Below the pieces are notes generated by a model. The model worked only from the letters and a program-made list of their open reading frames with translations. It was not told where the DNA came from and made no database searches. The position numbers were made by a program, and so were the translations under genes. Positions 1 through 60,607 of a stretch of DNA of 60,607 nt are shown one piece after another. This stretch comes from an uncultured Candidatus Saccharibacteria bacterium. GTDB taxonomy: Bacteria; Patescibacteriota; Saccharimonadia; Saccharimonadales; Saccharimonadaceae. Positions within the stretch are counted from its first letter, which is position 1. Every line of letters begins with the position of its first letter. The DNA lies in contig CAOJGQ010000004.1 of the NCBI GenBank assembly GCA_948435375.1, positions 1 through 60,607 of the forward strand. The letters are read 5' to 3'.

Positions 1-516
1 CAGAAAGGACATTCCCGAATTTGACGAGGTCTTTTAACTCAGTTTTACAGAGGTAAGAGACCTCTTTTTTGTTGCCAATTCGTAGGTTCAAGAGCCACAT
101 TCTCGCAATGGCATCCTTTTCGGCAAAAGTGCCATTTTTAAGTTTCTCGGTAGAGGTGGCAAGCAGGTTCAAGAAATCTTCCTTCGTCATCTTGATGGAG
201 TTAGGGTCGTTCAGGGTCTTGTCGATTTCGGCAATGTCGTTCATAGCCGTTTCAGCAGCATCAATACGAGCACGGCAAGCCTCAAGGGTGGCCTCTGGAG
301 TTTTAAATTTCGGATCAGACAAACACATAAAATCAGCATTTGCGAGATAGACGGTCTGGAGCGTAGGCAATAATCGCATCATACTTCTCACGCTTTAACT
401 CACCAACTAGTCCATCCTGCAAATTGCCTTGATATAATTTCGTTCCTGGCATTTTCTCTTGGGCTAGTTTAAGCATCTGTTCAAAGAAGTCATCGATTAT
501 CCATGAAATTAGTCAT
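1..516 (-). pseudogene. Decayed large serine recombinase, chimeric remnant
   Basis: Reading the minus strand from the window edge to about position 365 gives an uninterrupted frame that resembles the C-terminal coiled part of large serine recombinases (EDFLNLLATSTEKLKNG, then EKDAIARMWLLNLRI). Just upstream, in another frame, lies YDAIIAYAPDRLSRK, close to the PDRLSRN catalytic-domain motif of the same family, ending at a stop one residue later. The roughly 300 residues normally between these parts are missing. Further upstream the frame reads MLKLAQEKMPGTKLYQGN, which looks more like a class I methyltransferase, and its likely ATG at 516 is out of frame. I infer a deletion-fused remnant of an integrating element. 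The C-terminal assignment is fairly firm, the N-terminal part is uncertain, and the gene continues past the left edge. Confidence 0.55.
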
Positions 517-1060
517 TTTCTTCTCCCAAAACCACCTCATAAATTATTTTATATCTTGGCCCAAATTCTGCTTTCGTCCTCTCGCTTAGGTCGTCAAAGT
601 CCTTTTCAAACGCTTCTCGCATAAATTCTCGCACGTTTTCTAGTCCTACCATCTTATGCAAGTTCTAAGCCGCATCAAATAGTATTGGAATGTTGCCAAA
701 ATGAGCCAAGATATCTGCATCCGCTACGCAGAGTTCTTCGATATTCTCGGCATCCTTACTAGAACGATGATGGAGGACACAACCAAGCACTCGTCTAAGC
801 CTATCTTCAGGGTAGTTATACTCTTGTAGAATCTGTTCAGTCAACTTCTTGCCATTTTCGTGATGGTCGGCTTTCGAGCCCACTTTCTCCAACAAAGCAA
901 TATCGTGCAGTAATGCTCCAAGTTGCACAATTTCTAGGTCTGCTCCATACTGTTTCGCCAGTTCTGTCGCCTCGTGATAGACGTATTTCAGATGTCCGCT
1001 CCAGAAATCATACTGTCCTGGGTCGTTCGTTCGATACTCATCAGACTTCTGCCGAACCAA
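509..1060 (-). pseudogene. HD-domain phosphohydrolase-like gene interrupted by in-frame TAG
   Basis: The first 131 codons (1060 down to 665) encode an HD-domain protein. LGALLHDIALLEKVG carries the metal-binding HD pair, LHHRSSKDAENIEELCVADAD gives later conserved His and Asp residues, and HFGNIPILFDAA follows. A TAG at 665-667 stops translation, but the same frame stays open to the TAA at 509-511 and adds NLHKMVGLENVREFMREAF and about 30 more residues that fit as a normal C-terminus. I read this as one gene with a nonsense mutation. The apparent start is TTG at 1060. It lies downstream of the GNAT gene on the same strand (24-base gap), so the two probably formed an operon. HD proteins usually hydrolyse phosphoesters or nucleotides; the substrate is unknown. 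A truncated but active product is possible, since the catalytic motifs precede the stop. Confidence 0.6.
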
Positions 1061-1084
1061 CGCTGTTATTTGTATCTATGATAC

Positions 1085-1585
1085 TCACTTCTTATTCTCC
1101 TCCGTGTTAAAAACGAATAGCCCATCCTCTAGTTTGCTGTCTACGCCTGTCACTTCATCAATCACCGTTTTCCAAAACTTGTAAGCCGAATCACTCCCAT
1201 CTGCTGGACTGACTTCCCAATTTCCAGGATACATTGCAAAACACCGTTTTGCCACTTCACTACCCACTCCATTTCGCCTAAACCTCGGCAGCACTAAGAA
1301 CTCAGCAATCGAGTGCCCAGTTTTTATCTTTTGGAGATATTGATTTATCATCAAAAACCCCATCAACTCGCCAGTTTTCGACTTAATAAGGTAAGCATCC
1401 CGATCGTTATCGGTGAAGTAATTGCTAAAATACTTGTAGTCAAAACTTCCATCTTCGTTAGCCACATTCTTGCCTGATGGACTGGTTTCAAATAACAGAT
1501 ATTGCAACAAGTTCCAGAGTGCTTGCCGAGTCGACTCATTGACTCGCTCCAACTGAACCTCTGCTAGATTTATTTCATTTTTCAT
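1085..1585 (-). CDS. GNAT-family N-acetyltransferase
   Basis: This 166-aa protein has the GNAT fold signature. A beta-strand region (AYLIKSKTGELMGFLMI) is followed by EFLVLPRFRRNGVGSEVAKR, which contains the acetyl-CoA pyrophosphate-binding R-x-x-G-x-G element (RRNGVG). The C-terminus (YKFWKTVIDEVTG) matches the usual end of the domain. It should transfer an acyl group from acyl-CoA to an amine; the acceptor is unknown. Its start is supported by a TATAAT box on the minus strand at 1592-1597, six bases before the ATG, with no Shine-Dalgarno site, so the mRNA is probably leaderless. It is divergent from the APH-like gene at 1600 with only 14 bases between start codons. The broken HD-domain gene follows. 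Confidence 0.85.
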   Translation of the reverse strand: MKNEINLAEVQLERVNESTRQALWNLLQYLLFETSPSGKNVANEDGSFDYKYFSNYFTDNDRDAYLIKSKTGELMGFLMINQYLQKIKTGHSIAEFLVLPRFRRNGVGSEVAKRCFAMYPGNWEVSPADGSDSAYKFWKTVIDEVTGVDSKLEDGLFVFNTEENKK

Positions 1586-1599
1586 AATAAAATTATACT
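1586..1599. promoter_or_regulatory. 14-base divergent promoter region
   Basis: The two start codons point away from each other with 14 A/T-rich bases between them. On the minus strand TATAAT (1592-1597) sits six bases before the GNAT ATG. On the plus strand candidate boxes are TATACT (1594-1599, directly adjacent to the ATG) and CATAAT (1583-1588). The upstream elements of each promoter must therefore lie inside the opposite gene. Confidence 0.5.
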
Positions 1600-2424
1600 A
1601 TGAAAGACAACGAACTTCAAACCATCGAACAACTCACAGGCGTTCTACCTACTCAAATCAAACTGGCTGATGATGGTTTTTGGAGTCGTGGCTATGTTAT
1701 CGACAACGGTCGCATCGTTTTTAAGTTCAAGAAGTCACCAGAGGTGAAGTATGAGCCAGAAATCAAGGCTTTGGAGTTTGTAAACTCGCTCAACCTCGGC
1801 ATCAATACGCAGAAGGTGGGTTGGGTTTCTCCAGATGACAGTTATCTTGGTATCTATGGTGTAGTTGGGCGGTCGCTCGATACGCTACCAAACCCAGACT
1901 ACCAGAGCATTGGTTCGCAATTAGCCTCAGTTTTACATAAACTACACCAGGCTCATCCAGAGGATGCCAAGGTGTTTACATTAGACAAGGAACTTGCTGC
2001 TTGGCAGGAACGCTATCAGAAGTCACACGATAGGCTGTCAGATTACTTTTCCGATGAAGAAATTGCTCGACTTGATGAGTTTGTGTTTGAGACTATTCCA
2101 GCAAAACTGAAGGAGCTGGGCGAGAATATCGTTTACTCGCACGGAGACCTCGGTGATGGGAACATCTTTGTCGATGATGACGGTAAAGTTGGCATCATCG
2201 ATTTTAGCGAGATGTGCTATTTTGACGAGGCTGGTGACTTTATGGATGTCAGTAGCGAAGAACTCCGAACGGCGATGCTGGATGCCTACGGAGCAGATAA
2301 GACCTTGCGAGAGAAGGTGAGACTCAGGGTGCTAGTCCGTCCGTTAATCGTGTTTGGCGACTACGCTAGGCGTGGTGATACTGAACAGGTGGAACAACTT
2401 GTTGCTAAGATAAAACAAATCTAG
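1600..2424 (+). CDS. Aminoglycoside phosphotransferase (APH)/choline kinase-fold protein
   Basis: This 274-aa protein carries the phosphotransferase catalytic loop and metal site: YSHGDLGDGNIFVDDDGKVG followed directly by IIDFSE, equivalent to HGDxxxxN and the IDF/DFG aspartate of APH and choline kinases. The N-terminal lobe (GRIVFKFKKSP, then EPEIKALEFV) gives the likely ATP-binding lysine and the helix glutamate. The length is normal for the family. Members phosphorylate small molecules, including sugars, choline and aminoglycosides. The substrate cannot be told here, so I do not call it a resistance gene. It is divergent from the GNAT gene and ends at a bidirectional terminator 10 bases downstream. 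Confidence 0.8.
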   Translation: MKDNELQTIEQLTGVLPTQIKLADDGFWSRGYVIDNGRIVFKFKKSPEVKYEPEIKALEFVNSLNLGINTQKVGWVSPDDSYLGIYGVVGRSLDTLPNPDYQSIGSQLASVLHKLHQAHPEDAKVFTLDKELAAWQERYQKSHDRLSDYFSDEEIARLDEFVFETIPAKLKELGENIVYSHGDLGDGNIFVDDDGKVGIIDFSEMCYFDEAGDFMDVSSEELRTAMLDAYGADKTLREKVRLRVLVRPLIVFGDYARRGDTEQVEQLVAKIKQI

Positions 2425-2433
2425 AACAGAAAG

Positions 2434-2461
2434 AACCCTCGCCAGTTTTTCAGCGAGGGTT
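2434..2461. terminator. Bidirectional intrinsic terminator
   Basis: A 9-bp perfect stem (AACCCTCGC and GCGAGGGTT) encloses a T-rich loop. It lies between the convergent APH-like gene and the 2482 gene, with T-rich bases following on either strand. Confidence 0.8.
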
Positions 2462-2481
2462 GAGTTTTCCGTTAGATGCTT

Positions 2482-3120
2482 TCAATCGCACCAGACCTGC
2501 TCCAAGGGAGACTTCTTGCCATCGATATAGGGGTTGAACTTGGCGACTCCGGAATAATGCTCGAAAAACTCCTGAGCTTCCAGAATGCCGACCAGGGAAC
2601 ACTCCATGTCTTTATCCTGTTTCGCACCGGAAGTGCAGACGCAAAGGTCGATGAAGTCTTCGCCGTTCAGTGTAATGGTTGTACAGGCGGCGCCGCAGTG
2701 AGTGGACCAGCCATTCTCTTCGATGAAATAGCCCATATAGGGCTCACTGCTGTCTCCGACTTTTCTCCTGCGATGCTGATCGAGCGCCCAGGCTGATTTT
2801 AGAGCAGAGTAACCGTAGCAGTTGACGGGCTCGGTATGCCCATCTTCGCAGACATACTGAATCGTATGACTGCCTCTGGGGTCGATTTTGTAAACGAACT
2901 CTCTTTCGCAGACATCTTGTTCTTCACCGTTCAGCCAAGTTTGATAGTTGCTCATTCCGCCCAGCCACACATCTGCATCTTTGCAGAGCGGCACCATCGT
3001 AATCCGAATGCAACCGTTATGACTATCACGGAAAGCCGGTATGGTTGCAGCCCTTTCCCTGACCGCTTTGACGATAGTTGAAGCAAGTTCCTGATAGGTA
3101 AAACTCTGTTTTTTCTCCAT
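2482..3120 (-). CDS. Conserved-looking protein of unknown function (212 aa)
   Basis: I do not recognise this family. The protein is soluble, without a signal peptide or membrane span. It is fairly rich in Cys and His in its second half (ENGWSTHCGAACTTITLNG, then FIDLCVCTSGAKQDKDMEC), which could form a metal or cofactor site. The C-terminal pattern recalls heme-binding GlcG/HbpS-type domains only weakly, and I would not annotate it so. The start at 3120 is supported by a strong GGAGGTGAT Shine-Dalgarno site immediately upstream. It is a single-gene unit, transcribed from a promoter of the seven-member family at 3194-3222 and closed by the terminator at 2434-2461. Confidence 0.75.
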   Translation of the reverse strand: MEKKQSFTYQELASTIVKAVRERAATIPAFRDSHNGCIRITMVPLCKDADVWLGGMSNYQTWLNGEEQDVCEREFVYKIDPRGSHTIQYVCEDGHTEPVNCYGYSALKSAWALDQHRRRKVGDSSEPYMGYFIEENGWSTHCGAACTTITLNGEDFIDLCVCTSGAKQDKDMECSLVGILEAQEFFEHYSGVAKFNPYIDGKKSPLEQVWCD

Positions 3121-3193
3121 AAGATCACCTCCCTGATGATGGAGAAAGGTTAATTTGCTCTCACAATGTAGATTTTGCGAGCCTTACCCTCTC

Positions 3194-3222
3194 ATTGTAG
3201 CACACATTGCTAATTTTGTCAA
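3194..3222 (-). promoter_or_regulatory. Promoter family copy A
   Basis: On the minus strand TTGACA (3217-3222) and TACAAT (3194-3199) are separated by exactly 17 bases ending in TGTGTGC. It drives the 212-aa gene through a leader of about 65 nt. Confidence 0.85.
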
Positions 3223-3234
3223 TGCTAACAGAGG

Positions 3235-3537
3235 TCAGGTTGGAGTTGTCATCTCAAACAGCATATCCCCAGGTGACCGATAGTTCACCGATGGTCGGTT
3301 TAGCCTTCTTGTATAGCCTCGGTAGCCACTACGGACAAGTTGCTCGGCATACTTCCATTGAAGGTCAGTAGCCTTCACTACGGCTCTATGGAAGTCTGGG
3401 TATTTGTCGCACCAACGATAGAAGATATCAGCAGAGATGTGAGCACCACGGCACGCATCAGACACGGTGTAGCCATCACGAATCAGAGTAAGGATTCGCT
3501 CGGTGACTTCTCTAGTGAACTTTGATTTTCTGCTCAT
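3235..3537 (-). CDS. Small helix-turn-helix protein, terminase-small-subunit-like
   Basis: This 100-aa protein begins MSRKSKFTREVTERILTLIR and has a helix-turn-helix stretch (YTVSDACRGAHISADIFYRW) followed by YPDFHRAVVKAT. That pattern is common in small phage terminase subunits and in transposase-like HTH proteins. It is clearly paralogous to the gene at 4016: both share K[F/Y]TxxVT, IRxG[Y/F]TV, AC, RW and PDF in the same order. The likely role is DNA binding, and origin in a mobile element is plausible. No large terminase, portal or capsid gene is nearby, so this may be a remnant. Confidence 0.55.
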   Translation of the reverse strand: MSRKSKFTREVTERILTLIRDGYTVSDACRGAHISADIFYRWCDKYPDFHRAVVKATDLQWKYAEQLVRSGYRGYTRRLNRPSVNYRSPGDMLFEMTTPT

Positions 3538-3723
3538 ATTCTCATCTTACCACGGTTTTATAGTCTCGTTTTTCGCCTCCTATGATGTCAGGGGATGGGG
3601 TGGAGATTGTTGGACGGTTCTAGAAGCCCAATTCTGTCAGATTTGCTGTAATTGAGATTCTGGAATCACCAATATTTGATTTTGTCGCTCCCAGACAGGT
3701 CAACAGAGGTCAGGAGCGTGATT

Positions 3724-3939
3724 TTACTGTGTTCCACCGTGCCAACATTGCCCCTGGATTCTCTGATACCAACTAGGAAAACTACGCTTGAATACCTCAA
3801 TGTCGCAGATGTGCTGGACATTACGACCGTTCTCACGCTTGAGGTATTCTACTCTGCCGTTTGATGGGTTCACGCGGGGTAGATACGGTTTGTCCTCAGC
3901 AATACCACCAAACCTCACAGGCAAGCCTTCATATAACAC
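3724..3939 (-). CDS. Small hypothetical protein between the two HTH paralogs
   Basis: A 71-codon frame with a GTG start (3939) lies between the two paralogous HTH genes on the same strand. It contains PYLPRVNPSNGRVEYLKREN and ends near CWHGG. I recognise no family and see no convincing Shine-Dalgarno site. Its position suggests it belongs to the same small mobile-element remnant. It could be a chance frame. Confidence 0.3.
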   Translation of the reverse strand: MLYEGLPVRFGGIAEDKPYLPRVNPSNGRVEYLKRENGRNVQHICDIEVFKRSFPSWYQRIQGQCWHGGTQ

Positions 3940-4015
3940 TATCTCGCCCTGCTGATTTTGCTCTCCTGAGCCATTTATTTGCCCTCTGAGGGCTTTTTCT
4001 AGGCTTTGTGGGTGT

Positions 4016-4261
4016 TTATATCAGGTTTTCTCTCATAAACCTGAATCCAGCCCTTCTGACAGCCTTCCTACTATACCAGGTTTGCTCCTCCGTTGCTTTT
4101 TTGAACTCAGTATCAAAGTCAGGATGTTGCCTTCGCCAACGGCTGAGTGTCATATCAGTCACCCCAGCCATCACACAGGCAGTCTTCACCGTGAATCCAC
4201 TACGAATCGCATCGAGGAGTTTTTGGGTCACATCTGGCGTGTATTTGGTGGGTTTGCTCAT
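4016..4261 (-). CDS. Small helix-turn-helix protein, paralog of the gene at 3235
   Basis: This 81-aa protein starts MSKPTKYTPDVTQKLLDAIR and has an HTH segment FTVKTACVMAGVTDMTLSRW, then RRQHPDFDTEFKKA. This resembles small terminase subunits and HTH domains of phage-type packaging or transposition proteins. The match in spacing and key residues with the 3235 protein indicates gene duplication. It has no recognisable partner genes here. A role in DNA recognition is inferred from the fold only. Confidence 0.55.
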   Translation of the reverse strand: MSKPTKYTPDVTQKLLDAIRSGFTVKTACVMAGVTDMTLSRWRRQHPDFDTEFKKATEEQTWYSRKAVRRAGFRFMRENLI

Positions 4262-4659
4262 ACCTTTATCATACCAGTTCGCCCTAGCTTCTTTTTTCTA
4301 GCCAGCCCAGCATCTCCATCTACTCACCCCAGGCAGGAGGTATATGCGATAGGGGTAGTGTTAGTTCTTGGTCGAGCCCCATACTCCTCTCCTTCTCGCC
4401 TCATCGCCTTCTGGCTATCCTTGCCTCCAGGTTCTAGAAAAAAGTGGTAGAGTATCTATAAGATGTATTCGAACTCATCGTTCAACTCTGGAGCATCTGC
4501 CATTCTGATGGTTGGGAGTCTAAAATCCTGCCATATTTGCGTTCTACAAGGAGTTTTGCTACAATGGGAGCAGGTTCAAGAAGTGTCCCTTCTGGACCAC
4601 CACCGAATTTTCGACCCCAGAAGCCTCCCAGCGAGGTCATTTTTCAGCCTAAAACTCCA
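4262..4659. other. Gene-poor stretch with a truncated Pro-rich reading frame
   Basis: No intact gene is supported here. On the plus strand TTGCGT (4537-4542), a 17-base spacer and TACAAT (4560-4565) form a possible promoter. An ATG at 4564, with AAGGAG ten bases upstream, opens a short Pro-rich frame (MGAGSRSVPSGPPPNFRPQK) that runs into the terminator of the convergent acetyltransferase gene and ends at 4785. It looks like the 5' stump of a lost gene whose N-terminus was proline-rich, like several membrane proteins in this window. Confidence 0.3.
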
Positions 4660-4694
4660 GAAACCCAAACCCCCGCCAGTTTCCCGGCAGGGGC
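4660..4694 (-). terminator. Intrinsic terminator of the 4706 acetyltransferase gene
   Basis: On the minus strand a GC-rich hairpin (CCCCTGCC and GGCGGGGG with one mismatch) is followed by a TTTGGGTTT tract, immediately after the stop codon of the acetyltransferase gene. Confidence 0.7.
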
Positions 4695-4705
4695 TATTAT
4701 AATCG

Positions 4706-5323
4706 TCAGTCAGCCACTATCGGCCCGTAGATCGGCGCATATTTCGTCACCGCCTCAGCCACATCAATCCCATAGTGCTGCATAATCGACGGCCGATTAC
4801 CATCTTCTCTGTAGCTATACTCGTGAAGTTGCTTTCCGCCCAGCGCTCGGATGGTCTTCTGCGAGCCGATATTGAACTTATCGCAGCTCATCAGCGCCAT
4901 CTCGATCCCGTGCATCATTACACAGTTCAGTGCCAGATAGAGGTTGATCTTATTATATCCTTTACGCCGTTCCGACGGACGAATACTATAGCCGATGTGT
5001 CCACCATGGTACCAGAGCGCGTCGTTCAATTTTAGCCGGATATTTATCATCCCGACCAATCGCTCAGCATCCACCTGTAAGCGGTGAGACAGCGCCGCGT
5101 CGTGCTTCATTAAGAAGAACGTTTCCGCTGGCACCAGTTCTTCGTTCGCCTCGCGTCTGCGGTCCTCCTCCAGCTTTTCCAGCCAACCCTCGTAGTCATC
5201 CGCAAACCGGTCCAGTCCGCCCACACCGTGAATTTCCGACTGCTTCTTCCGAAATTCCTCCAGATAATCCAGCGCCATTTCCTTATGAATAATCTGTGGC
5301 CTAACTAACCTAAATTTTTCCAT
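4706..5323 (-). CDS. GNAT-family acetyltransferase, promoter-family gene
   Basis: The 205-aa protein has the GNAT core: WYHGGHIGYSIRPSERRKGY supplies the beta-strand and R-x-x-G-Y acetyl-CoA loop (ERRKGY). It is followed by a helix and MSCDKFNIGSQKTIRALGG, the C-terminal half with the N-x-x-S motif. It should acetylate an amine, perhaps a small molecule; the target is unknown. I chose ATG 5323 (MEKFRLVRP) because AGGAGG lies eight bases upstream, whereas the ATG at 5329 is only two bases from it. It is monocistronic, with the family promoter at 5378-5406 and its own terminator. Confidence 0.8.
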   Translation of the reverse strand: MEKFRLVRPQIIHKEMALDYLEEFRKKQSEIHGVGGLDRFADDYEGWLEKLEEDRRREANEELVPAETFFLMKHDAALSHRLQVDAERLVGMINIRLKLNDALWYHGGHIGYSIRPSERRKGYNKINLYLALNCVMMHGIEMALMSCDKFNIGSQKTIRALGGKQLHEYSYREDGNRPSIMQHYGIDVAEAVTKYAPIYGPIVAD

Positions 5324-5377
5324 AATCATTACCTCCTTTTTGTCAAAATATGGAAAATTTTAAAGAGCTATCCTACC

Positions 5378-5406
5378 ATTATAGCACAGATAAGTATAAA
5401 AGTCAA
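5378..5406 (-). promoter_or_regulatory. Promoter family copy B
   Basis: On the minus strand TTGACT (5401-5406), a 17-base spacer ending in CTGTGC, and TATAAT (5378-5383). The leader to ATG 5323 is about 48 nt. Confidence 0.85.
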
Positions 5407-5492
5407 TATTTTTCCGCATTTTTCAACAATTTCGCCATAATTTTATCATAATTTCTTCAAATTTCACTCTTTTCACCATTCAAAATTCGTGC

Positions 5493-5988
5493 TATGATAG
5501 AAAAGTCGTCAGGGGCGGACCGTAGGAAACCTTCCTAGTCCAACACACCCAGAGGGTTCCTATCCCCTCGTTGGGCTGAGTGCGGCCGCCACCTGCGTGA
5601 TCTTTCACCAATTCGACTTCAGGCGTCCGACAGAGCGTACTGAAGATACACATATTTATGCACATTTTTCGTTTTCAGAAATGACTTCGACCGAGCGAAT
5701 CGTCGTGGGTAAAAACCAAATTTTTGACCAAAAATTTCATTCGTAGTAGCATACAATGCCCCACCGCAGTTTTGCGATGACGTCGAATCATCACCACGAT
5801 GAGCTAGGATAGACAAGTTTGTCACTACATTCATTTTTTCATTGAGGCATTTAGCCCGTTACAGAAAAACCTTTATCCGTTACTTTTATAAACCAAAATC
5901 ACTTCCTGGCGTCATTTCTGCCATCTGTCACAAGCCGCCAAATATTTCGTATTTTATCCTACTCACACCTCGAAATTGGCGGCTTTTT
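5493..5988 (+). ncRNA. Candidate structured RNA transcription unit
   Basis: The 944 bases between 5323 and 6274 hold no convincing gene. TATGAT at about 5493-5498 could start an RNA near 5505. The first 90 bases fold well by eye: GGAC-CG-TAGGAA pairs with TTCCTA-GTCC, and CCAAC pairs with a later GTTGG around a CCC/GGG stem. A terminator-like stem at 5932-5988 could end it. The conserved sequences of RNase P RNA, tmRNA and SRP RNA are not visible. Short frames on both strands (minus 5619-5834, plus 5842-6051) lack ribosome sites. Confidence 0.35.
5932..5988 (+). terminator. Terminator-like hairpin with long loop
   Basis: Perfect 10-bp arms AAGCCGCCAA and TTGGCGGCTT, extended by an inner TTTCG/CGAAA pairing, end in a run of five T. 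No upstream plus-strand gene is supported, which is why I suspect an RNA unit. Confidence 0.55.
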
Positions 5989-6142
5989 CCTAGACGTATT
6001 CTTCAAATGAGCGCCATCGACGACCTCCTCATCCCGCTCATGCTAAAATAATTCACAAATTTTACAACCATAATCTCAACCATCTTACAGAGAACAGCCC
6101 AAAAACTACCGCCATTATCTCCGAATTTTCCTGATTTTATAC

Positions 6143-6171
6143 TTGACTTTTTAGACCAAGTGTGCTACAAT
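6143..6171 (+). promoter_or_regulatory. Promoter family copy C
   Basis: TTGACT (6143-6148), 17 bases ending in GTGTGC, TACAAT (6166-6171). The leader of about 95 nt contains a hairpin near 6180-6205 (TCCAAA/TTTGGA plus GGC/GCC). Confidence 0.85.
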
Positions 6172-6273
6172 GGCGTCAAGTCCAAAAGGCTGTCACGCCT
6201 TTGGATTGGAACTGGAAATGTGCCCCGCAGTATCAAGAGGGCATCGAACGTTAATATGAAAGGAGGCCATATT

Positions 6274-7584
6274 ATGGCACAATTAGGACTTGGAACTAGA
6301 AGGGCTCAGGGCCCGACTCCTCGTGTAACGAGGAAGGAAAAGAAGGCGCAGAAGGCGGCGAACAACAACAATGTCGTTTTCGACGCTGACGCGCAGATCA
6401 TCAGCTCAAAGAAAGTGAGCGAAAGCTCAATGCCGGTTGTGTGGCGTTACGCCACGATCGATAAGAACGGCGTGCCTAGCCGCGCTTATACCGAGGATGG
6501 TCTTGCGACCAAAGAGGAGGAATTAGGAACTGAATTCCCATGGAAGATCGTAGCCTTCGAAGTGAAAGGTCACGATCCGCAGGGTCGCGATATACTCGGA
6601 GATCATCTCGAAGATCCGAGCACGGCCGTTTCTCTTCTGAAAAACAAAGGGCGGGAAGATCTGATCCCGAAGGTCTGGAATATCGACCGACTGGGACAGC
6701 AGAACCCCACGGACGCAGAGCAGCAGCTTCCGGCGACCACGACCCCGACCCCAGCAACTGGCACCGTTGACAAAGCCAGCCGCAAGGCAATGGAGATATT
6801 GGCGCAGTTTACAGGCGCGAATCTCACTCCCGACGGCGAGCAGATCCCGGATGAAAAGAAGCGATTCTTCGAGCAGTTAGGGATCAGCGTCCCAGCGCGT
6901 GAGCTTGACGACGTTGATCTGGCGAGTGCGGTATACGATCACCTTTCTCAGCTCAGCCGTAGGGAAGAGGTCCAGGAGATGTTGGCTGAGAAGCAGGGTC
7001 AAAGCACCCCCGCAGCTACTCCGCTCACACCAGCAACGCAGGCTATGCGACAGGTCTGGATGAACCCGCAGGATGGGTCATTCACGGATCTGGCAGCCGG
7101 TTTAGCTGTGGAGAATGTATGGCAGAATCCGCAGAATGGTAGACTGTTTGTTTTGGATACCGGCGAGGAATTACAACCTTTCCAGCCCAGCCAGTCTACT
7201 CAGCCCGTCGTTGCGGCAGCACAGGCGCCTACTGCACCAATTCCGCAACCGACTCTGGCCGCTCCAACTCCGCAACCGGCTGCACCGCAACCGCAGCCTC
7301 AGCCTCAGCAGTCATCGGCGATCGATCCGACTCTGGTGACTCTGACCCCGGAGAAGCAGGCACTTCTGTGTGACCCGGAGGTCCAGGTCTATCTTAATCG
7401 TATCGTTAGCGATGCAGTTAAGGCCGACCGTAAGGACCGTAGGGCTCGGAAGGACAGCAAGCGGCAGAAGAGCGGTAGCAACAATCCGACTCAGCCATTT
7501 AAGCCGCAGCAGTTTGGTTCTGGTCAGCAGGGCGGCAACGGTCCGCAATCTGGTGCAGGTCAGGCTGGTGGCGGAAATGCCTAG
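6274..7584 (+). CDS. Low-complexity Pro/Gln/Ala-rich protein of unknown function
   Basis: This 436-aa protein starts at ATG 6274, which has AAAGGAGG upstream; an in-frame ATG further up lies in the leader and is not used. There is no signal peptide or membrane span, so it should be cytoplasmic. The N-terminus is basic (RVTRKEKKAQKAAN). Two imperfect repeats (VWMNPQDGSF and VWQNPQNGRLF) lie near residues 265-295. A Pro/Gln-rich linker covers about 315-355, a basic stretch (KADRKDRRARKDSKRQKSG) follows at about 385-405, and the tail is Gly/Gln-rich. Basic and Gly/Gln-rich tails can bind nucleic acid, but that is speculation. It is a strong monocistronic unit with its own promoter and terminator, next to surface-protein genes. 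I do not recognise the family. Confidence 0.75.
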   Translation: MAQLGLGTRRAQGPTPRVTRKEKKAQKAANNNNVVFDADAQIISSKKVSESSMPVVWRYATIDKNGVPSRAYTEDGLATKEEELGTEFPWKIVAFEVKGHDPQGRDILGDHLEDPSTAVSLLKNKGREDLIPKVWNIDRLGQQNPTDAEQQLPATTTPTPATGTVDKASRKAMEILAQFTGANLTPDGEQIPDEKKRFFEQLGISVPARELDDVDLASAVYDHLSQLSRREEVQEMLAEKQGQSTPAATPLTPATQAMRQVWMNPQDGSFTDLAAGLAVENVWQNPQNGRLFVLDTGEELQPFQPSQSTQPVVAAAQAPTAPIPQPTLAAPTPQPAAPQPQPQPQQSSAIDPTLVTLTPEKQALLCDPEVQVYLNRIVSDAVKADRKDRRARKDSKRQKSGSNNPTQPFKPQQFGSGQQGGNGPQSGAGQAGGGNA

Positions 7585-7670
7585 CTGCCCAGCATTTGCT
7601 GGGGCGGCTCCGATTGGGGGATCGGATTTAGCATTTTAGATACAACAACAGTATCCTCCTTTCAAAAAGA

Positions 7671-7700
7671 GCCGTCCCAGCAACATCGGGACGGCTTTTT
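7671..7700 (+). terminator. Strong intrinsic terminator
   Basis: Perfect 8-bp GCCGTCCC/GGGACGGC stem followed by five T, 87 bases after the low-complexity gene. Confidence 0.9.
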
Positions 7701-7890
7701 CATGCCCAAAATCCCCCGGGACCAAACCGCAACCCTCCCGGCCGGGCTTTTTTCACCCTTTCGTAACCACTTTCCTCAAACCCAAAATTTGACTTTTCTA
7801 AGCATTATCGTTTTCAACGCCAAAACACCCCAAACTTAACAGGGGTAAATATGCATGATTGACGTTTATGTTTAACCCGTGATAAAACAC

Positions 7891-7919
7891 TTGACTTTTT
7901 TAAGCATGTGTGCTACAAT
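7891..7919 (+). promoter_or_regulatory. Promoter family copy D
   Basis: TTGACT (7891-7896), 17 bases ending in ATGTGTGC, TACAAT (7914-7919). Transcription should begin near 7926, over 300 nt before the next start codon. Confidence 0.85.
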
Positions 7920-7925
7920 GGAAGT

Positions 7926-8203
7926 AGTCTGCGAGGAATTTCGGGAGAGTGTCTCGCAGAGGTCCATTTACATCAGCTAAATACATCTCAGATACAATTA
8001 TTTGACAATATTTTCGTACTTTCGTGGCCCACGGGGGCTCTTTGACGGGCAAGGCCCGAGATTACGCCGTCAGATGAGTATCTGAAAGCGTTTATATATA
8101 AATGAAGCCCACGAGGCGTTTTGTAGACAAGCAGTGTTCATGCATGCCGCTGCTGGCTATCCCACTATACAAGGGGTAGCCGTAGCCAGGCTGCCCCTTT
8201 TCA
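7926..8203 (+). ncRNA. Long structured leader or small RNA ending in a terminator
   Basis: About 278 nt separate the predicted start from a terminator-like hairpin at 8171-8203 (AAGGGGTAGCC and GGCTGCCCCTT, then TTTTC). By eye it contains CTGCGAG/CTCGCAG, TGACGG/CCGTCA and a long-range CAGATAC/GTATCTG pairing. It holds no convincing reading frame. A Shine-Dalgarno site and start codon lie only 28-42 bases beyond the terminator. It could be an attenuator or riboswitch-type leader of the 8245 gene, or a separate small RNA. I recognise no known RNA class. Confidence 0.45.
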
Positions 8204-8244
8204 TTTTGATAGATAAAAATAAAAAATGGAAGGAGGGCTCATGT

Positions 8245-10158
8245 ATGAAAACAATGAGTCAAATGTTTGTGACGCCAGCAACTTGGCCGTTTCTGGTAGT
8301 CATGGTATTGGCAGCCCTGCTGTCACTATACTTTTTATTAGCGACAGGTCAGGCAGCCATCGGGAAGTTCCAAGACTGGAGAGACCAGTCCGACTACGTT
8401 TCTATCCACTGGGACGACATCGTAGCTAACGCGATTGGATTCGCCATACCCAGCTGGATAGCGTGGCAGTGTTATGCGCTCGCGCGTGTAATAGCAACCG
8501 GAAAGGGGATTTCTACACAGCGTATTGTTGTGTTAGCTATCTCTCTGGTCGTTGCCGGCGCCTATTGCGTATGGGCCAGGTGGCAGGCGAAAGAAAACTG
8601 CAGCGATTCCGATGACATCAGTGAATATCTCCTGTGTCACCGGATGCTTAAAGGAACGATTATCTCGGCGGTTGTACTCGCTATCGCAATTCCGGTCGCA
8701 GCCCTTGCTGGAGATTTTCGGTTTGGTGAGGCAACCAACTCTGACCAGAAAAAGGTCAAAGAGATCGCTCTGAATACGAAGGAGGAGCGACTCAGTAACG
8801 GCGAGGATGACACATTCGCGCCGAGCAATCTCGATGACGATCAACTCATCAAGAAATGGTACGGCAAATACCAGGTTGCTGACGCCGGCGCAATTTGCCG
8901 TGAACCGTTCCGCGAGAATGATACGGTGCGTGATGCGCAGTCGGAATATAAGAGGCCGGTGATGTTCAAGTACACCGATCCGAACAACAAGGATCTGACG
9001 TACAAGGAAACCATCGAGGCTATCTTGTATTCGCCGACTTATGCTGGCGGTATGGCAGAGTTCCTGACGGAATTCGATCGTATTCGTGAGCAGAATCAGG
9101 ACCTTGTAGCGATTGCTAAGGAGCATCGCGAAAGGTACGATACAGCGGACGGTGTGGACCCGGACGGTCTGCAGTACTCAATTTGTCGCAATCCAAACAC
9201 GGATCAGGACGAATTGACGAGAGACGCGCAGCGCAACGCTGCAATCGTCTGTGAAGTGTTCTCGAAGTTCACTTATGGTGGAGTTGAGGCACGTCAGACG
9301 AAAGAGCAGTGGGGTCTTCCGATTAAGTTCGAAACTCAGGAAGACATCCCGGTCGGAGCGCAGTGGCAGTACCGAGTTGGGAGCACCGTTGAGAACCCAC
9401 TGCGGTATATGAAGAAATACACTGCAGCTGAAGAGCAGGACAGCCTGCCGGCAGTTATTTGGAGTTTCACTAATGCCGACGACAGCAAGATCGTCTTCGG
9501 TACCGGTGCGGACAACAAGAATTTCCGTATCTTTGACGAAGGTTCGAAGAATACTTCGACCAAGACAAAGGTAACAACGGAGACTTATGACCCAGGCAAC
9601 CCGGGTAACCCGGACAACCCAAGTAACCCGCCGAGCAATCCTCCAGGCAACCCGCCACAGAATCCGCCGACCGATGATCCGGAAGACCCTCCGGCAACGG
9701 AGCCGGCAAAGAATCCCACGAAAGATCCTGTTAACCCGGGCAATGCCCCAACTGGTGGTGGAGATAACGATCCGGGGAACACGACCGGAAATGATAACTC
9801 TCTGCCATATGTTGATCGTCAGGAAGGTGGCGGTGGCAGCAATGTCACGACGCCAAGCACGGGTAACAACAACGGCGGTCAGACCGCAAAACCGGACGGA
9901 ACTGGCACAGACGGTGTGAAGTCCGATGGCGGAATAAGTAGTGGCGTGACTAGCGGCCACGTGCCGGATGTCCCGCAAACCAGTACAAGTGGTGAGCAGG
10001 TATCTGGTGGAACACCGCCAAGTGCTCCTGCTAGCAAGCCTACGCAGAACACGCAGACTACCGTCACTACAACAGTAACAGACGGTAATGGAAACACAAC
10101 TCAGAATACTAGCGATGCTAGTAATACTGAGCATAGTGGTTTCGTAACTCCGGATTAA
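8245..10158 (+). CDS. Polytopic membrane protein with Pro-rich and Ser/Thr/Gly-rich exterior
   Basis: The 637-aa protein starts at ATG 8245 behind AGGAGGG. Four hydrophobic segments lie near residues 13-33, 58-80, 92-112 and 138-158. A large polar domain (about 160-445, with several Cys) follows. Residues 448-500 form a proline-rich run with PGNPGNPDNPSNPPSNPPGN-type repeats, and the rest is Gly/Ser/Thr/Asn-rich. The design suggests a membrane-anchored stalk carrying an extended outer tail, as in adhesins or wall-spanning proteins. I recognise no named family. It is transcribed from promoter copy D through a structured leader. The long minus-strand frames opposite it are products of base composition. 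Confidence 0.75.
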   Translation: MKTMSQMFVTPATWPFLVVMVLAALLSLYFLLATGQAAIGKFQDWRDQSDYVSIHWDDIVANAIGFAIPSWIAWQCYALARVIATGKGISTQRIVVLAISLVVAGAYCVWARWQAKENCSDSDDISEYLLCHRMLKGTIISAVVLAIAIPVAALAGDFRFGEATNSDQKKVKEIALNTKEERLSNGEDDTFAPSNLDDDQLIKKWYGKYQVADAGAICREPFRENDTVRDAQSEYKRPVMFKYTDPNNKDLTYKETIEAILYSPTYAGGMAEFLTEFDRIREQNQDLVAIAKEHRERYDTADGVDPDGLQYSICRNPNTDQDELTRDAQRNAAIVCEVFSKFTYGGVEARQTKEQWGLPIKFETQEDIPVGAQWQYRVGSTVENPLRYMKKYTAAEEQDSLPAVIWSFTNADDSKIVFGTGADNKNFRIFDEGSKNTSTKTKVTTETYDPGNPGNPDNPSNPPSNPPGNPPQNPPTDDPEDPPATEPAKNPTKDPVNPGNAPTGGGDNDPGNTTGNDNSLPYVDRQEGGGGSNVTTPSTGNNNGGQTAKPDGTGTDGVKSDGGISSGVTSGHVPDVPQTSTSGEQVSGGTPPSAPASKPTQNTQTTVTTTVTDGNGNTTQNTSDASNTEHSGFVTPD

Positions 10159-10208
10159 ATCCGGTTAATTTATAGACGCATATAAAAATTTCATTAAGAA
10201 AGGAGTGG

Positions 10209-10334
10209 GTGTACATTAATTTCCCAGCAGAACCCCGACTGCTGGGAAGATTCCCAAGGATATGTATTGTGTTTGAGATGTATTTAGCTGTGTTGAAGGA
10301 ATTTAACAATTTGGACCAGAGAAAACAAATCTAA
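10209..10334 (+). CDS. Possible 41-aa small protein or leader peptide
   Basis: A GTG at 10209 with AAGGAG about five bases upstream opens a 41-codon frame (MYINFPAEPRLLGRFPR if GTG is read as Met and the next Val position ignored). It spans a strong hairpin (CCCAGCAG/CTGCTGGG, near 10220-10246). It lies in the gap between two surface-protein genes. It could equally be chance, so confidence is low. Confidence 0.2.
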   Translation: MYINFPAEPRLLGRFPRICIVFEMYLAVLKEFNNLDQRKQI

Positions 10335-10399
10335 AACCTAAGACGAAAACTCTAAATTATTTAGTTAAACATTAATAATCTGCAAAAGGAGATTATATT

Positions 10400-11764
10400 A
10401 TGAAAAAAGTAATTAAATCTACCCTCGCGGTGGTTGCCGGTACAGCAGTCCTCGCGGGTGTGGCTGCGATCCCTGCGCTTGTTTCCGCCAGCGGCGACAA
10501 CAGCAAGGACGGTCGCACCCCACACACTATCGAAGAAATTAACGAGCTATACGAAAAAGGCGAATGGAACAACGTCGTCTTTAACTCCATCACTAACAGT
10601 GTGATTGGTAGCGAGTTCGACTTCGTCGGTGCTCGCGAAGATACCGGCATCAATGCTGGCAAAGACAACAAGTGGAACGGTCGAGATATTACTGTCGAAG
10701 ACGGTAAAACCTACCTCGTCCGCATGTATGTCCATAACAACGGCAAAAGCCAAGAAGACTGGCGCGAAACCGGTGTTGGCGTTGCTCGCGACACTCACGC
10801 TTTCTTTAGCATTCCTAAGGGAAGCAGCACGAGCATTGACGTTCGAGGCTTTATTGATTCCTCAAACGCTTCTCCAAGCGAATACTGGGACAACGTAGTA
10901 TTCAAGAGTGCTAATGGTGAGCAATTCTACCTCGAATATGTTCGCGACTCTGCTTTGATCGAAAACAACGGTTATGCCGCTGGCGGTCAAGGTAAAGCTC
11001 TTAGCAACGATATCGTTGATAAGAAAGAAGGTACTCTGATTGGTTATGACGGTCCTGATGGTAACGTTCCAGGCTGTTATGAATATGCTAACTACATCAC
11101 CATCAAGGTGAAAGCTGTTTACGACACTGACTACACCATTCAGAAGAGCGTCCGTTTCGCTGGTACCACCGGCAAAAACTGGACTGACAACCTTGATGTC
11201 AAGATTGGTGACGAGCTTGAATATCAGATTGCTTACACCAACAGAAGCAATGACACTCAACACCACGTTGTTATTAATGACGTTTTGCCAACGAACCTGG
11301 AATATATCCCTGGCTCTACGAAGTTGTGGAACGGCACATACCCGAATGGTGCAGTCGTGAACAACGACGGCGTTACTGGTGAAGGTATCGATATCGGTAG
11401 TTACACTGCGGGTTCAAACGCTATCGTGCGTTTCCGTGCTAAGGTGGTTGATACCAACCTTGCTTGTGGTGGTAACATGCTAGTTAACTGGGGCCGTGGT
11501 AGCATTGGTGACAAGGTGATTCAAGACTACGCCAACGTTCACTTGACGAAGGCTTGTGAACCAACTCCTACCCCAGATCCAGAACCAACTCCGGAACCGA
11601 CTCCAGAACCGACGCCGACTCCGGACGATAAGTTCCCAGACGACACTCCGACTACTCTCCCGACCACTGGTCCAGAAGCTATTGCTGGCGCAATCGTTGG
11701 CACTGGCTCAGTCGTCACTGCTGCTGGCTACTACGTAGCGAGCCGCCGCTCAGCCAAGAAATAA
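10400..11764 (+). CDS. LPTTG-tailed secreted surface protein with DUF11-like repeat domain
   Basis: The 454-aa protein has a clear signal peptide (KKVIKSTLAVVAGTAVLAGV, cleavage probably after LVSA). Its ectodomain near residues 245-345 reads IQKSVRFAGTTGKNWTDN and then INDVLPTNLEYIPGSTKLW. This is typical of DUF11-type Ig-like repeats in bacterial surface proteins (V-x-Y-T-x-x-x-x-N, then D-x-L-P). A Pro-Glu-Thr spacer (PTPEPTPEPT-type) leads to LPTTG at 420-424, a moderately hydrophobic stretch and a basic tail RRSAKK, which is the layout of a sortase substrate. No sortase gene is in the window. The start is supported by AAAGGAG eight to nine bases upstream. It is likely displayed on the cell surface and may contact the host cell. 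It ends at a strong terminator. Confidence 0.85.
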   Translation: MKKVIKSTLAVVAGTAVLAGVAAIPALVSASGDNSKDGRTPHTIEEINELYEKGEWNNVVFNSITNSVIGSEFDFVGAREDTGINAGKDNKWNGRDITVEDGKTYLVRMYVHNNGKSQEDWRETGVGVARDTHAFFSIPKGSSTSIDVRGFIDSSNASPSEYWDNVVFKSANGEQFYLEYVRDSALIENNGYAAGGQGKALSNDIVDKKEGTLIGYDGPDGNVPGCYEYANYITIKVKAVYDTDYTIQKSVRFAGTTGKNWTDNLDVKIGDELEYQIAYTNRSNDTQHHVVINDVLPTNLEYIPGSTKLWNGTYPNGAVVNNDGVTGEGIDIGSYTAGSNAIVRFRAKVVDTNLACGGNMLVNWGRGSIGDKVIQDYANVHLTKACEPTPTPDPEPTPEPTPEPTPTPDDKFPDDTPTTLPTTGPEAIAGAIVGTGSVVTAAGYYVASRRSAKK

Positions 11765-11780
11765 TCTTGAACTGACGCAG

Positions 11781-11806
11781 AAAAAGCACCCTTCGGGGTG
11801 CTTTTT
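11781..11806 (+). terminator. Strong intrinsic terminator
   Basis: Eleven-bp perfect stem AAAAAGCACCC/GGGTGCTTTTT with a TTCG tetraloop, just after the LPTTG protein gene. Confidence 0.95.
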
Positions 11807-11942
11807 CAGGTTTGGGCTAGACGGGGAACGTCCGAATCTAATAGTTTTTATAAACCTTACGAGTTTAGCCGATTTTCAATATTAACAATTTTGCCTTACG
11901 TCGCACCTAGCCTTTCCAAAATTCTTATGCTATACTAAATAT

Positions 11943-13103
11943 ATGCCATCCAAATTTGGAGCCAACTTGGGACCAAATTCGGGCGCTGCCGTTAGCGACG
12001 GTAGTGCTAAAACTTTTGATACTTTTGACGCGAGCAATAGCCCGGCCAACGTGCCTCAGCCGACTAGCGCAGCAAACTCTCCTGACTTAGTAGAGCAAAC
12101 TAACTCAGCTAACGCAGGCCCTGCGCCAGTTTCAACCCCGCAAAACCCTTTCTCTCGCGACCAAGTTATCTCGAGTAGCCCCGACGACCACCCAGTCTAT
12201 ACCAAGGCGAGCGGTTCGGGAGATATTGTGCTTAACAGTTCGCACAACAATGTCAGCAAAAAACCCTTAATTATTCTTGGTATTGTCGCATTAATCGCTG
12301 TTTTAATTATCGCCATCGTTGCGTTACTCCTGTCGAACTTCGGCAAAAACTCTTCTAATGTCGCCGGCGCCGAAAGCAAGTTTAATCAATATGCGAATTA
12401 TGTCTTATATGGTACTACGGACGGAACAGTTTTGGAGGGTGAATATGATAATAAAACTGACTACAAAATCATCGAAGAGTTTTATTCAGAAGATTACAAT
12501 GAAGAATTTTGGCAAACCGCTGAAAGCATGTTAGGTGCATCAGTGGAAAAATACTCAGGGGTTGATGACGAACATAAGAAAACTGAATTAGAGCAGTATC
12601 TGAAAGATTATCAAACGGCTTTTCAATTTGTCAAGAAACAGAAAACCACAACCGAACCTACAGAAATGCAAGTCTTGGAAAAATTCCTCACAGAAGGGAC
12701 CGACGTTGCGAACCGCTTTCTAGACGAATCATATGGCCTCGAAGGTAATTTTTCAGCAGACATATATAGCAGGGAGAGCACCGAAGACGATGGCCCAAAC
12801 AATATCGAAGAATTATACTATAAAGCAAAATGGACCATGCTCAAAGCACAAGTTGAAACTTATGATTTGTATAACCGTTTCGGCTGTATTTATGATGGCC
12901 AGCTAGACTCAGCCTGCTCGAATATGGACACAGATTCGAGCGCGCGCATTCTTAGCTTGCAAGATATTGTATCCGAGGCAAAAACTATAGCGAACCAAAC
13001 ACTAGAAGATAGCGTTGATAGTTTAGCACAAGATTGTTGGGTTGTTAGTGAATGGTATCAAGCCAGTGAAAATCTAGAAATATACGAGGAAAGTGCGGAA
13101 TAA
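11943..13103 (+). CDS. Single-span membrane protein of unknown function
   Basis: The 386-aa protein has a Ser/Asn/Pro-rich cytoplasmic N-terminus of about 100 residues. One strong transmembrane helix follows (PLIILGIVALIAVLIIAIVA, near 102-124), then an acidic, helical outer domain of about 260 residues with three Cys near the C-terminus. TATACT (11931-11936) ends six bases before the ATG and there is no Shine-Dalgarno site, so the mRNA is probably leaderless. It is followed one base later by the VirB6-like gene, with which it forms an operon. The architecture (disordered N-terminus, one helix, helical ectodomain) is repeated at 26198. The function is unknown; the neighbour suggests a part of an envelope-spanning apparatus. 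Confidence 0.75.
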   Translation: MPSKFGANLGPNSGAAVSDGSAKTFDTFDASNSPANVPQPTSAANSPDLVEQTNSANAGPAPVSTPQNPFSRDQVISSSPDDHPVYTKASGSGDIVLNSSHNNVSKKPLIILGIVALIAVLIIAIVALLLSNFGKNSSNVAGAESKFNQYANYVLYGTTDGTVLEGEYDNKTDYKIIEEFYSEDYNEEFWQTAESMLGASVEKYSGVDDEHKKTELEQYLKDYQTAFQFVKKQKTTTEPTEMQVLEKFLTEGTDVANRFLDESYGLEGNFSADIYSRESTEDDGPNNIEELYYKAKWTMLKAQVETYDLYNRFGCIYDGQLDSACSNMDTDSSARILSLQDIVSEAKTIANQTLEDSVDSLAQDCWVVSEWYQASENLEIYEESAE

Positions 13104-13104
13104 T

Positions 13105-16100
13105 ATGTCACCAAAGAAAATTGTTTTAGCAATCAGCCTGGCATTCGTAGGAGTCTTAAGTGGCATTGTTCTTATTTCTCAGGATGTTGACGCAGTAGCC
13201 AATACAAAAACTGCTATTTTAGAGAAAGCAGCTTTCTATGGCCTAGGACAATGTTATTACAATAACAAAAATATCAAGAGCTCTATTGAGTTAGGAGATT
13301 ACCTAAATGGGAGCTCAATAGTCAGTACCCGGGGTAGTCATATGTACTCTCTGCCAACCGGCTTCACGAAGGTTGACGGCGTGAACTGTGACGGTCTGCT
13401 TAACGGCAAATCTAATTTTGGCGGACTGTATGGAGTAGCTAAGACTTATGGACAATCAAACCCGTCTGTGATCCCCCCGACCAAAAACAATCTTGCGGAT
13501 GTCGCTACCTTTTTACAAGGCATGGGCTACAGTTCGGGAACTGGTACGGGCGATGGCAAATGCACGATATTTACCTGGGACGCCAAGTATAGTGGCGATA
13601 CCACCGGGGTTAAAGAGGAACCAGCCACAGTCACTATGTGTGCAGAGCTAAATGGCGACAAGTTTGCCTCGGATGCGAAGCTTGATATTACTTACTCTCA
13701 CTATGGAAGCAAAATTGTAGAGTTCGAAGCTCGCAAAGGCGAACTACAGCTAGACTGCGAAGTTTTTTGGCCTACTCATGGCGGCTGCTCATCTCATTCT
13801 TATAAAAAAGGCGATTCGTATAGTGCTTTTCGCGCAGCTGTTTTAGCCGACCTATCGGAAAATGCAACCGCTAAAAATAATATACAATTAATTCCAGGCG
13901 TAACCGGGAACTTTACCTTACAAACGCCAACTGATGCTCCGTATACGCCCAGCTCTGCTGAGTTTAGCCTGGGTGACGAAGCTGTTGCTTTCGGCAAAGC
14001 GCTCAAATACCTTTCTAATAATACTTACAAACAGTTGAGCGACTTAAAATTAGACCAGACCGAACAAGCAACGTTATTGCAAACTTATCTCACTGATTTT
14101 TACGGCATGGAAGTGGCAACTACTGATTCCGGCAGTTGTAATATTAGTGGCGACCAACTCAATATGGCAAAAAACAACGGTTCGAAAGAAGCGCGGATTT
14201 ACTATAAGGGCTCTTTCCAAAAATGTTGGGTTAGAGCGACCAAAAATAACGAGAGTAAGGTGTCTGCCTATGACATCAATAACGGAGCTACCAAGAACTA
14301 CTTTACTGGTGTGAAGATCGGATTCGGTGATATAGTCGGTAGGCTCAACGACCTCACAATCTCAACACTGCCAGACGGCGCACTCAGTGAGCCAGTTACT
14401 TCCGGCGCTGCATCTGGTGCCACAAACAGTGAAGGCACTGATGGTGATGAAGACATCCAATCCCCCTGTACTCTCGCCGGCGGGCCGCTCAGCTGGATTC
14501 TTTGCCCTGCCATGTCCGTCATGGGGGCTGCAGTAGAAGGGCTGTACAGTTGGATTGAAAACCAGTTCCTCAGTATAGATGCCAACCTATATAGTAATAG
14601 TAGCGAAACGTATAATGCCTGGAAAAATTTTCAGTCGTATGCTAATATCTTCTTCATTATCCTTCTTGTTTTTGTAATCATTTCTCAGGTTACTGGTTTC
14701 GGCATTAGTAATTATGGTATTAAAAAGACCCTGCCGAAACTAGTCATTGCTATTATCTTGATCAATATTTCCTTCTTCGTTTGTCAAATGGCAGTTGACC
14801 TATCTAATATACTAGGAAGTTCCATCAAAGAACTGTTCGACGGCATGGCAGGGGACATATCAACTGCCAACCTAGGGACTTCAATTGGTGCAGTTGTTTC
14901 GTATGTAGTGGGCGCCGGTGAGCTCACTGGGCTTGCGATAGGGGCGTTTAGCATCGCGCATCTTATCCCTAGCACTTTTGAAACCTGGATGATTCCGTTT
15001 ATATTGACATTAATAGCTTGCGTGTTAGGTGTTATTTTCTTCTTCATTATATTGTGTGTACGCCAGGCCGCTGTTATTGTCCTGATCGTTCTTGCGCCAT
15101 TAGCTATTGCCGCATATGCTTTACCTAACACAAAGAAAATCTTTGAACGATGGTTTAAATTATTTACGGCGCTGTTGCTAGTATATCCAATTTGCGGTTT
15201 GTTAATGGGTGGAGGAAATTTTGTATCCAGGTTGCTGATGGAAGGCGCTGCTGACGGCGAGGGTGGCTTCGGGATGATCCTGATCGCACTTCTAGCTAAC
15301 GTCATACCATTCTTTCTCATTCCTGGCATTCTGCGTAGTTCTATGGCGGGCCTTGGTAACCTCGGTGCAAAAATTGCCGGGTTTAATGACCGCCTCAACC
15401 GCCGGATTGGACGAGCAGTCACCACTTCAGAAGCAGTCAAAGAAGCTCAGCGCCAGGCAGTGAAGAATCGGAATTTAGCTCGGTATGAGAGGTTAAATAG
15501 CGGCAAGGGTGTACGCCAGCGAGTTGCTAGAGGGCTTCGAAGGATGGGCAGAACAGACGCTGCCGATTCCTTAGAGCGTAGAAGCAAACGCGACATGGCT
15601 CGTAGCTGGTCCGCTTATAGTAGAGTGCAAAATGATGACAACGATATCGAGGAAATGGCTGAAAATATTAACCCAGATTCTATCGAGGCAAGGCGTATGA
15701 CGAGACGGCGCGAGTTTGCCGATCAACAAATCAACGATCTTGCGAATCTTATGGCCCTTGGCGATGTGCGATATACCGATAGTACTGGTGCCTCAATAAA
15801 AATTAACGCGGATGATGTAGGCAGCTTAGAGAATGCCCACATGCACTACATGCGGCAGGCTGAGCTCGCAACGGATGAGGCCACTAGAAAAGCCAATACT
15901 CAGCGCGCCCAGGCAGTCCAACAGTTGCTGTTTGCTAAAGGCGATACGGGAAGATCAAAGGCAATGAGAAACTTATACGATCATGTTTTTGGAGACGGAA
16001 CATCAACGAACCCCGGCTATCAAAAATCCGAAACAGCGCGCGACATGTTCTCTAGGATATCCGCAGATGGCAAGGCAATGGCGGCCCTCAAAAATGAAGA

Positions 16101-16695
16101 CCCCGGTTCATTCAATTTAACAAATGACATGATGGGAGACGGGAACCTTCTCAGCAGGCAGACCTATGAATTACCAAAAGCGGAAAAGATTACCGCCGGT
16201 AACGTTGCTCAGCTTAGCGATAACTACTATGACAATCTTGAACGAAATGACAACTACAAATCCTTATCTGACGACGAAATTAAAAGTCTGGACAATATTT
16301 TTACCAGAGCTTTTACAGACGAGCGTCTTTCTGCGAATCTTAAGAATAAAGATAATGCTACGAGAGTCATGAATAAAATTCGTGAGGAAGCTCATGAACG
16401 AAGAGTGGCAGACTGGATCGGCAAGAATCCTGGTAAGACACGAGCAGATTATGAGGCTCAATCTGGTACATTCCAGAAGTTGGCTGCCGGAGATACAATG
16501 AAAGTTCCGCATGAAAGGACTAGAAAGGCCGCAATGCCAGGAGACTGGCGGCGAGATCCACTTAATGGTAATCGTTGGACGGAATATAAAAGCGGTGTTC
16601 CCCATAGGGTACTGAACGTTCAAGAAACAAGGCGTGCTAACGCAATTGAAGCGCAAAACATTCAAGCCGATATTGACAACGAAGTTAATAGATAA
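13105..16695 (+). CDS. VirB6/TrbL-like giant membrane protein
   Basis: The 1196-aa protein starts at ATG 13105, two bases after the previous stop, with GAGGA upstream. It has an N-terminal signal-like helix (KIVLAISLAFVGVLSGIVLI) and a Cys-containing ectodomain to about residue 480. A block of about six to seven transmembrane helices spans 508-742 (for example FFIILLVFVIISQVTGF and IPFILTLIACVLGVIFFFII, then RQAAVIVLIVLAPLAIAAYA). A charged, helical cytoplasmic tail of about 450 residues follows. The IVLAPLAIAAY-and-W-F region is characteristic of VirB6/TrbL channel subunits of type IV secretion systems. No VirB4 or VirD4 ATPase is nearby. I infer an inner-membrane channel component, perhaps for DNA uptake or host interaction. 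Confidence 0.75.
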   Translation: MSPKKIVLAISLAFVGVLSGIVLISQDVDAVANTKTAILEKAAFYGLGQCYYNNKNIKSSIELGDYLNGSSIVSTRGSHMYSLPTGFTKVDGVNCDGLLNGKSNFGGLYGVAKTYGQSNPSVIPPTKNNLADVATFLQGMGYSSGTGTGDGKCTIFTWDAKYSGDTTGVKEEPATVTMCAELNGDKFASDAKLDITYSHYGSKIVEFEARKGELQLDCEVFWPTHGGCSSHSYKKGDSYSAFRAAVLADLSENATAKNNIQLIPGVTGNFTLQTPTDAPYTPSSAEFSLGDEAVAFGKALKYLSNNTYKQLSDLKLDQTEQATLLQTYLTDFYGMEVATTDSGSCNISGDQLNMAKNNGSKEARIYYKGSFQKCWVRATKNNESKVSAYDINNGATKNYFTGVKIGFGDIVGRLNDLTISTLPDGALSEPVTSGAASGATNSEGTDGDEDIQSPCTLAGGPLSWILCPAMSVMGAAVEGLYSWIENQFLSIDANLYSNSSETYNAWKNFQSYANIFFIILLVFVIISQVTGFGISNYGIKKTLPKLVIAIILINISFFVCQMAVDLSNILGSSIKELFDGMAGDISTANLGTSIGAVVSYVVGAGELTGLAIGAFSIAHLIPSTFETWMIPFILTLIACVLGVIFFFIILCVRQAAVIVLIVLAPLAIAAYALPNTKKIFERWFKLFTALLLVYPICGLLMGGGNFVSRLLMEGAADGEGGFGMILIALLANVIPFFLIPGILRSSMAGLGNLGAKIAGFNDRLNRRIGRAVTTSEAVKEAQRQAVKNRNLARYERLNSGKGVRQRVARGLRRMGRTDAADSLERRSKRDMARSWSAYSRVQNDDNDIEEMAENINPDSIEARRMTRRREFADQQINDLANLMALGDVRYTDSTGASIKINADDVGSLENAHMHYMRQAELATDEATRKANTQRAQAVQQLLFAKGDTGRSKAMRNLYDHVFGDGTSTNPGYQKSETARDMFSRISADGKAMAALKNEDPGSFNLTNDMMGDGNLLSRQTYELPKAEKITAGNVAQLSDNYYDNLERNDNYKSLSDDEIKSLDNIFTRAFTDERLSANLKNKDNATRVMNKIREEAHERRVADWIGKNPGKTRADYEAQSGTFQKLAAGDTMKVPHERTRKAAMPGDWRRDPLNGNRWTEYKSGVPHRVLNVQETRRANAIEAQNIQADIDNEVNR

Positions 16696-16711
16696 TAATG
16701 TATTTTGAACA

Positions 16712-16747
16712 ATAAAAATTGAGGCATTCCAAATCGGAACACCTCAA
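16712..16747 (-). terminator. Probable terminator of the minus-strand Panacea operon
   Basis: TTGAGG (16719-16724) pairs with CCTCAA (16742-16747), with an inner TTCC/GGAA pairing. On the minus strand it is followed by TTTTTATTG. It lies about 140 bases beyond the zinc-ribbon gene. Confidence 0.5.
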
Positions 16748-16884
16748 GGCTTCAGGGTGAATAGGCGGAGCTAAATAAAACTCTGCACTATTCGAAACAA
16801 GGATAAAAACGTATTTACGTAAGACAAGCTAGCTAGTCTTTATGAAGCGTCACTATACGTCAACAGGATGGAATATAAACAAAA

Positions 16885-17241
16885 CTAATAAAAAACAATA
16901 CCACTAAAATCTGATTTAGACTTCGTAAGCCGGCGAATTCTCCCCTGGTTCTCGTTGTTAATCTTCTCAATCAGTTTTTTTTGCTCGACTAACCTGCTTT
17001 CTAAATCGCATTGCGTTTTCGCTATCCGCATGTCGTGTGAGAGCATTTTTACTCTTCTCCAATCCTCAATCGCCATCTGTTCCAAGCCTGCATCAGCTAA
17101 TTCCTTGCGGTAGGTAAAACCGACAGGGTAATGATGGTCCCTCATATCCCGCGCATACAACTCTTCGCAATTTGCGCACCTACCCGGGTCGCTATTAATC
17201 ATGTGAAATTCCATTCCACAACACGGGCATATTGTCATCAT
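16885..17241 (-). CDS. Small zinc-ribbon protein
   Basis: The 118-aa protein starts MMTICPCCGMEFHM and continues with GRCANCEELYARDMRDHH, giving two CxxC pairs that should bind one zinc ion. The rest is helical and charged, with a probable coiled coil near residues 65-105. A GGAGG Shine-Dalgarno site precedes the start. It lies 15 bases after the decayed toxin-like gene, so the three minus-strand genes appear to be one operon. I do not recognise a named family. Unlike its two upstream neighbours it is intact. Confidence 0.65.
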   Translation of the reverse strand: MMTICPCCGMEFHMINSDPGRCANCEELYARDMRDHHYPVGFTYRKELADAGLEQMAIEDWRRVKMLSHDMRIAKTQCDLESRLVEQKKLIEKINNENQGRIRRLTKSKSDFSGIVFY

Positions 17242-17256
17242 CCCGCCTCCTTTCTA

Positions 17257-17747
17257 TCAAAGTACCAAACCTAGCCCAGCCAAAACTGGCTGCGCCCGTT
17301 CCAATGTCTCTCCAGACTCCTCCATTCTACAACAGACTATTTCGGAAGGCAAGCATAGACATAATTTATTTGCAATAAACCGTGCAAAGTACCCATAAGG
17401 CTTCTTAACATTTTTCGCTAATCTTTCATGCAGGCCATAATGGAATGGCTGGAATGACTCATCATTCTCAATAGCAACATCGCCGTAATCCACGGGACGA
17501 CCATATTTCTGGTCAACTTCACTAATAGTCATTTCTAGGCAATCTTTGAGAAAATCACAGAACAGGCACTTAAGCTTAGCCTTTTGCTGATTATTTAGAT
17601 TTCTGTCATTATGTCCGGTTGAATCGATGCTAGAAAACAAAAAATCATTTTCAACTCGCTCATCAACTATTATCCTAAACTTGCGATTCTCATCCGCGAG
17701 GAGAAGTGCTAGTTTTTTATTCCCCGGAGTTTAGTCAATCCTGCCAT
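17257..17747 (-). pseudogene. Frameshifted partner (candidate toxin) of a Panacea antitoxin
   Basis: ATG 17747 opens MAGLTKLRGIKN and stops. Shifting one base at a GGGG run restores a long frame (NKKLALLLADENRKFRIIVD and onward) to the stop at 17257, giving about 163 residues. The ATG overlaps the stop of the DUF4065 gene (TAATG), which is typical translational coupling in toxin-antitoxin operons. The protein has several Cys in its second half (KLKCLFCDFLKDCLE; IANKLCLCLPSEIVCCRM). I do not recognise the family. In Panacea systems the second gene is usually the toxin, and these toxins are very diverse, so a toxin role is inferred from position only. Confidence 0.5.
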
Positions 17748-18198
17748 TATGCTCCAGTCCAGATAGATTGGTAAAACATGCGCATGCCCTTGCTTTTTAT
17801 TGGAGTTTTGCATGGCTCAAATTCCGTGCATTTGCCACGTGCTTTTTGCCAAGGTCTCTCTGTATGTGAAAGCACTTCTAGTTCGTTCCCACTTTTCCCC
17901 CGTATGTTACCTAGACTGATTCAAGCAACTCTTCGACATCATCGCCAAAAACAGGCTTTCTATTGCTTTTTGCAATCAGATTCCATCCGTACTTCTTATA
18001 CTTATGATAAAGAGTTGGAGAAACTGGACCATGAATCCAAGCCTGGAACTCATCGTCGTTAAAAATTCGTCGATTCAACAAGGCATAGCCCCATGCTACC
18101 GCATAGTAACAGAGCTTCTGTAATTTCTTAGGTGTCATAGACTCCTTACTAAGAAATCAGTCGGCTAGCTGTGTGATATCAGGACAACGCTCCCTCAT
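17747..18198 (-). pseudogene. Decayed Panacea-domain (DUF4065/SocA-like) antitoxin
   Basis: The frame from ATG 18198 reads MRERCPDITQLAD, TGA, FLSKESMTPKKLQKLCYYAV and on through DEFQAWIHGPVSPTLYHKYK to ELLESV. A TAG then follows, and after a one-base shift SGNELEVLSHTERPWQKARG runs to the stop at 17747. MTPKKLQKLxYYA, AWxHGPV-x-P-x-LY and SGxELExLSHxExPW are the hallmarks of the Panacea/DUF4065 antitoxin domain. Both stops fall where the family usually has Trp (A-K-W-F and S-V-W), so each is explained by TGG changing to TGA or TAG. With two nonsense codons and one frameshift the gene is dead as read, unless there are assembly errors. A shorter start at 18138 has AAGGAG. Confidence 0.75.
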
Positions 18199-18437
18199 TA
18201 TGATTTTTCTCCAATTACATTTATGCTATTTTATCATAAAAACACCAACATGCAAAGAGCATTATGACACCGCATTCCTTAACTCAATCATAGCAAAAGC
18301 AGTTTAGAATGTCGCTATTGACTTTTATTTAGTTTAAACACAACCATCGCAAGCTGTATTCTGATTTTGCAATAGTTAAATACATAAAATCACACATCTT
18401 CAACTCAGAGAGTTTATTTCATGTTATAATATCCCCT

Positions 18438-20186
18438 ATGAGATACTTATCGACAGACCTAGAACAAAAAATTGGTGAAAAAGTACAAGTTTCCGGCTGG
18501 GTGAATTCTCGCCGCGACCATGGTGGATTGATTTTTATTGATTTGCGCGATCATAAAGGCATTATTCAGCTCGTCATCACTCCCGACGTGAAAGATGCTT
18601 TCGCCGTCGCCGAAACCTTGCGTGATGAATTCGTCATCTCGGCTCAGGGCGTCGTCCGCGAGCGCGCCGCTGAGCTCAAAAATCCCAATATCGCAACCGG
18701 GAACCTTGAAATCGTCGTCAGCGAGCTGGATTTAATTAATAAATCCGAACCTCTCCCCGTCAACACTCATGACGAAGGTGATCCGTCGAGCGAGGAGATG
18801 CGCCTGAAATATCGCTATCTCGACCTTCGCCGCCCGAGTATGCAAAATATCTTGAAAAAGCGTGCCGAGTATTATCGTATCATACGCCAATACATGGACG
18901 AACACGATTTCATCGAAATTACGACTCCGATTCTCGCGAATTCCTCGCCCGAAGGCGCTCGCGACTTTCTCGTTCCTTCCCGCCTCCATCCTGGAAAATT
19001 CTACGCCCTGCCTCAGGCCCCACAACAGTTTAAACAGCTTCTCATGGTTGGCGGAGTACCGCGCTATTACCAAATCGCTCCGTGTTTCCGTGACGAAGAC
19101 CCGCGTGCTGACCGCTTATATGGCGACTTTTATCAACTTGATATGGAAATGGCTTTCGTCGACAACGGCGAAGTTGTGCGCCAAACCATAGAGCCACTAA
19201 TCAAAAAATTAGTCAAAGATTTTGCTGGCAAGACTTTACTCACCGAGGAAGTACCGCGCCTTACTTATCGCGACGCTATGGAAAAATACGGCACCGACAA
19301 ACCAGACCTACGCTACGGCCTCGAGCTCATCGAACTCACCGCAGCCCTTAAAAACTGCGAGTTTAAAGTCTTCCAAACTCCTTGCGTGAAAGCGATTTGT
19401 GTACCAGGCGGCAGCAAATTCACGCGCAAACAAATCGACGAGTTTACCGAACTCGCGCGCAAGAATGGCGCTGGCGGTTTAGCATATATATTATATGAGA
19501 ACGGCGGCGTACGCAGCTCAATCGCAAAATTCCTCAAAGACGAGGAGCTTGCGAAGATCCAAGAATTAACTGGCGCAAAAGACGGTGATGCAGTCTTCTT
19601 CGGCGCCGATTTGCGACAAAAGGTCAATAAAGTCCTCGGCGTCATGCGCATTGCTTTTGCGGATGCGCTTGGTCTGAAAAATCCTGAAGAAGTTGCCATG
19701 TGTTGGATTATCGACTTTCCGCTCTACGAACAAGACGAAGCGACAGGGAAGATTGACTTTTGCCACAACCCCTTTTCGATGCCAAATGGCGGCCTGAAAG
19801 CACTTCGCGAAACTGAAAATAAGCTCGATATTATTGCCGACCAATACGACATGGCTATCAACGGGCTTGAACTTTGTTCTGGCGCCGTTCGCAACTACGA
19901 TCCTGAAATAACCTACGAAGCCTTCGGTATACTCGGCTATAGCCGTGAGGAAGTCGAAAAACGCTTCAGTGGCATGCTGAACGCCTTTAAGTTTGGCGCT
20001 CCGCCTCATGCTGGCTGCGCTTTTGGTCTTGATCGGATGTTGATGGAGCTTCTAAACACTGATAGTATTCGCGATGTTGTCGCTTTCCCGAAAAACGGTT
20101 CTGGCGTCGATATGATGATGGAATCACCGTCTATAGTCGATGATGCTCAGCTCGAAGAGCTCCATATCGAAACCACCGAAGAATAG
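18438..20186 (+). CDS. aspS: Aspartyl-tRNA synthetase
   Basis: This class II synthetase charges tRNA-Asp with aspartate. The 582-aa protein has the N-terminal OB-fold anticodon-binding domain (VQVSGWVNSRRDHGGLIFID), class II motif 2 (CFRDEDPRADRLYGDFYQLD), the bacterial GAD insertion domain in the middle (about 280-420), and motif 3 (PPHAGCAFGLDRMLMEL). The length matches bacterial AspRS. TATAAT (18425-18430) ends seven bases before ATG 18438 with no Shine-Dalgarno site, so the transcript is probably leaderless. It stands alone, divergent from the Panacea operon. Whether it also charges tRNA-Asn cannot be told here. Confidence 0.97.
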   Translation: MRYLSTDLEQKIGEKVQVSGWVNSRRDHGGLIFIDLRDHKGIIQLVITPDVKDAFAVAETLRDEFVISAQGVVRERAAELKNPNIATGNLEIVVSELDLINKSEPLPVNTHDEGDPSSEEMRLKYRYLDLRRPSMQNILKKRAEYYRIIRQYMDEHDFIEITTPILANSSPEGARDFLVPSRLHPGKFYALPQAPQQFKQLLMVGGVPRYYQIAPCFRDEDPRADRLYGDFYQLDMEMAFVDNGEVVRQTIEPLIKKLVKDFAGKTLLTEEVPRLTYRDAMEKYGTDKPDLRYGLELIELTAALKNCEFKVFQTPCVKAICVPGGSKFTRKQIDEFTELARKNGAGGLAYILYENGGVRSSIAKFLKDEELAKIQELTGAKDGDAVFFGADLRQKVNKVLGVMRIAFADALGLKNPEEVAMCWIIDFPLYEQDEATGKIDFCHNPFSMPNGGLKALRETENKLDIIADQYDMAINGLELCSGAVRNYDPEITYEAFGILGYSREEVEKRFSGMLNAFKFGAPPHAGCAFGLDRMLMELLNTDSIRDVVAFPKNGSGVDMMMESPSIVDDAQLEELHIETTEE

Positions 20187-20240
20187 CCCAATTCGCCTCG
20201 CCATTAGCTAATAGCGGTCAAGTTGTGCTATAATTATCCT

Positions 20241-21290
20241 ATGGTTTGTATTGCAGCGTTCATTATTTTGTGTCTTGTCGGCGTCTTCGTGGCCTTTTTG
20301 AGTATCTTCCGCCGCGATATCGGCCGCAAATACTGGGCCGTTTTCAAAAAAGCTTGGGGTTGCGTTTGGAAAAAAGTCCGTCTCCAGAAGTGCGAGACCA
20401 ATTTCAAAGATGATGTAAAAAATAGCCTGCTGAGCAAAGTTGTTCTGAAACATCCGAAATGGGTGAAGCCTCTCGGCACAGCGATCGAAGTTGGCGCAGT
20501 TTTGATTGTTTTCATCACTATCTGGTCGCTTGTCGAGTCGGTAAAGGCGCTGCTCGCAATTTGGGTTTTTGGTACTTGTAATGTTTCTCAGCCCGAAAGT
20601 TGCGCGCTCGGCGCTGAAGTCTGCGGTATTGACGCTGAAGAACCCAGCAATCCGCTCGAATGGACCGGACGCTGGTTCAGCGAATGGGGCGAAATTTTCG
20701 TTGCCATTCCGGATCGCCTGCACAGCTGGCAAGCCGAAGAATATTTTGTCGAGCCCACAGTTTTTGCTAGCGAATACCATGAAGGTGCGCCTTTCGCCCT
20801 CGATATTGTCGACCCAGGCTGCACGGTTTGCCTCCAGAGCTATCGCGCGCAGAAAGCTAGTGGCTTTTTCGATCAATATAATACCGCAATTATGTTTTAC
20901 CCGATCGAGTTGCCAGACGGCGGTGACAAATTTGCTAACTCTAGCTTGATCGCTCAGTATTTCTATGCCGCCGCTCTAGTTGACGAAGCTTATGCTGCAA
21001 AACTCATCGACCGCCTTTTTACCGAGACTAATGATAAAGGTATCAATTACCAAGTCGTTTTCAGCGGTATTTCGCACGACGAAGCCGAAAAACTTCTCCA
21101 GTCCTGGCTCAAAGATTTCAAAGTGAAAGACGCCGACCTGAAAAAGATTATTAAACTTTCTTCTAGCGACGAAGTGCAGGGAATTTTGTCGCAGGTTAAA
21201 GATGTTGTTGAAAACCGCATCCATGTTAAAGGTATCCCGACTTTGATTTATGATGATAAAAAACATAATGGACTATACAAAGATGTCTAG
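20241..21290 (+). CDS. Membrane-anchored DsbA/thioredoxin-fold protein
   Basis: The 349-aa protein starts at ATG 20241, six bases after TATAAT (20229-20234), so it is probably leaderless. It has an N-terminal hydrophobic helix (CIAAFIILCLVGVFVAF), a basic cytoplasmic loop, a second helix near residues 85-110, then an outer thioredoxin-like domain. That domain has a CxxC active site (VDPGCTVCLQSYR) and a cis-proline segment near the C-terminus (VKGIPTLIYDD). A further Cys-rich linker (CNVSQPESCALGAEVCG) lies between helix and domain. It should make, break or shuffle disulfides in secreted proteins, which fits the Cys-containing surface proteins in this window. It overlaps the next gene and heads a three-gene envelope operon. 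Confidence 0.8.
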   Translation: MVCIAAFIILCLVGVFVAFLSIFRRDIGRKYWAVFKKAWGCVWKKVRLQKCETNFKDDVKNSLLSKVVLKHPKWVKPLGTAIEVGAVLIVFITIWSLVESVKALLAIWVFGTCNVSQPESCALGAEVCGIDAEEPSNPLEWTGRWFSEWGEIFVAIPDRLHSWQAEEYFVEPTVFASEYHEGAPFALDIVDPGCTVCLQSYRAQKASGFFDQYNTAIMFYPIELPDGGDKFANSSLIAQYFYAAALVDEAYAAKLIDRLFTETNDKGINYQVVFSGISHDEAEKLLQSWLKDFKVKDADLKKIIKLSSSDEVQGILSQVKDVVENRIHVKGIPTLIYDDKKHNGLYKDV

Positions 21291-21813
21291 AAAGACCATT
21301 AGATTATCTACAAACCTTCTGTTAATATTAGTTAGTGCTAGTATTTTGCTCACTTCATCGCTTTCGGCGCCAGTTTCCGCTTTGAGCGAAAAGCAGGAAA
21401 GCGCCATTTCGCAAAACTGTCCCACTATCAAACAGTCCCTCACCCAACTCCAAAAAATCGATTCCAAAACTCGTACTTATCTCGGTACTACCTATGAAAC
21501 TCTCGTCAATAAGTTTATTACGCCGCTTAACTTGCGTTTAGTGAAAAACAATCGTCCAACTTTATCATCCATCCAGTCAAAATTCACCGAAGAGCAAGCT
21601 CATTTTAAGGAAGAGTATACGAATTACATGCGCGAGCTGGAGGAATTAATTGCCCTAGATTGCCAGAATAGTCCAAAAGATTTTTATCAAAAACTTGAGA
21701 CCGTGCGTGAAAAGCGGGCTAAATTGCGTGAAGCTACGGCTAAGTTGACCGAATATTCTGATGAACAGTATTTCGCCGTCAAAAAGATGCAAGAGGAGCT
21801 GTGGGATGTCTAA
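21283..21813 (+). CDS. Secreted helical protein of unknown function
   Basis: The 176-aa protein begins within the last codons of the DsbA-like gene (ATG 21283). It has a signal peptide (MSRKTIRLSTNLLLILVSAS; cleavage likely after PVSA) and then a mostly helical, charged mature domain with two Cys (SQNCPTIKQ and ALDCQNS) and coiled-coil heptads. The two Cys may form a disulfide made by the upstream thioredoxin-fold protein. Translational coupling explains the absence of a clear Shine-Dalgarno site. I recognise no family. Confidence 0.7.
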   Translation: MSRKTIRLSTNLLLILVSASILLTSSLSAPVSALSEKQESAISQNCPTIKQSLTQLQKIDSKTRTYLGTTYETLVNKFITPLNLRLVKNNRPTLSSIQSKFTEEQAHFKEEYTNYMRELEELIALDCQNSPKDFYQKLETVREKRAKLREATAKLTEYSDEQYFAVKKMQEELWDV

Positions 21814-21840
21814 GTATTCTGAACTCGAGGAGAAAAAGAT

Positions 21841-22206
21841 ATGAATAATTCCGGAACAGGTGGACGCAACTTGGCGTTGCTTGGGGCGGGAGCGATCCTT
21901 ATTACCGCCCTCACAACCGGTCTAAGCTTGTTTGTTTATTGGCGTTCGGGCGATATCTATCTTGATCGCTCCCGCCCCGGCTATCTCCCCGACGAGGATG
22001 AAGCTACAGCAGAAACTGATACTACTGATTTCCAATATTCTGACACCGGTCCAATTGACAAAGCTGAACTTGAACGTTATCTCGAGGAATACAAAAAACT
22101 CAACAACCGCCTGAAAGATTTTTCCGATCCATATTCCGCTGCGCCGCTCTCTGATGAATCGCTTGGCATCACGGAAAACAACGACGAAAAAGCCGACCAA
22201 GAATAA
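21841..22206 (+). CDS. Small single-span membrane protein
   Basis: The 121-aa protein has one transmembrane helix near residues 12-34 (LALLGAGAILITALTTGLSL) and an acidic, helical outer tail. It follows the secreted helical protein by 27 bases with a GAGGAG Shine-Dalgarno site and is the third gene of the DsbA-like operon. No family is recognised. It is convergent with murC, ten bases away. Confidence 0.7.
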   Translation: MNNSGTGGRNLALLGAGAILITALTTGLSLFVYWRSGDIYLDRSRPGYLPDEDEATAETDTTDFQYSDTGPIDKAELERYLEEYKKLNNRLKDFSDPYSAAPLSDESLGITENNDEKADQE

Positions 22207-22216
22207 GTCAATAAAT

Positions 22217-23527
22217 CTACCCTTCTATATCGTCCGCGTCACGCGGTGCGTGCGCATATTGCGCTGCCGATTCTTGATTTCCCGCATAAACCACTTTGCG
22301 CATCCAAACATCCGCCGGACCAGCCGACATCAAAAGTACTAAAAACCCTTTCTTATGCCAATTAATCAATTCTTTCGCAAGTTTATCGTTCAATTTTGCC
22401 ACCTCCGCAACTTTTTTATTTTCCAGCTTTTCGACAAAATCTTTCGGCTCCAAAACTTTTACTCCAGGTTTCTCCCGTGTTAGATAAGTTGGCACCCAAT
22501 ACAACTTCTCCACACCCAAAAACGCTTGCTTATAACCACCAAAAACCTCAACTTGGCGCGTATTCTGGTGTGGCTCATAAACTGCCACCACACCCTTCAT
22601 ACCACGTTGATGCGCTTCTTCGCGCGCGATTTCAACTGTTGCCGCAACTTCTTCCGGATGGTGCGCATAATCCGAATAATATCCTTCGGAAATTTGCTCA
22701 AACCGTCGCCCCACGCCCGGAAACGCGTTCAAAGCATTAACGATTTTCTTTCGCCGACCATTGTGCGCTCTCGCCAGTCCGCGCGGTTTTGGTAAAATCC
22801 TTTCCAGCACGTCCAGCGCCAAAGTTGCATCATACCGTCTCGCTTCGCCCGCCAGGGTAATGTCCGCCGCAATTTCATTCGCATGCAAAACTTGTTCACT
22901 TTGCTCCTCAAATTGCCGAAAAGCCGCCTGATAATCTTCCAGAGTTGGATAAATATCCGGATGGTCATACGACACTACCGGAATCACCGCCAGCCACGGA
23001 TGGTAAGCCAAAAAGTTACGATCATATTCATCCGCTTCATAAACAAAATATTTCGAACGCGAATCATAATGCCCGGCTTCCGCAAAGGGCAAAGTCGTCC
23101 CGATAATATAAGACAAAGGCAGCCCAAGTTGTTTCGCCACCCAAACAATCATCGCCGTTGTCGTAGTTTTGCCATGCGTTCCTGCCACCGCAATCATTTT
23201 TAGCTTCAATTTCTTCACTAAGTAGCTAATAAATTCATCACGTTTCGAAATTTTCAACTTCAGTTTCTTCGCCATTAAAAGTTCCGGGTGATCCGCCGGC
23301 AGGGCCGAAGTATAAACAAACCAATCCACCCCATCTTGCTTCGCGCGCGTTTTCAAAAACTCACCATCTTGATTACCAAGACAAATCTGTATCCCGTTTT
23401 TTACTAATTCATTCGTCACCGGACCAGCCGCCAAATCTGACCCAAACACCGTCATGCCTGCATTCTGCGCCATCAGCGCCAACGGACCCATCCCGGTCCC
23501 CGAAATTCCCGAAATATAAATCTTCAT
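22217..23527 (-). CDS. murC: UDP-N-acetylmuramate--L-alanine ligase
   Basis: MurC adds L-alanine to UDP-MurNAc with ATP in the cytoplasm. The 436-aa protein has the N-terminal nucleotide-binding signature (MKIYISGISGTGMGPLALMA), the Mur-ligase P-loop (IAVAGTHGKTTTTAMI), the YEADEYDRNFL and SYDHPDIYPT motifs, and the C-terminal domain with YSDYAHHPEEVAAT. The start at 23527 is chosen because TATAAT (23534-23539) lies six bases upstream and the protein then begins exactly at the family's beta-strand; a longer frame to 23605 would run through the promoter. The gene is convergent with the DsbA-like operon and divergent from the 23586 gene. Some family members act as Mpl-type recycling ligases, but MurC fits best beside murA and murB. 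Confidence 0.93.
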   Translation of the reverse strand: MKIYISGISGTGMGPLALMAQNAGMTVFGSDLAAGPVTNELVKNGIQICLGNQDGEFLKTRAKQDGVDWFVYTSALPADHPELLMAKKLKLKISKRDEFISYLVKKLKLKMIAVAGTHGKTTTTAMIVWVAKQLGLPLSYIIGTTLPFAEAGHYDSRSKYFVYEADEYDRNFLAYHPWLAVIPVVSYDHPDIYPTLEDYQAAFRQFEEQSEQVLHANEIAADITLAGEARRYDATLALDVLERILPKPRGLARAHNGRRKKIVNALNAFPGVGRRFEQISEGYYSDYAHHPEEVAATVEIAREEAHQRGMKGVVAVYEPHQNTRQVEVFGGYKQAFLGVEKLYWVPTYLTREKPGVKVLEPKDFVEKLENKKVAEVAKLNDKLAKELINWHKKGFLVLLMSAGPADVWMRKVVYAGNQESAAQYAHAPRDADDIEG

Positions 23528-23585
23528 AATTCGATTATAGCACAAGTTTTCTGGCTCCTCCGGCTGTGTTATAATGAGCATAAGC

Positions 23586-24284
23586 ATGGGTGGTAAAAAA
23601 TCCAATCATATCCGACGATTTTTAGGGCGTCTGCGTGGTTTTCGGACTTGGCAGATGGCTATTATTCTCATCCCGGCAATTTTTGTCACGGCTACGCTTT
23701 TGCGGTTTGATCATTTGAAGATGATTAAGCTACGCGATGCAGTTTTTGCCGCCGATGCTGCTGAAGATGACGCTGCCATCGCCTCCAGCCTTCAGGCGCT
23801 CCAAGAGTTCACTGTCTCGCATATCGTGGTCAACATTGCTGAGCAAAACGGTCAGCAAGTGATTATTTTTGGCACTGGACCGTTTTATCTCGAGCATCAA
23901 TATCTACGCGCTGCCAACGCTGCCATTGAAGCCGCCGAAAACCAAGTTGCGGTCGACACTAACCCGAACGGCAATATTTATGCCGCCGTCAGCGCGATTT
24001 GCCGCCCGCTTGCCATCGCAAATGGCTGGACTTGGAACAATCCTGGCTATCTCAACTGCTGGACCGAAGAGCTTGCGAAATATCCCGAATCCGACAACCT
24101 TAGCGTCAACCTCGTCGCTGACGTACCTTCCACCGAACTCTACCGTCACGATTTCGCCTCGCCTGTCTGGGCCCCAACTTTATCCGGTTTTGCCATCCTC
24201 ATTTGCCTCCTGCTTCTCCTAGCTATTTTAATTCGTGGGATTATTTGGTGTGTGCTTCACGTCTCGCTACTTTTCCTAAAATAA
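23586..24284 (+). CDS. Two-span membrane protein of unknown function
   Basis: The 232-aa protein has a basic N-terminus, a transmembrane helix near residues 24-42 (WQMAIILIPAIFVTATLL), an outer domain with two Cys (AICRPLAIANG and YLNCWTEEL) and a second helix near the C-terminus (LSGFAILICLLLLLAILIRG). TATAAT (23570-23575) ends ten bases before ATG 23586, so this start is preferred over 23574, which overlaps the promoter. It is divergent from murC. I recognise no family; a disulfide in the outer domain is likely. Confidence 0.7.
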   Translation: MGGKKSNHIRRFLGRLRGFRTWQMAIILIPAIFVTATLLRFDHLKMIKLRDAVFAADAAEDDAAIASSLQALQEFTVSHIVVNIAEQNGQQVIIFGTGPFYLEHQYLRAANAAIEAAENQVAVDTNPNGNIYAAVSAICRPLAIANGWTWNNPGYLNCWTEELAKYPESDNLSVNLVADVPSTELYRHDFASPVWAPTLSGFAILICLLLLLAILIRGIIWCVLHVSLLFLK

Positions 24285-24318
24285 TCGAAAAGGTGTTGGA
24301 CTATGCGCAATATCAATA

Positions 24319-24338
24319 CGAAAAAACTCGTTTTTTCG
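24319..24338. terminator. Possible A/T-rich hairpin terminator
   Basis: CGAAAAAA and TTTTTTCG form an 8-bp inverted repeat around a four-base loop, 35 bases after the two-span protein gene. It is weak in GC, so the role is uncertain. Confidence 0.3.
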
Positions 24339-24354
24339 GTGGGATAAGCAATAG

Positions 24355-24411
24355 CAATACTTGTTTTCAGAGAAAACAAGTATTGACACCTCTCCTTTCT
24401 CGGCTTAAGAT
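24355..24411 (+). promoter_or_regulatory. Promoter with 13-bp perfect inverted repeat over the -35 box
   Basis: CAATACTTGTTTT (24355-24367) and AAAACAAGTATTG (24373-24385) are perfect inverted arms around CAGAG. The right arm overlaps TTGACA (24383-24388), which is followed after 17 bases by TAAGAT (24406-24411). This is where a repressor would bind to control the 69-aa gene. It lacks a T tail, so a terminator role is less likely. Confidence 0.6.
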
Positions 24412-24441
24412 AGAAATATTAATAACTTAAGGAGGGACCTA

Positions 24442-24651
24442 ATGGCCTACGAACACACCAACAGCAAAGGCGTTACCTATTATCTGCACAAATCTGAAGT
24501 CACTTTGCGCGGCGGTAAACCACAAACGATTTACTTTTTCACCAAGACCAAAGAAGGCGGTAAGGGTACACCTTGCGACCTGCCAGAAGACCGTGTTGTG
24601 AACGAAAACCCCCGCAATGGCTTCTTGACCTTGAAGAAAAAGGCCGCCTAA
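24442..24651 (+). CDS. Small basic protein of unknown function (69 aa)
   Basis: The 69-aa protein (MAYEHTNSKGVTYYLHKSEV, and ending LTLKKKAA) is compact and basic, with Gly- and Lys-rich turns and one Cys. It has a strong Shine-Dalgarno site (TAAGGAGG), its own promoter and a terminator, so it is a true small gene, and probably abundant. I recall no named domain. Its size and charge would suit a nucleic-acid-binding or ribosome-associated protein, but that is a guess. Confidence 0.75.
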   Translation: MAYEHTNSKGVTYYLHKSEVTLRGGKPQTIYFFTKTKEGGKGTPCDLPEDRVVNENPRNGFLTLKKKAA

Positions 24652-24678
24652 GACGCACGTTGGTAATTATTTAGGTAC

Positions 24679-24710
24679 AAAATCCCCTTTCCTTGAGAAC
24701 AGGGGATTTT
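24679..24710 (+). terminator. Intrinsic terminator of the 69-aa gene
   Basis: Perfect 10-bp stem AAAATCCCCT/AGGGGATTTT around a 12-base loop. Confidence 0.75.
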
Positions 24711-24749
24711 ATGATGGCATTTTTGAATGTTTTGTGTTATAATCACGGT

Positions 24750-25112
24750 ATGAATAAGGAAAAACAATCTAACGCACTCACCAAAGAAGGTTTGCGCAAA
24801 AGAGCAACCAAAGAATTTATCATCGGCCTCGTCGTAGCGGTCGCTGCCGGAGCTATCTCGTATGCGTCTTATGACGCTGCCGCTTCGTCGGCCACTGGCG
24901 GCACCTACACCGTTTATACCGGCGCTATCGCACTGGGCGTGGTGTATGCCATCAAAGGCGGTTTCACGCTGCTTTTCCCGAGCACCGTCCTCAAATGGTC
25001 AAAAAAGTCCCAGTCTAGCCAAGCCAAAACCGAGGCGAAAGCCGAAGCAGTGGTAGAAGACGACAACGCCACCTCGAAAAAGTCTAGCGAAAAAGACAAA
25101 ATCGAATTCTAA
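24750..25112 (+). CDS. Small two-span membrane protein
   Basis: The 120-aa protein has two hydrophobic segments near residues 22-40 (FIIGLVVAVAAGAISYA) and 55-75 (YTGAIALGVVYAIKGGFTLL), and a charged Ala/Lys/Glu/Ser-rich C-terminal tail. TATAAT (24738-24743) is six bases before ATG 24750, so the mRNA is probably leaderless; the longer frame from 24693 crosses the upstream terminator and is rejected. No family is recognised. Confidence 0.7.
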   Translation: MNKEKQSNALTKEGLRKRATKEFIIGLVVAVAAGAISYASYDAAASSATGGTYTVYTGAIALGVVYAIKGGFTLLFPSTVLKWSKKSQSSQAKTEAKAEAVVEDDNATSKKSSEKDKIEF

Positions 25113-25134
25113 AACTAATTAATTATCACACAAA

Positions 25135-25168
25135 ACATCTCCGTCGCAACCGCTCGGGGATGTTTTTC
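25135..25168 (+). terminator. Intrinsic terminator
   Basis: ACATCTCCG pairs with CGGGGATGT (one G-U pair), followed by TTTTT. Confidence 0.8.
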
Positions 25169-25198
25169 TTTTCTGGCCATGTTATAATACAAGGGAAT

Positions 25199-25274
25199 GA
25201 GGGCGTAGCTCAGGGGTTAGAGCAGGCGGCTCATAACCGCTTGGTCGTTGGTTCGAACCCAACCGCCCTCACCA
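25199..25274 (+). tRNA. tRNA-Met (anticodon CAT)
   Basis: A full cloverleaf is visible: acceptor GAGGGCG/CGCCCTC, D-arm, anticodon stem GGCGG/CCGCT with loop CTCATAA (anticodon CAT), T-arm GTTGG-TTCGAAC-CCAAC, and an encoded 3' ACCA. It lacks the three G-C pairs of initiator tRNAs, so it is elongator Met, or Ile2 whose C34 becomes lysidine by TilS (encoded at 47821-48765). TATAAT at 25183-25188 is the likely promoter. Confidence 0.93.
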
Positions 25275-25442
25275 GAATATTTCCTAAAGTGCGTAAGGGC
25301 TTTAGGAAATATTCAGAACATATGTTGGGTAATGTTCGCATTTTGGTTCGTTATCGACCCGATTCCGCAGGAATCAAGGCGTCGATTGATCACCCAACCG
25401 CCCTCACCAGAATATTCCTAAAATACGTTCGTATTTTAGGAA
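25257..25442. repeat. Duplicated tRNA 3' tail with paired hairpins
   Basis: A 25-bp direct repeat (ACCCAACCGCCCTCACCAGA plus ATATT) occurs at 25257-25281, as the 3' end of tRNA-Met, and at 25392-25416. Each copy runs into a hairpin: 14-bp arms at 25276-25289 and 25300-25313, and 13-bp arms at 25415-25427 and 25430-25442. A duplicated tRNA tail is the classic footprint of an attachment site. The 110 bases between the copies encode no protein or second tRNA. Confidence 0.7.
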
Positions 25443-25473
25443 GTCTCACCAATTTTAGTACAAAGGAGAAAGC

Positions 25474-25680
25474 ATGACGACTTTAGAAAAAACTATTTCC
25501 ATCATGAAAACTCTGCCAGAACACGATCTTTTGAAAATTCAGCGTCATGTCGAAAAACTTTCTCGCAAGCATAAAGCTATTGATGTTGATGAAGAAATAA
25601 GGAAATTTCTTAAGCCAATGACTAGGGAAGACTTTCTGTGCGATGTCGAAATTGCAGAAAAACAAATACAGAACATCTGA
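25474..25680 (+). CDS. Small antitoxin-like protein
   Basis: The 68-aa protein (MTTLEKTISIMKTLPEHDLL, then KIQRHVEKLSRK) resembles the helical N-terminal part of RelB/DUF2281-type antitoxins, which often start with a TLP-x-x-D-L-x-x-V motif. AAAGGAG precedes the start. No toxin gene follows; the next gene is an FtsB-like gene. It sits directly after the duplicated tRNA tail and may be cargo left by an integrated element. The family assignment is tentative. Confidence 0.5.
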   Translation: MTTLEKTISIMKTLPEHDLLKIQRHVEKLSRKHKAIDVDEEIRKFLKPMTREDFLCDVEIAEKQIQNI

Positions 25681-25736
25681 CCGCCAGCACTAATACAACC
25701 TCTCCTTATCCCGCCTATGCTATAATATAATCAAAC

Positions 25737-26174
25737 ATGAACGAATTTCAGACCAAATTTCGCCGTTTTCAATATTGGTTGAAACATAATCTTCTCGTTT
25801 TTGATAACGTGATTCTTTTTATTGCGCTCGGGTTGTGCTTAATTTGGACTTGGGGGACAATTTCTTCCATGTCGCGCAACTGGTCCCTCGCGCAAGAGCT
25901 CACGAACAAGCAGCGCGAAAAAGCTTTGCTCGAACTTGAAGTTGAAACCTTGGAGCTTGAGAATGAATTTTATCTCTCTGAAGAATATCAAGAACTCGCC
26001 GCCCGCAAATATCAGGGCAAAATGTTGCCCGGCGAAACCATGATTTATCTGCCAGCAAATTCTGAATATGCTAAAAATAAGCATGCTGAGATTGAAGAAT
26101 CAGCTTCCGAACTTGAGTCAGATACGCGGAGTAATTTTGAACAGTGGATGCAGTTTTTGTTTGGTGCGAAATAA
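25737..26174 (+). CDS. FtsB/DivIC-like septum protein
   Basis: The 145-aa protein has a short basic N-terminus and one transmembrane helix near residues 22-42 (FDNVILFIALGLCLIWTW). A coiled coil (about 50-85, LTNKQREKALLELEVETLEL) ends in YQELAARKYQGKMLPGET, which matches the FtsB/DivIC pattern of EEYxExxAR followed by a Gly-Glu turn. Such proteins join FtsL and FtsQ at the division site outside the membrane. TATAAT boxes at 25721-25726 and 25726-25731 precede ATG 25737 without a Shine-Dalgarno site. Its C-terminal tail is longer than usual. Confidence 0.7.
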   Translation: MNEFQTKFRRFQYWLKHNLLVFDNVILFIALGLCLIWTWGTISSMSRNWSLAQELTNKQREKALLELEVETLELENEFYLSEEYQELAARKYQGKMLPGETMIYLPANSEYAKNKHAEIEESASELESDTRSNFEQWMQFLFGAK

Positions 26175-26197
26175 AACTTATGGTAAAATAGAAATAT

Positions 26198-27121
26198 ATG
26201 GAAGGTGATCAAACTCAAAATCCCAAGAACACAACTCCGAACGCAGGTCCGAGTATAGCGCCTGCAAAAAGCACGCCACCCGCGCAGAATCCGCAAAGTG
26301 CGCCAGCCCTGGATCATGCGCAAAATCTAGCAGTACAGCCTCAAACTGTTCAAGCAGCCTCGGTAGCTCCGACGAATCAAATAGCCCCAAATACTCAAGA
26401 AGCTACCCCAGCTGTCTCTCCAGCGACTACTAATCCGAGCGCCACGCATCCAAGCTCAGTCGATTTCAAATCTTCCGACATCGGCGTGAAAACTGTCGTC
26501 AAAGAAGATCCCTTCGCCCCCCAAAACCAACGTGCCGCCGCCAAAAAACAACAAGCCAAAAAAGATCGCAAAAAGCTCTATCTCATCGGTGGGATTATTG
26601 CTGCGGTGGCGGTTTTGGCTTTGGTCATTGTTGGGCTTGTGATCATCTTTTCTCAGACTAGTAACCCCGAATCCGCAGGACAACCAGAACTACCAGCCGA
26701 TGAACAGCCTGCCCCTGATCGCACAATATCCGTCAAAGCCGAAGATGTTAGTAATCTTGCTGAAGAAGCCTATCAAGAAGACGGCGCAAATCCCGAAGCA
26801 GCTGAGTCGGTTTTTAATGAGGCTATCAAAGACGCTACTGATAGTGGTCGTAGCGAAGCAGAAAACCAGGCATATATTAACCAAGTCCAACTCGCAAAAG
26901 TCATGTTCTATATTAATAATGGCTACTACAATAATGTTATTGAAACCGAATCCCAGGTTAAACCAGAAACCATGACTCTCGATCAGCGCTCGGCTTATTA
27001 TAACATGCTATATCTCGCTTATCTCAAAAATGGCGGTTATCCAGATAAAGTGGAAGAGTATTCAAAATTAATGTATGAAGCAGCTCAAGAAGCGGGCGGT
27101 TATGGGGATGGAGGAGAATAG
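26198..27121 (+). CDS. Single-span membrane protein with disordered Pro/Ala-rich N-terminus
   Basis: The 307-aa protein has about 125 residues of Pro/Ala/Gln/Thr-rich, probably disordered N-terminus and a basic patch (KKQQAKKDRKKLY). A transmembrane helix lies near 128-150 (LIGGIIAAVAVLALVIVGLV), followed by a helical outer domain with TPR-like spacing. TAAAAT (26184-26189) ends eight bases before the ATG, so it is probably leaderless. It lies immediately before the pilus-cassette gene at 27126 and is probably co-transcribed with it. A role in assembling or anchoring the pili is possible but is only inferred from position. Confidence 0.7.
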   Translation: MEGDQTQNPKNTTPNAGPSIAPAKSTPPAQNPQSAPALDHAQNLAVQPQTVQAASVAPTNQIAPNTQEATPAVSPATTNPSATHPSSVDFKSSDIGVKTVVKEDPFAPQNQRAAAKKQQAKKDRKKLYLIGGIIAAVAVLALVIVGLVIIFSQTSNPESAGQPELPADEQPAPDRTISVKAEDVSNLAEEAYQEDGANPEAAESVFNEAIKDATDSGRSEAENQAYINQVQLAKVMFYINNGYYNNVIETESQVKPETMTLDQRSAYYNMLYLAYLKNGGYPDKVEEYSKLMYEAAQEAGGYGDGGE

Positions 27122-27125
27122 ATCT

Positions 27126-29654
27126 ATGAAGACAACGCGAAAAAGTCTGCGCATAGGGATGGCATTCGTTGTAGCATTGGGTATTATGGGCATGATTATT
27201 GCTTCGATGAGAACATCGACCGTGTTCGCCGCTGCAGGTAGCGGAAGCAATCTCGGAGGACAATGTGCTCCAGCCGGAAAGACGATCTATTGGGATACTT
27301 GTTACGGAGCAACTTGGCGGTATTATAGCATTGGTCAATCTAGCCAAACTTTTGTTGGTGGTGTTGCAACGGCTACTCCTACCGTGGCCGGTACCGATAA
27401 TGCCCCTGGTGGCACGATTTCTGGCTGTGAAGATGTGGGCGGCTATTACATTCTCGGACTTGAAGTATATAATCCGCAAAACATGCAAAGTTATGGTTAC
27501 CAAAAGGGTATAGTCAAGTCTACAAACCTAGCTGTCAATGGCGGCACCTATGCATTTAGAGAAGTCCCCGGTTCAGACAGTCTTGACACTGTAGCCTATA
27601 AATTTGCCCTCGCCGAAGCGGCAGGCGCCACCAACGGCTACACTTGGGATAGTAATCTAGGGTGGTTTTGTTACTCTCCAGAATTTGAATACAAAGATAC
27701 TGAAGGCTCCGTCCAATCGAGTTCTGGCGTCGAAGTCAAAGCCCAGGGTGGCGATATTACTCCGCATGTATTAGAATCCGAAAAAGATGGTCACGCTACT
27801 TTGAAGATTAGTACCGATCAGTCAAGCGTCCTTGTCGATTTCTTTCACAAAATTCACTACAACGGTATTGCGCGGCCAGCAGGTTCCAGAGACGTATATG
27901 ATAATGTTGGGATCGGATGGAGCACGAAATGGGGTGAAGGTGGTATGGCTCACAACTCTATTACTAGCGGGACCTACAATACTAATGGGACCATGGACAA
28001 TAGCAACAAGGAAGTCACTAGAACGGCGAGCTATAGAATCACTATTGAACCTGGCCAAACAATTACATATTGTCAAAGAATTACCTACGATCCTAAAAAC
28101 GTTAAAATGCGCGGAATACCAGTTACGGATAGCAACGGCCGTGTCCTATATTATCATTATTCTGAAACTAGTCGGAGCGGCAACGGTTATTCTGAGGCTT
28201 GTATTGAAATTACCCGCCCGAAGTCCCCAACCGACGATCCAGAGCCCAATATATACCCTGGTCCTAGTCTAGAGGGGGGCAACAACGTGGATGTTCTGTA
28301 CGCTGGTGAGCAATCAAGGGCTATATGGAGATCTCGTATAGAAAACGTACCTACTCGGCGTTATGCTGGCCTCCAGACAGTGAACTATTCAATCACCGCT
28401 TCGCAACCCTATGTCGAGGGGATTAACGAGGCCAACAATAACTACCGGGGCGCAAATGTCTGTAGCTATGCCTCAACTCAAAGGGCAGCGCGCTGCGAGA
28501 TTATTGAAGACAAGCCTAGAGATAGAGAAGAAATTGATAATAGTGATTCGAAATTCAGAGAAGAATATAGCAATAGACTAGACTTCATTACTCCAGACTA
28601 TGTTGGCGATAAATACTGCAACACCATGGGCTACAAGTTAGAGTATTGGTATGGTGAAGAAAAAAATGGCCAGGTCAGTTGGCATAAAGAGGAGGGCAAA
28701 GACTATTGGGCTATTTTCGGTTCCGTCTGTCGCACAATCGCCAAAAAACCATCCGTAGCAGTCTGGAACGGTAGTATTATTACTAACAACGATGTCGGGA
28801 TTAGGGGGATATCGTCCAAACGCTATACCGACGGTATACAAAATGCAATTGGCAAGACGACCGAGGGTAACAGTAACATCCAAAAATTTGGCTCCTGGGC
28901 AGAACATCTTGACGTCATTGGCGGCGGCGTAGCCGACTTTGCGTCCGGCTCCACTCTCGCTCGTGGCAGTGACGGCGGCGAATGCCTCGTCGGTGACATC
29001 CTAGGCTGTTCTCCTCTCACTATCTCCAACAACACCCCGCGACTTGGTTTCTCTGGCATTAGCCGCAACAGTTCCTACCAAGCCCGCCTCCAAACCTTTT
29101 TACGCAACAGGGCTAAAGATGGCACGAATATTAATACCGATTTCAACACTCCTAGCACAAATATCTATAAATATACTAGTAATTCTAGTAATCCCCTCAC
29201 CATTACGAACAATATCACTTACCCCGACGGTCCCTACAACTCGATTTATCAACTCCCCCAAAACATCATCTTCGTTGACGGTGACCTCAATATTGCTAGC
29301 AACGTCACTCGCATTGATGCTTGGTTGATCGTTTCTGGTAAAATCAACACTTGTAGTGACTTCGGCCAGCAGACCGCAGCCGATTCGCAAAGTTTGCGCC
29401 AAACCACCTGTACTAGTCAACTCGCCATCAACGGCCCTGTCATCGCGAACGGAGGCGTCGCCCTGAACCGTTCCTACGGCTCTGACCCCATTGTAAACAG
29501 TACCAGTTCTTTCGGTACAAATAGCGAGCGCGACTCTCCTGCCGAAATCTTCAACCTTCGCCAAGATTCCTATCTCTGGGCCTATGCCCAAGCCGGCCGT
29601 TACGATTCCAGCTATACCGAATCATATTCTCGCGAACTAGCGCCGAGGTACTAG
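27126..29654 (+). CDS. Large secreted protein of the pilus cassette
   Basis: The 842-aa protein starts at ATG 27126 with GGAGGA upstream. It has a signal peptide (LRIGMAFVVALGIMGMIIAS) and a long Tyr/Asn/Ser-rich ectodomain with several Cys. Its C-terminal third reads NIIFVDGDLNIASNVTRIDA and LAINGPVIANGGVALNRS, the repeating beta-helix style of polymer-forming or PilX-like outer proteins. It ends ESYSRELAPRY, a short C-terminal motif often seen with CPR pilus-associated proteins. It heads four minor-pilin-like genes spaced by eight bases or overlapping. I infer a pilus-tip or adhesin subunit. The exact role is unproven. Confidence 0.7.
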   Translation: MKTTRKSLRIGMAFVVALGIMGMIIASMRTSTVFAAAGSGSNLGGQCAPAGKTIYWDTCYGATWRYYSIGQSSQTFVGGVATATPTVAGTDNAPGGTISGCEDVGGYYILGLEVYNPQNMQSYGYQKGIVKSTNLAVNGGTYAFREVPGSDSLDTVAYKFALAEAAGATNGYTWDSNLGWFCYSPEFEYKDTEGSVQSSSGVEVKAQGGDITPHVLESEKDGHATLKISTDQSSVLVDFFHKIHYNGIARPAGSRDVYDNVGIGWSTKWGEGGMAHNSITSGTYNTNGTMDNSNKEVTRTASYRITIEPGQTITYCQRITYDPKNVKMRGIPVTDSNGRVLYYHYSETSRSGNGYSEACIEITRPKSPTDDPEPNIYPGPSLEGGNNVDVLYAGEQSRAIWRSRIENVPTRRYAGLQTVNYSITASQPYVEGINEANNNYRGANVCSYASTQRAARCEIIEDKPRDREEIDNSDSKFREEYSNRLDFITPDYVGDKYCNTMGYKLEYWYGEEKNGQVSWHKEEGKDYWAIFGSVCRTIAKKPSVAVWNGSIITNNDVGIRGISSKRYTDGIQNAIGKTTEGNSNIQKFGSWAEHLDVIGGGVADFASGSTLARGSDGGECLVGDILGCSPLTISNNTPRLGFSGISRNSSYQARLQTFLRNRAKDGTNINTDFNTPSTNIYKYTSNSSNPLTITNNITYPDGPYNSIYQLPQNIIFVDGDLNIASNVTRIDAWLIVSGKINTCSDFGQQTAADSQSLRQTTCTSQLAINGPVIANGGVALNRSYGSDPIVNSTSSFGTNSERDSPAEIFNLRQDSYLWAYAQAGRYDSSYTESYSRELAPRY

Positions 29655-29661
29655 GAGGAAA

Positions 29662-30495
29662 ATGCCAGCCAAACATTCTCTCAAAACTCGTCTCAAAACT
29701 TTCCGGGCTCGTTCCGGCTCGGGCCAGCTTTCCGCCGCCTCCGCCAAGCAAGGCTTCACGATCATCGAAGTCATGCTCTTCCTTGGCATCACCGGCCTCA
29801 TGCTAGTTGGTGTGCTCGGCGGCACTTATTCTTCGATCGCTCGCCAGCGCTATAACGATTCTCTGCGCTCCTTTGCCGAATTTCTCCGCACGATTTTTGC
29901 CGAAGTCCAGAGTCCCGAGTCACTCGGCGCAGGGAATTCTAAAGATTATGCAATCTATGGTAAAATTGCCGTCTTTGGTTTGAACGATGGTGAGGAAGAC
30001 AAAGTCTATACTGCCACCCTGGTTGGTGACGTCATGCCACCTAGTTCTTCCGATGGTTTTATTGAAGAACTAAAGGCCGTCAATGCTCGCCTTTATTGCG
30101 GTGAAACCGCCAGCGCTAGCCGTCCCGAGCGCGAAAGTACCTTGAACGATTACACTATGCAATGGGGAGCCAAACTCGAGAAGCCAGAATCCGCAGGAAA
30201 TTTCACTGGCACAGTTGTCATTGCCCGTGCGCCTACTACTGGCACCATCCATGCCGCGTACACCGAAGAACCCTACCGCATTGACGAAAGTTGCCAGCCC
30301 GGCAATGATGCCGCCAGTGTCCGTTTTAAAGAAGACCTCCAAAGCACACCCGACCTGTACAAACAAGACGACAAGCTCACTTTCTGCATCAAATCTCAGA
30401 ACAGTAGCATTGTACGCGGCATCGCCCTCGATCTCGAAGGCCATAACACATCGTCTGTTTCAACTTTACCAGAAGGGGAGGGCTCATGTCGCTAA
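29662..30495 (+). CDS. Type IV minor pilin-like protein
   Basis: The 277-aa protein has a long basic leader and a prepilin cleavage/methylation motif KQGFTIIEVMLFLGITGLML (about residues 30-49), with the Glu at +5. The leader peptide would be removed by a prepilin peptidase and the hydrophobic helix packs in the pilus core. The ectodomain has Cys pairs (LYCGET, ESCQPG, LTFCIK). AGGAGG precedes the ATG. It is the second gene of the pilus cassette and overlaps the next gene by ten bases. Confidence 0.85.
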   Translation: MPAKHSLKTRLKTFRARSGSGQLSAASAKQGFTIIEVMLFLGITGLMLVGVLGGTYSSIARQRYNDSLRSFAEFLRTIFAEVQSPESLGAGNSKDYAIYGKIAVFGLNDGEEDKVYTATLVGDVMPPSSSDGFIEELKAVNARLYCGETASASRPERESTLNDYTMQWGAKLEKPESAGNFTGTVVIARAPTTGTIHAAYTEEPYRIDESCQPGNDAASVRFKEDLQSTPDLYKQDDKLTFCIKSQNSSIVRGIALDLEGHNTSSVSTLPEGEGSCR

Positions 30496-31325
30496 AAACT
30501 AAAAATCTCAAGACCGGAACGCCGAAAATACCTAGTGATTCGCATCGCAATATTTATGCCAGCGCCAAACGCGGTGATACTATTGTCGAAGTCATGTTTG
30601 CCATCGCCGTTTTTTGTCTCGTCGCCGTAGTTTCGATCGCTATGATGAATACTGGCGTTTCGCGTGCCGAAAGTTCGCTTGAGCTCGTCACGGCGCGAAA
30701 CGAGCTCAACGCTCAGGCCGAAGCCCTGCGTTTCATCCATAGTTCCTATATTTCTGAGCTCACTTTACCTACCGAAGACCAATTGACCGAAGCCGAACTC
30801 GCAGCTGGCGAAAAATATCAACAATACAATCAACTCTGGGGAAAAATCACCTCAAACGCTCTCGAACCGCGCGGTGGTGATGGCGGCTATAATATTGAAT
30901 ATCCACTCAACAACTGCAGCACGGTTTACGAGTCCAACAGCGGCTCTGGCAATCTTCTCGCCCGTAACAACGCCTTCGTGCTCAACACTCGTGACCTTCT
31001 AGCCGGCAACGTTAATGAAGCCTACATCAGCGCCTCCGAAAATCCTGGTCGTTTCCGGGAAGCCGAACAAAATGCCCGCCTGCTCTTCACTAGTGAAAGT
31101 GGCGGCGGTTCAACCGAAGAAATTTCTGAACGCGTACTCTATAACCGTCTCGGTCGCGCCGAGGGGATCTGGGTTGTTGCCGTAAAGAGTAATAGCGGCG
31201 ACAAGCCCCCACAGTTTTACGATTTCTACATCCAGACTTGTTGGTATGGCCCCAGTGCCGTTCGCCCCACTTCGCTCGACACCGTCATTCGCCTTTATAA
31301 CCCTGAAGGAGTGAAAGAAAATTAA
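30486..31325 (+). CDS. Type IV minor pilin-like protein (PilV/GspI-type)
   Basis: The 279-aa protein carries the prepilin motif KRGDTIVEVMFAIAVFCLVA (about residues 28-47). The residue after the cleaved Gly is Asp rather than the usual Phe, a variation seen in minor pilins. The ectodomain is Ser/Asn-rich with two Cys (LNNCSTV, QTCWYG). AGGGGAG lies just upstream of its ATG inside the previous gene, and the ten-base overlap implies translational coupling. Confidence 0.8.
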   Translation: MSLKTKNLKTGTPKIPSDSHRNIYASAKRGDTIVEVMFAIAVFCLVAVVSIAMMNTGVSRAESSLELVTARNELNAQAEALRFIHSSYISELTLPTEDQLTEAELAAGEKYQQYNQLWGKITSNALEPRGGDGGYNIEYPLNNCSTVYESNSGSGNLLARNNAFVLNTRDLLAGNVNEAYISASENPGRFREAEQNARLLFTSESGGGSTEEISERVLYNRLGRAEGIWVVAVKSNSGDKPPQFYDFYIQTCWYGPSAVRPTSLDTVIRLYNPEGVKEN

Positions 31326-31326
31326 T

Positions 31327-32325
31327 ATGAAAAATCTAAAAACCTCACGCGAAAAAGTCGCCCAAAAATCGAAGTCCGGCTTCACCGTGGTCGAGCTCAC
31401 GCTCACTATGTCTTTCGTCGCTGTGCTTTTGATCACCATCGCCATCGTCACTTCAAACATCGTTACCATCTACCAAAAAGGCCTTACTTTAAAAGCGGTC
31501 AACAGTGTCGGTCGTTCACTAATCGACGAATTCACCTCAGCCGTCAATTCCGCACCTACTCTCGACGTTACCAGCCTTTGCGGCAACCTTGCCCGCGATA
31601 ATGTCGCCAAGTGTAAAGATGAGCACGCCGGCCTATACGTCTTCCAATCTAAGTCTGGCGAAGCACGGGACAGTCAAGGTCGGGAACTTGCCGCTCAACC
31701 CGTCCAATATTACGGTGTTTTCTGTACCGGTCGCTATTCGTACATTTGGAATACTTATTACGGCATCGCTTCTGGCCACACTTTGAAAGTTACTTACCTC
31801 GATAAGGAGAATAATCAACATACCATTCCCGCCAGCGATCAGGACCCCGCCCCCCGTCTTCTGCGTTTTGAAGATAGCACTCGTCGCGTTTGCTCTGCTG
31901 TGACGAGTCGCACTTATGAAAGCACGCTTGACCCCACTCGCAGTCAAACCGAAATCAATATCACCGAGCTTGCCAACAGCACAGCCGAACTCAAGCTTCC
32001 TAATCCAGTTCCTCATCCCGAGACCAATTTACTAAACGAGTTTGATCTTGACCTCATGCTCTACGAGTTTACCATGTTCCCGCCTAGCCAAGATGCCGTA
32101 ACCAACCGCACTTTCCTGTCTGGCACTTTCGTCCTCGCCACTGAGCGCGGCAACGTTGATATCACCCGCACCGGCGACTACTGCAACATCAACGACGCCA
32201 CTCGCCTCGAAAACGGTGAAAACGAGGGATCGGGCAGCGTCCTCGATATCGGCTCTGAATTCAACTACTGCGCAATTAACAAATTTAATTTTGCCGCTCG
32301 CACGGCTGGAGTACAACAACTATGA
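31327..32325 (+). CDS. Type IV minor pilin-like protein (PilW/GspJ-type)
   Basis: The 332-aa protein has a prepilin motif KSGFTVVELTLTMSFVAVLL (about residues 16-35) with Gly-1, Phe+1 and Glu+5, followed by a large ectodomain with several Cys (SLCGNLARDNVAKC; GDYCNINDA). Its ATG follows the previous stop within two bases. Its length and position suit a GspJ/PilW-type minor pseudopilin. It overlaps the next gene by four bases. Confidence 0.8.
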   Translation: MKNLKTSREKVAQKSKSGFTVVELTLTMSFVAVLLITIAIVTSNIVTIYQKGLTLKAVNSVGRSLIDEFTSAVNSAPTLDVTSLCGNLARDNVAKCKDEHAGLYVFQSKSGEARDSQGRELAAQPVQYYGVFCTGRYSYIWNTYYGIASGHTLKVTYLDKENNQHTIPASDQDPAPRLLRFEDSTRRVCSAVTSRTYESTLDPTRSQTEINITELANSTAELKLPNPVPHPETNLLNEFDLDLMLYEFTMFPPSQDAVTNRTFLSGTFVLATERGNVDITRTGDYCNINDATRLENGENEGSGSVLDIGSEFNYCAINKFNFAARTAGVQQL

Positions 32326-33542
32326 AACGTCTCAAAAACTCACTTTCCTACTCAAGCACCAAGCAAGGCGTCGCCTCGCTCTACGTCGTGATTTTTGCCA
32401 CCATTCTCTTCGGCGTCATCGCCCTCAGCTTCATCCGCATCATCCTTTCCGAAGCCTCCCAAAGCAGCAACGACGATCTCTCGCGCTCAGCCTACGACTC
32501 CGCTCTGGCCGGCGTCGAAGATGCGAAAATCGCCGTCAACAAGTATTATGAATGTATGAGTAAACCCGGTGCCACCAAGGGAAGCTGTAAATACACCGAA
32601 CTCTTCGCTACCAGCGGCGACGCTAGCTGCGAGCATTTCGGCCTCATGCAATATCTTTACAAAGATCTCGATGCGCAAGGCGCCACCGAAGTCAAAGTCC
32701 AAGAAAGCCAGTCCAACAACTCCGACCAGGCTTACACTTGCGTAATTCTGCGTGACGAAGTTGAGGACTATCGCACGACTCTGAGTTCCGATGCCCGCTC
32801 CAAGGTCATACCGCTTGGCGTCAACAACGACAAGCTTTCGGAAATCGCCCAAATCGAGATTAGCTGGTATTCCGAAAACAACGGCACCGTCTTCAAAGAA
32901 AATTACAAGACTCATGGCGGCAAACTCGCTCCAGCCAACGACGCTACCATCCCGCCCGCCGTCACCGTCACTCTCATCCGCACCGAGCCCAGTATTAATC
33001 TGAATGACTACAATAACAGTACCGACGGAGACCATTATAGCTCTATGTTCTTCCTCCCCACCGACAAAGACAACTCAGAGGGCACTAACGAGATTAATAA
33101 CGAAACCATCAAAAGAGCCGGTAATTCCGAGTCCACCAACTCTCCTTTCCAAATCAAGTGCGAACATCGCGACTTCGCTTGTACGGTCAGACTCACCGGT
33201 CTCAACGGTTCTTTCCATGACGGCGGTAGCGCCTTCCTCGTCCTCTCGCTACCTTACGGCGAGACCAACACCGACTTTCGTGTCACTCTCCGCAACAAGG
33301 ACGACGTAGAAATCAAATTCAAGGGCGTCCAAATCAGCGTCGACTCCACCGGCCGCGCCAACCAGCTCTATCGCCGCGTCGAAACCCGCCTTGACCCTGT
33401 CGACACTTTCTTCCCCTATCCTGAATACGAGCTTGACTTAGGTGGGGAAGCAGGCAAAGACGCCTTGTCCAAGAGCTTCTGGATCACCACCAACTGCTGG
33501 ACCGAAAACGGCTATTGCAGCGGTAACAACGGCCAGATCTAA
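32322..33542 (+). CDS. Pilus-associated PilX/GspK-like protein
   Basis: The 406-aa protein has a basic N-terminus and a hydrophobic helix near residues 16-38 (KQGVASLYVVIFATILFGVI) with a degenerate prepilin site: Gly is kept but the usual Glu+5 is absent, as in GspK-type tip subunits. A Cys-containing ectodomain of about 365 residues follows. It starts within the stop codon of the previous gene (ATGA overlap). It is the last gene of the pilus cassette, before a strong bidirectional terminator. No pilus ATPase, PilC or PilM gene is in the window. Confidence 0.75.
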   Translation: MKRLKNSLSYSSTKQGVASLYVVIFATILFGVIALSFIRIILSEASQSSNDDLSRSAYDSALAGVEDAKIAVNKYYECMSKPGATKGSCKYTELFATSGDASCEHFGLMQYLYKDLDAQGATEVKVQESQSNNSDQAYTCVILRDEVEDYRTTLSSDARSKVIPLGVNNDKLSEIAQIEISWYSENNGTVFKENYKTHGGKLAPANDATIPPAVTVTLIRTEPSINLNDYNNSTDGDHYSSMFFLPTDKDNSEGTNEINNETIKRAGNSESTNSPFQIKCEHRDFACTVRLTGLNGSFHDGGSAFLVLSLPYGETNTDFRVTLRNKDDVEIKFKGVQISVDSTGRANQLYRRVETRLDPVDTFFPYPEYELDLGGEAGKDALSKSFWITTNCWTENGYCSGNNGQI

Positions 33543-33588
33543 TTCCAAAGAGTGGCGTCGCTGCGACCGTCACTCCGGACACCCCACC

Positions 33589-33616
33589 AAAAAGAGCCCC
33601 ACCCCGGGCTCTTTTT
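33589..33616. terminator. Bidirectional terminator
   Basis: AAAAAGAGCCC pairs with GGGCTCTTTTT across a short C-rich loop, between the convergent pilus cassette and rubrerythrin gene. Confidence 0.92.
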
Positions 33617-33630
33617 CGAACATTTGGCCT

Positions 33631-34179
33631 CTAGTAATTCTTTGCGTTGATTTCAAAGAAAGCCTGAGGATGATCACAAACCGGGCAAACTTCTGGCGCT
33701 TCCGCCCCAACATAAATATAACCACAATTCCGGCACTTCCAAACCGTCATGTCGTCATTCTTGAACACCACGTCGTGCTCCACGTTCTCGCGCAGTTTCA
33801 AATAGCGCTCTTCGTGCGACTTCTCGATCGTCCCCACCATCTCGAACTTCACCGCAATCTGGTCATAACCTTCTTCGCGCGCTTCCTCGGCAAACTTTTT
33901 GTACATATCGGTCCATTCGTAGTTCTCGCCCGCTGCTGCCAAACCGAGATTGACCGTCGTATTGCCTACTTTACCGTCGTTTAGCAGTTTGTACCACATC
34001 TTCGCGTGTTCGCGCTCGTTGTGTGCCGTCTCATCAAAAATCGCCGAAATCTGCTCAAAGCCATCTTTCTTCGCCTGTGACGCAAAGAAGCCATATTTGA
34101 CCGAAGCCTGCGATTCACCAGCGAACGCCGCCTCCAAATTTTTCCAAGTCTTCGAATCTTTCTCGAGCTCTCTTGCCAT
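33631..34179 (-). CDS. rbr: Rubrerythrin
   Basis: Rubrerythrin reduces hydrogen peroxide with a di-iron site fed by a rubredoxin-type iron centre, protecting an anaerobic or fermentative cell from oxidative stress. The 182-aa protein has the ferritin-like four-helix domain with GESQASVKYGFFA, DETAHNEREHAKMWY and GTIEKSHEERYLKL (Glu and E-x-x-H ligands). It then has the C-terminal rubredoxin domain with WKCRNCGYIYVG and EVCPVCDHPQAFFE (two CxxC). The length is standard. On the minus strand TATAAT (34217-34222) and GGAGGA before the ATG give a normal leadered start. Confidence 0.95.
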   Translation of the reverse strand: MARELEKDSKTWKNLEAAFAGESQASVKYGFFASQAKKDGFEQISAIFDETAHNEREHAKMWYKLLNDGKVGNTTVNLGLAAAGENYEWTDMYKKFAEEAREEGYDQIAVKFEMVGTIEKSHEERYLKLRENVEHDVVFKNDDMTVWKCRNCGYIYVGAEAPEVCPVCDHPQAFFEINAKNY

Positions 34180-34234
34180 AAATCCTCCAATTCATTACAG
34201 TTAATTTTCTCCGCCCATTATACCACATCTGAAC

Positions 34235-34262
34235 AAAAATATGGCGATCCTTTCGGACCGCC
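34235..34262 (-). terminator. Terminator of the 34339 gene
   Basis: On the minus strand GGCGGTCC-GAAA-GGATCGCC (one G-U pair) is followed by ATATTTTTG. Confidence 0.85.
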
Positions 34263-34338
34263 ACCGGTATTTCACACTCCTCACCTCCTAAATCAATTAC
34301 TCGTCACTGCTTAACCACTAGCTGAAATAATCGTGAGG

Positions 34339-34719
34339 TTACATGTTGGCGTTCTCGCCCGGCTGTCTACTGGCAGCTAATGCCTCTTCGCATGCGCGCA
34401 CGTCCTTAAGACCCACTATGACACCGATTATGAAGCCAAGACAGAACAGGCCATACTGGATTATGGGGTATTTTCCGCTCAGACTTACGCGGAGCAATCC
34501 CCCGGGGAGCCACTGCGCAAATTCTTGGAGTATAAACGGCATTAACCAGCCAATAAACGCCAAGAGCGAAATCAGCCAATACGAACATCGTAATTTCTTC
34601 ACGCACAATGTCGCGTGATATCCGACCTCTGCGAAGACGACTCCGCCTACAACCATGCCAACTATACGCGCACCAATAATCATCGCCAACATTGCCTCCA
34701 TCGACAAACTTCTCATCAT
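34339..34719 (-). CDS. Small polytopic membrane protein, promoter-family gene
   Basis: The 126-aa protein has three hydrophobic segments: MLAMIIGARIVGMVVGGVVF, then YWLISLLAFIGWLMPFIL, and a third near residues 88-106 (YGLFCLGFIIGVIVGL). Its C-terminal tail is short and polar. A Shine-Dalgarno-like AAAGGGG precedes the start. It is a single-gene unit with promoter copy E, a leader of about 100 nt containing paired CCTAGG sequences, and its own terminator. I recognise no family. Confidence 0.7.
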   Translation of the reverse strand: MMRSLSMEAMLAMIIGARIVGMVVGGVVFAEVGYHATLCVKKLRCSYWLISLLAFIGWLMPFILQEFAQWLPGGLLRVSLSGKYPIIQYGLFCLGFIIGVIVGLKDVRACEEALAASRQPGENANM

Positions 34720-34828
34720 TTTTCCGTCCCCTTTCTTGAAGTGTGTACCTAGTTTTCGAGTTGCCTAAGGTGATACCTAGGCCATCAAAACCCTAGGCAC
34801 GAAATCAAAATTTCGACCTTACACCCTA

Positions 34829-34857
34829 ATTGTAGCACACATCGCTCAAAAAGTCAA
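34829..34857 (-). promoter_or_regulatory. Promoter family copy E
   Basis: On the minus strand TTGACT (34852-34857), 17 bases ending in ATGTGTGC, TACAAT (34829-34834). It starts only seven bases beyond the stop codon of ruvB. Confidence 0.85.
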
Positions 34858-34863
34858 TACCCA

Positions 34864-35931
34864 TTACGCTTTCTCGAGGTGTTTTTTCGCCTTGTTTGTC
34901 ACAGCGCGACCCCTCGGCGTCCGCTCGATCAGCCCCAACTGGAGCAAATACGGCTCATAATAATCTTCGATCGTCGAAGCTTCGTCGCCCGTCAGCGCAG
35001 CGATCGTATTCAGCCCCACCGGCCGATCGCCATAATTTTCCAACATCAACTCTAGCATGTTGCGGTCGGCCGGATCCAGCCCGAGTTCGTCAATTTCCAT
35101 CAAATCCAGCGCTCCAGTCGCGAGTTTCGTGTCAATCATTCCGTCCCCATTCACATCCGCGAAGTCTCGTACCCGTTTCGTCAGGCGATTCGCAATACGT
35201 GGCGTTAAGCGCGACCTTGTTGCGAGCAAATGCGTCGCTTCCTCGGCGATTTCGGTGCCGAGTAGTTTGGCGGTTCGGCTGATGATCCGCTCGATTTCCG
35301 GAATCTTATAGTATTCCAGTCGGTGAATCAGCCCAAAACGGTCGCGCAGCGGGCCGGCGAGCGAGCCAGTCCGGGTGGTTGCCCCTACCACGGTAAACTT
35401 CGGCAGGTCGAGCCGGACCGACCTCGCCGCCGGCCCTTTCCCAATCACAATATCCAGCTGATAATCCTCCATCGCCGAATACAAAATTTCTTCTACCGTC
35501 CGCCGCAGCCGATGAATTTCGTCAATAAACAATACGTCGCCGTTTTGCAAATTCGTCAAAATCGAAGCCAAATCTCCCGCTCGCTCAATCGCCGGCCCCG
35601 AAGTCACGCGCAAATTCGCCCCCAGCTCGTGCGCAATAATATTCGCCATCGTCGTCTTGCCCAGTCCCGGCGGCCCGTATAGTAGCACATGATCCAAAGT
35701 CGTACCGTCATTCCGCTTCTTCACCGCGTCGATCGCTAATTTAAGATTATTCTTCAACCGTTCTTGCCCGATATAATCCACGAAAGTCGTCGGCCGGAGC
35801 GAAATCTCGTCCACCTGTTCGCTCGGATTCTCTGCGCTCGCCTTCGCATCCACCAGCCGCTCCGTTTTCTTCGTGGACGTTGCGCCGGCTTCCTGCATCT
35901 CCTCTGCTGTCTTGTCTCTCTGTATACCCAT
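34864..35931 (-). CDS. ruvB: Holliday junction branch migration helicase RuvB
   Basis: RuvB is the hexameric AAA+ motor that drives branch migration of Holliday junctions with RuvA. The 355-aa protein has Walker A ([17 protein letters not shown]), Walker B ([11 protein letters not shown]), the sensor region ([20 protein letters not shown]) and the C-terminal winged helix ([20 protein letters not shown]). The start at 35931 is chosen because TATAAT (35939-35944, minus strand) lies seven bases upstream. An N-terminal extension of about 35 charged residues precedes the usual [11 protein letters not shown] start of the family. It is divergent from aguB. Confidence 0.96.
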
Positions 35932-35993
35932 TCTCTCGATTATATCACACCTCTGCCACTTGTATTTAGAGCTCAATCAGTTATAATGAAATC

Positions 35994-37028
35994 ATGTATA
36001 ACCCTTATGTTTTAGATCACAAAGCTCCGTCCAAGAAAGATTTTCTCGACACAACCGAATTCGACCAGTCCGAAATCATGGATATCGTGAAAGTTTCGCG
36101 CACCGTCCGCGATTTCATCAGTTCCGGCGGTACTCTGAATACGCTCTACCACAAAAACCTCGCCATGCTGTTTGAGCAAAAATCCACCCGCACTCGCGTC
36201 TCTTTTGAAGTGGGTATGGAGCAGCTCGGTGGTCATGCCTTGAACCTGGCGCCCGGCGATATTCAGCTTGGCGCTCACGAGACAATCGGCGACACTGCTG
36301 TAGTTCTTTCGCGCATGGTGAATTTAATCATGGCGCGCGTCAATCGCCACGCCAGCCTGCTTGAACTTGCCGCCCGCTCCACCATTCCAGTGATTAACGG
36401 TATGTCCGATTATAACCACCCTACTCAGGAAATTGGCGATCTAATCACAATTTTCGATCATCTACCGGAAGGGAAGCCACTCAACCAAGTCAAAGTCGTT
36501 TTTGTTGGCGATCGCACCCAAGTTTGCGCCTCGCTCATGATGATTACTACGAAGCTCGGTATGAATTTTGTACAGTACGGACCGCCTTCCAAGTGGCTTT
36601 CCGACGACTTCCTGCAAATTGGCCGGTCGAATACTCAGACTTATGGTGGCAGTGTACACGTCTCGGATAATCCAGTCGTCCTTGAAGGTGCCGACTTTAT
36701 CTATACCGATGTCTGGTATGGTTTCTACGATGCCGAGGTTCCAAAAGATGTTTATCTGCGCGAGTTTTATCCAAAATATCAAGTTAATCCTGAGTTGCTT
36801 GCCGCCACAAATAATCCGAATGTGAAATTTATGCATTGTCTGCCAGCTTCGCGCGGCGAAGAAGTCACCGATGACGTGATTGATGGTCCAAACTCAATTT
36901 GCTGGGACCAAGCCGAAAATCGCCTCACTGCGCAGCGTGGTCTGTTGCTGTATTTTGGACGCGTAGCCAGCGCGGCGCTTGACGAGATTAAAAAATCTAA
37001 AGACACCAAGGAGCGCAAAGATGCCTAG
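35994..37028 (+). CDS. aguB: Putrescine carbamoyltransferase
   Basis: The enzyme phosphorolyses N-carbamoylputrescine to putrescine and carbamoyl phosphate in the agmatine deiminase pathway. The 344-aa protein has the carbamoyl-phosphate motif (EQKSTRTRVSFEVGME), the NHPTQEIGD motif and the second-substrate loop MHCLPASRGEEVTDDVIDG. Ornithine carbamoyltransferases have HCLPA-F-H at that loop, whereas putrescine enzymes have HCLPASRGEEVTD, which decides this call. TATAAT (35982-35987) ends six bases before the ATG with no Shine-Dalgarno site. The next gene, a transporter, starts inside its last codons. Confidence 0.92.
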   Translation: MYNPYVLDHKAPSKKDFLDTTEFDQSEIMDIVKVSRTVRDFISSGGTLNTLYHKNLAMLFEQKSTRTRVSFEVGMEQLGGHALNLAPGDIQLGAHETIGDTAVVLSRMVNLIMARVNRHASLLELAARSTIPVINGMSDYNHPTQEIGDLITIFDHLPEGKPLNQVKVVFVGDRTQVCASLMMITTKLGMNFVQYGPPSKWLSDDFLQIGRSNTQTYGGSVHVSDNPVVLEGADFIYTDVWYGFYDAEVPKDVYLREFYPKYQVNPELLAATNNPNVKFMHCLPASRGEEVTDDVIDGPNSICWDQAENRLTAQRGLLLYFGRVASAALDEIKKSKDTKERKDA

Positions 37029-38493
37029 AAAACCCAAATACAAATTCCGTCTTTTTAGTGCCATTCTCGCCACGGTCTGTATTATTCTAGTCGGTGATGC
37101 CGTAGCGCCCACCGCGTCGATTGGTAATTCGCAATATTTCTGGTGGATTATCATGCTGATTGGTTTCTTTGTTCCGTACGGTTTAATTTCCGCCGAGCTT
37201 GGCACGCAGTATCCTTCCGAAGGTGGCATGTATACTTGGGTGAAAAAAGCTTTCGGACCAAAATGGGCCGGTCGTGTCGCGTGGTATTATTGGGTAAACT
37301 ATCCACTTTGGGTGGCTTCACTCGCCAGCCTAGTGACCACTATCTTAACCCAAATCATTGCTCAAGTTTCTGGCAATTCCGACTTTTCTATGACCTGGCC
37401 AATTATCCTTGCGATTCAAGCCTTCTACATTCTGCTCGTTTCAGTGCTCGGCGTTCTGCGCATTTCGCAGAGTGATTGGCTTTCCAACATCGGCGCCTTT
37501 AGCAAATTTATTTTTATGACCGGTCTCGGTATTCTTGGCATCTATGTCCTCATCCGCACCGGCGAAAGTGCCAATCCGATTAACAGCATCACCGATCTTC
37601 TGCCGCTCATGGAAGACGGACATTTTAGCCTCACTGGTCTAGGTTTTGTCTCAATGATTATTTTTAACATGCTCGGTTTTGAAGTCGTTTCGACTTTTGC
37701 CGACGACATGGAAAACCCCAAAAAAGAAATTCCCAAAGCAATCATTTTGGGCGGCATCTTGATTGCAATTTTCTATCTTTTGCCTAGTTTTGGCATCGGC
37801 GTTGCCATTCCAGTCGACCAGCTTAGCACGGATTCTGGTCTGCTCGATAGTTATGTTCAGCTTCTTGGTATTGCAGAATTTTCCGTCGGCGCAATCAACG
37901 CGATTATTGTCATTGTCGGTATGCTCTTTATTTACACCCTCATCGCTAATATCTCATCCTGGAATTTTGGCGTCAATTCGGTCATCGCCTACGCCGCCGA
38001 AGATGGCACTTTTCCAAAATCCTGGGCCAAGCGCACTAAGGACGGCGTGCCCTACGTCCCGTCAATCTGGACCGGTCTGGTCGGCTTCATCATTGCCGTA
38101 GGCGGTATCATTGTTCAACAATTCGTCCCCGAACTCGAAAGTCTTTTCTGGACTTTCTTCTCGCTCAGTCTAGTGACCTTACTTCTTGCTTACCTACCAA
38201 TATTTATGGCCTTCCTTAAACTCCACAAACAAGGCCGCAAGGCTTCTAAAGGTTTTTGGATCGAAGGTGGTAACGTGAAAATTACTTTGTTTGGTGTAGT
38301 CCCGTTCGTCTTAATTTTAGTCGCACTTTTCTTTACGCTTTTCCCAAGTTTCGAGCTTGCTATGTGGAGTGAAAATTGGCCGCTGATTGTCGGCGCTAGC
38401 ATCGCAGTGATTATTGGCGAATTCATGGTATTTAGTGTTGATCGCAAAACTGCTCGCCGTAAAAATCCTACTATCAGTGCCGAAAACAAGTAA
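37021..38493 (+). CDS. aguD: Agmatine/putrescine antiporter, APC family
   Basis: The 490-aa protein is an amino acid-polyamine-organocation transporter with about 12 transmembrane helices. The first helix region reads LFSAILATVCIILVGDAVAP, and AELGTQYPSEGGMYTWVKKA is the conserved helix 2 motif (E-x-G-x-x-x-P-x-x-G-G). It should exchange external agmatine for internal putrescine, feeding AguA and removing the end product. ATG 37021 overlaps the end of aguB by eight bases and has AAGGAG upstream, so the longer frame from 36979 is not used. The substrate is inferred from gene order; the family alone would also allow glutamate/GABA or other exchange. Confidence 0.87.
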   Translation: MPRKPKYKFRLFSAILATVCIILVGDAVAPTASIGNSQYFWWIIMLIGFFVPYGLISAELGTQYPSEGGMYTWVKKAFGPKWAGRVAWYYWVNYPLWVASLASLVTTILTQIIAQVSGNSDFSMTWPIILAIQAFYILLVSVLGVLRISQSDWLSNIGAFSKFIFMTGLGILGIYVLIRTGESANPINSITDLLPLMEDGHFSLTGLGFVSMIIFNMLGFEVVSTFADDMENPKKEIPKAIILGGILIAIFYLLPSFGIGVAIPVDQLSTDSGLLDSYVQLLGIAEFSVGAINAIIVIVGMLFIYTLIANISSWNFGVNSVIAYAAEDGTFPKSWAKRTKDGVPYVPSIWTGLVGFIIAVGGIIVQQFVPELESLFWTFFSLSLVTLLLAYLPIFMAFLKLHKQGRKASKGFWIEGGNVKITLFGVVPFVLILVALFFTLFPSFELAMWSENWPLIVGASIAVIIGEFMVFSVDRKTARRKNPTISAENK

Positions 38494-38528
38494 ATATTAA
38501 AAATTGTACTACTGTATATAAGCAAAAC

Positions 38529-38548
38529 TATACTATTGTATTAATACA
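38529..38548 (+). promoter_or_regulatory. aguA promoter with palindrome at the start site
   Basis: TATACT (38529-38534) is followed by the 12-bp perfect palindrome TGTATTAATACA (38537-38548), which would cover the transcription start. It lies in the 90-base gap between aguD and aguA and could be an operator for agmatine-responsive control. Confidence 0.4.
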
Positions 38549-38583
38549 GTAATACAAAAAACAGCCCCAAAAAGGAGAAAAAC

Positions 38584-39681
38584 ATGCGAATAAATGACTC
38601 AACCCCCAAATCCGACGGTTTTTATATGCCGTCTGAACTTGCTGAACATAAGTGTACTTATATTTTGTGGCCAGAACGTGAAGACAATTGGCGTCAGAAT
38701 GCTGAACCCGCCCAGACTGCTTTTGAGACAGTTATTCGTACCATTGCGAAGTACGAACCAGTAGTTGTGGGCGTGAATCAATCGCAATATCTGCACTTGC
38801 TCGAAATGAACATTCCTAATGTTCAAATCGTTGAAATTTCCAACAATGATGCTTGGATTCGCGATACCGGCGCTACTTTTGTCAACGACGGTCTGGGCCA
38901 TCAACGCGCCATCGATTGGAAGTTCAATGCTTACGGCGGTCTCGTGAATGGCCTATATTTCCCGTGGGACTTTGACGATTATATTGCTGCCAAAATGGCC
39001 GCTATTGAAGATGTCGATTATTATCATTTGAGCGACTTCGTTCTTGAAGGTGGATCTGTGCATAGTGACGGCGAAGGCACGATTCTTACTACTGAAGAAT
39101 GTTTGCTTGATCCGGGCCGCAATCCCGATCTTTCAAAAGAAGAAGTTGAAGAAAAACTCAAGACCTATCTTGGTGCCGAAAAAGTCCTTTGGCTTCCGCA
39201 GGGAATCTACATGGACGAAGACACTAACGGGCACGTCGATAATATTTGCCAGTTTGTCGCGCCGGGCAAAGTTGTACTTGCATGGGAAGATAATCAAGAT
39301 GATCCGCAATATGCTCGTTCGAAAGCCGCTCTGGATTATCTCGAAAGCGTCACGGATGCTAAAGGTCGCAAGCTCGAAGTCACGAAAATCCATGTCCCAA
39401 ACCCGGTATTAATTACCAAAGAAGAATCCAGTGGCGTCGACGTCGTGGAGGGAACTTTCCCGCGCAACGAAGGCGACCGTTTGCCCGCCAGCTATATCAA
39501 TTATTACAACTGTAACGGTGCAATTATTCTGCCAATTTTCGATGATCCGCATGACCAAGCCGCGATTGACGCTTTAAAACAACTTTTTCCAGACCGCACC
39601 ATTGAACCGATTTATGCGCGTGAACTTTTGCTGGGCGGCGGCAATATTCACTGCATCACTCAACAAGTACCAAAACGATAG
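38584..39681 (+). CDS. aguA: Agmatine deiminase
   Basis: AguA hydrolyses agmatine to N-carbamoylputrescine and ammonia. The 365-aa protein has the guanidino-group-modifying enzyme motifs of bacterial agmatine deiminases: NDAWIRDTGATFV, FVLEGGSVHSDGEGTILTTE, MDEDTNGHVDNICQFV, and the catalytic cysteine loop LLGGGNIHCITQQ at the C-terminus. The length is standard. AAAAAGGAG precedes the ATG. gpmI follows after seven bases. Ammonia release also raises internal pH, so the pathway can serve energy, acid resistance or both. Confidence 0.95.
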   Translation: MRINDSTPKSDGFYMPSELAEHKCTYILWPEREDNWRQNAEPAQTAFETVIRTIAKYEPVVVGVNQSQYLHLLEMNIPNVQIVEISNNDAWIRDTGATFVNDGLGHQRAIDWKFNAYGGLVNGLYFPWDFDDYIAAKMAAIEDVDYYHLSDFVLEGGSVHSDGEGTILTTEECLLDPGRNPDLSKEEVEEKLKTYLGAEKVLWLPQGIYMDEDTNGHVDNICQFVAPGKVVLAWEDNQDDPQYARSKAALDYLESVTDAKGRKLEVTKIHVPNPVLITKEESSGVDVVEGTFPRNEGDRLPASYINYYNCNGAIILPIFDDPHDQAAIDALKQLFPDRTIEPIYARELLLGGGNIHCITQQVPKR

Positions 39682-39688
39682 GAGGATA

Positions 39689-41305
39689 ATGTTTACAAAA
39701 TCATCACAACCACTACATTACGACGGCCCGGTCGTCCTCGCGATTCTCGATGGCGTTGGCTTGAATTTGCGCCGCAGTGGCAACGCTGTTCGCCAAGCTC
39801 ACACTGAATTTCTCGACTATGCCATGTCACGCTATCTGAATATTAGCCTCAACGCTTCAGGTGAAGCTGTTGGCATTATGCCTGGTCAAATGGGTAATTC
39901 CGAAGTTGGGCATAATGCTCTCGGCGCTGGCCAAATTATTCGTCAAGGTGTCGCGCAAGTCGAAGCGGCCTTCAAGACTGGCGACATCTGGCAGTCCAAA
40001 GCCTGGCGCGGCGCAATGAAATGGCTCGGAACTTATGATCGTAATCCGGAGCTGAAAAAACCGCTCGGCACTTTGCATTTCGCTGGCATTTTCTCCGATG
40101 GTGGGGTGCACAGCGATATTAGTCATCTCGAACAAATGATTGAGCGCGCCTACGACGAAGGCGTGCGCAAAATCCGTATTCACTGTGTTTTTGATGGCCG
40201 CGATGTTTCGCCCGAATCTGAGCCAAAATATATTGAGCGCATCGAAAAGTTTTGCGCCAAGTTTAAGGATGCGGATTTTCGCATTGCTTCTGGTGCCGGA
40301 CGCATGGTAGCGGTCGCCGATCGCTATGGCAATGATTGGGGCATGGTGCAACGTGGCTGGGATATGATGGTTCATGGCAAAGCTCCGCGTACTTTTCGCT
40401 CAGCCGAGCGTGCAATCAAGACCCTGCGCCACGAACAACCGCATATCCAAGACCAATATCTGCCCGAGTTCGTCATGATTGATGACGACGGCCCAATCGG
40501 TAAGGTGAAAGACGGTGACGCTTTTATTTATTACGACTTTCGTGCCGACCGCGCAGTGGAAATTGCCCGTGCTTTCACGGACGAAAAACTCGACAAAATC
40601 AAACGAGGAAAGATGCCCAAAGTTTACTTTGCCGGCATGATGGAGTACGATACCGACAAGCATATCCCGAAGAATGTCCTCGTTCCGCCCGTCAAAATTG
40701 AAGAACCGCTCAATGTTTTTCTCGCCAAGAATAATATCACCCAACTTGCTGTTTCCGAAACTGTGAAATTTGGTCACGTAACTTATTATTTTAATGGTAA
40801 TAGCTATAAGAAAGCTACTGGCGAGAAACAAATCGAGATCCCATCCGACACCCAACCTTTTGATACTCGACCTTGGATGAAATCTGCCGAAATCACCGAC
40901 ACCGTGCTCGCAAATCTCAAGAAATATAAGTTTATCCGCATCAACTATCCTGGCGGCGATATGGTTGGACACTTCGCTGCGCTCGAGCCAACCATCGTTG
41001 CACTTGAGGCCATTGATATTCAACTCGCCCGCCTAGCGCACGAAGTTGATAAACTTGGTGGCATTCTACTCATAACTGCCGATCATGGTAACGCCGAAGA
41101 GTTGCTCGACAAAAACAACAAACCCAAAACTTCTCACACTACCAACCAAGTCCCCTGCATTTTCTACGACAACACCAAAAATGCTAAGCGCTATAAAAAA
41201 GCTAGCCTGAAAGATCCTGGACTTACCAACGTTGCTGCTACGGTCTCCACATTGCTTGGCCTACCAGACTATCCCGCCCGTTGGCAGAAATCTCTCATCA
41301 AATAA
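39689..41305 (+). CDS. gpmI: 2,3-bisphosphoglycerate-independent phosphoglycerate mutase
   Basis: GpmI interconverts 3- and 2-phosphoglycerate in glycolysis using two metal ions and a catalytic serine. The 538-aa protein has LAILDGVGLNLRRSGNAV, MPGQMGNSEVGHNALGAG (catalytic Ser in NSE), SDGGVHSDISHLEQM, DGRDVSP, RYGNDWG and ITADHGNAEELLD, all in family order, and the usual length. AGGAGG just upstream of ATG 39689 and the seven-base gap to aguA show that the two are co-transcribed. The longer frame from 39602 lies inside aguA and is rejected. Pairing it with aguA links glycolysis to agmatine catabolism. Confidence 0.95.
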   Translation: MFTKSSQPLHYDGPVVLAILDGVGLNLRRSGNAVRQAHTEFLDYAMSRYLNISLNASGEAVGIMPGQMGNSEVGHNALGAGQIIRQGVAQVEAAFKTGDIWQSKAWRGAMKWLGTYDRNPELKKPLGTLHFAGIFSDGGVHSDISHLEQMIERAYDEGVRKIRIHCVFDGRDVSPESEPKYIERIEKFCAKFKDADFRIASGAGRMVAVADRYGNDWGMVQRGWDMMVHGKAPRTFRSAERAIKTLRHEQPHIQDQYLPEFVMIDDDGPIGKVKDGDAFIYYDFRADRAVEIARAFTDEKLDKIKRGKMPKVYFAGMMEYDTDKHIPKNVLVPPVKIEEPLNVFLAKNNITQLAVSETVKFGHVTYYFNGNSYKKATGEKQIEIPSDTQPFDTRPWMKSAEITDTVLANLKKYKFIRINYPGGDMVGHFAALEPTIVALEAIDIQLARLAHEVDKLGGILLITADHGNAEELLDKNNKPKTSHTTNQVPCIFYDNTKNAKRYKKASLKDPGLTNVAATVSTLLGLPDYPARWQKSLIK

Positions 41306-41401
41306 TATATTAGTGAGTCCGCATTTGCCTTATTTACCTTTGCCCTACTTTACACTTAATGTTTATGCTATACTATATATAGTAATCTGCAAAGGGAACT
41401 A

Positions 41402-42250
41402 ATGCCACAAAAGCAACCGCGTATCAATTGGAAAAAGCTTTCTCATACCAAAGAATTTTGGTATATTGTTGGTGGGATTATCTTCGCTATTGCTTTAATT
41501 GTTGCTGAACTTGTGGTGTATTACTGTTTGCGTTATAACCGTCCCGAAGATTATGTCTCCTTTTCTTCCGAACTTTGGCGTGATAAATACTTCTCCTATC
41601 TTGATCAAATTATCAAAAACGAGCAACCAAATGACAAGCTAAAACTTGACTACATGAGTGATGTCGAGGTAGTGCTCTATCATCAAACTGGCTGGCAAAG
41701 CGCAGTTATGGTGATTTCTTATCGTTCAAAATTAAATGACAAAAATTACACCAACTTTGTTACGATCAATAAGGATAGTAGTGAGTTGGCAACATTGAAT
41801 CTCGCCGGCCAATATGAAGTACGTCATTATTACAACATGATTGATCAGGCACCAAACTATTACACCATAGAATCTGGCGTCAGCCATGCATTTTCTTGCT
41901 TTGTTCCGTTAGCTGTGCGCGCACAGCTTGGTTCGGCTGAAAATGATGTCGACGGCGCGATCTGTACAGTTCATACTGCCGCTGATGTTGCGCAACCATC
42001 TGAACGAAAGGCTGCTTCTTATCTTTTTGATGAAGTTTTCGTCCCGCTCAAGGAGTATCAAAATAGTCTCCTTCTTGACCATAATATGTCGTCAGCTGAT
42101 TTGGAAAAGCAATATGACAAAATCGTCGAAAAACTCGGCACTATCCAGGCTAACACCAACCAAGAAGTCACAAATCTTGACGCCAAAATCACTGCCGCTC
42201 AGAAACGCGCAGAGGCGCAAAATAGTCAATCTGCCGATCAGCCCGAATAA
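41402..42250 (+). CDS. Single-span membrane protein of unknown function
   Basis: The 282-aa protein has a basic N-terminus and one transmembrane helix near residues 19-42 (FWYIVGGIIFAIALIVAELV). Its outer domain of about 190 residues has two Cys (AFSCFVPLA, DGAICTVHT), and the C-terminus is coiled coil. TATACT (41369-41374) and AAAGGGA before the ATG give a leadered start. No family is recognised. The fold may be a small mixed alpha/beta domain with one disulfide. Confidence 0.7.
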   Translation: MPQKQPRINWKKLSHTKEFWYIVGGIIFAIALIVAELVVYYCLRYNRPEDYVSFSSELWRDKYFSYLDQIIKNEQPNDKLKLDYMSDVEVVLYHQTGWQSAVMVISYRSKLNDKNYTNFVTINKDSSELATLNLAGQYEVRHYYNMIDQAPNYYTIESGVSHAFSCFVPLAVRAQLGSAENDVDGAICTVHTAADVAQPSERKAASYLFDEVFVPLKEYQNSLLLDHNMSSADLEKQYDKIVEKLGTIQANTNQEVTNLDAKITAAQKRAEAQNSQSADQPE

Positions 42251-42298
42251 CCGGCCATTTTCCGCGTTTTTGGGCCTGTCATGTTATAATGTAAGCAT

Positions 42299-42907
42299 AT
42301 GTTGATTAATGCCTCTAAACTTTTCCATTGTCCAATTATGAGTCTGCATATGGGTGGGCGCATTGCGGAAGTTGTGGATCTAATCATCGATCCAAATACT
42401 TTGAAACTCATTGCTTGTCAGGTAGATGGGGCTGTTCCACAAGAAAGCGGTAGTAATATTTTGCGTGTCGACGATATTCGAGAATTCTCTCGGCTCGGCA
42501 TGATTATTGACTCGGCCGATGATTTTGCCGGCGAAGATGATATTATCCAAGTCCAAGAAATTCGCAAGCTCAACTTTTCGCTCATCAATTTGCACGTCGA
42601 AACCGTTAGTAAGGCTAAACTTGGTAAGGTGATTGATTTTGTGCTCGACACCGAAACTTGGCGTATTTATCAGCTTATTGTTCATCGTCCTGCCCTCAAA
42701 TCTCTATTCGACCCCGAACTCACTATTCCGCGCAGCGAAATCGTTGAAGTCAATGACTATAAGGTTATCGTGCGTAGCGAACACGAAAAATCAGAAACTC
42801 CCGCTCCAGTCGAGCCAGACTTTGTATCTAATTTTGTCAATCCATTTCGTAAATCCGACCTTGCTACTGAATCGCAGAGCAGCGACGCAAAGACTGAACA
42901 AAGCTAA
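42299..42907 (+). CDS. PRC-barrel domain protein
   Basis: The 202-aa protein appears to hold two PRC-barrel repeats. The first (about 3-75) has HMGGRIAEVVDLIIDPNTLK, and the second (about 92-160) has SKAKLGKVIDFVLDTETWRI, each with the G-x-V-x-D-x-x-x-D pattern. A polar C-terminal tail follows. PRC-barrels occur in RimM and in small proteins tied to RNA processing or photosynthetic complexes; the role here is unknown. TATAAT (42285-42290) ends eight bases before the ATG, so it is probably leaderless. It is convergent with recX and overlaps its end by four bases. Confidence 0.85.
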   Translation: MLINASKLFHCPIMSLHMGGRIAEVVDLIIDPNTLKLIACQVDGAVPQESGSNILRVDDIREFSRLGMIIDSADDFAGEDDIIQVQEIRKLNFSLINLHVETVSKAKLGKVIDFVLDTETWRIYQLIVHRPALKSLFDPELTIPRSEIVEVNDYKVIVRSEHEKSETPAPVEPDFVSNFVNPFRKSDLATESQSSDAKTEQS

Positions 42908-43812
42908 AGAAGGTTGTCTTCGTCCGGATCATAATTCTCAACCGCTTCTTTCGCCGCCGAAAACTGAAACCCTTGCCGCACCAAATACGCTACCAGCTTA
43001 TGGTCGTCATATTTTCGTCGCTTTTTCCGAATTACTTTGCGAATCTCTTCGTCTTCATCACGCGGAATCTTTTCCAGTGCAAGCTCAATCAAATCTCTCG
43101 CCACACCTTTTTTCATTAGCTCCATGCGTAGCCGTTTGTGGCTAATTCCTTTCTTTTGATAGCGATTTTCGACGTAATATTCGGCAAATTTCTGGTCGTC
43201 GATATACTTCTTCTCGATTAATCTCTCGACCACAAGCTTTGTTGTCTCATCGTCAAACTCTGGAAAAGTCCGTAGACCTTCGCGTTCTCTCGAGCGGTTG
43301 AGTTGCCGACGGCGAAATTGGCGACGTTTAAGATAGTTCTGCGTCTCGCGTATTGAATGGGGGCGCGTCAAAACCCATTCCAATGTTCGCTGGTAAAGCT
43401 TGCCAAATTCCGAAGCTTTGCGCAGCTTTTCGAGTTCTTGCCGGTCAATCCGTTTTCCGACCTTTAGTCCAAAATCCACCACCTGCGCAATATCGAGCGA
43501 AAAAGCAAAATGTGTATCGAGAAAGATATTCGCTCGATTTGGATCGCGCACTCCATTTGCTAAACGCGTAATGGTAAACAAATTACTTTGATCGAGCTCC
43601 GCCCAGGCAGGTAAAATCTCTAGTGGCCCACCCACTTCCTCAGCCGAACCATAAATTCCTTCCGCTTCTAACTTTCGCCGCTCTTTTTCGAGCTCGTTCG
43701 CCTCATCAAGCTCATCTTCATCAATATCGTCGCTACCTAGGTCGTCATCACTAAGCCCGCTTATCTCGAGCCCATCTTCGCTATATTCCTTTTCTGTCTT
43801 TCCGTCGCCCAC
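42904..43812 (-). CDS. recX: RecX-family regulator of RecA
   Basis: RecX binds RecA filaments and inhibits them. The 302-aa protein is about twice the usual length. Residues 1-60 are an acidic extension (SGLSDDDLGSDDIDEDELDE). A middle region of unclear type follows, and RecX-like three-helix repeats begin near residue 130 (LEWVLTRPHSIRETQNYLKR, then VERLIEKKYIDDQKFAEYYV and QKKGISHKRLRMELMKKGVA). The GTG start at 43812 lies 17 bases after recA stops, the normal order of a recA-recX operon. The C-terminus is recognisable RecX; the N-terminal half has unknown function. Confidence 0.85.
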   Translation of the reverse strand: MGDGKTEKEYSEDGLEISGLSDDDLGSDDIDEDELDEANELEKERRKLEAEGIYGSAEEVGGPLEILPAWAELDQSNLFTITRLANGVRDPNRANIFLDTHFAFSLDIAQVVDFGLKVGKRIDRQELEKLRKASEFGKLYQRTLEWVLTRPHSIRETQNYLKRRQFRRRQLNRSREREGLRTFPEFDDETTKLVVERLIEKKYIDDQKFAEYYVENRYQKKGISHKRLRMELMKKGVARDLIELALEKIPRDEDEEIRKVIRKKRRKYDDHKLVAYLVRQGFQFSAAKEAVENYDPDEDNLL

Positions 43813-43829
43813 TAGCCTACAACCGTCCT

Positions 43830-44900
43830 CTATTCGCGATCTGTAGCTTGCTCATCGTCAGCTTGTTCAGCTTTCTCTCCCGGTACCAAACCAGCTGCTA
43901 CGCGCACTTGTTGATCGATTTCATTCAGCAAATCTGGGTTTTCCTTAAACAGCTTCTTTGCCGCCTCGCGCCCCTGGGCAATTGTTTCGCCTTTATATTT
44001 CAGGAATGCGCCTGCCTTATCGATAATGCCTTTCTGCACTGCCAAATCCAACACATCGCCAGTCTTGCTGATCCCTTCATTATACATAATGTCAAATTCC
44101 GCGATTCGAAACGGCGCCGCAATTTTATTCTTAACGATTTTTACTTTCGTGCGGTTGCCAGAAATACTATCACCTTCCTTAATCTGGCCAACACGGCGAA
44201 TATCCATTCGCACTGAAGCGTAAAACTTCAAAGCGTTACCGCCAGTTGTAGTCTCTGGGTTTCCAAACATTACACCGATCTTCATGCGAATTTGGTTGAT
44301 AAAAATCACGGTCGCCTTGCTCTTAGAAATGATACCGGTTAGCTTGCGCATCGCCTGCGACATCAAGCGCGCCTGCAACCCCATCTGCGCGTCGCCCATA
44401 TCACCGTCGATTTCGGCCTGTGGCACCAACGCCGCCACCGAGTCCACCACAATCAAATCCACTGCGCCACTTCGCACCAGTGTCTCGGTAATTTCCAACG
44501 CTTGTTCACCGTTGTCTGGCTGCGAGATAAATAAATTATCCGTATCGACGCCAATTTTCTTCGCATAGGCTGGATCAAGCGCGTGCTCAGCGTCGATGAA
44601 AGCCGCCTGGCCGCCTTGCTTCTGGATTTCCGCAATCGCATGCAGTGCTAGCGTAGTTTTTCCCGAAGATTCCGGACCATAGATCTCAATAATTCGCCCC
44701 TTCGGATAGCCACCGCCCAGTGCCAAATCCAGCGAAAGCGAGCCCGAAGGCAAGAGTTCAACGTCAATTTTTTGCGAATCGCCTAGTTTCATGATCGAAC
44801 CGGTGCCGAATTGCTTGGTGATCTGTGAAATCGCCAAATCCAGCGCCTGCTTTTTTCCGTCTTCTGCTACAGATTCAGCTGTTGTAGATTTTTTTGCCAT
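43830..44900 (-). CDS. recA: Recombinase RecA
   Basis: RecA forms filaments on single-stranded DNA for strand exchange and SOS induction. The 356-aa protein has Walker A ([18 protein letters not shown]), Walker B ([14 protein letters not shown]), loop L2 ([20 protein letters not shown]) and the C-terminal domain with an acidic tail, at the usual length. The start at 44900 ([10 protein letters not shown]) is chosen because GGAAGG lies just upstream and TATAAT (44923-44928, minus strand) would give a leader of about 18 nt. The longer frame from 44960 runs through that promoter. It is followed by recX. Confidence 0.97.
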
Positions 44901-45201
44901 ATTACCTTCCTTTGTTAGCCCTATTATACCATACAAGCCAGTCGCAAGCTCCATAATCACCAGTTTAGATAGCGAAAGTTCCGGTCTCTATGCTGCTCGC
45001 ATACTTTCTGCGTCTTTAATAACCCGAGGTACTAATTTTGGCCTATCACGCCGAAAGTCGCTTGTGGCATAATAGAGCTAAACTTTTATTTTACATTTCT
45101 GCTAGCATGCCCGCAGTATATAACAAATTTTTTCAAACTTACAATCACAAGCATGTTCAAAAATGCCATTTTGTCTCTCGACCTCTGTAAAAATTCGATC
45201 C
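44901..45201. other. Intergenic region between recA and murA
   Basis: About 300 bases hold the recA promoter near the recA start and nothing else I can support. I see no gene, RNA or clear terminator. Short frames here are not backed by a ribosome site or recognisable protein. Confidence 0.5.
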
Positions 45202-46812
45202 CTACACTCCATGCAAGGGCTGGATATCCGCTCCGAGGCGGTTCAGGCGCGCGGCGAAGTCTTGATAGCCGCGGTTAATCGAATAAATATTGCGCAGCAC
45301 AGAAGTCCCCGGCGCCGCCAGCATGGCTATCAAGACTACGACCGCCGGTCGGAGAGCTGGTGGTGCCACCAGCTCCGCCGCGCGCCAGTTAGTCGGCCCT
45401 TCGACATAGATGCGGTGAGCATCCAGCAGCTCCACCCGCGCATTGAGCTGCTCGAGATAGGTCGTATAGACCGCCCGGTTTTCAAACACCCAGTCATGAA
45501 TCAGCGTCCGCCCCTTTGCGCTCGCCGCGATCACCGAGAAGAACGGCAGGTTGTCGATATTCAGGCCAGGGAAGGGCATCGGCGCAATTTTATCAGTTGG
45601 CGCCGTGAGCTCCGCCTTATGGATGCGTAGATCCGCCAGCCTGGTTCGCCCATTCGCGCTGTAATATTCCGGCGAGCGCTCAATCCTCGCCCCCATACTC
45701 TTCAAGATTTCCAGCTCAATCTCTAGGAACTCAATTGGCGCTCGCCGGATCGTAATCTGCGATTTTGTCACCAGCGCCGCTGCGATAAATGACATTGCCT
45801 CAATCGGATCCTCAGCCGGAGAATATTCCACCTCGGCATTAATCTCGCTCTGCCCCCGCACCCGGAGCGTCGTCGTCCCAATCCCCCGAATTTTCACCCC
45901 CAATTTCTCCAAGAAGAAACACACATCCTGCACCATATAATTCGACGACGCGCCCACGATCGTCGTTTCGCCCGGATAAAGTGCCGCCGCCATCAAAACA
46001 TTCTCCGTCACCGTGTCCCCCCGTTCGATCAAAACAATCCGTTTCGGCGGGTACGGCGTCCCCACCTGTTCCACTCGCTGCGGCAACTCCCGGTTGCCCA
46101 ACTCCTTCTCTGGCGTCTCTTTGAGCACTGTCGCCTCATAAAACCCGCTACAATTCGTCGAATCCACTCTTAACCCGAAAGCTGACAAGGCTCTCAGATG
46201 CGGCTCAATTGTCCGCGTTCCCAGCGTACAACCCCCTGCATACGGCAGCCGAAAATCCCGGAATTTATGCAGCAGTGGCCCCATCAGCATCAAAATCGAC
46301 CGCGTTTTGCGTGCCGCCTCCACGTCGATTTCGTCAATGTTTAATTCATCTGGTGATATAATCTCCAAATCACGATATTCATTAATCCAGCGACATTTCA
46401 CTCCGATCGACTCCAAAACCTCGATAATCCGAAACACTTCCTCGATCCGCGCCAGATGCCTGAGTACTGTTTTGCCCGAGTTAAGCAGCGACGCACAGAG
46501 CAGCCCCACCGCCGCATTTTTGCTCGTATTAATTACCGCTTCGCCCGCCAGCTCATGCCCACCATGAATCCGGTAACTTTGCGAAATCGTATCATTAACA
46601 GAGAGAATTTGCCCGCCCAGCGCTTGCGAAAGCTTTGCCACCTGCTCCAGGGTGAGGTTTTGTTGTCCCTTCTCAACTCGGTGAATTGCCGATTGGCTTG
46701 TCTCGGTCGCCTCAGCCAGATCTGACTGTGTCCAGCCCTTCTCGCGCCGCAGTTTCGCAATTACCGCTCCGATTGTCTCTTGATAACTCGGGTTCAAATT
46801 CTGCTCGTTCAT
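45202..46812 (-). CDS. murA: MurA enolpyruvyl transferase fused to an N-terminal XRE-type HTH domain
   Basis: MurA transfers enolpyruvate from PEP to UDP-GlcNAc, the first committed step of peptidoglycan synthesis. The 536-aa protein has two parts. Residues about 14-70 are a canonical XRE/Cro helix-turn-helix (IGAVIAKLRREKGWTQSDLA, then TSQSAIHRVEKGQQNLTLEQ). Residues about 80-536 are the MurA barrel with NTSKNAAVGLL (substrate-binding Lys-Asn), FRLPYAGGCTLGTRTIEPHL (the loop with the catalytic Cys) and PGLNIDNLPFF. Typical MurA is about 420 aa and lacks an HTH. TAGAAT (46819-46824) ends six bases before the ATG, so it is probably leaderless. Inverted sites lie over its promoter, which suggests that the enzyme represses its own gene. 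It follows tilS and galU on the same strand. Confidence 0.9.
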   Translation of the reverse strand: MNEQNLNPSYQETIGAVIAKLRREKGWTQSDLAEATETSQSAIHRVEKGQQNLTLEQVAKLSQALGGQILSVNDTISQSYRIHGGHELAGEAVINTSKNAAVGLLCASLLNSGKTVLRHLARIEEVFRIIEVLESIGVKCRWINEYRDLEIISPDELNIDEIDVEAARKTRSILMLMGPLLHKFRDFRLPYAGGCTLGTRTIEPHLRALSAFGLRVDSTNCSGFYEATVLKETPEKELGNRELPQRVEQVGTPYPPKRIVLIERGDTVTENVLMAAALYPGETTIVGASSNYMVQDVCFFLEKLGVKIRGIGTTTLRVRGQSEINAEVEYSPAEDPIEAMSFIAAALVTKSQITIRRAPIEFLEIELEILKSMGARIERSPEYYSANGRTRLADLRIHKAELTAPTDKIAPMPFPGLNIDNLPFFSVIAASAKGRTLIHDWVFENRAVYTTYLEQLNARVELLDAHRIYVEGPTNWRAAELVAPPALRPAVVVLIAMLAAPGTSVLRNIYSINRGYQDFAARLNRLGADIQPLHGV

Positions 46813-46818
46813 ACCATA

Positions 46819-46882
46819 ATTCTACCACATTTATATCATGAAGTGAATATTTAATTTTTCACATTATTCATCTCATGATATA
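46819..46882 (-). promoter_or_regulatory. murA promoter with two inverted operator-like sites
   Basis: TATATCATGAAGTGAATA (46832-46849) and the inverted copy at 46865-46882, which read on the other strand is TATATCATGAGATGAATA, match at 16 of 18 positions. Their centres are 33 bp apart, about three helical turns. The nearer site overlaps the expected -35 position of the murA promoter (minus-strand -10 at 46819-46824). Confidence 0.6.
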
Positions 46883-46906
46883 TTTTTGTCTGAATTTACA
46901 ATAGAT

Positions 46907-47752
46907 TTAAGAATCTCCTCCCCCACAGACCACATTATTCGCCTGCACCCAACCTTCGACCGTCCCCCCGTCCAGATATTGCCCGCTCGTCGAAGCCACC
47001 CGCATCGTACCACCCTTTCTAATATAAGTATCAATCGGATCGGTCACTACATATTCCTGCTCGGTCGGCCCGAAGTCATTCTCGTCCACATATTTCACAA
47101 TCTCCGCCAGCAACTTCGGCGACATAATATACTTACTCACGTTAATCAGATTCGACGGCGCTTCATTCACTTTTGGCTTCTCCACCACTTCGACCAACTT
47201 CCCCTCTGCATCTACCGAAAACACCCCATATTTCTCCACCTCTTCGCGCGCAATTTCCACCCCCAGCGTCACCGATTCTTCGTCGCTCTGCAGAGCCTTT
47301 TTCAGACTTTCCGCCGCCGACTCGCCGCCCGGATTCCAGATAAAATCATCCCCCATAAACACCAGAACCGGCTCCTCAATCTTATACTCCTTCACCACCA
47401 TCGCGATCGGCACCGCTGTGCCGTATTTTCCCGACGGGTCCTGCACGATATAGTGCACGTTCACGTTGTCCGGCAAAGTCTTCGCCAGCGCCATCCGATC
47501 TGTCTTGCCTCGTTCCTCGAGATATTTGTTCAACGCAATATTATCGCGATAGAACGCCTTCACCTGGCATGGTTCAACGTCCGAAATCACCATATAAATA
47601 TCCGTCACTCCCGCCTGAATCAGATCCTGTACCGAATAATCTACCAAAGGCCGATTCCCAACCGGCAGCATCGACTTCTCTATAACTTTCGTAATCGGTA
47701 ACCTCCGCGTACCCCATCCTGCCACTGGAATAATTGCCTTCGTAATCATCAT
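46907..47752 (-). CDS. galU: UTP--glucose-1-phosphate uridylyltransferase
   Basis: GalU makes UDP-glucose from UTP and glucose-1-phosphate, feeding glycan synthesis. The 281-aa protein has the nucleotide-binding signature AIIPVAGWGTRRLPITKVIE, then KSMLPVGNRPLVDY, VQDPSGKYGTAVPI (GLGHA-like loop) and VLVFMGDDFIW. The length is standard. GTGGAG lies upstream and TATAAT further out, so it has a short leader; the start may be either of the adjacent ATGs at 47752 or 47749. It lies between tilS and murA on the same strand. Confidence 0.94.
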   Translation of the reverse strand: MMITKAIIPVAGWGTRRLPITKVIEKSMLPVGNRPLVDYSVQDLIQAGVTDIYMVISDVEPCQVKAFYRDNIALNKYLEERGKTDRMALAKTLPDNVNVHYIVQDPSGKYGTAVPIAMVVKEYKIEEPVLVFMGDDFIWNPGGESAAESLKKALQSDEESVTLGVEIAREEVEKYGVFSVDAEGKLVEVVEKPKVNEAPSNLINVSKYIMSPKLLAEIVKYVDENDFGPTEQEYVVTDPIDTYIRKGGTMRVASTSGQYLDGGTVEGWVQANNVVCGGGDS

Positions 47753-47820
47753 TAACTCCACTTAATCTGCCGTAATTATAGCACACTGTTTCAGCTATAC
47801 GACAATTTTCCTCGAAAACT

Positions 47821-48765
47821 TTAGAGTTCGAACTCATCCCGGCCAATTTCTACCAGCTTGTCCCCTGGCAGGTTGAATTTCTTTCCCGGGTTGTAGTGTA
47901 GAATCGCCTGCCGAAAATCCTCAATTTGCGGCCGCGTCGCCCGAATTCCCGCTCGCAACAAACCCTCCCGCAGCAGTTCCTGTGCCACCTCCCTGTCAGC
48001 CCCTTCCTCCAGCTCATAAAACCACTTCCGCTGCCACAGCTCGCCCTCCTTCGGCAGCAAACTATTCACGATTCGGTCAATCTCTTGCCGGAGTTTTTTC
48101 TGTCGCTGCCAAAGCTTCCACATCTCCAGTTTCTTCTCATAAACCCAATTTTCCTCGCGCAGCCGCTCCCGCACCCGATTACGTAAAAAATCCGCCGAAC
48201 TATTACTCTGGTCCTCCCGAAAATGTAAACCACGCTTCGCCGCATATTCAAAAATCGCCGCCTTATCCATCGGCTCATAGCAAATTTCCGCCTCTAGCAG
48301 TGGCCGCCGCACCCCCGCCTGATCTAAAACCGCCAGCCCTCGCCAGCCTGTTCCCCGGAGCAGGTTAATCACTACCGTCTCGACCAAGTCGTCCAGATGA
48401 TGCGCTGTATAGATCGTCGACGGCTCGTTTCTGCTGGCCACTTCGCGCAAAAACTCGTACCTCGCCGCCCGCGCCGCTTCCTCCGAAGTATTCTCTCCGA
48501 GTTTACCTTTTTTTGCAATATTCGTTCCATGATATATTTCTTCCGCAGTTTTTCGCACAAATTCTGCATCTTTATCTGAATTATCACGAGTTCCATGGTC
48601 AAAATGCGCCACAATTATCTCATCAGACGAATAATCCCCCTTATCCAATATATCACAAGACGCATAATCATCTCCGAAATGCGCCTTGCGTGGCGTATTT
48701 TTATACATTAAATCCAGCAAAACCATCGAGTCCACTCCGCCCGAAACCGCCAAAATCTTCTTCAT
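47821..48765 (-). CDS. tilS: tRNA(Ile)-lysidine synthetase
   Basis: TilS modifies C34 of tRNA-Ile2(CAT) to lysidine so that it reads AUA as isoleucine. The 314-aa protein begins with the PP-loop ATPase motif (MKKILAVSGGVDSMVLLDLM) and continues with IIVAHFDHGTRDNSDKDAEF and TIYTAHHLDDLVETVVINLL, typical of TilS. The C-terminal part is shorter than in E. coli. The start at 48765 has TATAAT (48772-48777, minus strand) six bases upstream, so it is probably leaderless; the longer frame from 48819 crosses that box. A tRNA with anticodon CAT is at 25199. Confidence 0.92.
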   Translation of the reverse strand: MKKILAVSGGVDSMVLLDLMYKNTPRKAHFGDDYASCDILDKGDYSSDEIIVAHFDHGTRDNSDKDAEFVRKTAEEIYHGTNIAKKGKLGENTSEEAARAARYEFLREVASRNEPSTIYTAHHLDDLVETVVINLLRGTGWRGLAVLDQAGVRRPLLEAEICYEPMDKAAIFEYAAKRGLHFREDQSNSSADFLRNRVRERLREENWVYEKKLEMWKLWQRQKKLRQEIDRIVNSLLPKEGELWQRKWFYELEEGADREVAQELLREGLLRAGIRATRPQIEDFRQAILHYNPGKKFNLPGDKLVEIGRDEFEL

Positions 48766-48825
48766 AATTCCATTATACCCGAAAGTCAAAAATTTCGCCC
48801 CGCCATGACGGCAGGGCATAAAGTG

Positions 48826-49287
48826 CTATCGGTCGGTCGAGTCACTATATACGGTACCCCTTTGCCAATACCTAAAAACTTTTGGCAAGTACAGCACAAT
48901 GTTCTCCGGTAGTTCATCAAGAAAACACCACCGCAGCTGGTCGCACTCTTCCGGCCGACAGATTCGTGGTTCGCCCTCGTAATTCCTAGCCCAGAAGAAA
49001 AACCTCATTTTGCGCTCCTCTGGACTGTGTCGAACGTGAATCAGCTTCAAATTTTCCGATTCTATCTTCACGCCCAGGCTATCTTCCGCAATCTGTCGTG
49101 CTGTCTCCTTGGCTTTCGTATAACCAGTCAGCTCACCGCTTGCCGCTACATCGTACTTCCCATCCATGTCGCCTGCATTACCTTTGCTGTCCTTATCTTT
49201 CCGCCGCCGCAACAACACTCGACTCCCGTCGGGCTCAGTCAAAAATATGCAAGCCACAAGATCTGTAATTATTCGCTCTGACGCCAT
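48826..49287 (-). CDS. Nudix-fold protein with degenerate Nudix box
   Basis: The 153-aa protein resembles Nudix hydrolases, especially the isopentenyl-diphosphate isomerase-like group (VLLRRRKDKDSKGN, then DMDGKYDVAASGELTG). The Nudix box is imperfect: where REUxEExGU is expected it reads RQIAEDSLGV, keeping R, one acidic position and the LG-V end. Catalysis may be altered. A GGAGG Shine-Dalgarno site precedes the start. It is a single gene, divergent from lepA. The substrate is unknown. Confidence 0.7.
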   Translation of the reverse strand: MASERIITDLVACIFLTEPDGSRVLLRRRKDKDSKGNAGDMDGKYDVAASGELTGYTKAKETARQIAEDSLGVKIESENLKLIHVRHSPEERKMRFFFWARNYEGEPRICRPEECDQLRWCFLDELPENIVLYLPKVFRYWQRGTVYSDSTDR

Positions 49288-49380
49288 GCTCTCACCTCCT
49301 TACAGCTTTTGTCATTTGCGACAGTCCCATTGTATCCTAAACCCGCCAAAAGTCCACCCCAATATGTTATAATTATAGCT

Positions 49381-51354
49381 ATGAACTCCGTAAAAACCGC
49401 CGCACTATCGGCTGCTAAAATCCGTAATTTTTGTATCATTGCACATATTGACCATGGTAAGTCTACTATTGCTGACCGTATGATGGAGCTCACCGGCACC
49501 GTTTCGCAGCGCGAGATGAAATCTCAGTTGCTCGATTCCATGGAGCTCGAGCGCGAAAAGGGAATCACGATTAAGCTTGCACCGGTCGAGATGAAATGGC
49601 GGGGCTATGAGTTGAATTTGATCGACACGCCGGGTCATGTCGACTTTTCTTATGAAGTTTCGCGCTCGCTTCAAGCCGTCGAAACCGCCGTGCTGGTGGT
49701 CGACGCTACACAGGGCATCCAAGCTCAGACTCTCGCTAATGTCTACCTGGCGCTTGAGCAAGACCTATATATTATCCCGGTCATCAACAAGATCGACCTG
49801 CCAGCCGCCGATGTTGAAAAAGTTTCCGCCCAGATTGTCAACCTCCTCGGTTGCAAAGCCGATGAAATCATCCTGGCTTCGGGCAAAACCGGCCAAGGCG
49901 TCGCCGACATCCTCGACCGTATCATCAAACAAGCCCCCGCTCCCCGCACTACTGGCAAAATAGGAACCGAAGATTCGACCCTTGACGTTGTATCTGAGCG
50001 GGTGGCAGAGACTAATGCGAGCAGACTATCTCATGGCGGGCGCGGGTCTGAATCACGGTCCGTAGGACTCGATTCAGAGAGCGCCCCCCAGTCTGCGGCA
50101 CTAGTCTCTGCCAGGCCCCGCTCGGATGCAAAAACCAGGGCCCTAATCTTCGACTCCTACTTCGACGACTACCGCGGCGTGATTCTATATGTCCGCGTTT
50201 TTGACGGTGCGATTCCGAAAAACGCCGAAATTCGCATGATGGCGACCGGGACTAATGGCCTTGCTCTCGAAGTTGGCGCCCTGACCCCGAAGATGACTCT
50301 GAAACCCAGCCTCGACCAGGGAAGTATCGGCTACATCGTCACCAACCTGAAGACCACTCGCGAAGCGAAGGTCGGCGATACCGTGACTCTAGCGAAAACT
50401 CCCGCCACCGAGCCGCTCCCCGGCTATAAGAACGTCTTGCCTTTCGTCTACGCTGGCTTTTTCCCTGTTTCGAATGACCAATATCAGGAGCTGAAAGATG
50501 CTATCGAAAAGCTTGCTCTCTCTGATTCCGCTCTCACCTTCGAGCCGGAAAACTCCCCCGTCCTCGGCTTTGGTTTGCGCATCGGTTTTCTTGGGCTACT
50601 TCATATGGACATTATTAAGGAGCGTCTCGAGCGTGAATTTGGTCTCGACCTTGTCATCACCAACCCCTCGACCAACTATGAAGTGAAACTCTCCGACGGC
50701 ACCGAGCTCAACATCCGCTCTGCCGCCGATCTGCCTGACCAGTCGACCATCGCCGAAATTCGTGAACCATGGGTGAAAGGCGAAATCATCGTCCCTCAAA
50801 CCATGATTGGTGGCGTCCTCGGCCTGATCAACGAAAAACGCGGCCACCAAACCAACCTCAGCTATATCGAAGACCGTGCTGTGATTGATTTTGAGGCGCC
50901 GATGGCCAATCTCCTCACTGATTTTTACGACCAACTCAAGAGCATCACTTCCGGCTACGCCAGTTTTAACTATGAACTTGCTGATTATCGTCCCGAAGAC
51001 TTGGTGCGGCTCGACGTGCTCGTAGCGGGGAACCGCATGGATGCACTGAGCGTTATGTGTCATCGTTCCGAAGCTGACGCCCTCGGCCGCGAAATTACGA
51101 AAAAGCTCAAGGAGGTTATCCCGCGCCAAAATTTCGAAGTCGCGCTCCAAGCCGCCATTGGCGCCAAAATCATCGCTCGCGAAACCATCGGCGCCTATCG
51201 TAAAGACGTTACGGTGAAAATTCACACCGGCGATCGCGACCGCAAGGCTAAACTCCTCTCGAAGCAGAAAAAAGGCAAAGCCCGCATGAAACGTTTTGGT
51301 AAAGTCGACATTCCGTCTGAAGCCTTCACGGTTATGTTGAAACGCGATGATTAG
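49381..51354 (+). CDS. lepA: Elongation factor 4 (LepA) with an extra inserted segment
   Basis: LepA is a ribosome-bound translational GTPase acting in initiation or back-translocation. The 657-aa protein has G1 (IAHIDHGKSTIADRM), G3 (DTPGHVDFSYE), G4 (VINKIDLP), the SGKTG motif and the C-terminal LepA domain (SKQKKGKARMKRFGKVDIP). The usual length is about 600. The excess of about 50 residues lies near 195-250, between the G domain and domain II (just before ALIFDSYFDDYRG), and its DNA is a large palindrome (49996-50123). TATAAT (49368-49373) ends seven bases before ATG 49381, so it is probably leaderless; the longer frame from 49309 crosses that box. Confidence 0.95.
   Translation: MNSVKTAALSAAKIRNFCIIAHIDHGKSTIADRMMELTGTVSQREMKSQLLDSMELEREKGITIKLAPVEMKWRGYELNLIDTPGHVDFSYEVSRSLQAVETAVLVVDATQGIQAQTLANVYLALEQDLYIIPVINKIDLPAADVEKVSAQIVNLLGCKADEIILASGKTGQGVADILDRIIKQAPAPRTTGKIGTEDSTLDVVSERVAETNASRLSHGGRGSESRSVGLDSESAPQSAALVSARPRSDAKTRALIFDSYFDDYRGVILYVRVFDGAIPKNAEIRMMATGTNGLALEVGALTPKMTLKPSLDQGSIGYIVTNLKTTREAKVGDTVTLAKTPATEPLPGYKNVLPFVYAGFFPVSNDQYQELKDAIEKLALSDSALTFEPENSPVLGFGLRIGFLGLLHMDIIKERLEREFGLDLVITNPSTNYEVKLSDGTELNIRSAADLPDQSTIAEIREPWVKGEIIVPQTMIGGVLGLINEKRGHQTNLSYIEDRAVIDFEAPMANLLTDFYDQLKSITSGYASFNYELADYRPEDLVRLDVLVAGNRMDALSVMCHRSEADALGREITKKLKEVIPRQNFEVALQAAIGAKIIARETIGAYRKDVTVKIHTGDRDRKAKLLSKQKKGKARMKRFGKVDIPSEAFTVMLKRDD
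49996..50123. repeat. 128-bp palindromic element inside lepA
   Basis: Nested inverted arms are visible: GAGCGGG/CCCGCTC (49996-50002 and 50117-50123), TGGCAGAGACTA/TAGTCTCTGCCA (50003-50014 and 50102-50113), and GCAGACT/AGTCTGC (50021-50027 and 50090-50096). Further in are TGGCGGGCGC against GCGCCCCCCA (one mismatch) and TCTGAATC/GATTCAGA. Almost the whole segment can fold on itself. It is translated as part of LepA, as with the palindromic elements found within Rickettsia genes. No second copy is obvious in this window. Confidence 0.8.
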
Positions 51355-51357
51355 GGA

Positions 51358-51410
51358 TAAAAAGCGGCCTGTATCTTGCGATACAGGCCCAGAGTCCTCA
51401 TATGAGGACT
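51358..51410 (-). terminator. Terminator of the 51475 gene, with adjacent palindrome
   Basis: GGCCTGTATC-TTGC-GATACAGGCC (51366-51389) is a 10-bp perfect stem. On the minus strand it is followed by GCTTTTTATC, just after the lepA stop on the other strand. A separate 18-bp perfect palindrome (AGTCCTCATATGAGGACT, 51393-51410) lies next to it. Confidence 0.75.
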
Positions 51411-51474
51411 AATAACAATCGTTTAAAATCAGCTTAGCGCGGGTCTAGATATTATCATTTTTTGGACTTTTAGC

Positions 51475-52680
51475 CTATTTTGCATCGTCAAACTGCGCAA
51501 AGAACTCTGCCAGCTCTTCCTTCGAAAAAGCTTTCGCGCGGAAGTCCGACATCTCGAGCCATACCTGACGAAAACGCTTATCCTGCGCCAGATAGAGAAA
51601 ATCATTCGCAGAGAGATAAATCTTGCCTGCTTCTCCGGCGCTGACCTTTATTTCTCGCGTGATTATTACATCCGGCCAAGACTCGACGTCTTGAATAATG
51701 ATCGGCTTCTTGCCGTCCGGATCAGGCTTTGCTAACTGACGAAAACCCACATTCCAAACGATCTGCCCATCGATGTGCTTCAAGATCACCAGCATTTCCA
51801 GTCTCCCGCTGCCAGAATAGTTATCTTCTTCGAAAAACTCCGGCAGCTCATAATGCTGATCGCAATGGCTTTCTACGAATGTCAGATTATGCATATACTT
51901 CCGCAAAATCTCATGTCGTCTCTTAAGCTCATCGAGTCTCCTATGAAGAAATTGCCTACACTCATTCTGCATCTGTGGATCAGCGAGCACACAAGCTTCA
52001 TCCTGAAACGGCTGGTTGCTATGACAGACATCATAGAACTGGCAGAGACCTTCCGGGCCCTGAGACAGATGTGCTGCAATCTCATGCAGCTGTTGCGGGC
52101 TAGCTCCACCGATTATGCCAACCATCGGCGCTGCGGTGCACATCTGACCGCACTGACGATCGCAGCGCGAACACGGCACGCGTTCACACCAACTCGCCAC
52201 CTCACGACCAAAACGACATGAATCGACTAACTTGCTCCGCCGCTCGCACTCTCTGCGCCACTCGGCGGGAGATAGCTCTGCACTCTCAGTCATAGGGATG
52301 CGTGCATAGCCATAACCATGCCAGTCGCAACCAGGTTGCTGCTCCAGCGCGGATACTCGCTGTTCGAGTACCGCCAGATCATGGCGCACATTCCGCTGCA
52401 TTTTCGCCAGTTTATCGCCTTCATGTCGATAATAGGCGCGAATACGCGAAACGTTCAGGTTGCCAAGAAACGCCAGCTCTCGTATCGTTGGAATCTTGAT
52501 CTTCTCCAGCTTACCGTCTAAGATGTCTGGATAGAAGTATTCCTGCGTCATCCGCGCAAGATCTAGCCCAGATCTCTTTTCCAACTGCCTGTTGTAGCGT
52601 TTGATCTTCAGGTTCTTCTTCGCTTTACTTTTCTTCGGCTCACCTGTCTCTGTCTTTGTCTTTGGATTTCTTTTTGTCAT
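51475..52680 (-). CDS. Cys-rich protein of unknown function, promoter-family gene
   Basis: The 401-aa protein has a very basic N-terminus (KSKAKKNLKIKRYNRQLEKR), a helical region with a possible coiled coil near 90-115, and a Cys-rich centre (SWCERVPCSRCDRQCGQMC) with further Cys and His to about residue 300. These may bind one or two zinc ions or an Fe-S cluster. No signal peptide or membrane helix is seen. ATG 52680 is preferred because AAGGAGG is nine bases upstream; an ATG two codons earlier is too close. It is monocistronic with promoter copy F, a leader of about 220 nt and its own terminator. I recognise no family. Confidence 0.72.
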   Translation of the reverse strand: MTKRNPKTKTETGEPKKSKAKKNLKIKRYNRQLEKRSGLDLARMTQEYFYPDILDGKLEKIKIPTIRELAFLGNLNVSRIRAYYRHEGDKLAKMQRNVRHDLAVLEQRVSALEQQPGCDWHGYGYARIPMTESAELSPAEWRRECERRSKLVDSCRFGREVASWCERVPCSRCDRQCGQMCTAAPMVGIIGGASPQQLHEIAAHLSQGPEGLCQFYDVCHSNQPFQDEACVLADPQMQNECRQFLHRRLDELKRRHEILRKYMHNLTFVESHCDQHYELPEFFEEDNYSGSGRLEMLVILKHIDGQIVWNVGFRQLAKPDPDGKKPIIIQDVESWPDVIITREIKVSAGEAGKIYLSANDFLYLAQDKRFRQVWLEMSDFRAKAFSKEELAEFFAQFDDAK

Positions 52681-52910
52681 CTTCATGACCTCCTTTTTAT
52701 TTTTTTGCCGCTCGACTCATTTCACGGGTCGCAATCGGCTAAAGGTATGCTGCCTAGCAGCAGAAAAATCATCACCAAGACTCTTTATCTCGGTCATAAT
52801 CTTTCCGCCGCCAAGTAACTTCGGTCAGAAAACACAAAAACATCTCTTCTAGTACTATTTTCGAACGATTGTCAAAGGACCATAGGGAACAAAAACACCC
52901 CTATCCCTCA
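52681..52910 (-). other. Long leader of the Cys-rich gene
   Basis: About 220 bases separate the promoter from the start codon. Read on the minus strand it includes GGGATAGGGG and CCCTATGG near the 5' end, CTGCTGC/GCAGCAT-type pairing later, and a poly-A stretch before AAGGAGG. No reading frame is convincing. It may be a structured regulatory leader. Confidence 0.35.
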
Positions 52911-52939
52911 ATTATAGCATACATAATGAAAAAAGTCAA
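52911..52939 (-). promoter_or_regulatory. Promoter family copy F
   Basis: On the minus strand TTGACT (52934-52939), 17 bases ending in ATGTATGC, TATAAT (52911-52916). Confidence 0.85.
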
Positions 52940-52987
52940 TAGAAAATCCACATTGTTTCCCAAAAACCACTCAAACTTTCACTAAAA

Positions 52988-53006
52988 TGTTGTAATTTTT
53001 ACAACA
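52988..53006. promoter_or_regulatory. Operator-like palindrome upstream of the MATE-kinase gene
   Basis: TGTTGTAA-TTT-TTACAACA is a perfect 8-bp inverted repeat, 144 bases before the MATE start and about 50 bases upstream of promoter copy F. It could serve either divergent unit. Confidence 0.35.
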
Positions 53007-53149
53007 ACCGCTTGGCAAAATTTGCAAAAGTTTGCTAAAATTCTACAAGTTGACCCAATTCCTGGCCAAAAATTTAGTTCCGAACCCACGCCAGTAATCC
53101 CGGGGGCGGACTTTCTTGCATACTAAACTAAAACCACGAAAGGAAACAC

Positions 53150-55150
53150 ATGGCAGACCAAGGAAACAAAGTTCTCGGCACCGAAAAAATCCCAAAACTT
53201 TTGCTTAAATTCGCAGTTCCATGCATTATGTCGCTGTTGATTAGTGCGCTTTATAATATTGTCGACCAAATCTTTATCGGTAATAGCCCTGAACTTGGCT
53301 ATTTTGGTAACGCTGCCACTTCGGTCGTTTTTCCGCTCACCGTGATTGCTATGGCTTTTACTTTTGCCCTGGGTGATGGTGCCGCCGCCTTTCTTTCAAT
53401 TTGCCAAGGTCGTAACGACACGCAAAACGCCCACAAAGCCGTTGGCAATAGTATTTTGATCTGCCTCATCATTAGTCTTATTTTCGTTTTGCTCGGCTTT
53501 CCATTTATCGACCACTTGCTTTATTTCTTCGGCGCTACATCTAGCACGATCGGTCTTGCCCACGATTATTTCACCATTATTCTCCTCTTTATCCCCGCTT
53601 TCATGCTCGGCAGTATGCTAAACTCAATTATCCGCGCCGACGGCTCTCCTGCCTTTGCTATGGTCCAGACCTCAGTTGGTGCCGTGACTAATATTATTCT
53701 TGACCCAATTTTCATCTTTGCTTTCCACTGGGGAATCAAAGGCGCGGCTTGGGCGACGATTATCGGCCAAGTCCTAACCCTGCTAATTGGTGTTATTTAT
53801 CTTTTTCGTACCCGTACTTTTCGCCTTAAGTTTGCGAGTTTTAATCTCAATTTTCCAGTCTTTAGCAATGTCGTCAAACTTGGCATCTCAACTTTTATTA
53901 CTCAGCTCGCAGTAGTGGTAATTGCCCTTGTTTCCAACACTATGCTCGTAAAATACGGCTCAGATTCGATTTATGGCGCCGACATTCCGATCGCCACCAT
54001 GGGCATTTGTTCCAAGGTCTTCTCTATCGTCCTCAACATCGCCATCGGCATCGTAGTCGGCGCGCAACCTATCCTTGGCTACAACATTGGCGCCGGCAAG
54101 ACTGATCGCGTGAAAGAAACCTTCCGTCTCACGGCTATTGCAACAGTCGTTGTGGGCGTTATTATCACCATCATCACTGAAGCATTTCCGGACATCTTCA
54201 TCAACCTTTTCGGCGTCGACTCCGAATTATACCTCGAGTTTGCCCGCATCACTTTCCGCATCTTCCTGCTCGGCATAACACTTACCTGCCTTGTCAAGGT
54301 CATCTCCATCTTCTTCCAGGCCGTTGGTGAGCCTTTCAAAGCTGCCGTCGTTTCTTTGTTGCGTGATCTTGTCTGTTTTGTCCCGCTTGCTATGCTCTTG
54401 CCGAATTTTATGGGCATCACGGGCGTGCTTTGGGCGGCACCTATCGCCGATACTATTAGTGTCGTTGTTGCCGTGGTTTTGGTCCGCAAGTTTTTCCGTC
54501 AGCTCGAGCATGTCAATCCTTCCGCCTCTACGGCCACCATTCAGCCTTCTCAGCCCGGTATTATCATCACGATTGCTCGCGAGCATGGTTCGCAGGGGAA
54601 GAAAATCGGCGAGTTGGTCGCTAAATCACTCAACATTCCTTACTATTGCAAAGAATTGACCGCGCTAGCTGCCGAAGAAAGTGGTATTACTAAGGATTAC
54701 ATCAAAAAAGTTAATAGTAATGACGGCCAAGAGTTGGCCAAAGAACTCTATTTGACCACCTCTCCGGCGAAATACGCTATCGAAGCTCAAGACGCAGTTT
54801 TAAAAACTATTGCCAAGCGTGGGTCGTGCGTGATTGTTGGGCGGGCAGCCGATTATGTTTTGCGTCACCATCAGCCACTTTTACGCGTTTTTATTCACGC
54901 TCCGCAAAAATTCCGTATCCAAAATATCATGTCGATGTATGGCGATAGTCAGAAAGCAGCCAAGAAAAATCTCGAGCGCGCCGATAAAAACCGCGCTGAC
55001 TATTACAGCTTGATCTCTGGTCAAAAGTGGGGTGACATTCATAATTATGATCTCTGTATCGATGCTTCGCTCGGCAAAGAACAGGTTGTCCAGGCAATTC
55101 TTGACCTCGCAGAGCAAAAATCTACCCCTTCGACTCATTCAGTTAAATAA
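53150..55150 (+). CDS. MATE-family transporter fused to a cytidylate-kinase-like domain
   Basis: The 666-aa protein has two parts. Residues about 10-450 are a 12-helix MATE exporter (KIPKLLLKFAVPCIMSLLIS, then DQIFIG and later MLNSIIRADGSPAFAM), which would use an ion gradient to export organic cations or other small molecules. Residues about 465-655 are a soluble cytidylate-kinase-like (PF13189-type) domain: GIIITIAREHGSQGKKIGEL has the family's S-R-x-x-G-S-G-G-x-x-I-G-like start, and RGSCVIVGRAADYVLRHH and DKNRADYYSLISGQKWGD follow. The classical P-loop is altered (EHGSQGKKI). It starts behind GAAAGGA. Normal MATE proteins are about 450 aa, so the fusion is real unless an unseen frameshift exists. 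Confidence 0.87.
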   Translation: MADQGNKVLGTEKIPKLLLKFAVPCIMSLLISALYNIVDQIFIGNSPELGYFGNAATSVVFPLTVIAMAFTFALGDGAAAFLSICQGRNDTQNAHKAVGNSILICLIISLIFVLLGFPFIDHLLYFFGATSSTIGLAHDYFTIILLFIPAFMLGSMLNSIIRADGSPAFAMVQTSVGAVTNIILDPIFIFAFHWGIKGAAWATIIGQVLTLLIGVIYLFRTRTFRLKFASFNLNFPVFSNVVKLGISTFITQLAVVVIALVSNTMLVKYGSDSIYGADIPIATMGICSKVFSIVLNIAIGIVVGAQPILGYNIGAGKTDRVKETFRLTAIATVVVGVIITIITEAFPDIFINLFGVDSELYLEFARITFRIFLLGITLTCLVKVISIFFQAVGEPFKAAVVSLLRDLVCFVPLAMLLPNFMGITGVLWAAPIADTISVVVAVVLVRKFFRQLEHVNPSASTATIQPSQPGIIITIAREHGSQGKKIGELVAKSLNIPYYCKELTALAAEESGITKDYIKKVNSNDGQELAKELYLTTSPAKYAIEAQDAVLKTIAKRGSCVIVGRAADYVLRHHQPLLRVFIHAPQKFRIQNIMSMYGDSQKAAKKNLERADKNRADYYSLISGQKWGDIHNYDLCIDASLGKEQVVQAILDLAEQKSTPSTHSVK

Positions 55151-55158
55151 TTAAGACT

Positions 55159-55962
55159 CTAGCCGTTAACGGCGCGGTTTGCCGCTTGCAAAACATGCTC
55201 AAATAACGCCGTCACGGTCAGCGGCCCCACTCCGCCCACTTTGGGCGTGAGCGCCTTCAGATTCGTTCGCGCCCGCACCGCGTCGTCTACGTCACCCACC
55301 AAAACTCCTCCTTCGCTCGCTGTGCCTGCGTCCACCACAGTCGCCCCAGCCTTTACCATCTCGTCCTTAACTAGATGCGGTACTCCTGTTGCACTTACAA
55401 TCACGTCAAAATCCTTCAACCTCTCCAAATCATCTCCGCGATGAAAAACCGTCACGTTATAGCCCGACGCTCGCCACATTCTCTCTAGTGGCGCCCCCAC
55501 CAGTCGTCCTCGTCCAACAATCGCAATTTCCGCTGACTTGAGTGGAATATCATAGCCATTCAGCAGCCAATCTACCGCCGTCGCCGTTGCTGATTCAAAA
55601 ACCGCTCCCGCCGGGTTCAGCCCGTCGACGTCTTTCTCCGGCGCAATCCGCTGCACTAGTTCGTCAACGTTCGTCTCGCCCTGAATCGGCAGTTGCAAAA
55701 TCACCCCGTGCACACTCGAATCTTGGTTGGCCTCTTCCATCGCCTGCGGCAAATCCTGCCTGAGCCAATCTTCAACTTCAATTCCAATATCCTCGCCGTA
55801 CTGCTTTTTCAGCTCGACATATTTCAGAATCACCGGATTGTCACTATTACGAATAATCACCAGCTTCGGTCGCAGCTTCTCTCGCCCCAAGAAACTCCGC
55901 ACTATCCGCGCCTGATTTTCTTTCATGTATCCCGCAATTTCTGCCCCGCTAAGAATTTTCAT
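55159..55962 (-). CDS. folD: Bifunctional methylenetetrahydrofolate dehydrogenase/cyclohydrolase
   Basis: FolD interconverts 5,10-methylene- and 10-formyl-tetrahydrofolate, supplying one-carbon units. The 267-aa protein has YVELKKQYGEDIGIEVE (the Y-x-x-x-K active-site element), VHGVILQLPIQ, PEKDVDGLNPAGAV and VGRGRLVGAPLERM, then PKVGGVGPLTVTALFEH. VGRGRLVG replaces the usual VGRSxxVG NADP loop. The start at 55962 (MKILSGAEI) is set by GGAGG upstream; it overlaps the end of murB by 14 bases, so the pair is translationally coupled. Confidence 0.92.
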   Translation of the reverse strand: MKILSGAEIAGYMKENQARIVRSFLGREKLRPKLVIIRNSDNPVILKYVELKKQYGEDIGIEVEDWLRQDLPQAMEEANQDSSVHGVILQLPIQGETNVDELVQRIAPEKDVDGLNPAGAVFESATATAVDWLLNGYDIPLKSAEIAIVGRGRLVGAPLERMWRASGYNVTVFHRGDDLERLKDFDVIVSATGVPHLVKDEMVKAGATVVDAGTASEGGVLVGDVDDAVRARTNLKALTPKVGGVGPLTVTALFEHVLQAANRAVNG

Positions 55963-56989
55963 TTTCCTCCTTTCCAATCTCCACCGGTTCTTGCTCGAGC
56001 ACAAAGCCGAATTTTGCTTTCACCGCGTCGACAATCGTCTTGCGCGCCTGCGCGAGCTCCGCATAAGTTTTCGCCTTTTCATTAATCAAAACCAGCGCCG
56101 CTTTCTCACTCACCCGGAAGCCAAACAGCTCTTTACCTTTCAGGCCACAAGCCTCAATTAGCCAGCCTGAATTGATTTTTCCCCGACCTTCAGCATCGCG
56201 CCAAACCGGAATACCTTTCGCTTCGGCCGCGTCTGCCCCCGCTGGGTCGACCATCACATTTTTGAAAAAGCTCCCAGCGCTGGCCTTTTCCTTCGGATCG
56301 GGCAATTTCTCGCTCCGAATCTCCGAAACCATTTTCCGTACATTCATGGGCGAAAAATCCGTCACGCCGTGCTCATCAATATAACGTTGCAGGGAATTAT
56401 AAAATGGCGGCTCGAGCTGTGTTTTTTTTAGTCGCAGCGTCACTGCATAAATCCAAAACCTCCCCGCATCCTCACCAGTATTGAATCGCGTGGTGCGATA
56501 GCCCAACCGCATTTCTTCCTTCGCCAGTTTGATAAACTCCTCTTCTCTCGTATCATAGGCCTCCGCCGAGACAATCACCGCCGCCACGTCCTGCCCATAA
56601 GCGCCAATATTTTGCACTGGTGCTGCACCCACCGTCCCCGGAATCATGCTCATTGCTTCAATCCCCGACGCACCGCGCTCACAGGCAAATTCCACCAAAT
56701 CATCCCAAACTTCACCCCCCATACTACGCAGTTCCAAACTCTCCTCATCCTCGCGCAAAATCTCAATCCCCCGAATTTCGTTCAAAACTACCACCCCATT
56801 AAAGCCGCTGTCTCGCCCAATCGTATTCGCCCCACCCCCCATCATCCAAGTCGCGAGCCCTCGCTCCTGCGCAAACTTCAGCGCCTCCGGAATTTCCTCC
56901 GGCGTCCGCACACTGACCACATATCTCGCCGCCCCACCCAGCCGCATAGTCGTCAGTTCCGCAAGTGGTACATTTTCCCGTATTTCCAT
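55949..56989 (-). CDS. murB: UDP-N-acetylenolpyruvoylglucosamine reductase
   Basis: MurB is the FAD- and NADPH-dependent enzyme that reduces MurA's product to UDP-MurNAc. The 346-aa protein has TTMRLGGAARYVVSV and MMGGGANTIGRDSGFNGVVV (FAD-binding loops), GIEAMSMIPGTVGAAPVQNI and GAYGQDVAAVI, the KASAGSFFKNVMVDP motif with the catalytic Ser, and GWLIEACGLKG. The start at 56989 lies seven bases from TATAAT (56997-57002, minus strand), so it is probably leaderless. folD follows with an overlap. Confidence 0.95.
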   Translation of the reverse strand: MEIRENVPLAELTTMRLGGAARYVVSVRTPEEIPEALKFAQERGLATWMMGGGANTIGRDSGFNGVVVLNEIRGIEILREDEESLELRSMGGEVWDDLVEFACERGASGIEAMSMIPGTVGAAPVQNIGAYGQDVAAVIVSAEAYDTREEEFIKLAKEEMRLGYRTTRFNTGEDAGRFWIYAVTLRLKKTQLEPPFYNSLQRYIDEHGVTDFSPMNVRKMVSEIRSEKLPDPKEKASAGSFFKNVMVDPAGADAAEAKGIPVWRDAEGRGKINSGWLIEACGLKGKELFGFRVSEKAALVLINEKAKTYAELAQARKTIVDAVKAKFGFVLEQEPVEIGKEENENS

Positions 56990-57011
56990 AGTATATATTA
57001 TACCACTATCA

Positions 57012-57639
57012 TCAACCCACCCCAAGCCGACCTTGGCCACCGTTCCTCTCGCGCAAAGTCCTCACCAAGCTCCCATTAAACCAGTTGTTAGTATCCTGTC
57101 CAGCGCTCCATAAAATACCCATTTGCAGATTCGCCACACCTGATCGTACCCAATAGAAAGGCGCTTCACTAACGTTTTTTATTTTGATTTTTAATAATCG
57201 ATGTATAGCCTGGCACTCCTGGCAAACCATATTTATCCGAAGTTGGGTAACCATAAGCCAATAATAGCCGATAATAGCTGTCATCTAAGTCAAATGGTGC
57301 TTTTGTTGTATAATTTGCCCCCGAACGCGGAAGCTGCCAACCTTTTGGACAAATGCTATCTGGCGCATTTTTTAGTAGTGCATTAAGCTCTTGAGTATTG
57401 GTTACATTATCCGCATTGCCACTCGATAATTCTTCGCCACCGGAACCGGCCGCTGCCGCGTTATAAGAATAATAGTTTCCGATCAAATAGCGCGCATCAT
57501 ACGTTTTGGTCGCCTCTAGGCATGAACAAAAAGCGACACCGCAAGGGTGTCTGAATTCCATTCGTAACCTACGTATGATTATGCAACCATTAACGCTAGT
57601 ACTTATGCGGTGCCGCTTAGTAAGCATTAAATACTGCAC
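57012..57639 (-). pseudogene. Broken FISUMP-domain surface protein fragment
   Basis: Two adjacent minus-strand frames together resemble a Fib_succ_major (FISUMP) surface-protein domain. The first contains YDARYLIGNYYSYNAAAAGS and APDSICPKGWQLPRSGANY, the CPKGWxLP hallmark. The second, shifted by one frame, contains EAPFYWVRSGVANLQMGILW. No start codon, signal peptide or ribosome site is present, and the N-terminal region (SVNGCIIIRRLRMEF) looks scrambled. I read it as a decayed copy of a secreted protein gene. It lies just upstream of murB on the same strand. Confidence 0.6.
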
Positions 57640-57759
57640 AATTAATACGTAGACTATATTATATATAAAATACTACCAAAAACCGGCTACGACGTAATTC
57701 AGTCACCTCCATTATACCATACTTTAATAAAACACAAGCAAAATCCGCAATTTTTCATC

Positions 57760-57786
57760 AAAAAAGACCCCAAAAGGGCCTTTTTC
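57760..57786 (-). terminator. Terminator of the 57804 gene
   Basis: AAAAAGACCC and GGGCCTTTTT pair with mismatches near the loop. On the minus strand the second arm ends in a T run, just after the 310-aa gene. Confidence 0.75.
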
Positions 57787-57803
57787 TTCACTTTTCTCAC
57801 CTC

Positions 57804-58736
57804 CTATTCTATTGCTTTCTCGGCTCGCCGCAGCGAAATTAGTCCCAAGCGACCATGCTCCGGCAGGTGCCGCATCCGAAACCTGCCTACATCTAGCAAG
57901 ATTTTCTTCGAGGCCTGAGCGGTCCATTTCCCAAAAAAGTCATGCGTGAGCTGCACGCGCTGATTTGCTATGTCGATCCAAACCGTCGGCACCAAAATCG
58001 CCTCCACCGTCTGCCCGATCACGTTATTGCTTTCAAGGACGGTCCGTTTGGCCGGCAAATGAGCCCCGAGCGCCGCTTGCTCAATCTTACGAAAGCTGCC
58101 CAGGCCATCATTCAGCGCGTTGATCATTTTGTCCCCGACGCCCGCAAACAGTTCTTCGACCTCGTACTCTTTCAGCAACTTCCACTTCTTCATCACTCCG
58201 ACTATGTCGCGATAGCGGATTTCACCACCCCTGTCAAATCGAGCACGCCAAACTTGCGGCCGATACATATCGCCCTCAAATTTCATCAGCAGCAATTGTC
58301 CATTCTCGTCCGGCGCCAGGTAAAAATGCCGGTCAAATGGTTGACCGTAATCAGTATGTGGCCCCAAAGCGCGCCCAGGCAGCAGCATCTGAAAATCATG
58401 CAGCTGCTCCTCAATACTACCGTCAAAATTCACGTCCTGCGTTGCTGCCAGAAAATAATCCAGCATCACTAACATCTCGAACGAAAAATTTTGCCGTTCG
58501 CAGAAATCATTCTGCAGTCGCAATTGCTGCCGCTTTCTTAGCAATAATTCAAAATTACCGTCTCGCCGTAACAACGGCAAGAAATAGTCTCCATTCTCGC
58601 GATGACATACCCCCATCCAACACGGTCTCTGTTCAATGCACCGCGCATTAAGCAGAAAAACTTGCCCCGGCGTCAGCAATACCACTTGCTCGTCGCGAGT
58701 ATTAAAAAGCTGCTCCATTCGCATTTTCTTTGCCAT
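57804..58736 (-). CDS. Protein of unknown function (310 aa), promoter-family gene
   Basis: The 310-aa protein is soluble, mixed alpha/beta and rich in Arg and Leu, with no signal peptide or transmembrane helix. Notable stretches are VVLLTPGQVFLLNARCIEQR near the N-terminus and AILVPTVWIDIANQRVQLTH near the C-terminus. I recognise no domain. ATG 58736 (MAKKMRMEQL) is chosen because GGAGGGAG lies just upstream; the frame open to 58796 has no ribosome site. It is monocistronic with promoter copy G and its own terminator. Confidence 0.72.
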   Translation of the reverse strand: MAKKMRMEQLFNTRDEQVVLLTPGQVFLLNARCIEQRPCWMGVCHRENGDYFLPLLRRDGNFELLLRKRQQLRLQNDFCERQNFSFEMLVMLDYFLAATQDVNFDGSIEEQLHDFQMLLPGRALGPHTDYGQPFDRHFYLAPDENGQLLLMKFEGDMYRPQVWRARFDRGGEIRYRDIVGVMKKWKLLKEYEVEELFAGVGDKMINALNDGLGSFRKIEQAALGAHLPAKRTVLESNNVIGQTVEAILVPTVWIDIANQRVQLTHDFFGKWTAQASKKILLDVGRFRMRHLPEHGRLGLISLRRAEKAIE

Positions 58737-58831
58737 TATTCTCCCTCCTCTTTGGCAAATTGGCACCCTCCATACCATAAAATAGAGGTATATCAAGGTG
58801 CAAGGCCAGTTTATGCTAGCCCCATCCTTCC

Positions 58832-58860
58832 ATTATAGCACACATCTCGAAAAAAGTCAA
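58832..58860 (-). promoter_or_regulatory. Promoter family copy G
   Basis: On the minus strand TTGACT (58855-58860), 17 bases ending in ATGTGTGC, TATAAT (58832-58837). Confidence 0.85.
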
Positions 58861-58963
58861 GCTTTTGAGCAAAAAATAGTTCAAGCTCTCAATAAATAGC
58901 ACGTTTTTTACACCTAACCACCCCAAAACTCCAAAAATCTCCCCAAATTCTCAAAAAGTATGC

Positions 58964-59059
58964 TATAATATATTCATCCAATCTGGTTTTCCAGAGCAGA
59001 TCGCGCCGTTTAGCGTATAGGTCTAAAAACTGTACCTATATTAGATGGCCAAGTAATCT
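58964..59059 (+). promoter_or_regulatory. tRNA-Lys promoter and structured precursor leader
   Basis: TATAAT (58964-58969) precedes the tRNA by about 90 bases. The leader contains TCTGG-TTTT-CCAGA and TATAGGT/ACCTATA hairpins, so the precursor probably has a folded 5' extension removed by RNase P. There is no clear -35 box. Confidence 0.45.
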
Positions 59060-59136
59060 GGGTCGGTAGCTCAGCTGGTTAGAGCACCTGCCTCTTAAGC
59101 AGGGTGTCGTGGGTTCGAGCCCCACCCGACTCACCA
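59060..59136 (+). tRNA. tRNA-Lys (anticodon CTT)
   Basis: Cloverleaf features: acceptor GGGTCGG against CCGACTC (one G-U pair), D-arm TAGCTCAGCTGGTTAGAGCA, anticodon stem CCTGC/GCAGG with loop CTCTTAA (anticodon CTT), T-arm GTGGG-TTCGAGC-CCCAC, encoded 3' ACCA. Confidence 0.95.
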
Positions 59137-59607
59137 AATAAAGACTACACGTTTGATACAATGTATATGCTAGAAGAACCCCTGTTTTATAGGGGTTCTT
59201 CTGAGGTTTAATAGTATTTGGAGGCTTCTGAGTATGAGAAAAAATGAGTTTGGAAATAGATTTTATGGACGTGAGTGGCAACTCATTTTACACGGTTGCA
59301 CTGCTTGCACCAATAGCAGAAGTATTATGATGTTGCGTTGACAAGTCATTTTACACGTTGATACACGATTCTACACGATTTGAACTGTGAACCATTCTGA
59401 ATAGTCCCCACAATTCCTGAACTGTGCCCGCTGAAGAATACTTGAATCCTAGTGGAATAGATTATATAATTATTATGTTAGAATAGCTAAGTGAAGTATC
59501 AGCCTTAGAGCAAGCAAAAAGAATAACTTTGGGTAAAAATGAAGTTGCTCTAAATGTGATTCTTCATAGCTGTATCAAACTACAAATTATTTTCTGGGGG
59601 TATGAAA
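59137..59607. other. Gene-free stretch after tRNA-Lys with a terminator and short repeats
   Basis: A terminator-like hairpin (AGAAGAACCCCT/AGGGGTTCTTCT, 59172-59202) follows the tRNA. Two imperfect copies of a 19-20 base sequence (CAACTCATTTTACACGGTTG at 59279-59298 and CAAGTCATTTTACACGTTG at 59342-59360) and further TACACGATT repeats lie beyond. A 34-codon frame near 59235 (RKNEFGNRFYGREWQL) may be a stub of a lost gene. Nothing else is supported. Confidence 0.4.
59172..59202 (+). terminator. Terminator-like hairpin after tRNA-Lys
   Basis: Perfect 12-bp stem with a seven-base loop; the right arm carries the T residues. Confidence 0.7.
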
Positions 59608-59955
59608 ATGGGACAGCATTTTGCAGTGGAAGATGAGTTCCACGATATAAGACTTTATGCTTTTCATGACGGGGCACCACGTCCGGATGAAGCGAAACCA
59701 GGCGACGAGATTGAGCTGGATTTAGTGCCGATGATAGGAGAACCGGCTTTTCCGGACGGACGATTTAGCCCTGAGGAAGTAGAGAATGGTCTTGTTGCGA
59801 AGCGAATGAGCCTGACCGCGAGGGTGACTTGGCGTGAAAACTATCCAAATGGTTATGAATTGACCTGTGTAGCAGAAAGCTTAGGGCGCAGAGTTACTGT
59901 AGTCGTGAACAAAGGACATCCAGATATGGATGGTGTGAAACTACAACTACTTTAG
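59608..59955 (+). CDS. Small hypothetical protein (115 aa)
   Basis: The 115-aa protein (MGQHFAVEDEFHDIRLYAFH) is acidic and beta-rich, with PGDEIELDLVPMIGEPAFPD near the N-terminus. It could be a small beta-barrel. ATG 59608 is preferred over 59602 because GGGGG ends seven bases upstream. It is followed 27 bases later by another small gene with a good ribosome site, so the two form an operon. No family is recognised. Confidence 0.65.
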   Translation: MGQHFAVEDEFHDIRLYAFHDGAPRPDEAKPGDEIELDLVPMIGEPAFPDGRFSPEEVENGLVAKRMSLTARVTWRENYPNGYELTCVAESLGRRVTVVVNKGHPDMDGVKLQLL

Positions 59956-59982
59956 GCTCTAGCGGGGAGGTGAAAAGCGACA

Positions 59983-60261
59983 ATGGAACAACCTTTAACA
60001 AGAGAAGAAATCGCGAATTGGGAAGCCTTGAAGGAAGTTTCGGATGAAGATTTCCGGTTGTACTATTGGCCGATTGCGAAAACGATGGAATTTTCGGCTT
60101 GTGCTTCTGGGGATAGGACTCCTGAGGCGTTTAAGGAGTTGCGGGAGAAGCTTAAGGAAACAAGAATCGAACCGCGTTTTTGGCAAACGGACAATGATTT
60201 GATGATGTTGGTAAGTTATATTACTGCTCGAATTGTGTCGATGCCGATACCAAAAATCTAA
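59983..60261 (+). CDS. Small hypothetical protein (92 aa)
   Basis: The 92-aa protein (MEQPLTREEIANWEALKEVS) is helical and acidic with two aromatic-rich patches (FRLYYWPIAKT, RFWQTDNDLMML). GGGGAGGTG lies upstream, somewhat far from the ATG. It is the second gene of a two-gene unit closed by a clear terminator. No family is recognised. Confidence 0.65.
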   Translation: MEQPLTREEIANWEALKEVSDEDFRLYYWPIAKTMEFSACASGDRTPEAFKELREKLKETRIEPRFWQTDNDLMMLVSYITARIVSMPIPKI

Positions 60262-60276
60262 GATAGTACCTTAATG

Positions 60277-60303
60277 GCGAGCCGGGAAACTGGCTCGCTT
60301 TTT
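60277..60303 (+). terminator. Intrinsic terminator
   Basis: Perfect 7-bp GCGAGCC/GGCTCGC stem followed by five T. Confidence 0.9.
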
Positions 60304-60401
60304 GGGTAGTGGAAAATATTCATGTTTCATTTACGCATTATGCACCAAGGATGGGGCAGTGCATTTTGAACTGCCCCTGAGCTATACCAAACATTCACCT
60401 T

Positions 60402-60607
60402 CTATTCTTCGTCTTCTGGTATATACCCAACATAGATATACGCCATATGCCTCTCATAATCAAAGACCACGGTACGATAGCAACGATTGAACAAATATAG
60501 ATTCATTTCCAGCTTGTCCGGCGTTCCGTTCAGTCGGTTGTGGCTATCTGCAATTTCTTCGTAGAAGGATTTCCCGACAAATATTTTATAAACATCTATA
60601 TCCAGTG
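60402..60607 (-). CDS. C-terminal part of a hypothetical protein running off the right edge
   Basis: An open minus-strand frame enters from the window edge and ends at TAG 60402-60404. It encodes at least 67 residues including LDIDVYKIFVGKSFYEEIAD, NLYLFNRCYRTVVFDYERHM and AYIYVGYIPEDEE. The coding-like composition and steady frame support it over the plus-strand frame at 60302-60490. The start lies outside the window and I recognise no family. Confidence 0.55.
   Translation of the reverse strand, partial: LDIDVYKIFVGKSFYEEIADSHNRLNGTPDKLEMNLYLFNRCYRTVVFDYERHMAYIYVGYIPEDEE

Follow-up and report, generated by a model that had tools for sequence, protein, structure and literature searches.

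The biotin protein ligase BirA acts on the biotin genes and is gated by the intermediate of its own reaction. As a group II ligase it combines a helix–turn–helix (HTH) domain with an enzyme and functions as a feedback repressor (PMC4016012). BzdR and BoxR carry an XRE-type HTH in front of a shikimate-kinase-like domain, which in BzdR is enzymatically inactive and senses benzoyl-CoA (PMC3602430); BzdR is the closest precedent found for an XRE-type HTH joined to an enzyme fold. Control of MurA is known mainly at the protein level, through ReoM and PrkA, CwlM and PASTA kinases (PMC7286690, PMC4946905, PMC12077105). A search of the open-licence literature returned no published HTH-bearing MurA, which is not proof of novelty.

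Saccharibacteria are minute epibionts of other bacteria. In a 60,607-nt stretch of DNA from an uncultured Candidatus Saccharibacteria bacterium (hereafter the window), a 536-residue open reading frame on the minus strand (45,202–46,812) combines Pfam domains HTH_3 and EPSP_synthase and is recognised as MurA by NCBIfam. Sequence comparison makes it highly likely that this protein, HTH-MurA, is an active MurA that also serves as a sequence-specific autorepressor. Members of the window's genus have extra sites at the murA promoter and inside murA, and most species among them further sites in murE. Like BirA, HTH-MurA is catalytically complete, as judged from its sequence, and bears an N-terminal HTH; BirA represses transcription within its own pathway, and we propose the same role here. 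BirA differs in that its enzyme and HTH class are unrelated and in that the main site of HTH-MurA is its own promoter. With BzdR and BoxR the protein shares an N-terminal XRE-type HTH, a linker and an enzyme fold. BzdR, however, has lost its activity, whereas HTH-MurA keeps its catalytic residues and is the sole MurA of its genome, and its C-terminal domain is a MurA rather than the inactive shikimate-kinase-like domain of the BzdR/BoxR group. HTH-MurA resembles BirA in its working principle and derives its domains from neither system. At the level of sequence it would qualify as a bifunctional enzyme-repressor, with enzyme and DNA-binding domain in one protein and a specific operator at its own gene and, in the genus, constrained sites in the pathway gene murE. 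In these organisms with very small genomes, the first committed enzyme of wall synthesis apparently doubles as its own transcription factor. The proposal brings a defined operator with directly testable targets (murA and murE) and opens transcriptional self-regulation of wall synthesis in CPR bacteria to testing.

Architecture and enzyme domain of HTH-MurA

The reading frame opens with ATG and runs without an internal stop. Pfam places HTH_3 at residues 18–66 (E 2.2e-12; 47.3 bits against a cut-off of 23) and EPSP_synthase (PF00275; E 3.1e-39) with its best stretch at residues 267–522. The NCBIfam MurA model PRK09369 matches residues 78–531 with 305.8 bits, above its cut-off of 297, and the stricter TIGR01072 reaches 277.9 bits, under its cut-off of 392.7. 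The initial annotation had described a MurA fused in one frame to an HTH, and both the uninterrupted frame and the two significant domain matches bear this out. Its proviso that the fusion might be an assembly artefact falls away, as does a frame error, because full-length relatives, HTH included, recur in many independent genomes.

An AlphaFold2 model built with 62 rows has a mean pLDDT of 90.5. The XRE/Cro-C1-type HTH domain (residues 10–65; 46,618–46,785, minus strand) is well formed, with helices at residues 10–25, 29–35, 40–47 and 55–65 and pLDDT mostly above 90. The third of these is the recognition helix (QSAIHRVE; 46,672–46,695, minus), which holds the invariant residues Q40, R45 and E47. 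A short flexible linker (residues 71–76; 46,585–46,602, minus) is disordered in the model, with pLDDT under 50, and leads into the MurA catalytic domain (residues 77–536; 45,205–46,584, minus), supported by alignment to E. coli MurA and by PDB matches. At the junction, codons 70–79 (CTC TCT ATA ... CAG AGT; codons 70–80 occupy 46,573–46,605) are under strong synonymous constraint in the genus, and these codons do not match the operator motif described below.

The top PDB matches of the MurA domain model are all MurA, with TM-scores of about 0.9 by target length (0.92 for E. coli MurA, 1uae) at 24–30% identity of the solved structures to HTH-MurA. Alongside this common fold, the main catalytic residues of the canonical enzyme are kept: E. 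coli K22, N23, R91, C115 and R120 correspond to K98, N99, R171, C195 and R200, and D231, D305, R331, R371 and R397 to D335, D420, R446, R488 and R514. The Cys loop and Lys–Asn motif reported as intact at first reading are accounted for by C195, K98 and N99. Besides the added HTH, HTH-MurA differs from canonical MurA in the glutamates that replace K48 and K160 (residues 124 and 263) and in RTIEPH (residues 200–205), beside the uridine pocket, where E. coli has RPVDLH. These substitutions characterise the divergent MurA clade as a whole, and substrate binding by the clade may differ in detail. A profile search of the source genome (909 kb, 91% complete) found HTH-MurA as its one PF00275 protein, and MurB is encoded in the same window (55,949–57,040). 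HTH-MurA is best read as a working MurA with its main catalytic residues intact. A degenerate enzyme turned sensor, after the fashion of BzdR, is ruled out on two counts, the preserved residues and the protein's standing as sole MurA of the genome.

MurA closes upon UDP-GlcNAc binding, and with a complete active site joined to an HTH this open–closed movement on UDP-GlcNAc and PEP could switch the DNA-binding domain, such that precursor supply would set transcription as in BirA. We regard such gating as possible but doubtful: the disordered linker offers no visible signal path in the model, and autorepression that depends on protein concentration works without it. Gating would in any case refine the autorepressor explanation, not replace it. 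Tentatively, the idea may be extended to a substrate-responsive switch in which the UDP-GlcNAc/PEP state sets operator binding at the murA promoter, at phased site pairs within murE in part of the genus and perhaps at murD, as a unit born in CPR bacteria and passed to Actinobacteria. If this were true, pathway flux would feed directly into transcription.

The murA operator and its proposed recognition

Comparison of upstream regions revealed a palindrome, TATATCA-N4-TGATATA, near the murA start codon. It scores at least 12 of 14 at 34 of the 42 loci examined in the order, against 0.8% of dinucleotide shuffles, and most of these palindromes end 8–15 bp upstream of the start. The initial annotation had suggested comparing operator conservation with presence of the fusion. 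Scored in the same way throughout, HTH-bearing loci reach at least 12/14 in 42 of 52 cases and fall lower in about a fifth, against 0 of 45 loci with HTH-less or canonical MurA, an association partly confounded by lineage since HTH and operator share ancestry. Within the clade, loss of the HTH is accompanied by absence of the operator. The palindrome also occurs in other CPR classes that carry HTH-MurA, and in two GC-rich Actinobacteria the sequence ATCTCA-N4-TGAGAT lies upstream of the HTH-MurA gene. Outside the window's genus, positive genomes of the family carry about one exact palindrome each, control matches are all but absent, and 20 of 30 sampled exact palindromes are directly upstream of murA. 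The window's genus uses the variant TATTCA-N5-TGATATA, which averages 12.2 of 13 over 129 loci (shuffles, 8.4). Exact copies of the variant number 108 in 40 genus genomes, where the reversed control gives 4.

The window contains six operator-like matches, compared with a shuffle mean of 1.3. Operator O1 (TATTCACTTCATGATATA; 46,832–46,849, minus strand) is an exact match and overlies both the −35 box and the spacer of the likely murA promoter TTCACT-17-TAGAAT (46,819–46,847, minus), which was located by consensus scan only. A second exact match, O2 (TATTCATCTCATGATATA; 46,865–46,882, plus), is offset from O1 by 33 bp in the opposite orientation. Within murA itself is O3 (AATTCATCTGGTGATATA; 46,343–46,360, plus), with one mismatch.

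Across 59 HTH-bearing sequences, R22, Q29, Q40, R45, E47, G49, Q51 and N52 are invariant (59/59), and T28, A33, S41 and A42 each deviate in a single sequence. The possibility raised at the outset that the HTH might lack DNA-contact residues across homologues is answered by this conservation. At residue 44 most of the order has N; the window's genus has H (or Y) there, and another CPR lineage A. Covariation of this residue with operator type is suggestive, but we do not take it as proof: the change maps to few branches, N5-like sites also occur with some N-type sequences, and the first murE site of the genus is of the N4 type.

We propose that the HTH of MurA itself binds these sites and that binding over the murA promoter leads to repression, as the operator covers the promoter. 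HTH-MurA subunits would pair on the palindrome. As MurA is generally regarded as a monomer, either the HTH or the DNA would have to bring the subunits together. In the window's genus, the second promoter site and the site inside murA probably strengthen binding. For most species there, though not the window's own, HTH-MurA probably acts on murE as well, through a pair of sites 72 nt apart inside that gene. Spacings of 33 and 72–76 nt correspond to about 3 and 7 helical turns, which would align the sites along the same face of the helix and allow them to cooperate. The existence of several HTH-less relatives suggests that the HTH is dispensable for the enzyme and fits a regulatory role. A wall enzyme that binds DNA and adjusts transcription, as the initial annotation had envisaged, is strongly supported by comparison, given the invariant contacts, an operator whose conservation extends over classes and phyla, and the lack of such an operator at HTH-less homologues.

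Small genomes still contain further XRE proteins, and one of these might bind the operator, leaving the HTH of MurA as a bystander or with another job. We judge this improbable: the operator tracks the HTH-MurA gene through several CPR classes and two Actinobacteria, neither HTH-less MurA genes of that clade nor canonical ones have it, and the contact residues of MurA's own HTH do not vary. It is less probable still that the conserved sequence is an unusual core promoter and no operator. Its right half does overlap a −10-like hexamer at 35 of 36 loci, but the left half, TATATCA, falls outside any sigma-70 element and is conserved just as strongly, the predicted −10 of the window is a separate TAGAAT, and the sites within murE and murA are under strong synonymous constraint. 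An HTH that is vestigial or purely structural, without DNA binding, is similarly hard to credit. Several relatives do work with a degenerate HTH or none (L204, L206, L213, L214 and L220), but the contacts are invariant over a highly diverged set, the fold is well formed in the model, and the operator is conserved where the HTH is intact.

Distribution and descent of the fusion

HTH-MurA matches were found in 187 of the 199 family genomes and, among the matches listed, most span about residues 9–533, HTH included. Full-length proteins of this extent are the rule in the order Saccharimonadales (TM7). When 100 order genomes were searched with PF00275, nearly all yielded a single MurA; three genomes (G256, G614 and G622) encode extra, longer PF00275 proteins that, from their scores, are probably AroA. 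HTH-MurA is the standard and, nearly everywhere in Saccharimonadales, the sole MurA. The genus of the window appears to include Candidatus Nanosyncoccus alces, since the sequence upstream of murA in that organism (L118) is identical to that of a genus member (L006).

Other orders of the same class have an ordinary MurA of 420–460 residues without the HTH. The canonical MurA of two of their members (L175 and L180) has aspartate at the Cys115 position, as do naturally fosfomycin-resistant MurA enzymes. Elsewhere in the phylum, the divergent MurA clade includes proteins with an HTH (for example L201, L211 and L216), with a degenerate one (L206 and L214) and with none (L204, L213 and L220). The initial annotation had called for a search for HTH_3 with EPSP_synthase across CPR genomes; the fusion is common in Saccharimonadales and present in other CPR lineages. 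The suggested link to host dependence stands only in part: many other CPR lineages lack the fusion and at least two Actinobacteria possess it.

A tree built from only the enzyme domain, together with canonical MurA, places the HTH-less CPR enzymes at its base. Most simply, the HTH would have been gained once and then lost several times, a reading that depends on the rooting. Actinobacteria are the phylum of the known Saccharibacteria hosts, and two of them, Nonomuraea gerenzanensis and Streptomyces sp. BHT-5-2, encode a full-length HTH-MurA with about 57% identity to that of the window, HTH included, and a related operator upstream. The two copies group with the window's family (support 99/99), and a tree that keeps the order together to their exclusion is rejected by the AU test (p 4.7e-5); they may lie inside the family or beside it (61/42). 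Transfer from Actinobacteria to Saccharibacteria is disfavoured by this nesting inside the order. With two actinobacterial sequences compared, the tree position leans towards a transfer into Actinobacteria from CPR bacteria. Such a movement, probably of the gene together with its own regulatory site, would be the reverse of what is expected of an epibiont. In the Nonomuraea record there are other MurA-like loci, so its HTH-MurA is probably a paralogue. The actinobacterial HTH-MurA is possibly of the MurA2/SCO5998 type; SCO5998 is presented simply as one member of a pair of MurA enzymes (PMC12161575). A scan of viral contigs with the actinobacterial HTH-MurA protein gave no match.

Intragenic sites and further candidate targets

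Among 110 genus sequences, no murA codons are under stronger synonymous constraint than 152–153, which lie within O3 (p 5e-82 and 2e-61; binomial, with relatedness not corrected for). In murE, identified by NCBIfam, the genus carries TATATCACATATGGTATA, encoding YITYGI, and TATTCANNNNNTGATATA, encoding YS.GDI, exactly 72 nt apart in most of 29 genomes. Among 405 codon columns, those of YITYGI rank 1, 3, 6 and 10 in synonymous constraint and those of YS.GDI rank 2, 4, 8, 13 and 16. One genus murE (L353) has lost the second site and has an exact site in reverse orientation at +76. The pair is absent from the window's own murE and from those sampled from other genera; a genome of another genus (G003) has two N4-type sites in murE at the same 72-nt spacing. 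Many exact matches away from murA are intragenic, and some are plain in-frame codon coincidences; the murE sites stand apart from these. A broad regulon drawn from exact genome matches is mostly rejected outside the genus, as many of the matches are coincidences of this kind.

Several further sites were observed. In the window, tilS contains a cluster of three operator-like sites with 1–2 mismatches (48,519–48,536, 48,616–48,633 and 48,649–48,666). Exact variant sites occur at the same position of murD (nt 129) in two genus genomes (L274:1501 and L291:1501). The source genome has an exact site upstream of a DUF2726 gene (L261:4277), an exact pair offset by 33 bp near a gene for a tRNA-editing domain (L262:4377 and 4410), an exact pair offset by 76 bp within argS (L263:366 and 442), and a one-mismatch pair offset by 73 bp where an rRNA/tRNA methyltransferase gene begins (L264:3871 and 3944).

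In four genus genomes (L269, L281, L289 and L294) the variant operator is located inside a strong-looking promoter that precedes a short hairpin-rich stretch. These stretches have the motif CTGCGAGG in common, and three are near tRNA genes. An Rfam search of the operator-driven short transcript returned no family match; the stretch could be a small RNA under the same control as murA. Two intergenic fragments of the source genome (L262:5043–5438 and L263:2130–2411) have a protein sequence in common (TTGSLRRAGSDGYYWG...) at two places in the genome, and are perhaps decayed copies of a surface-protein segment.
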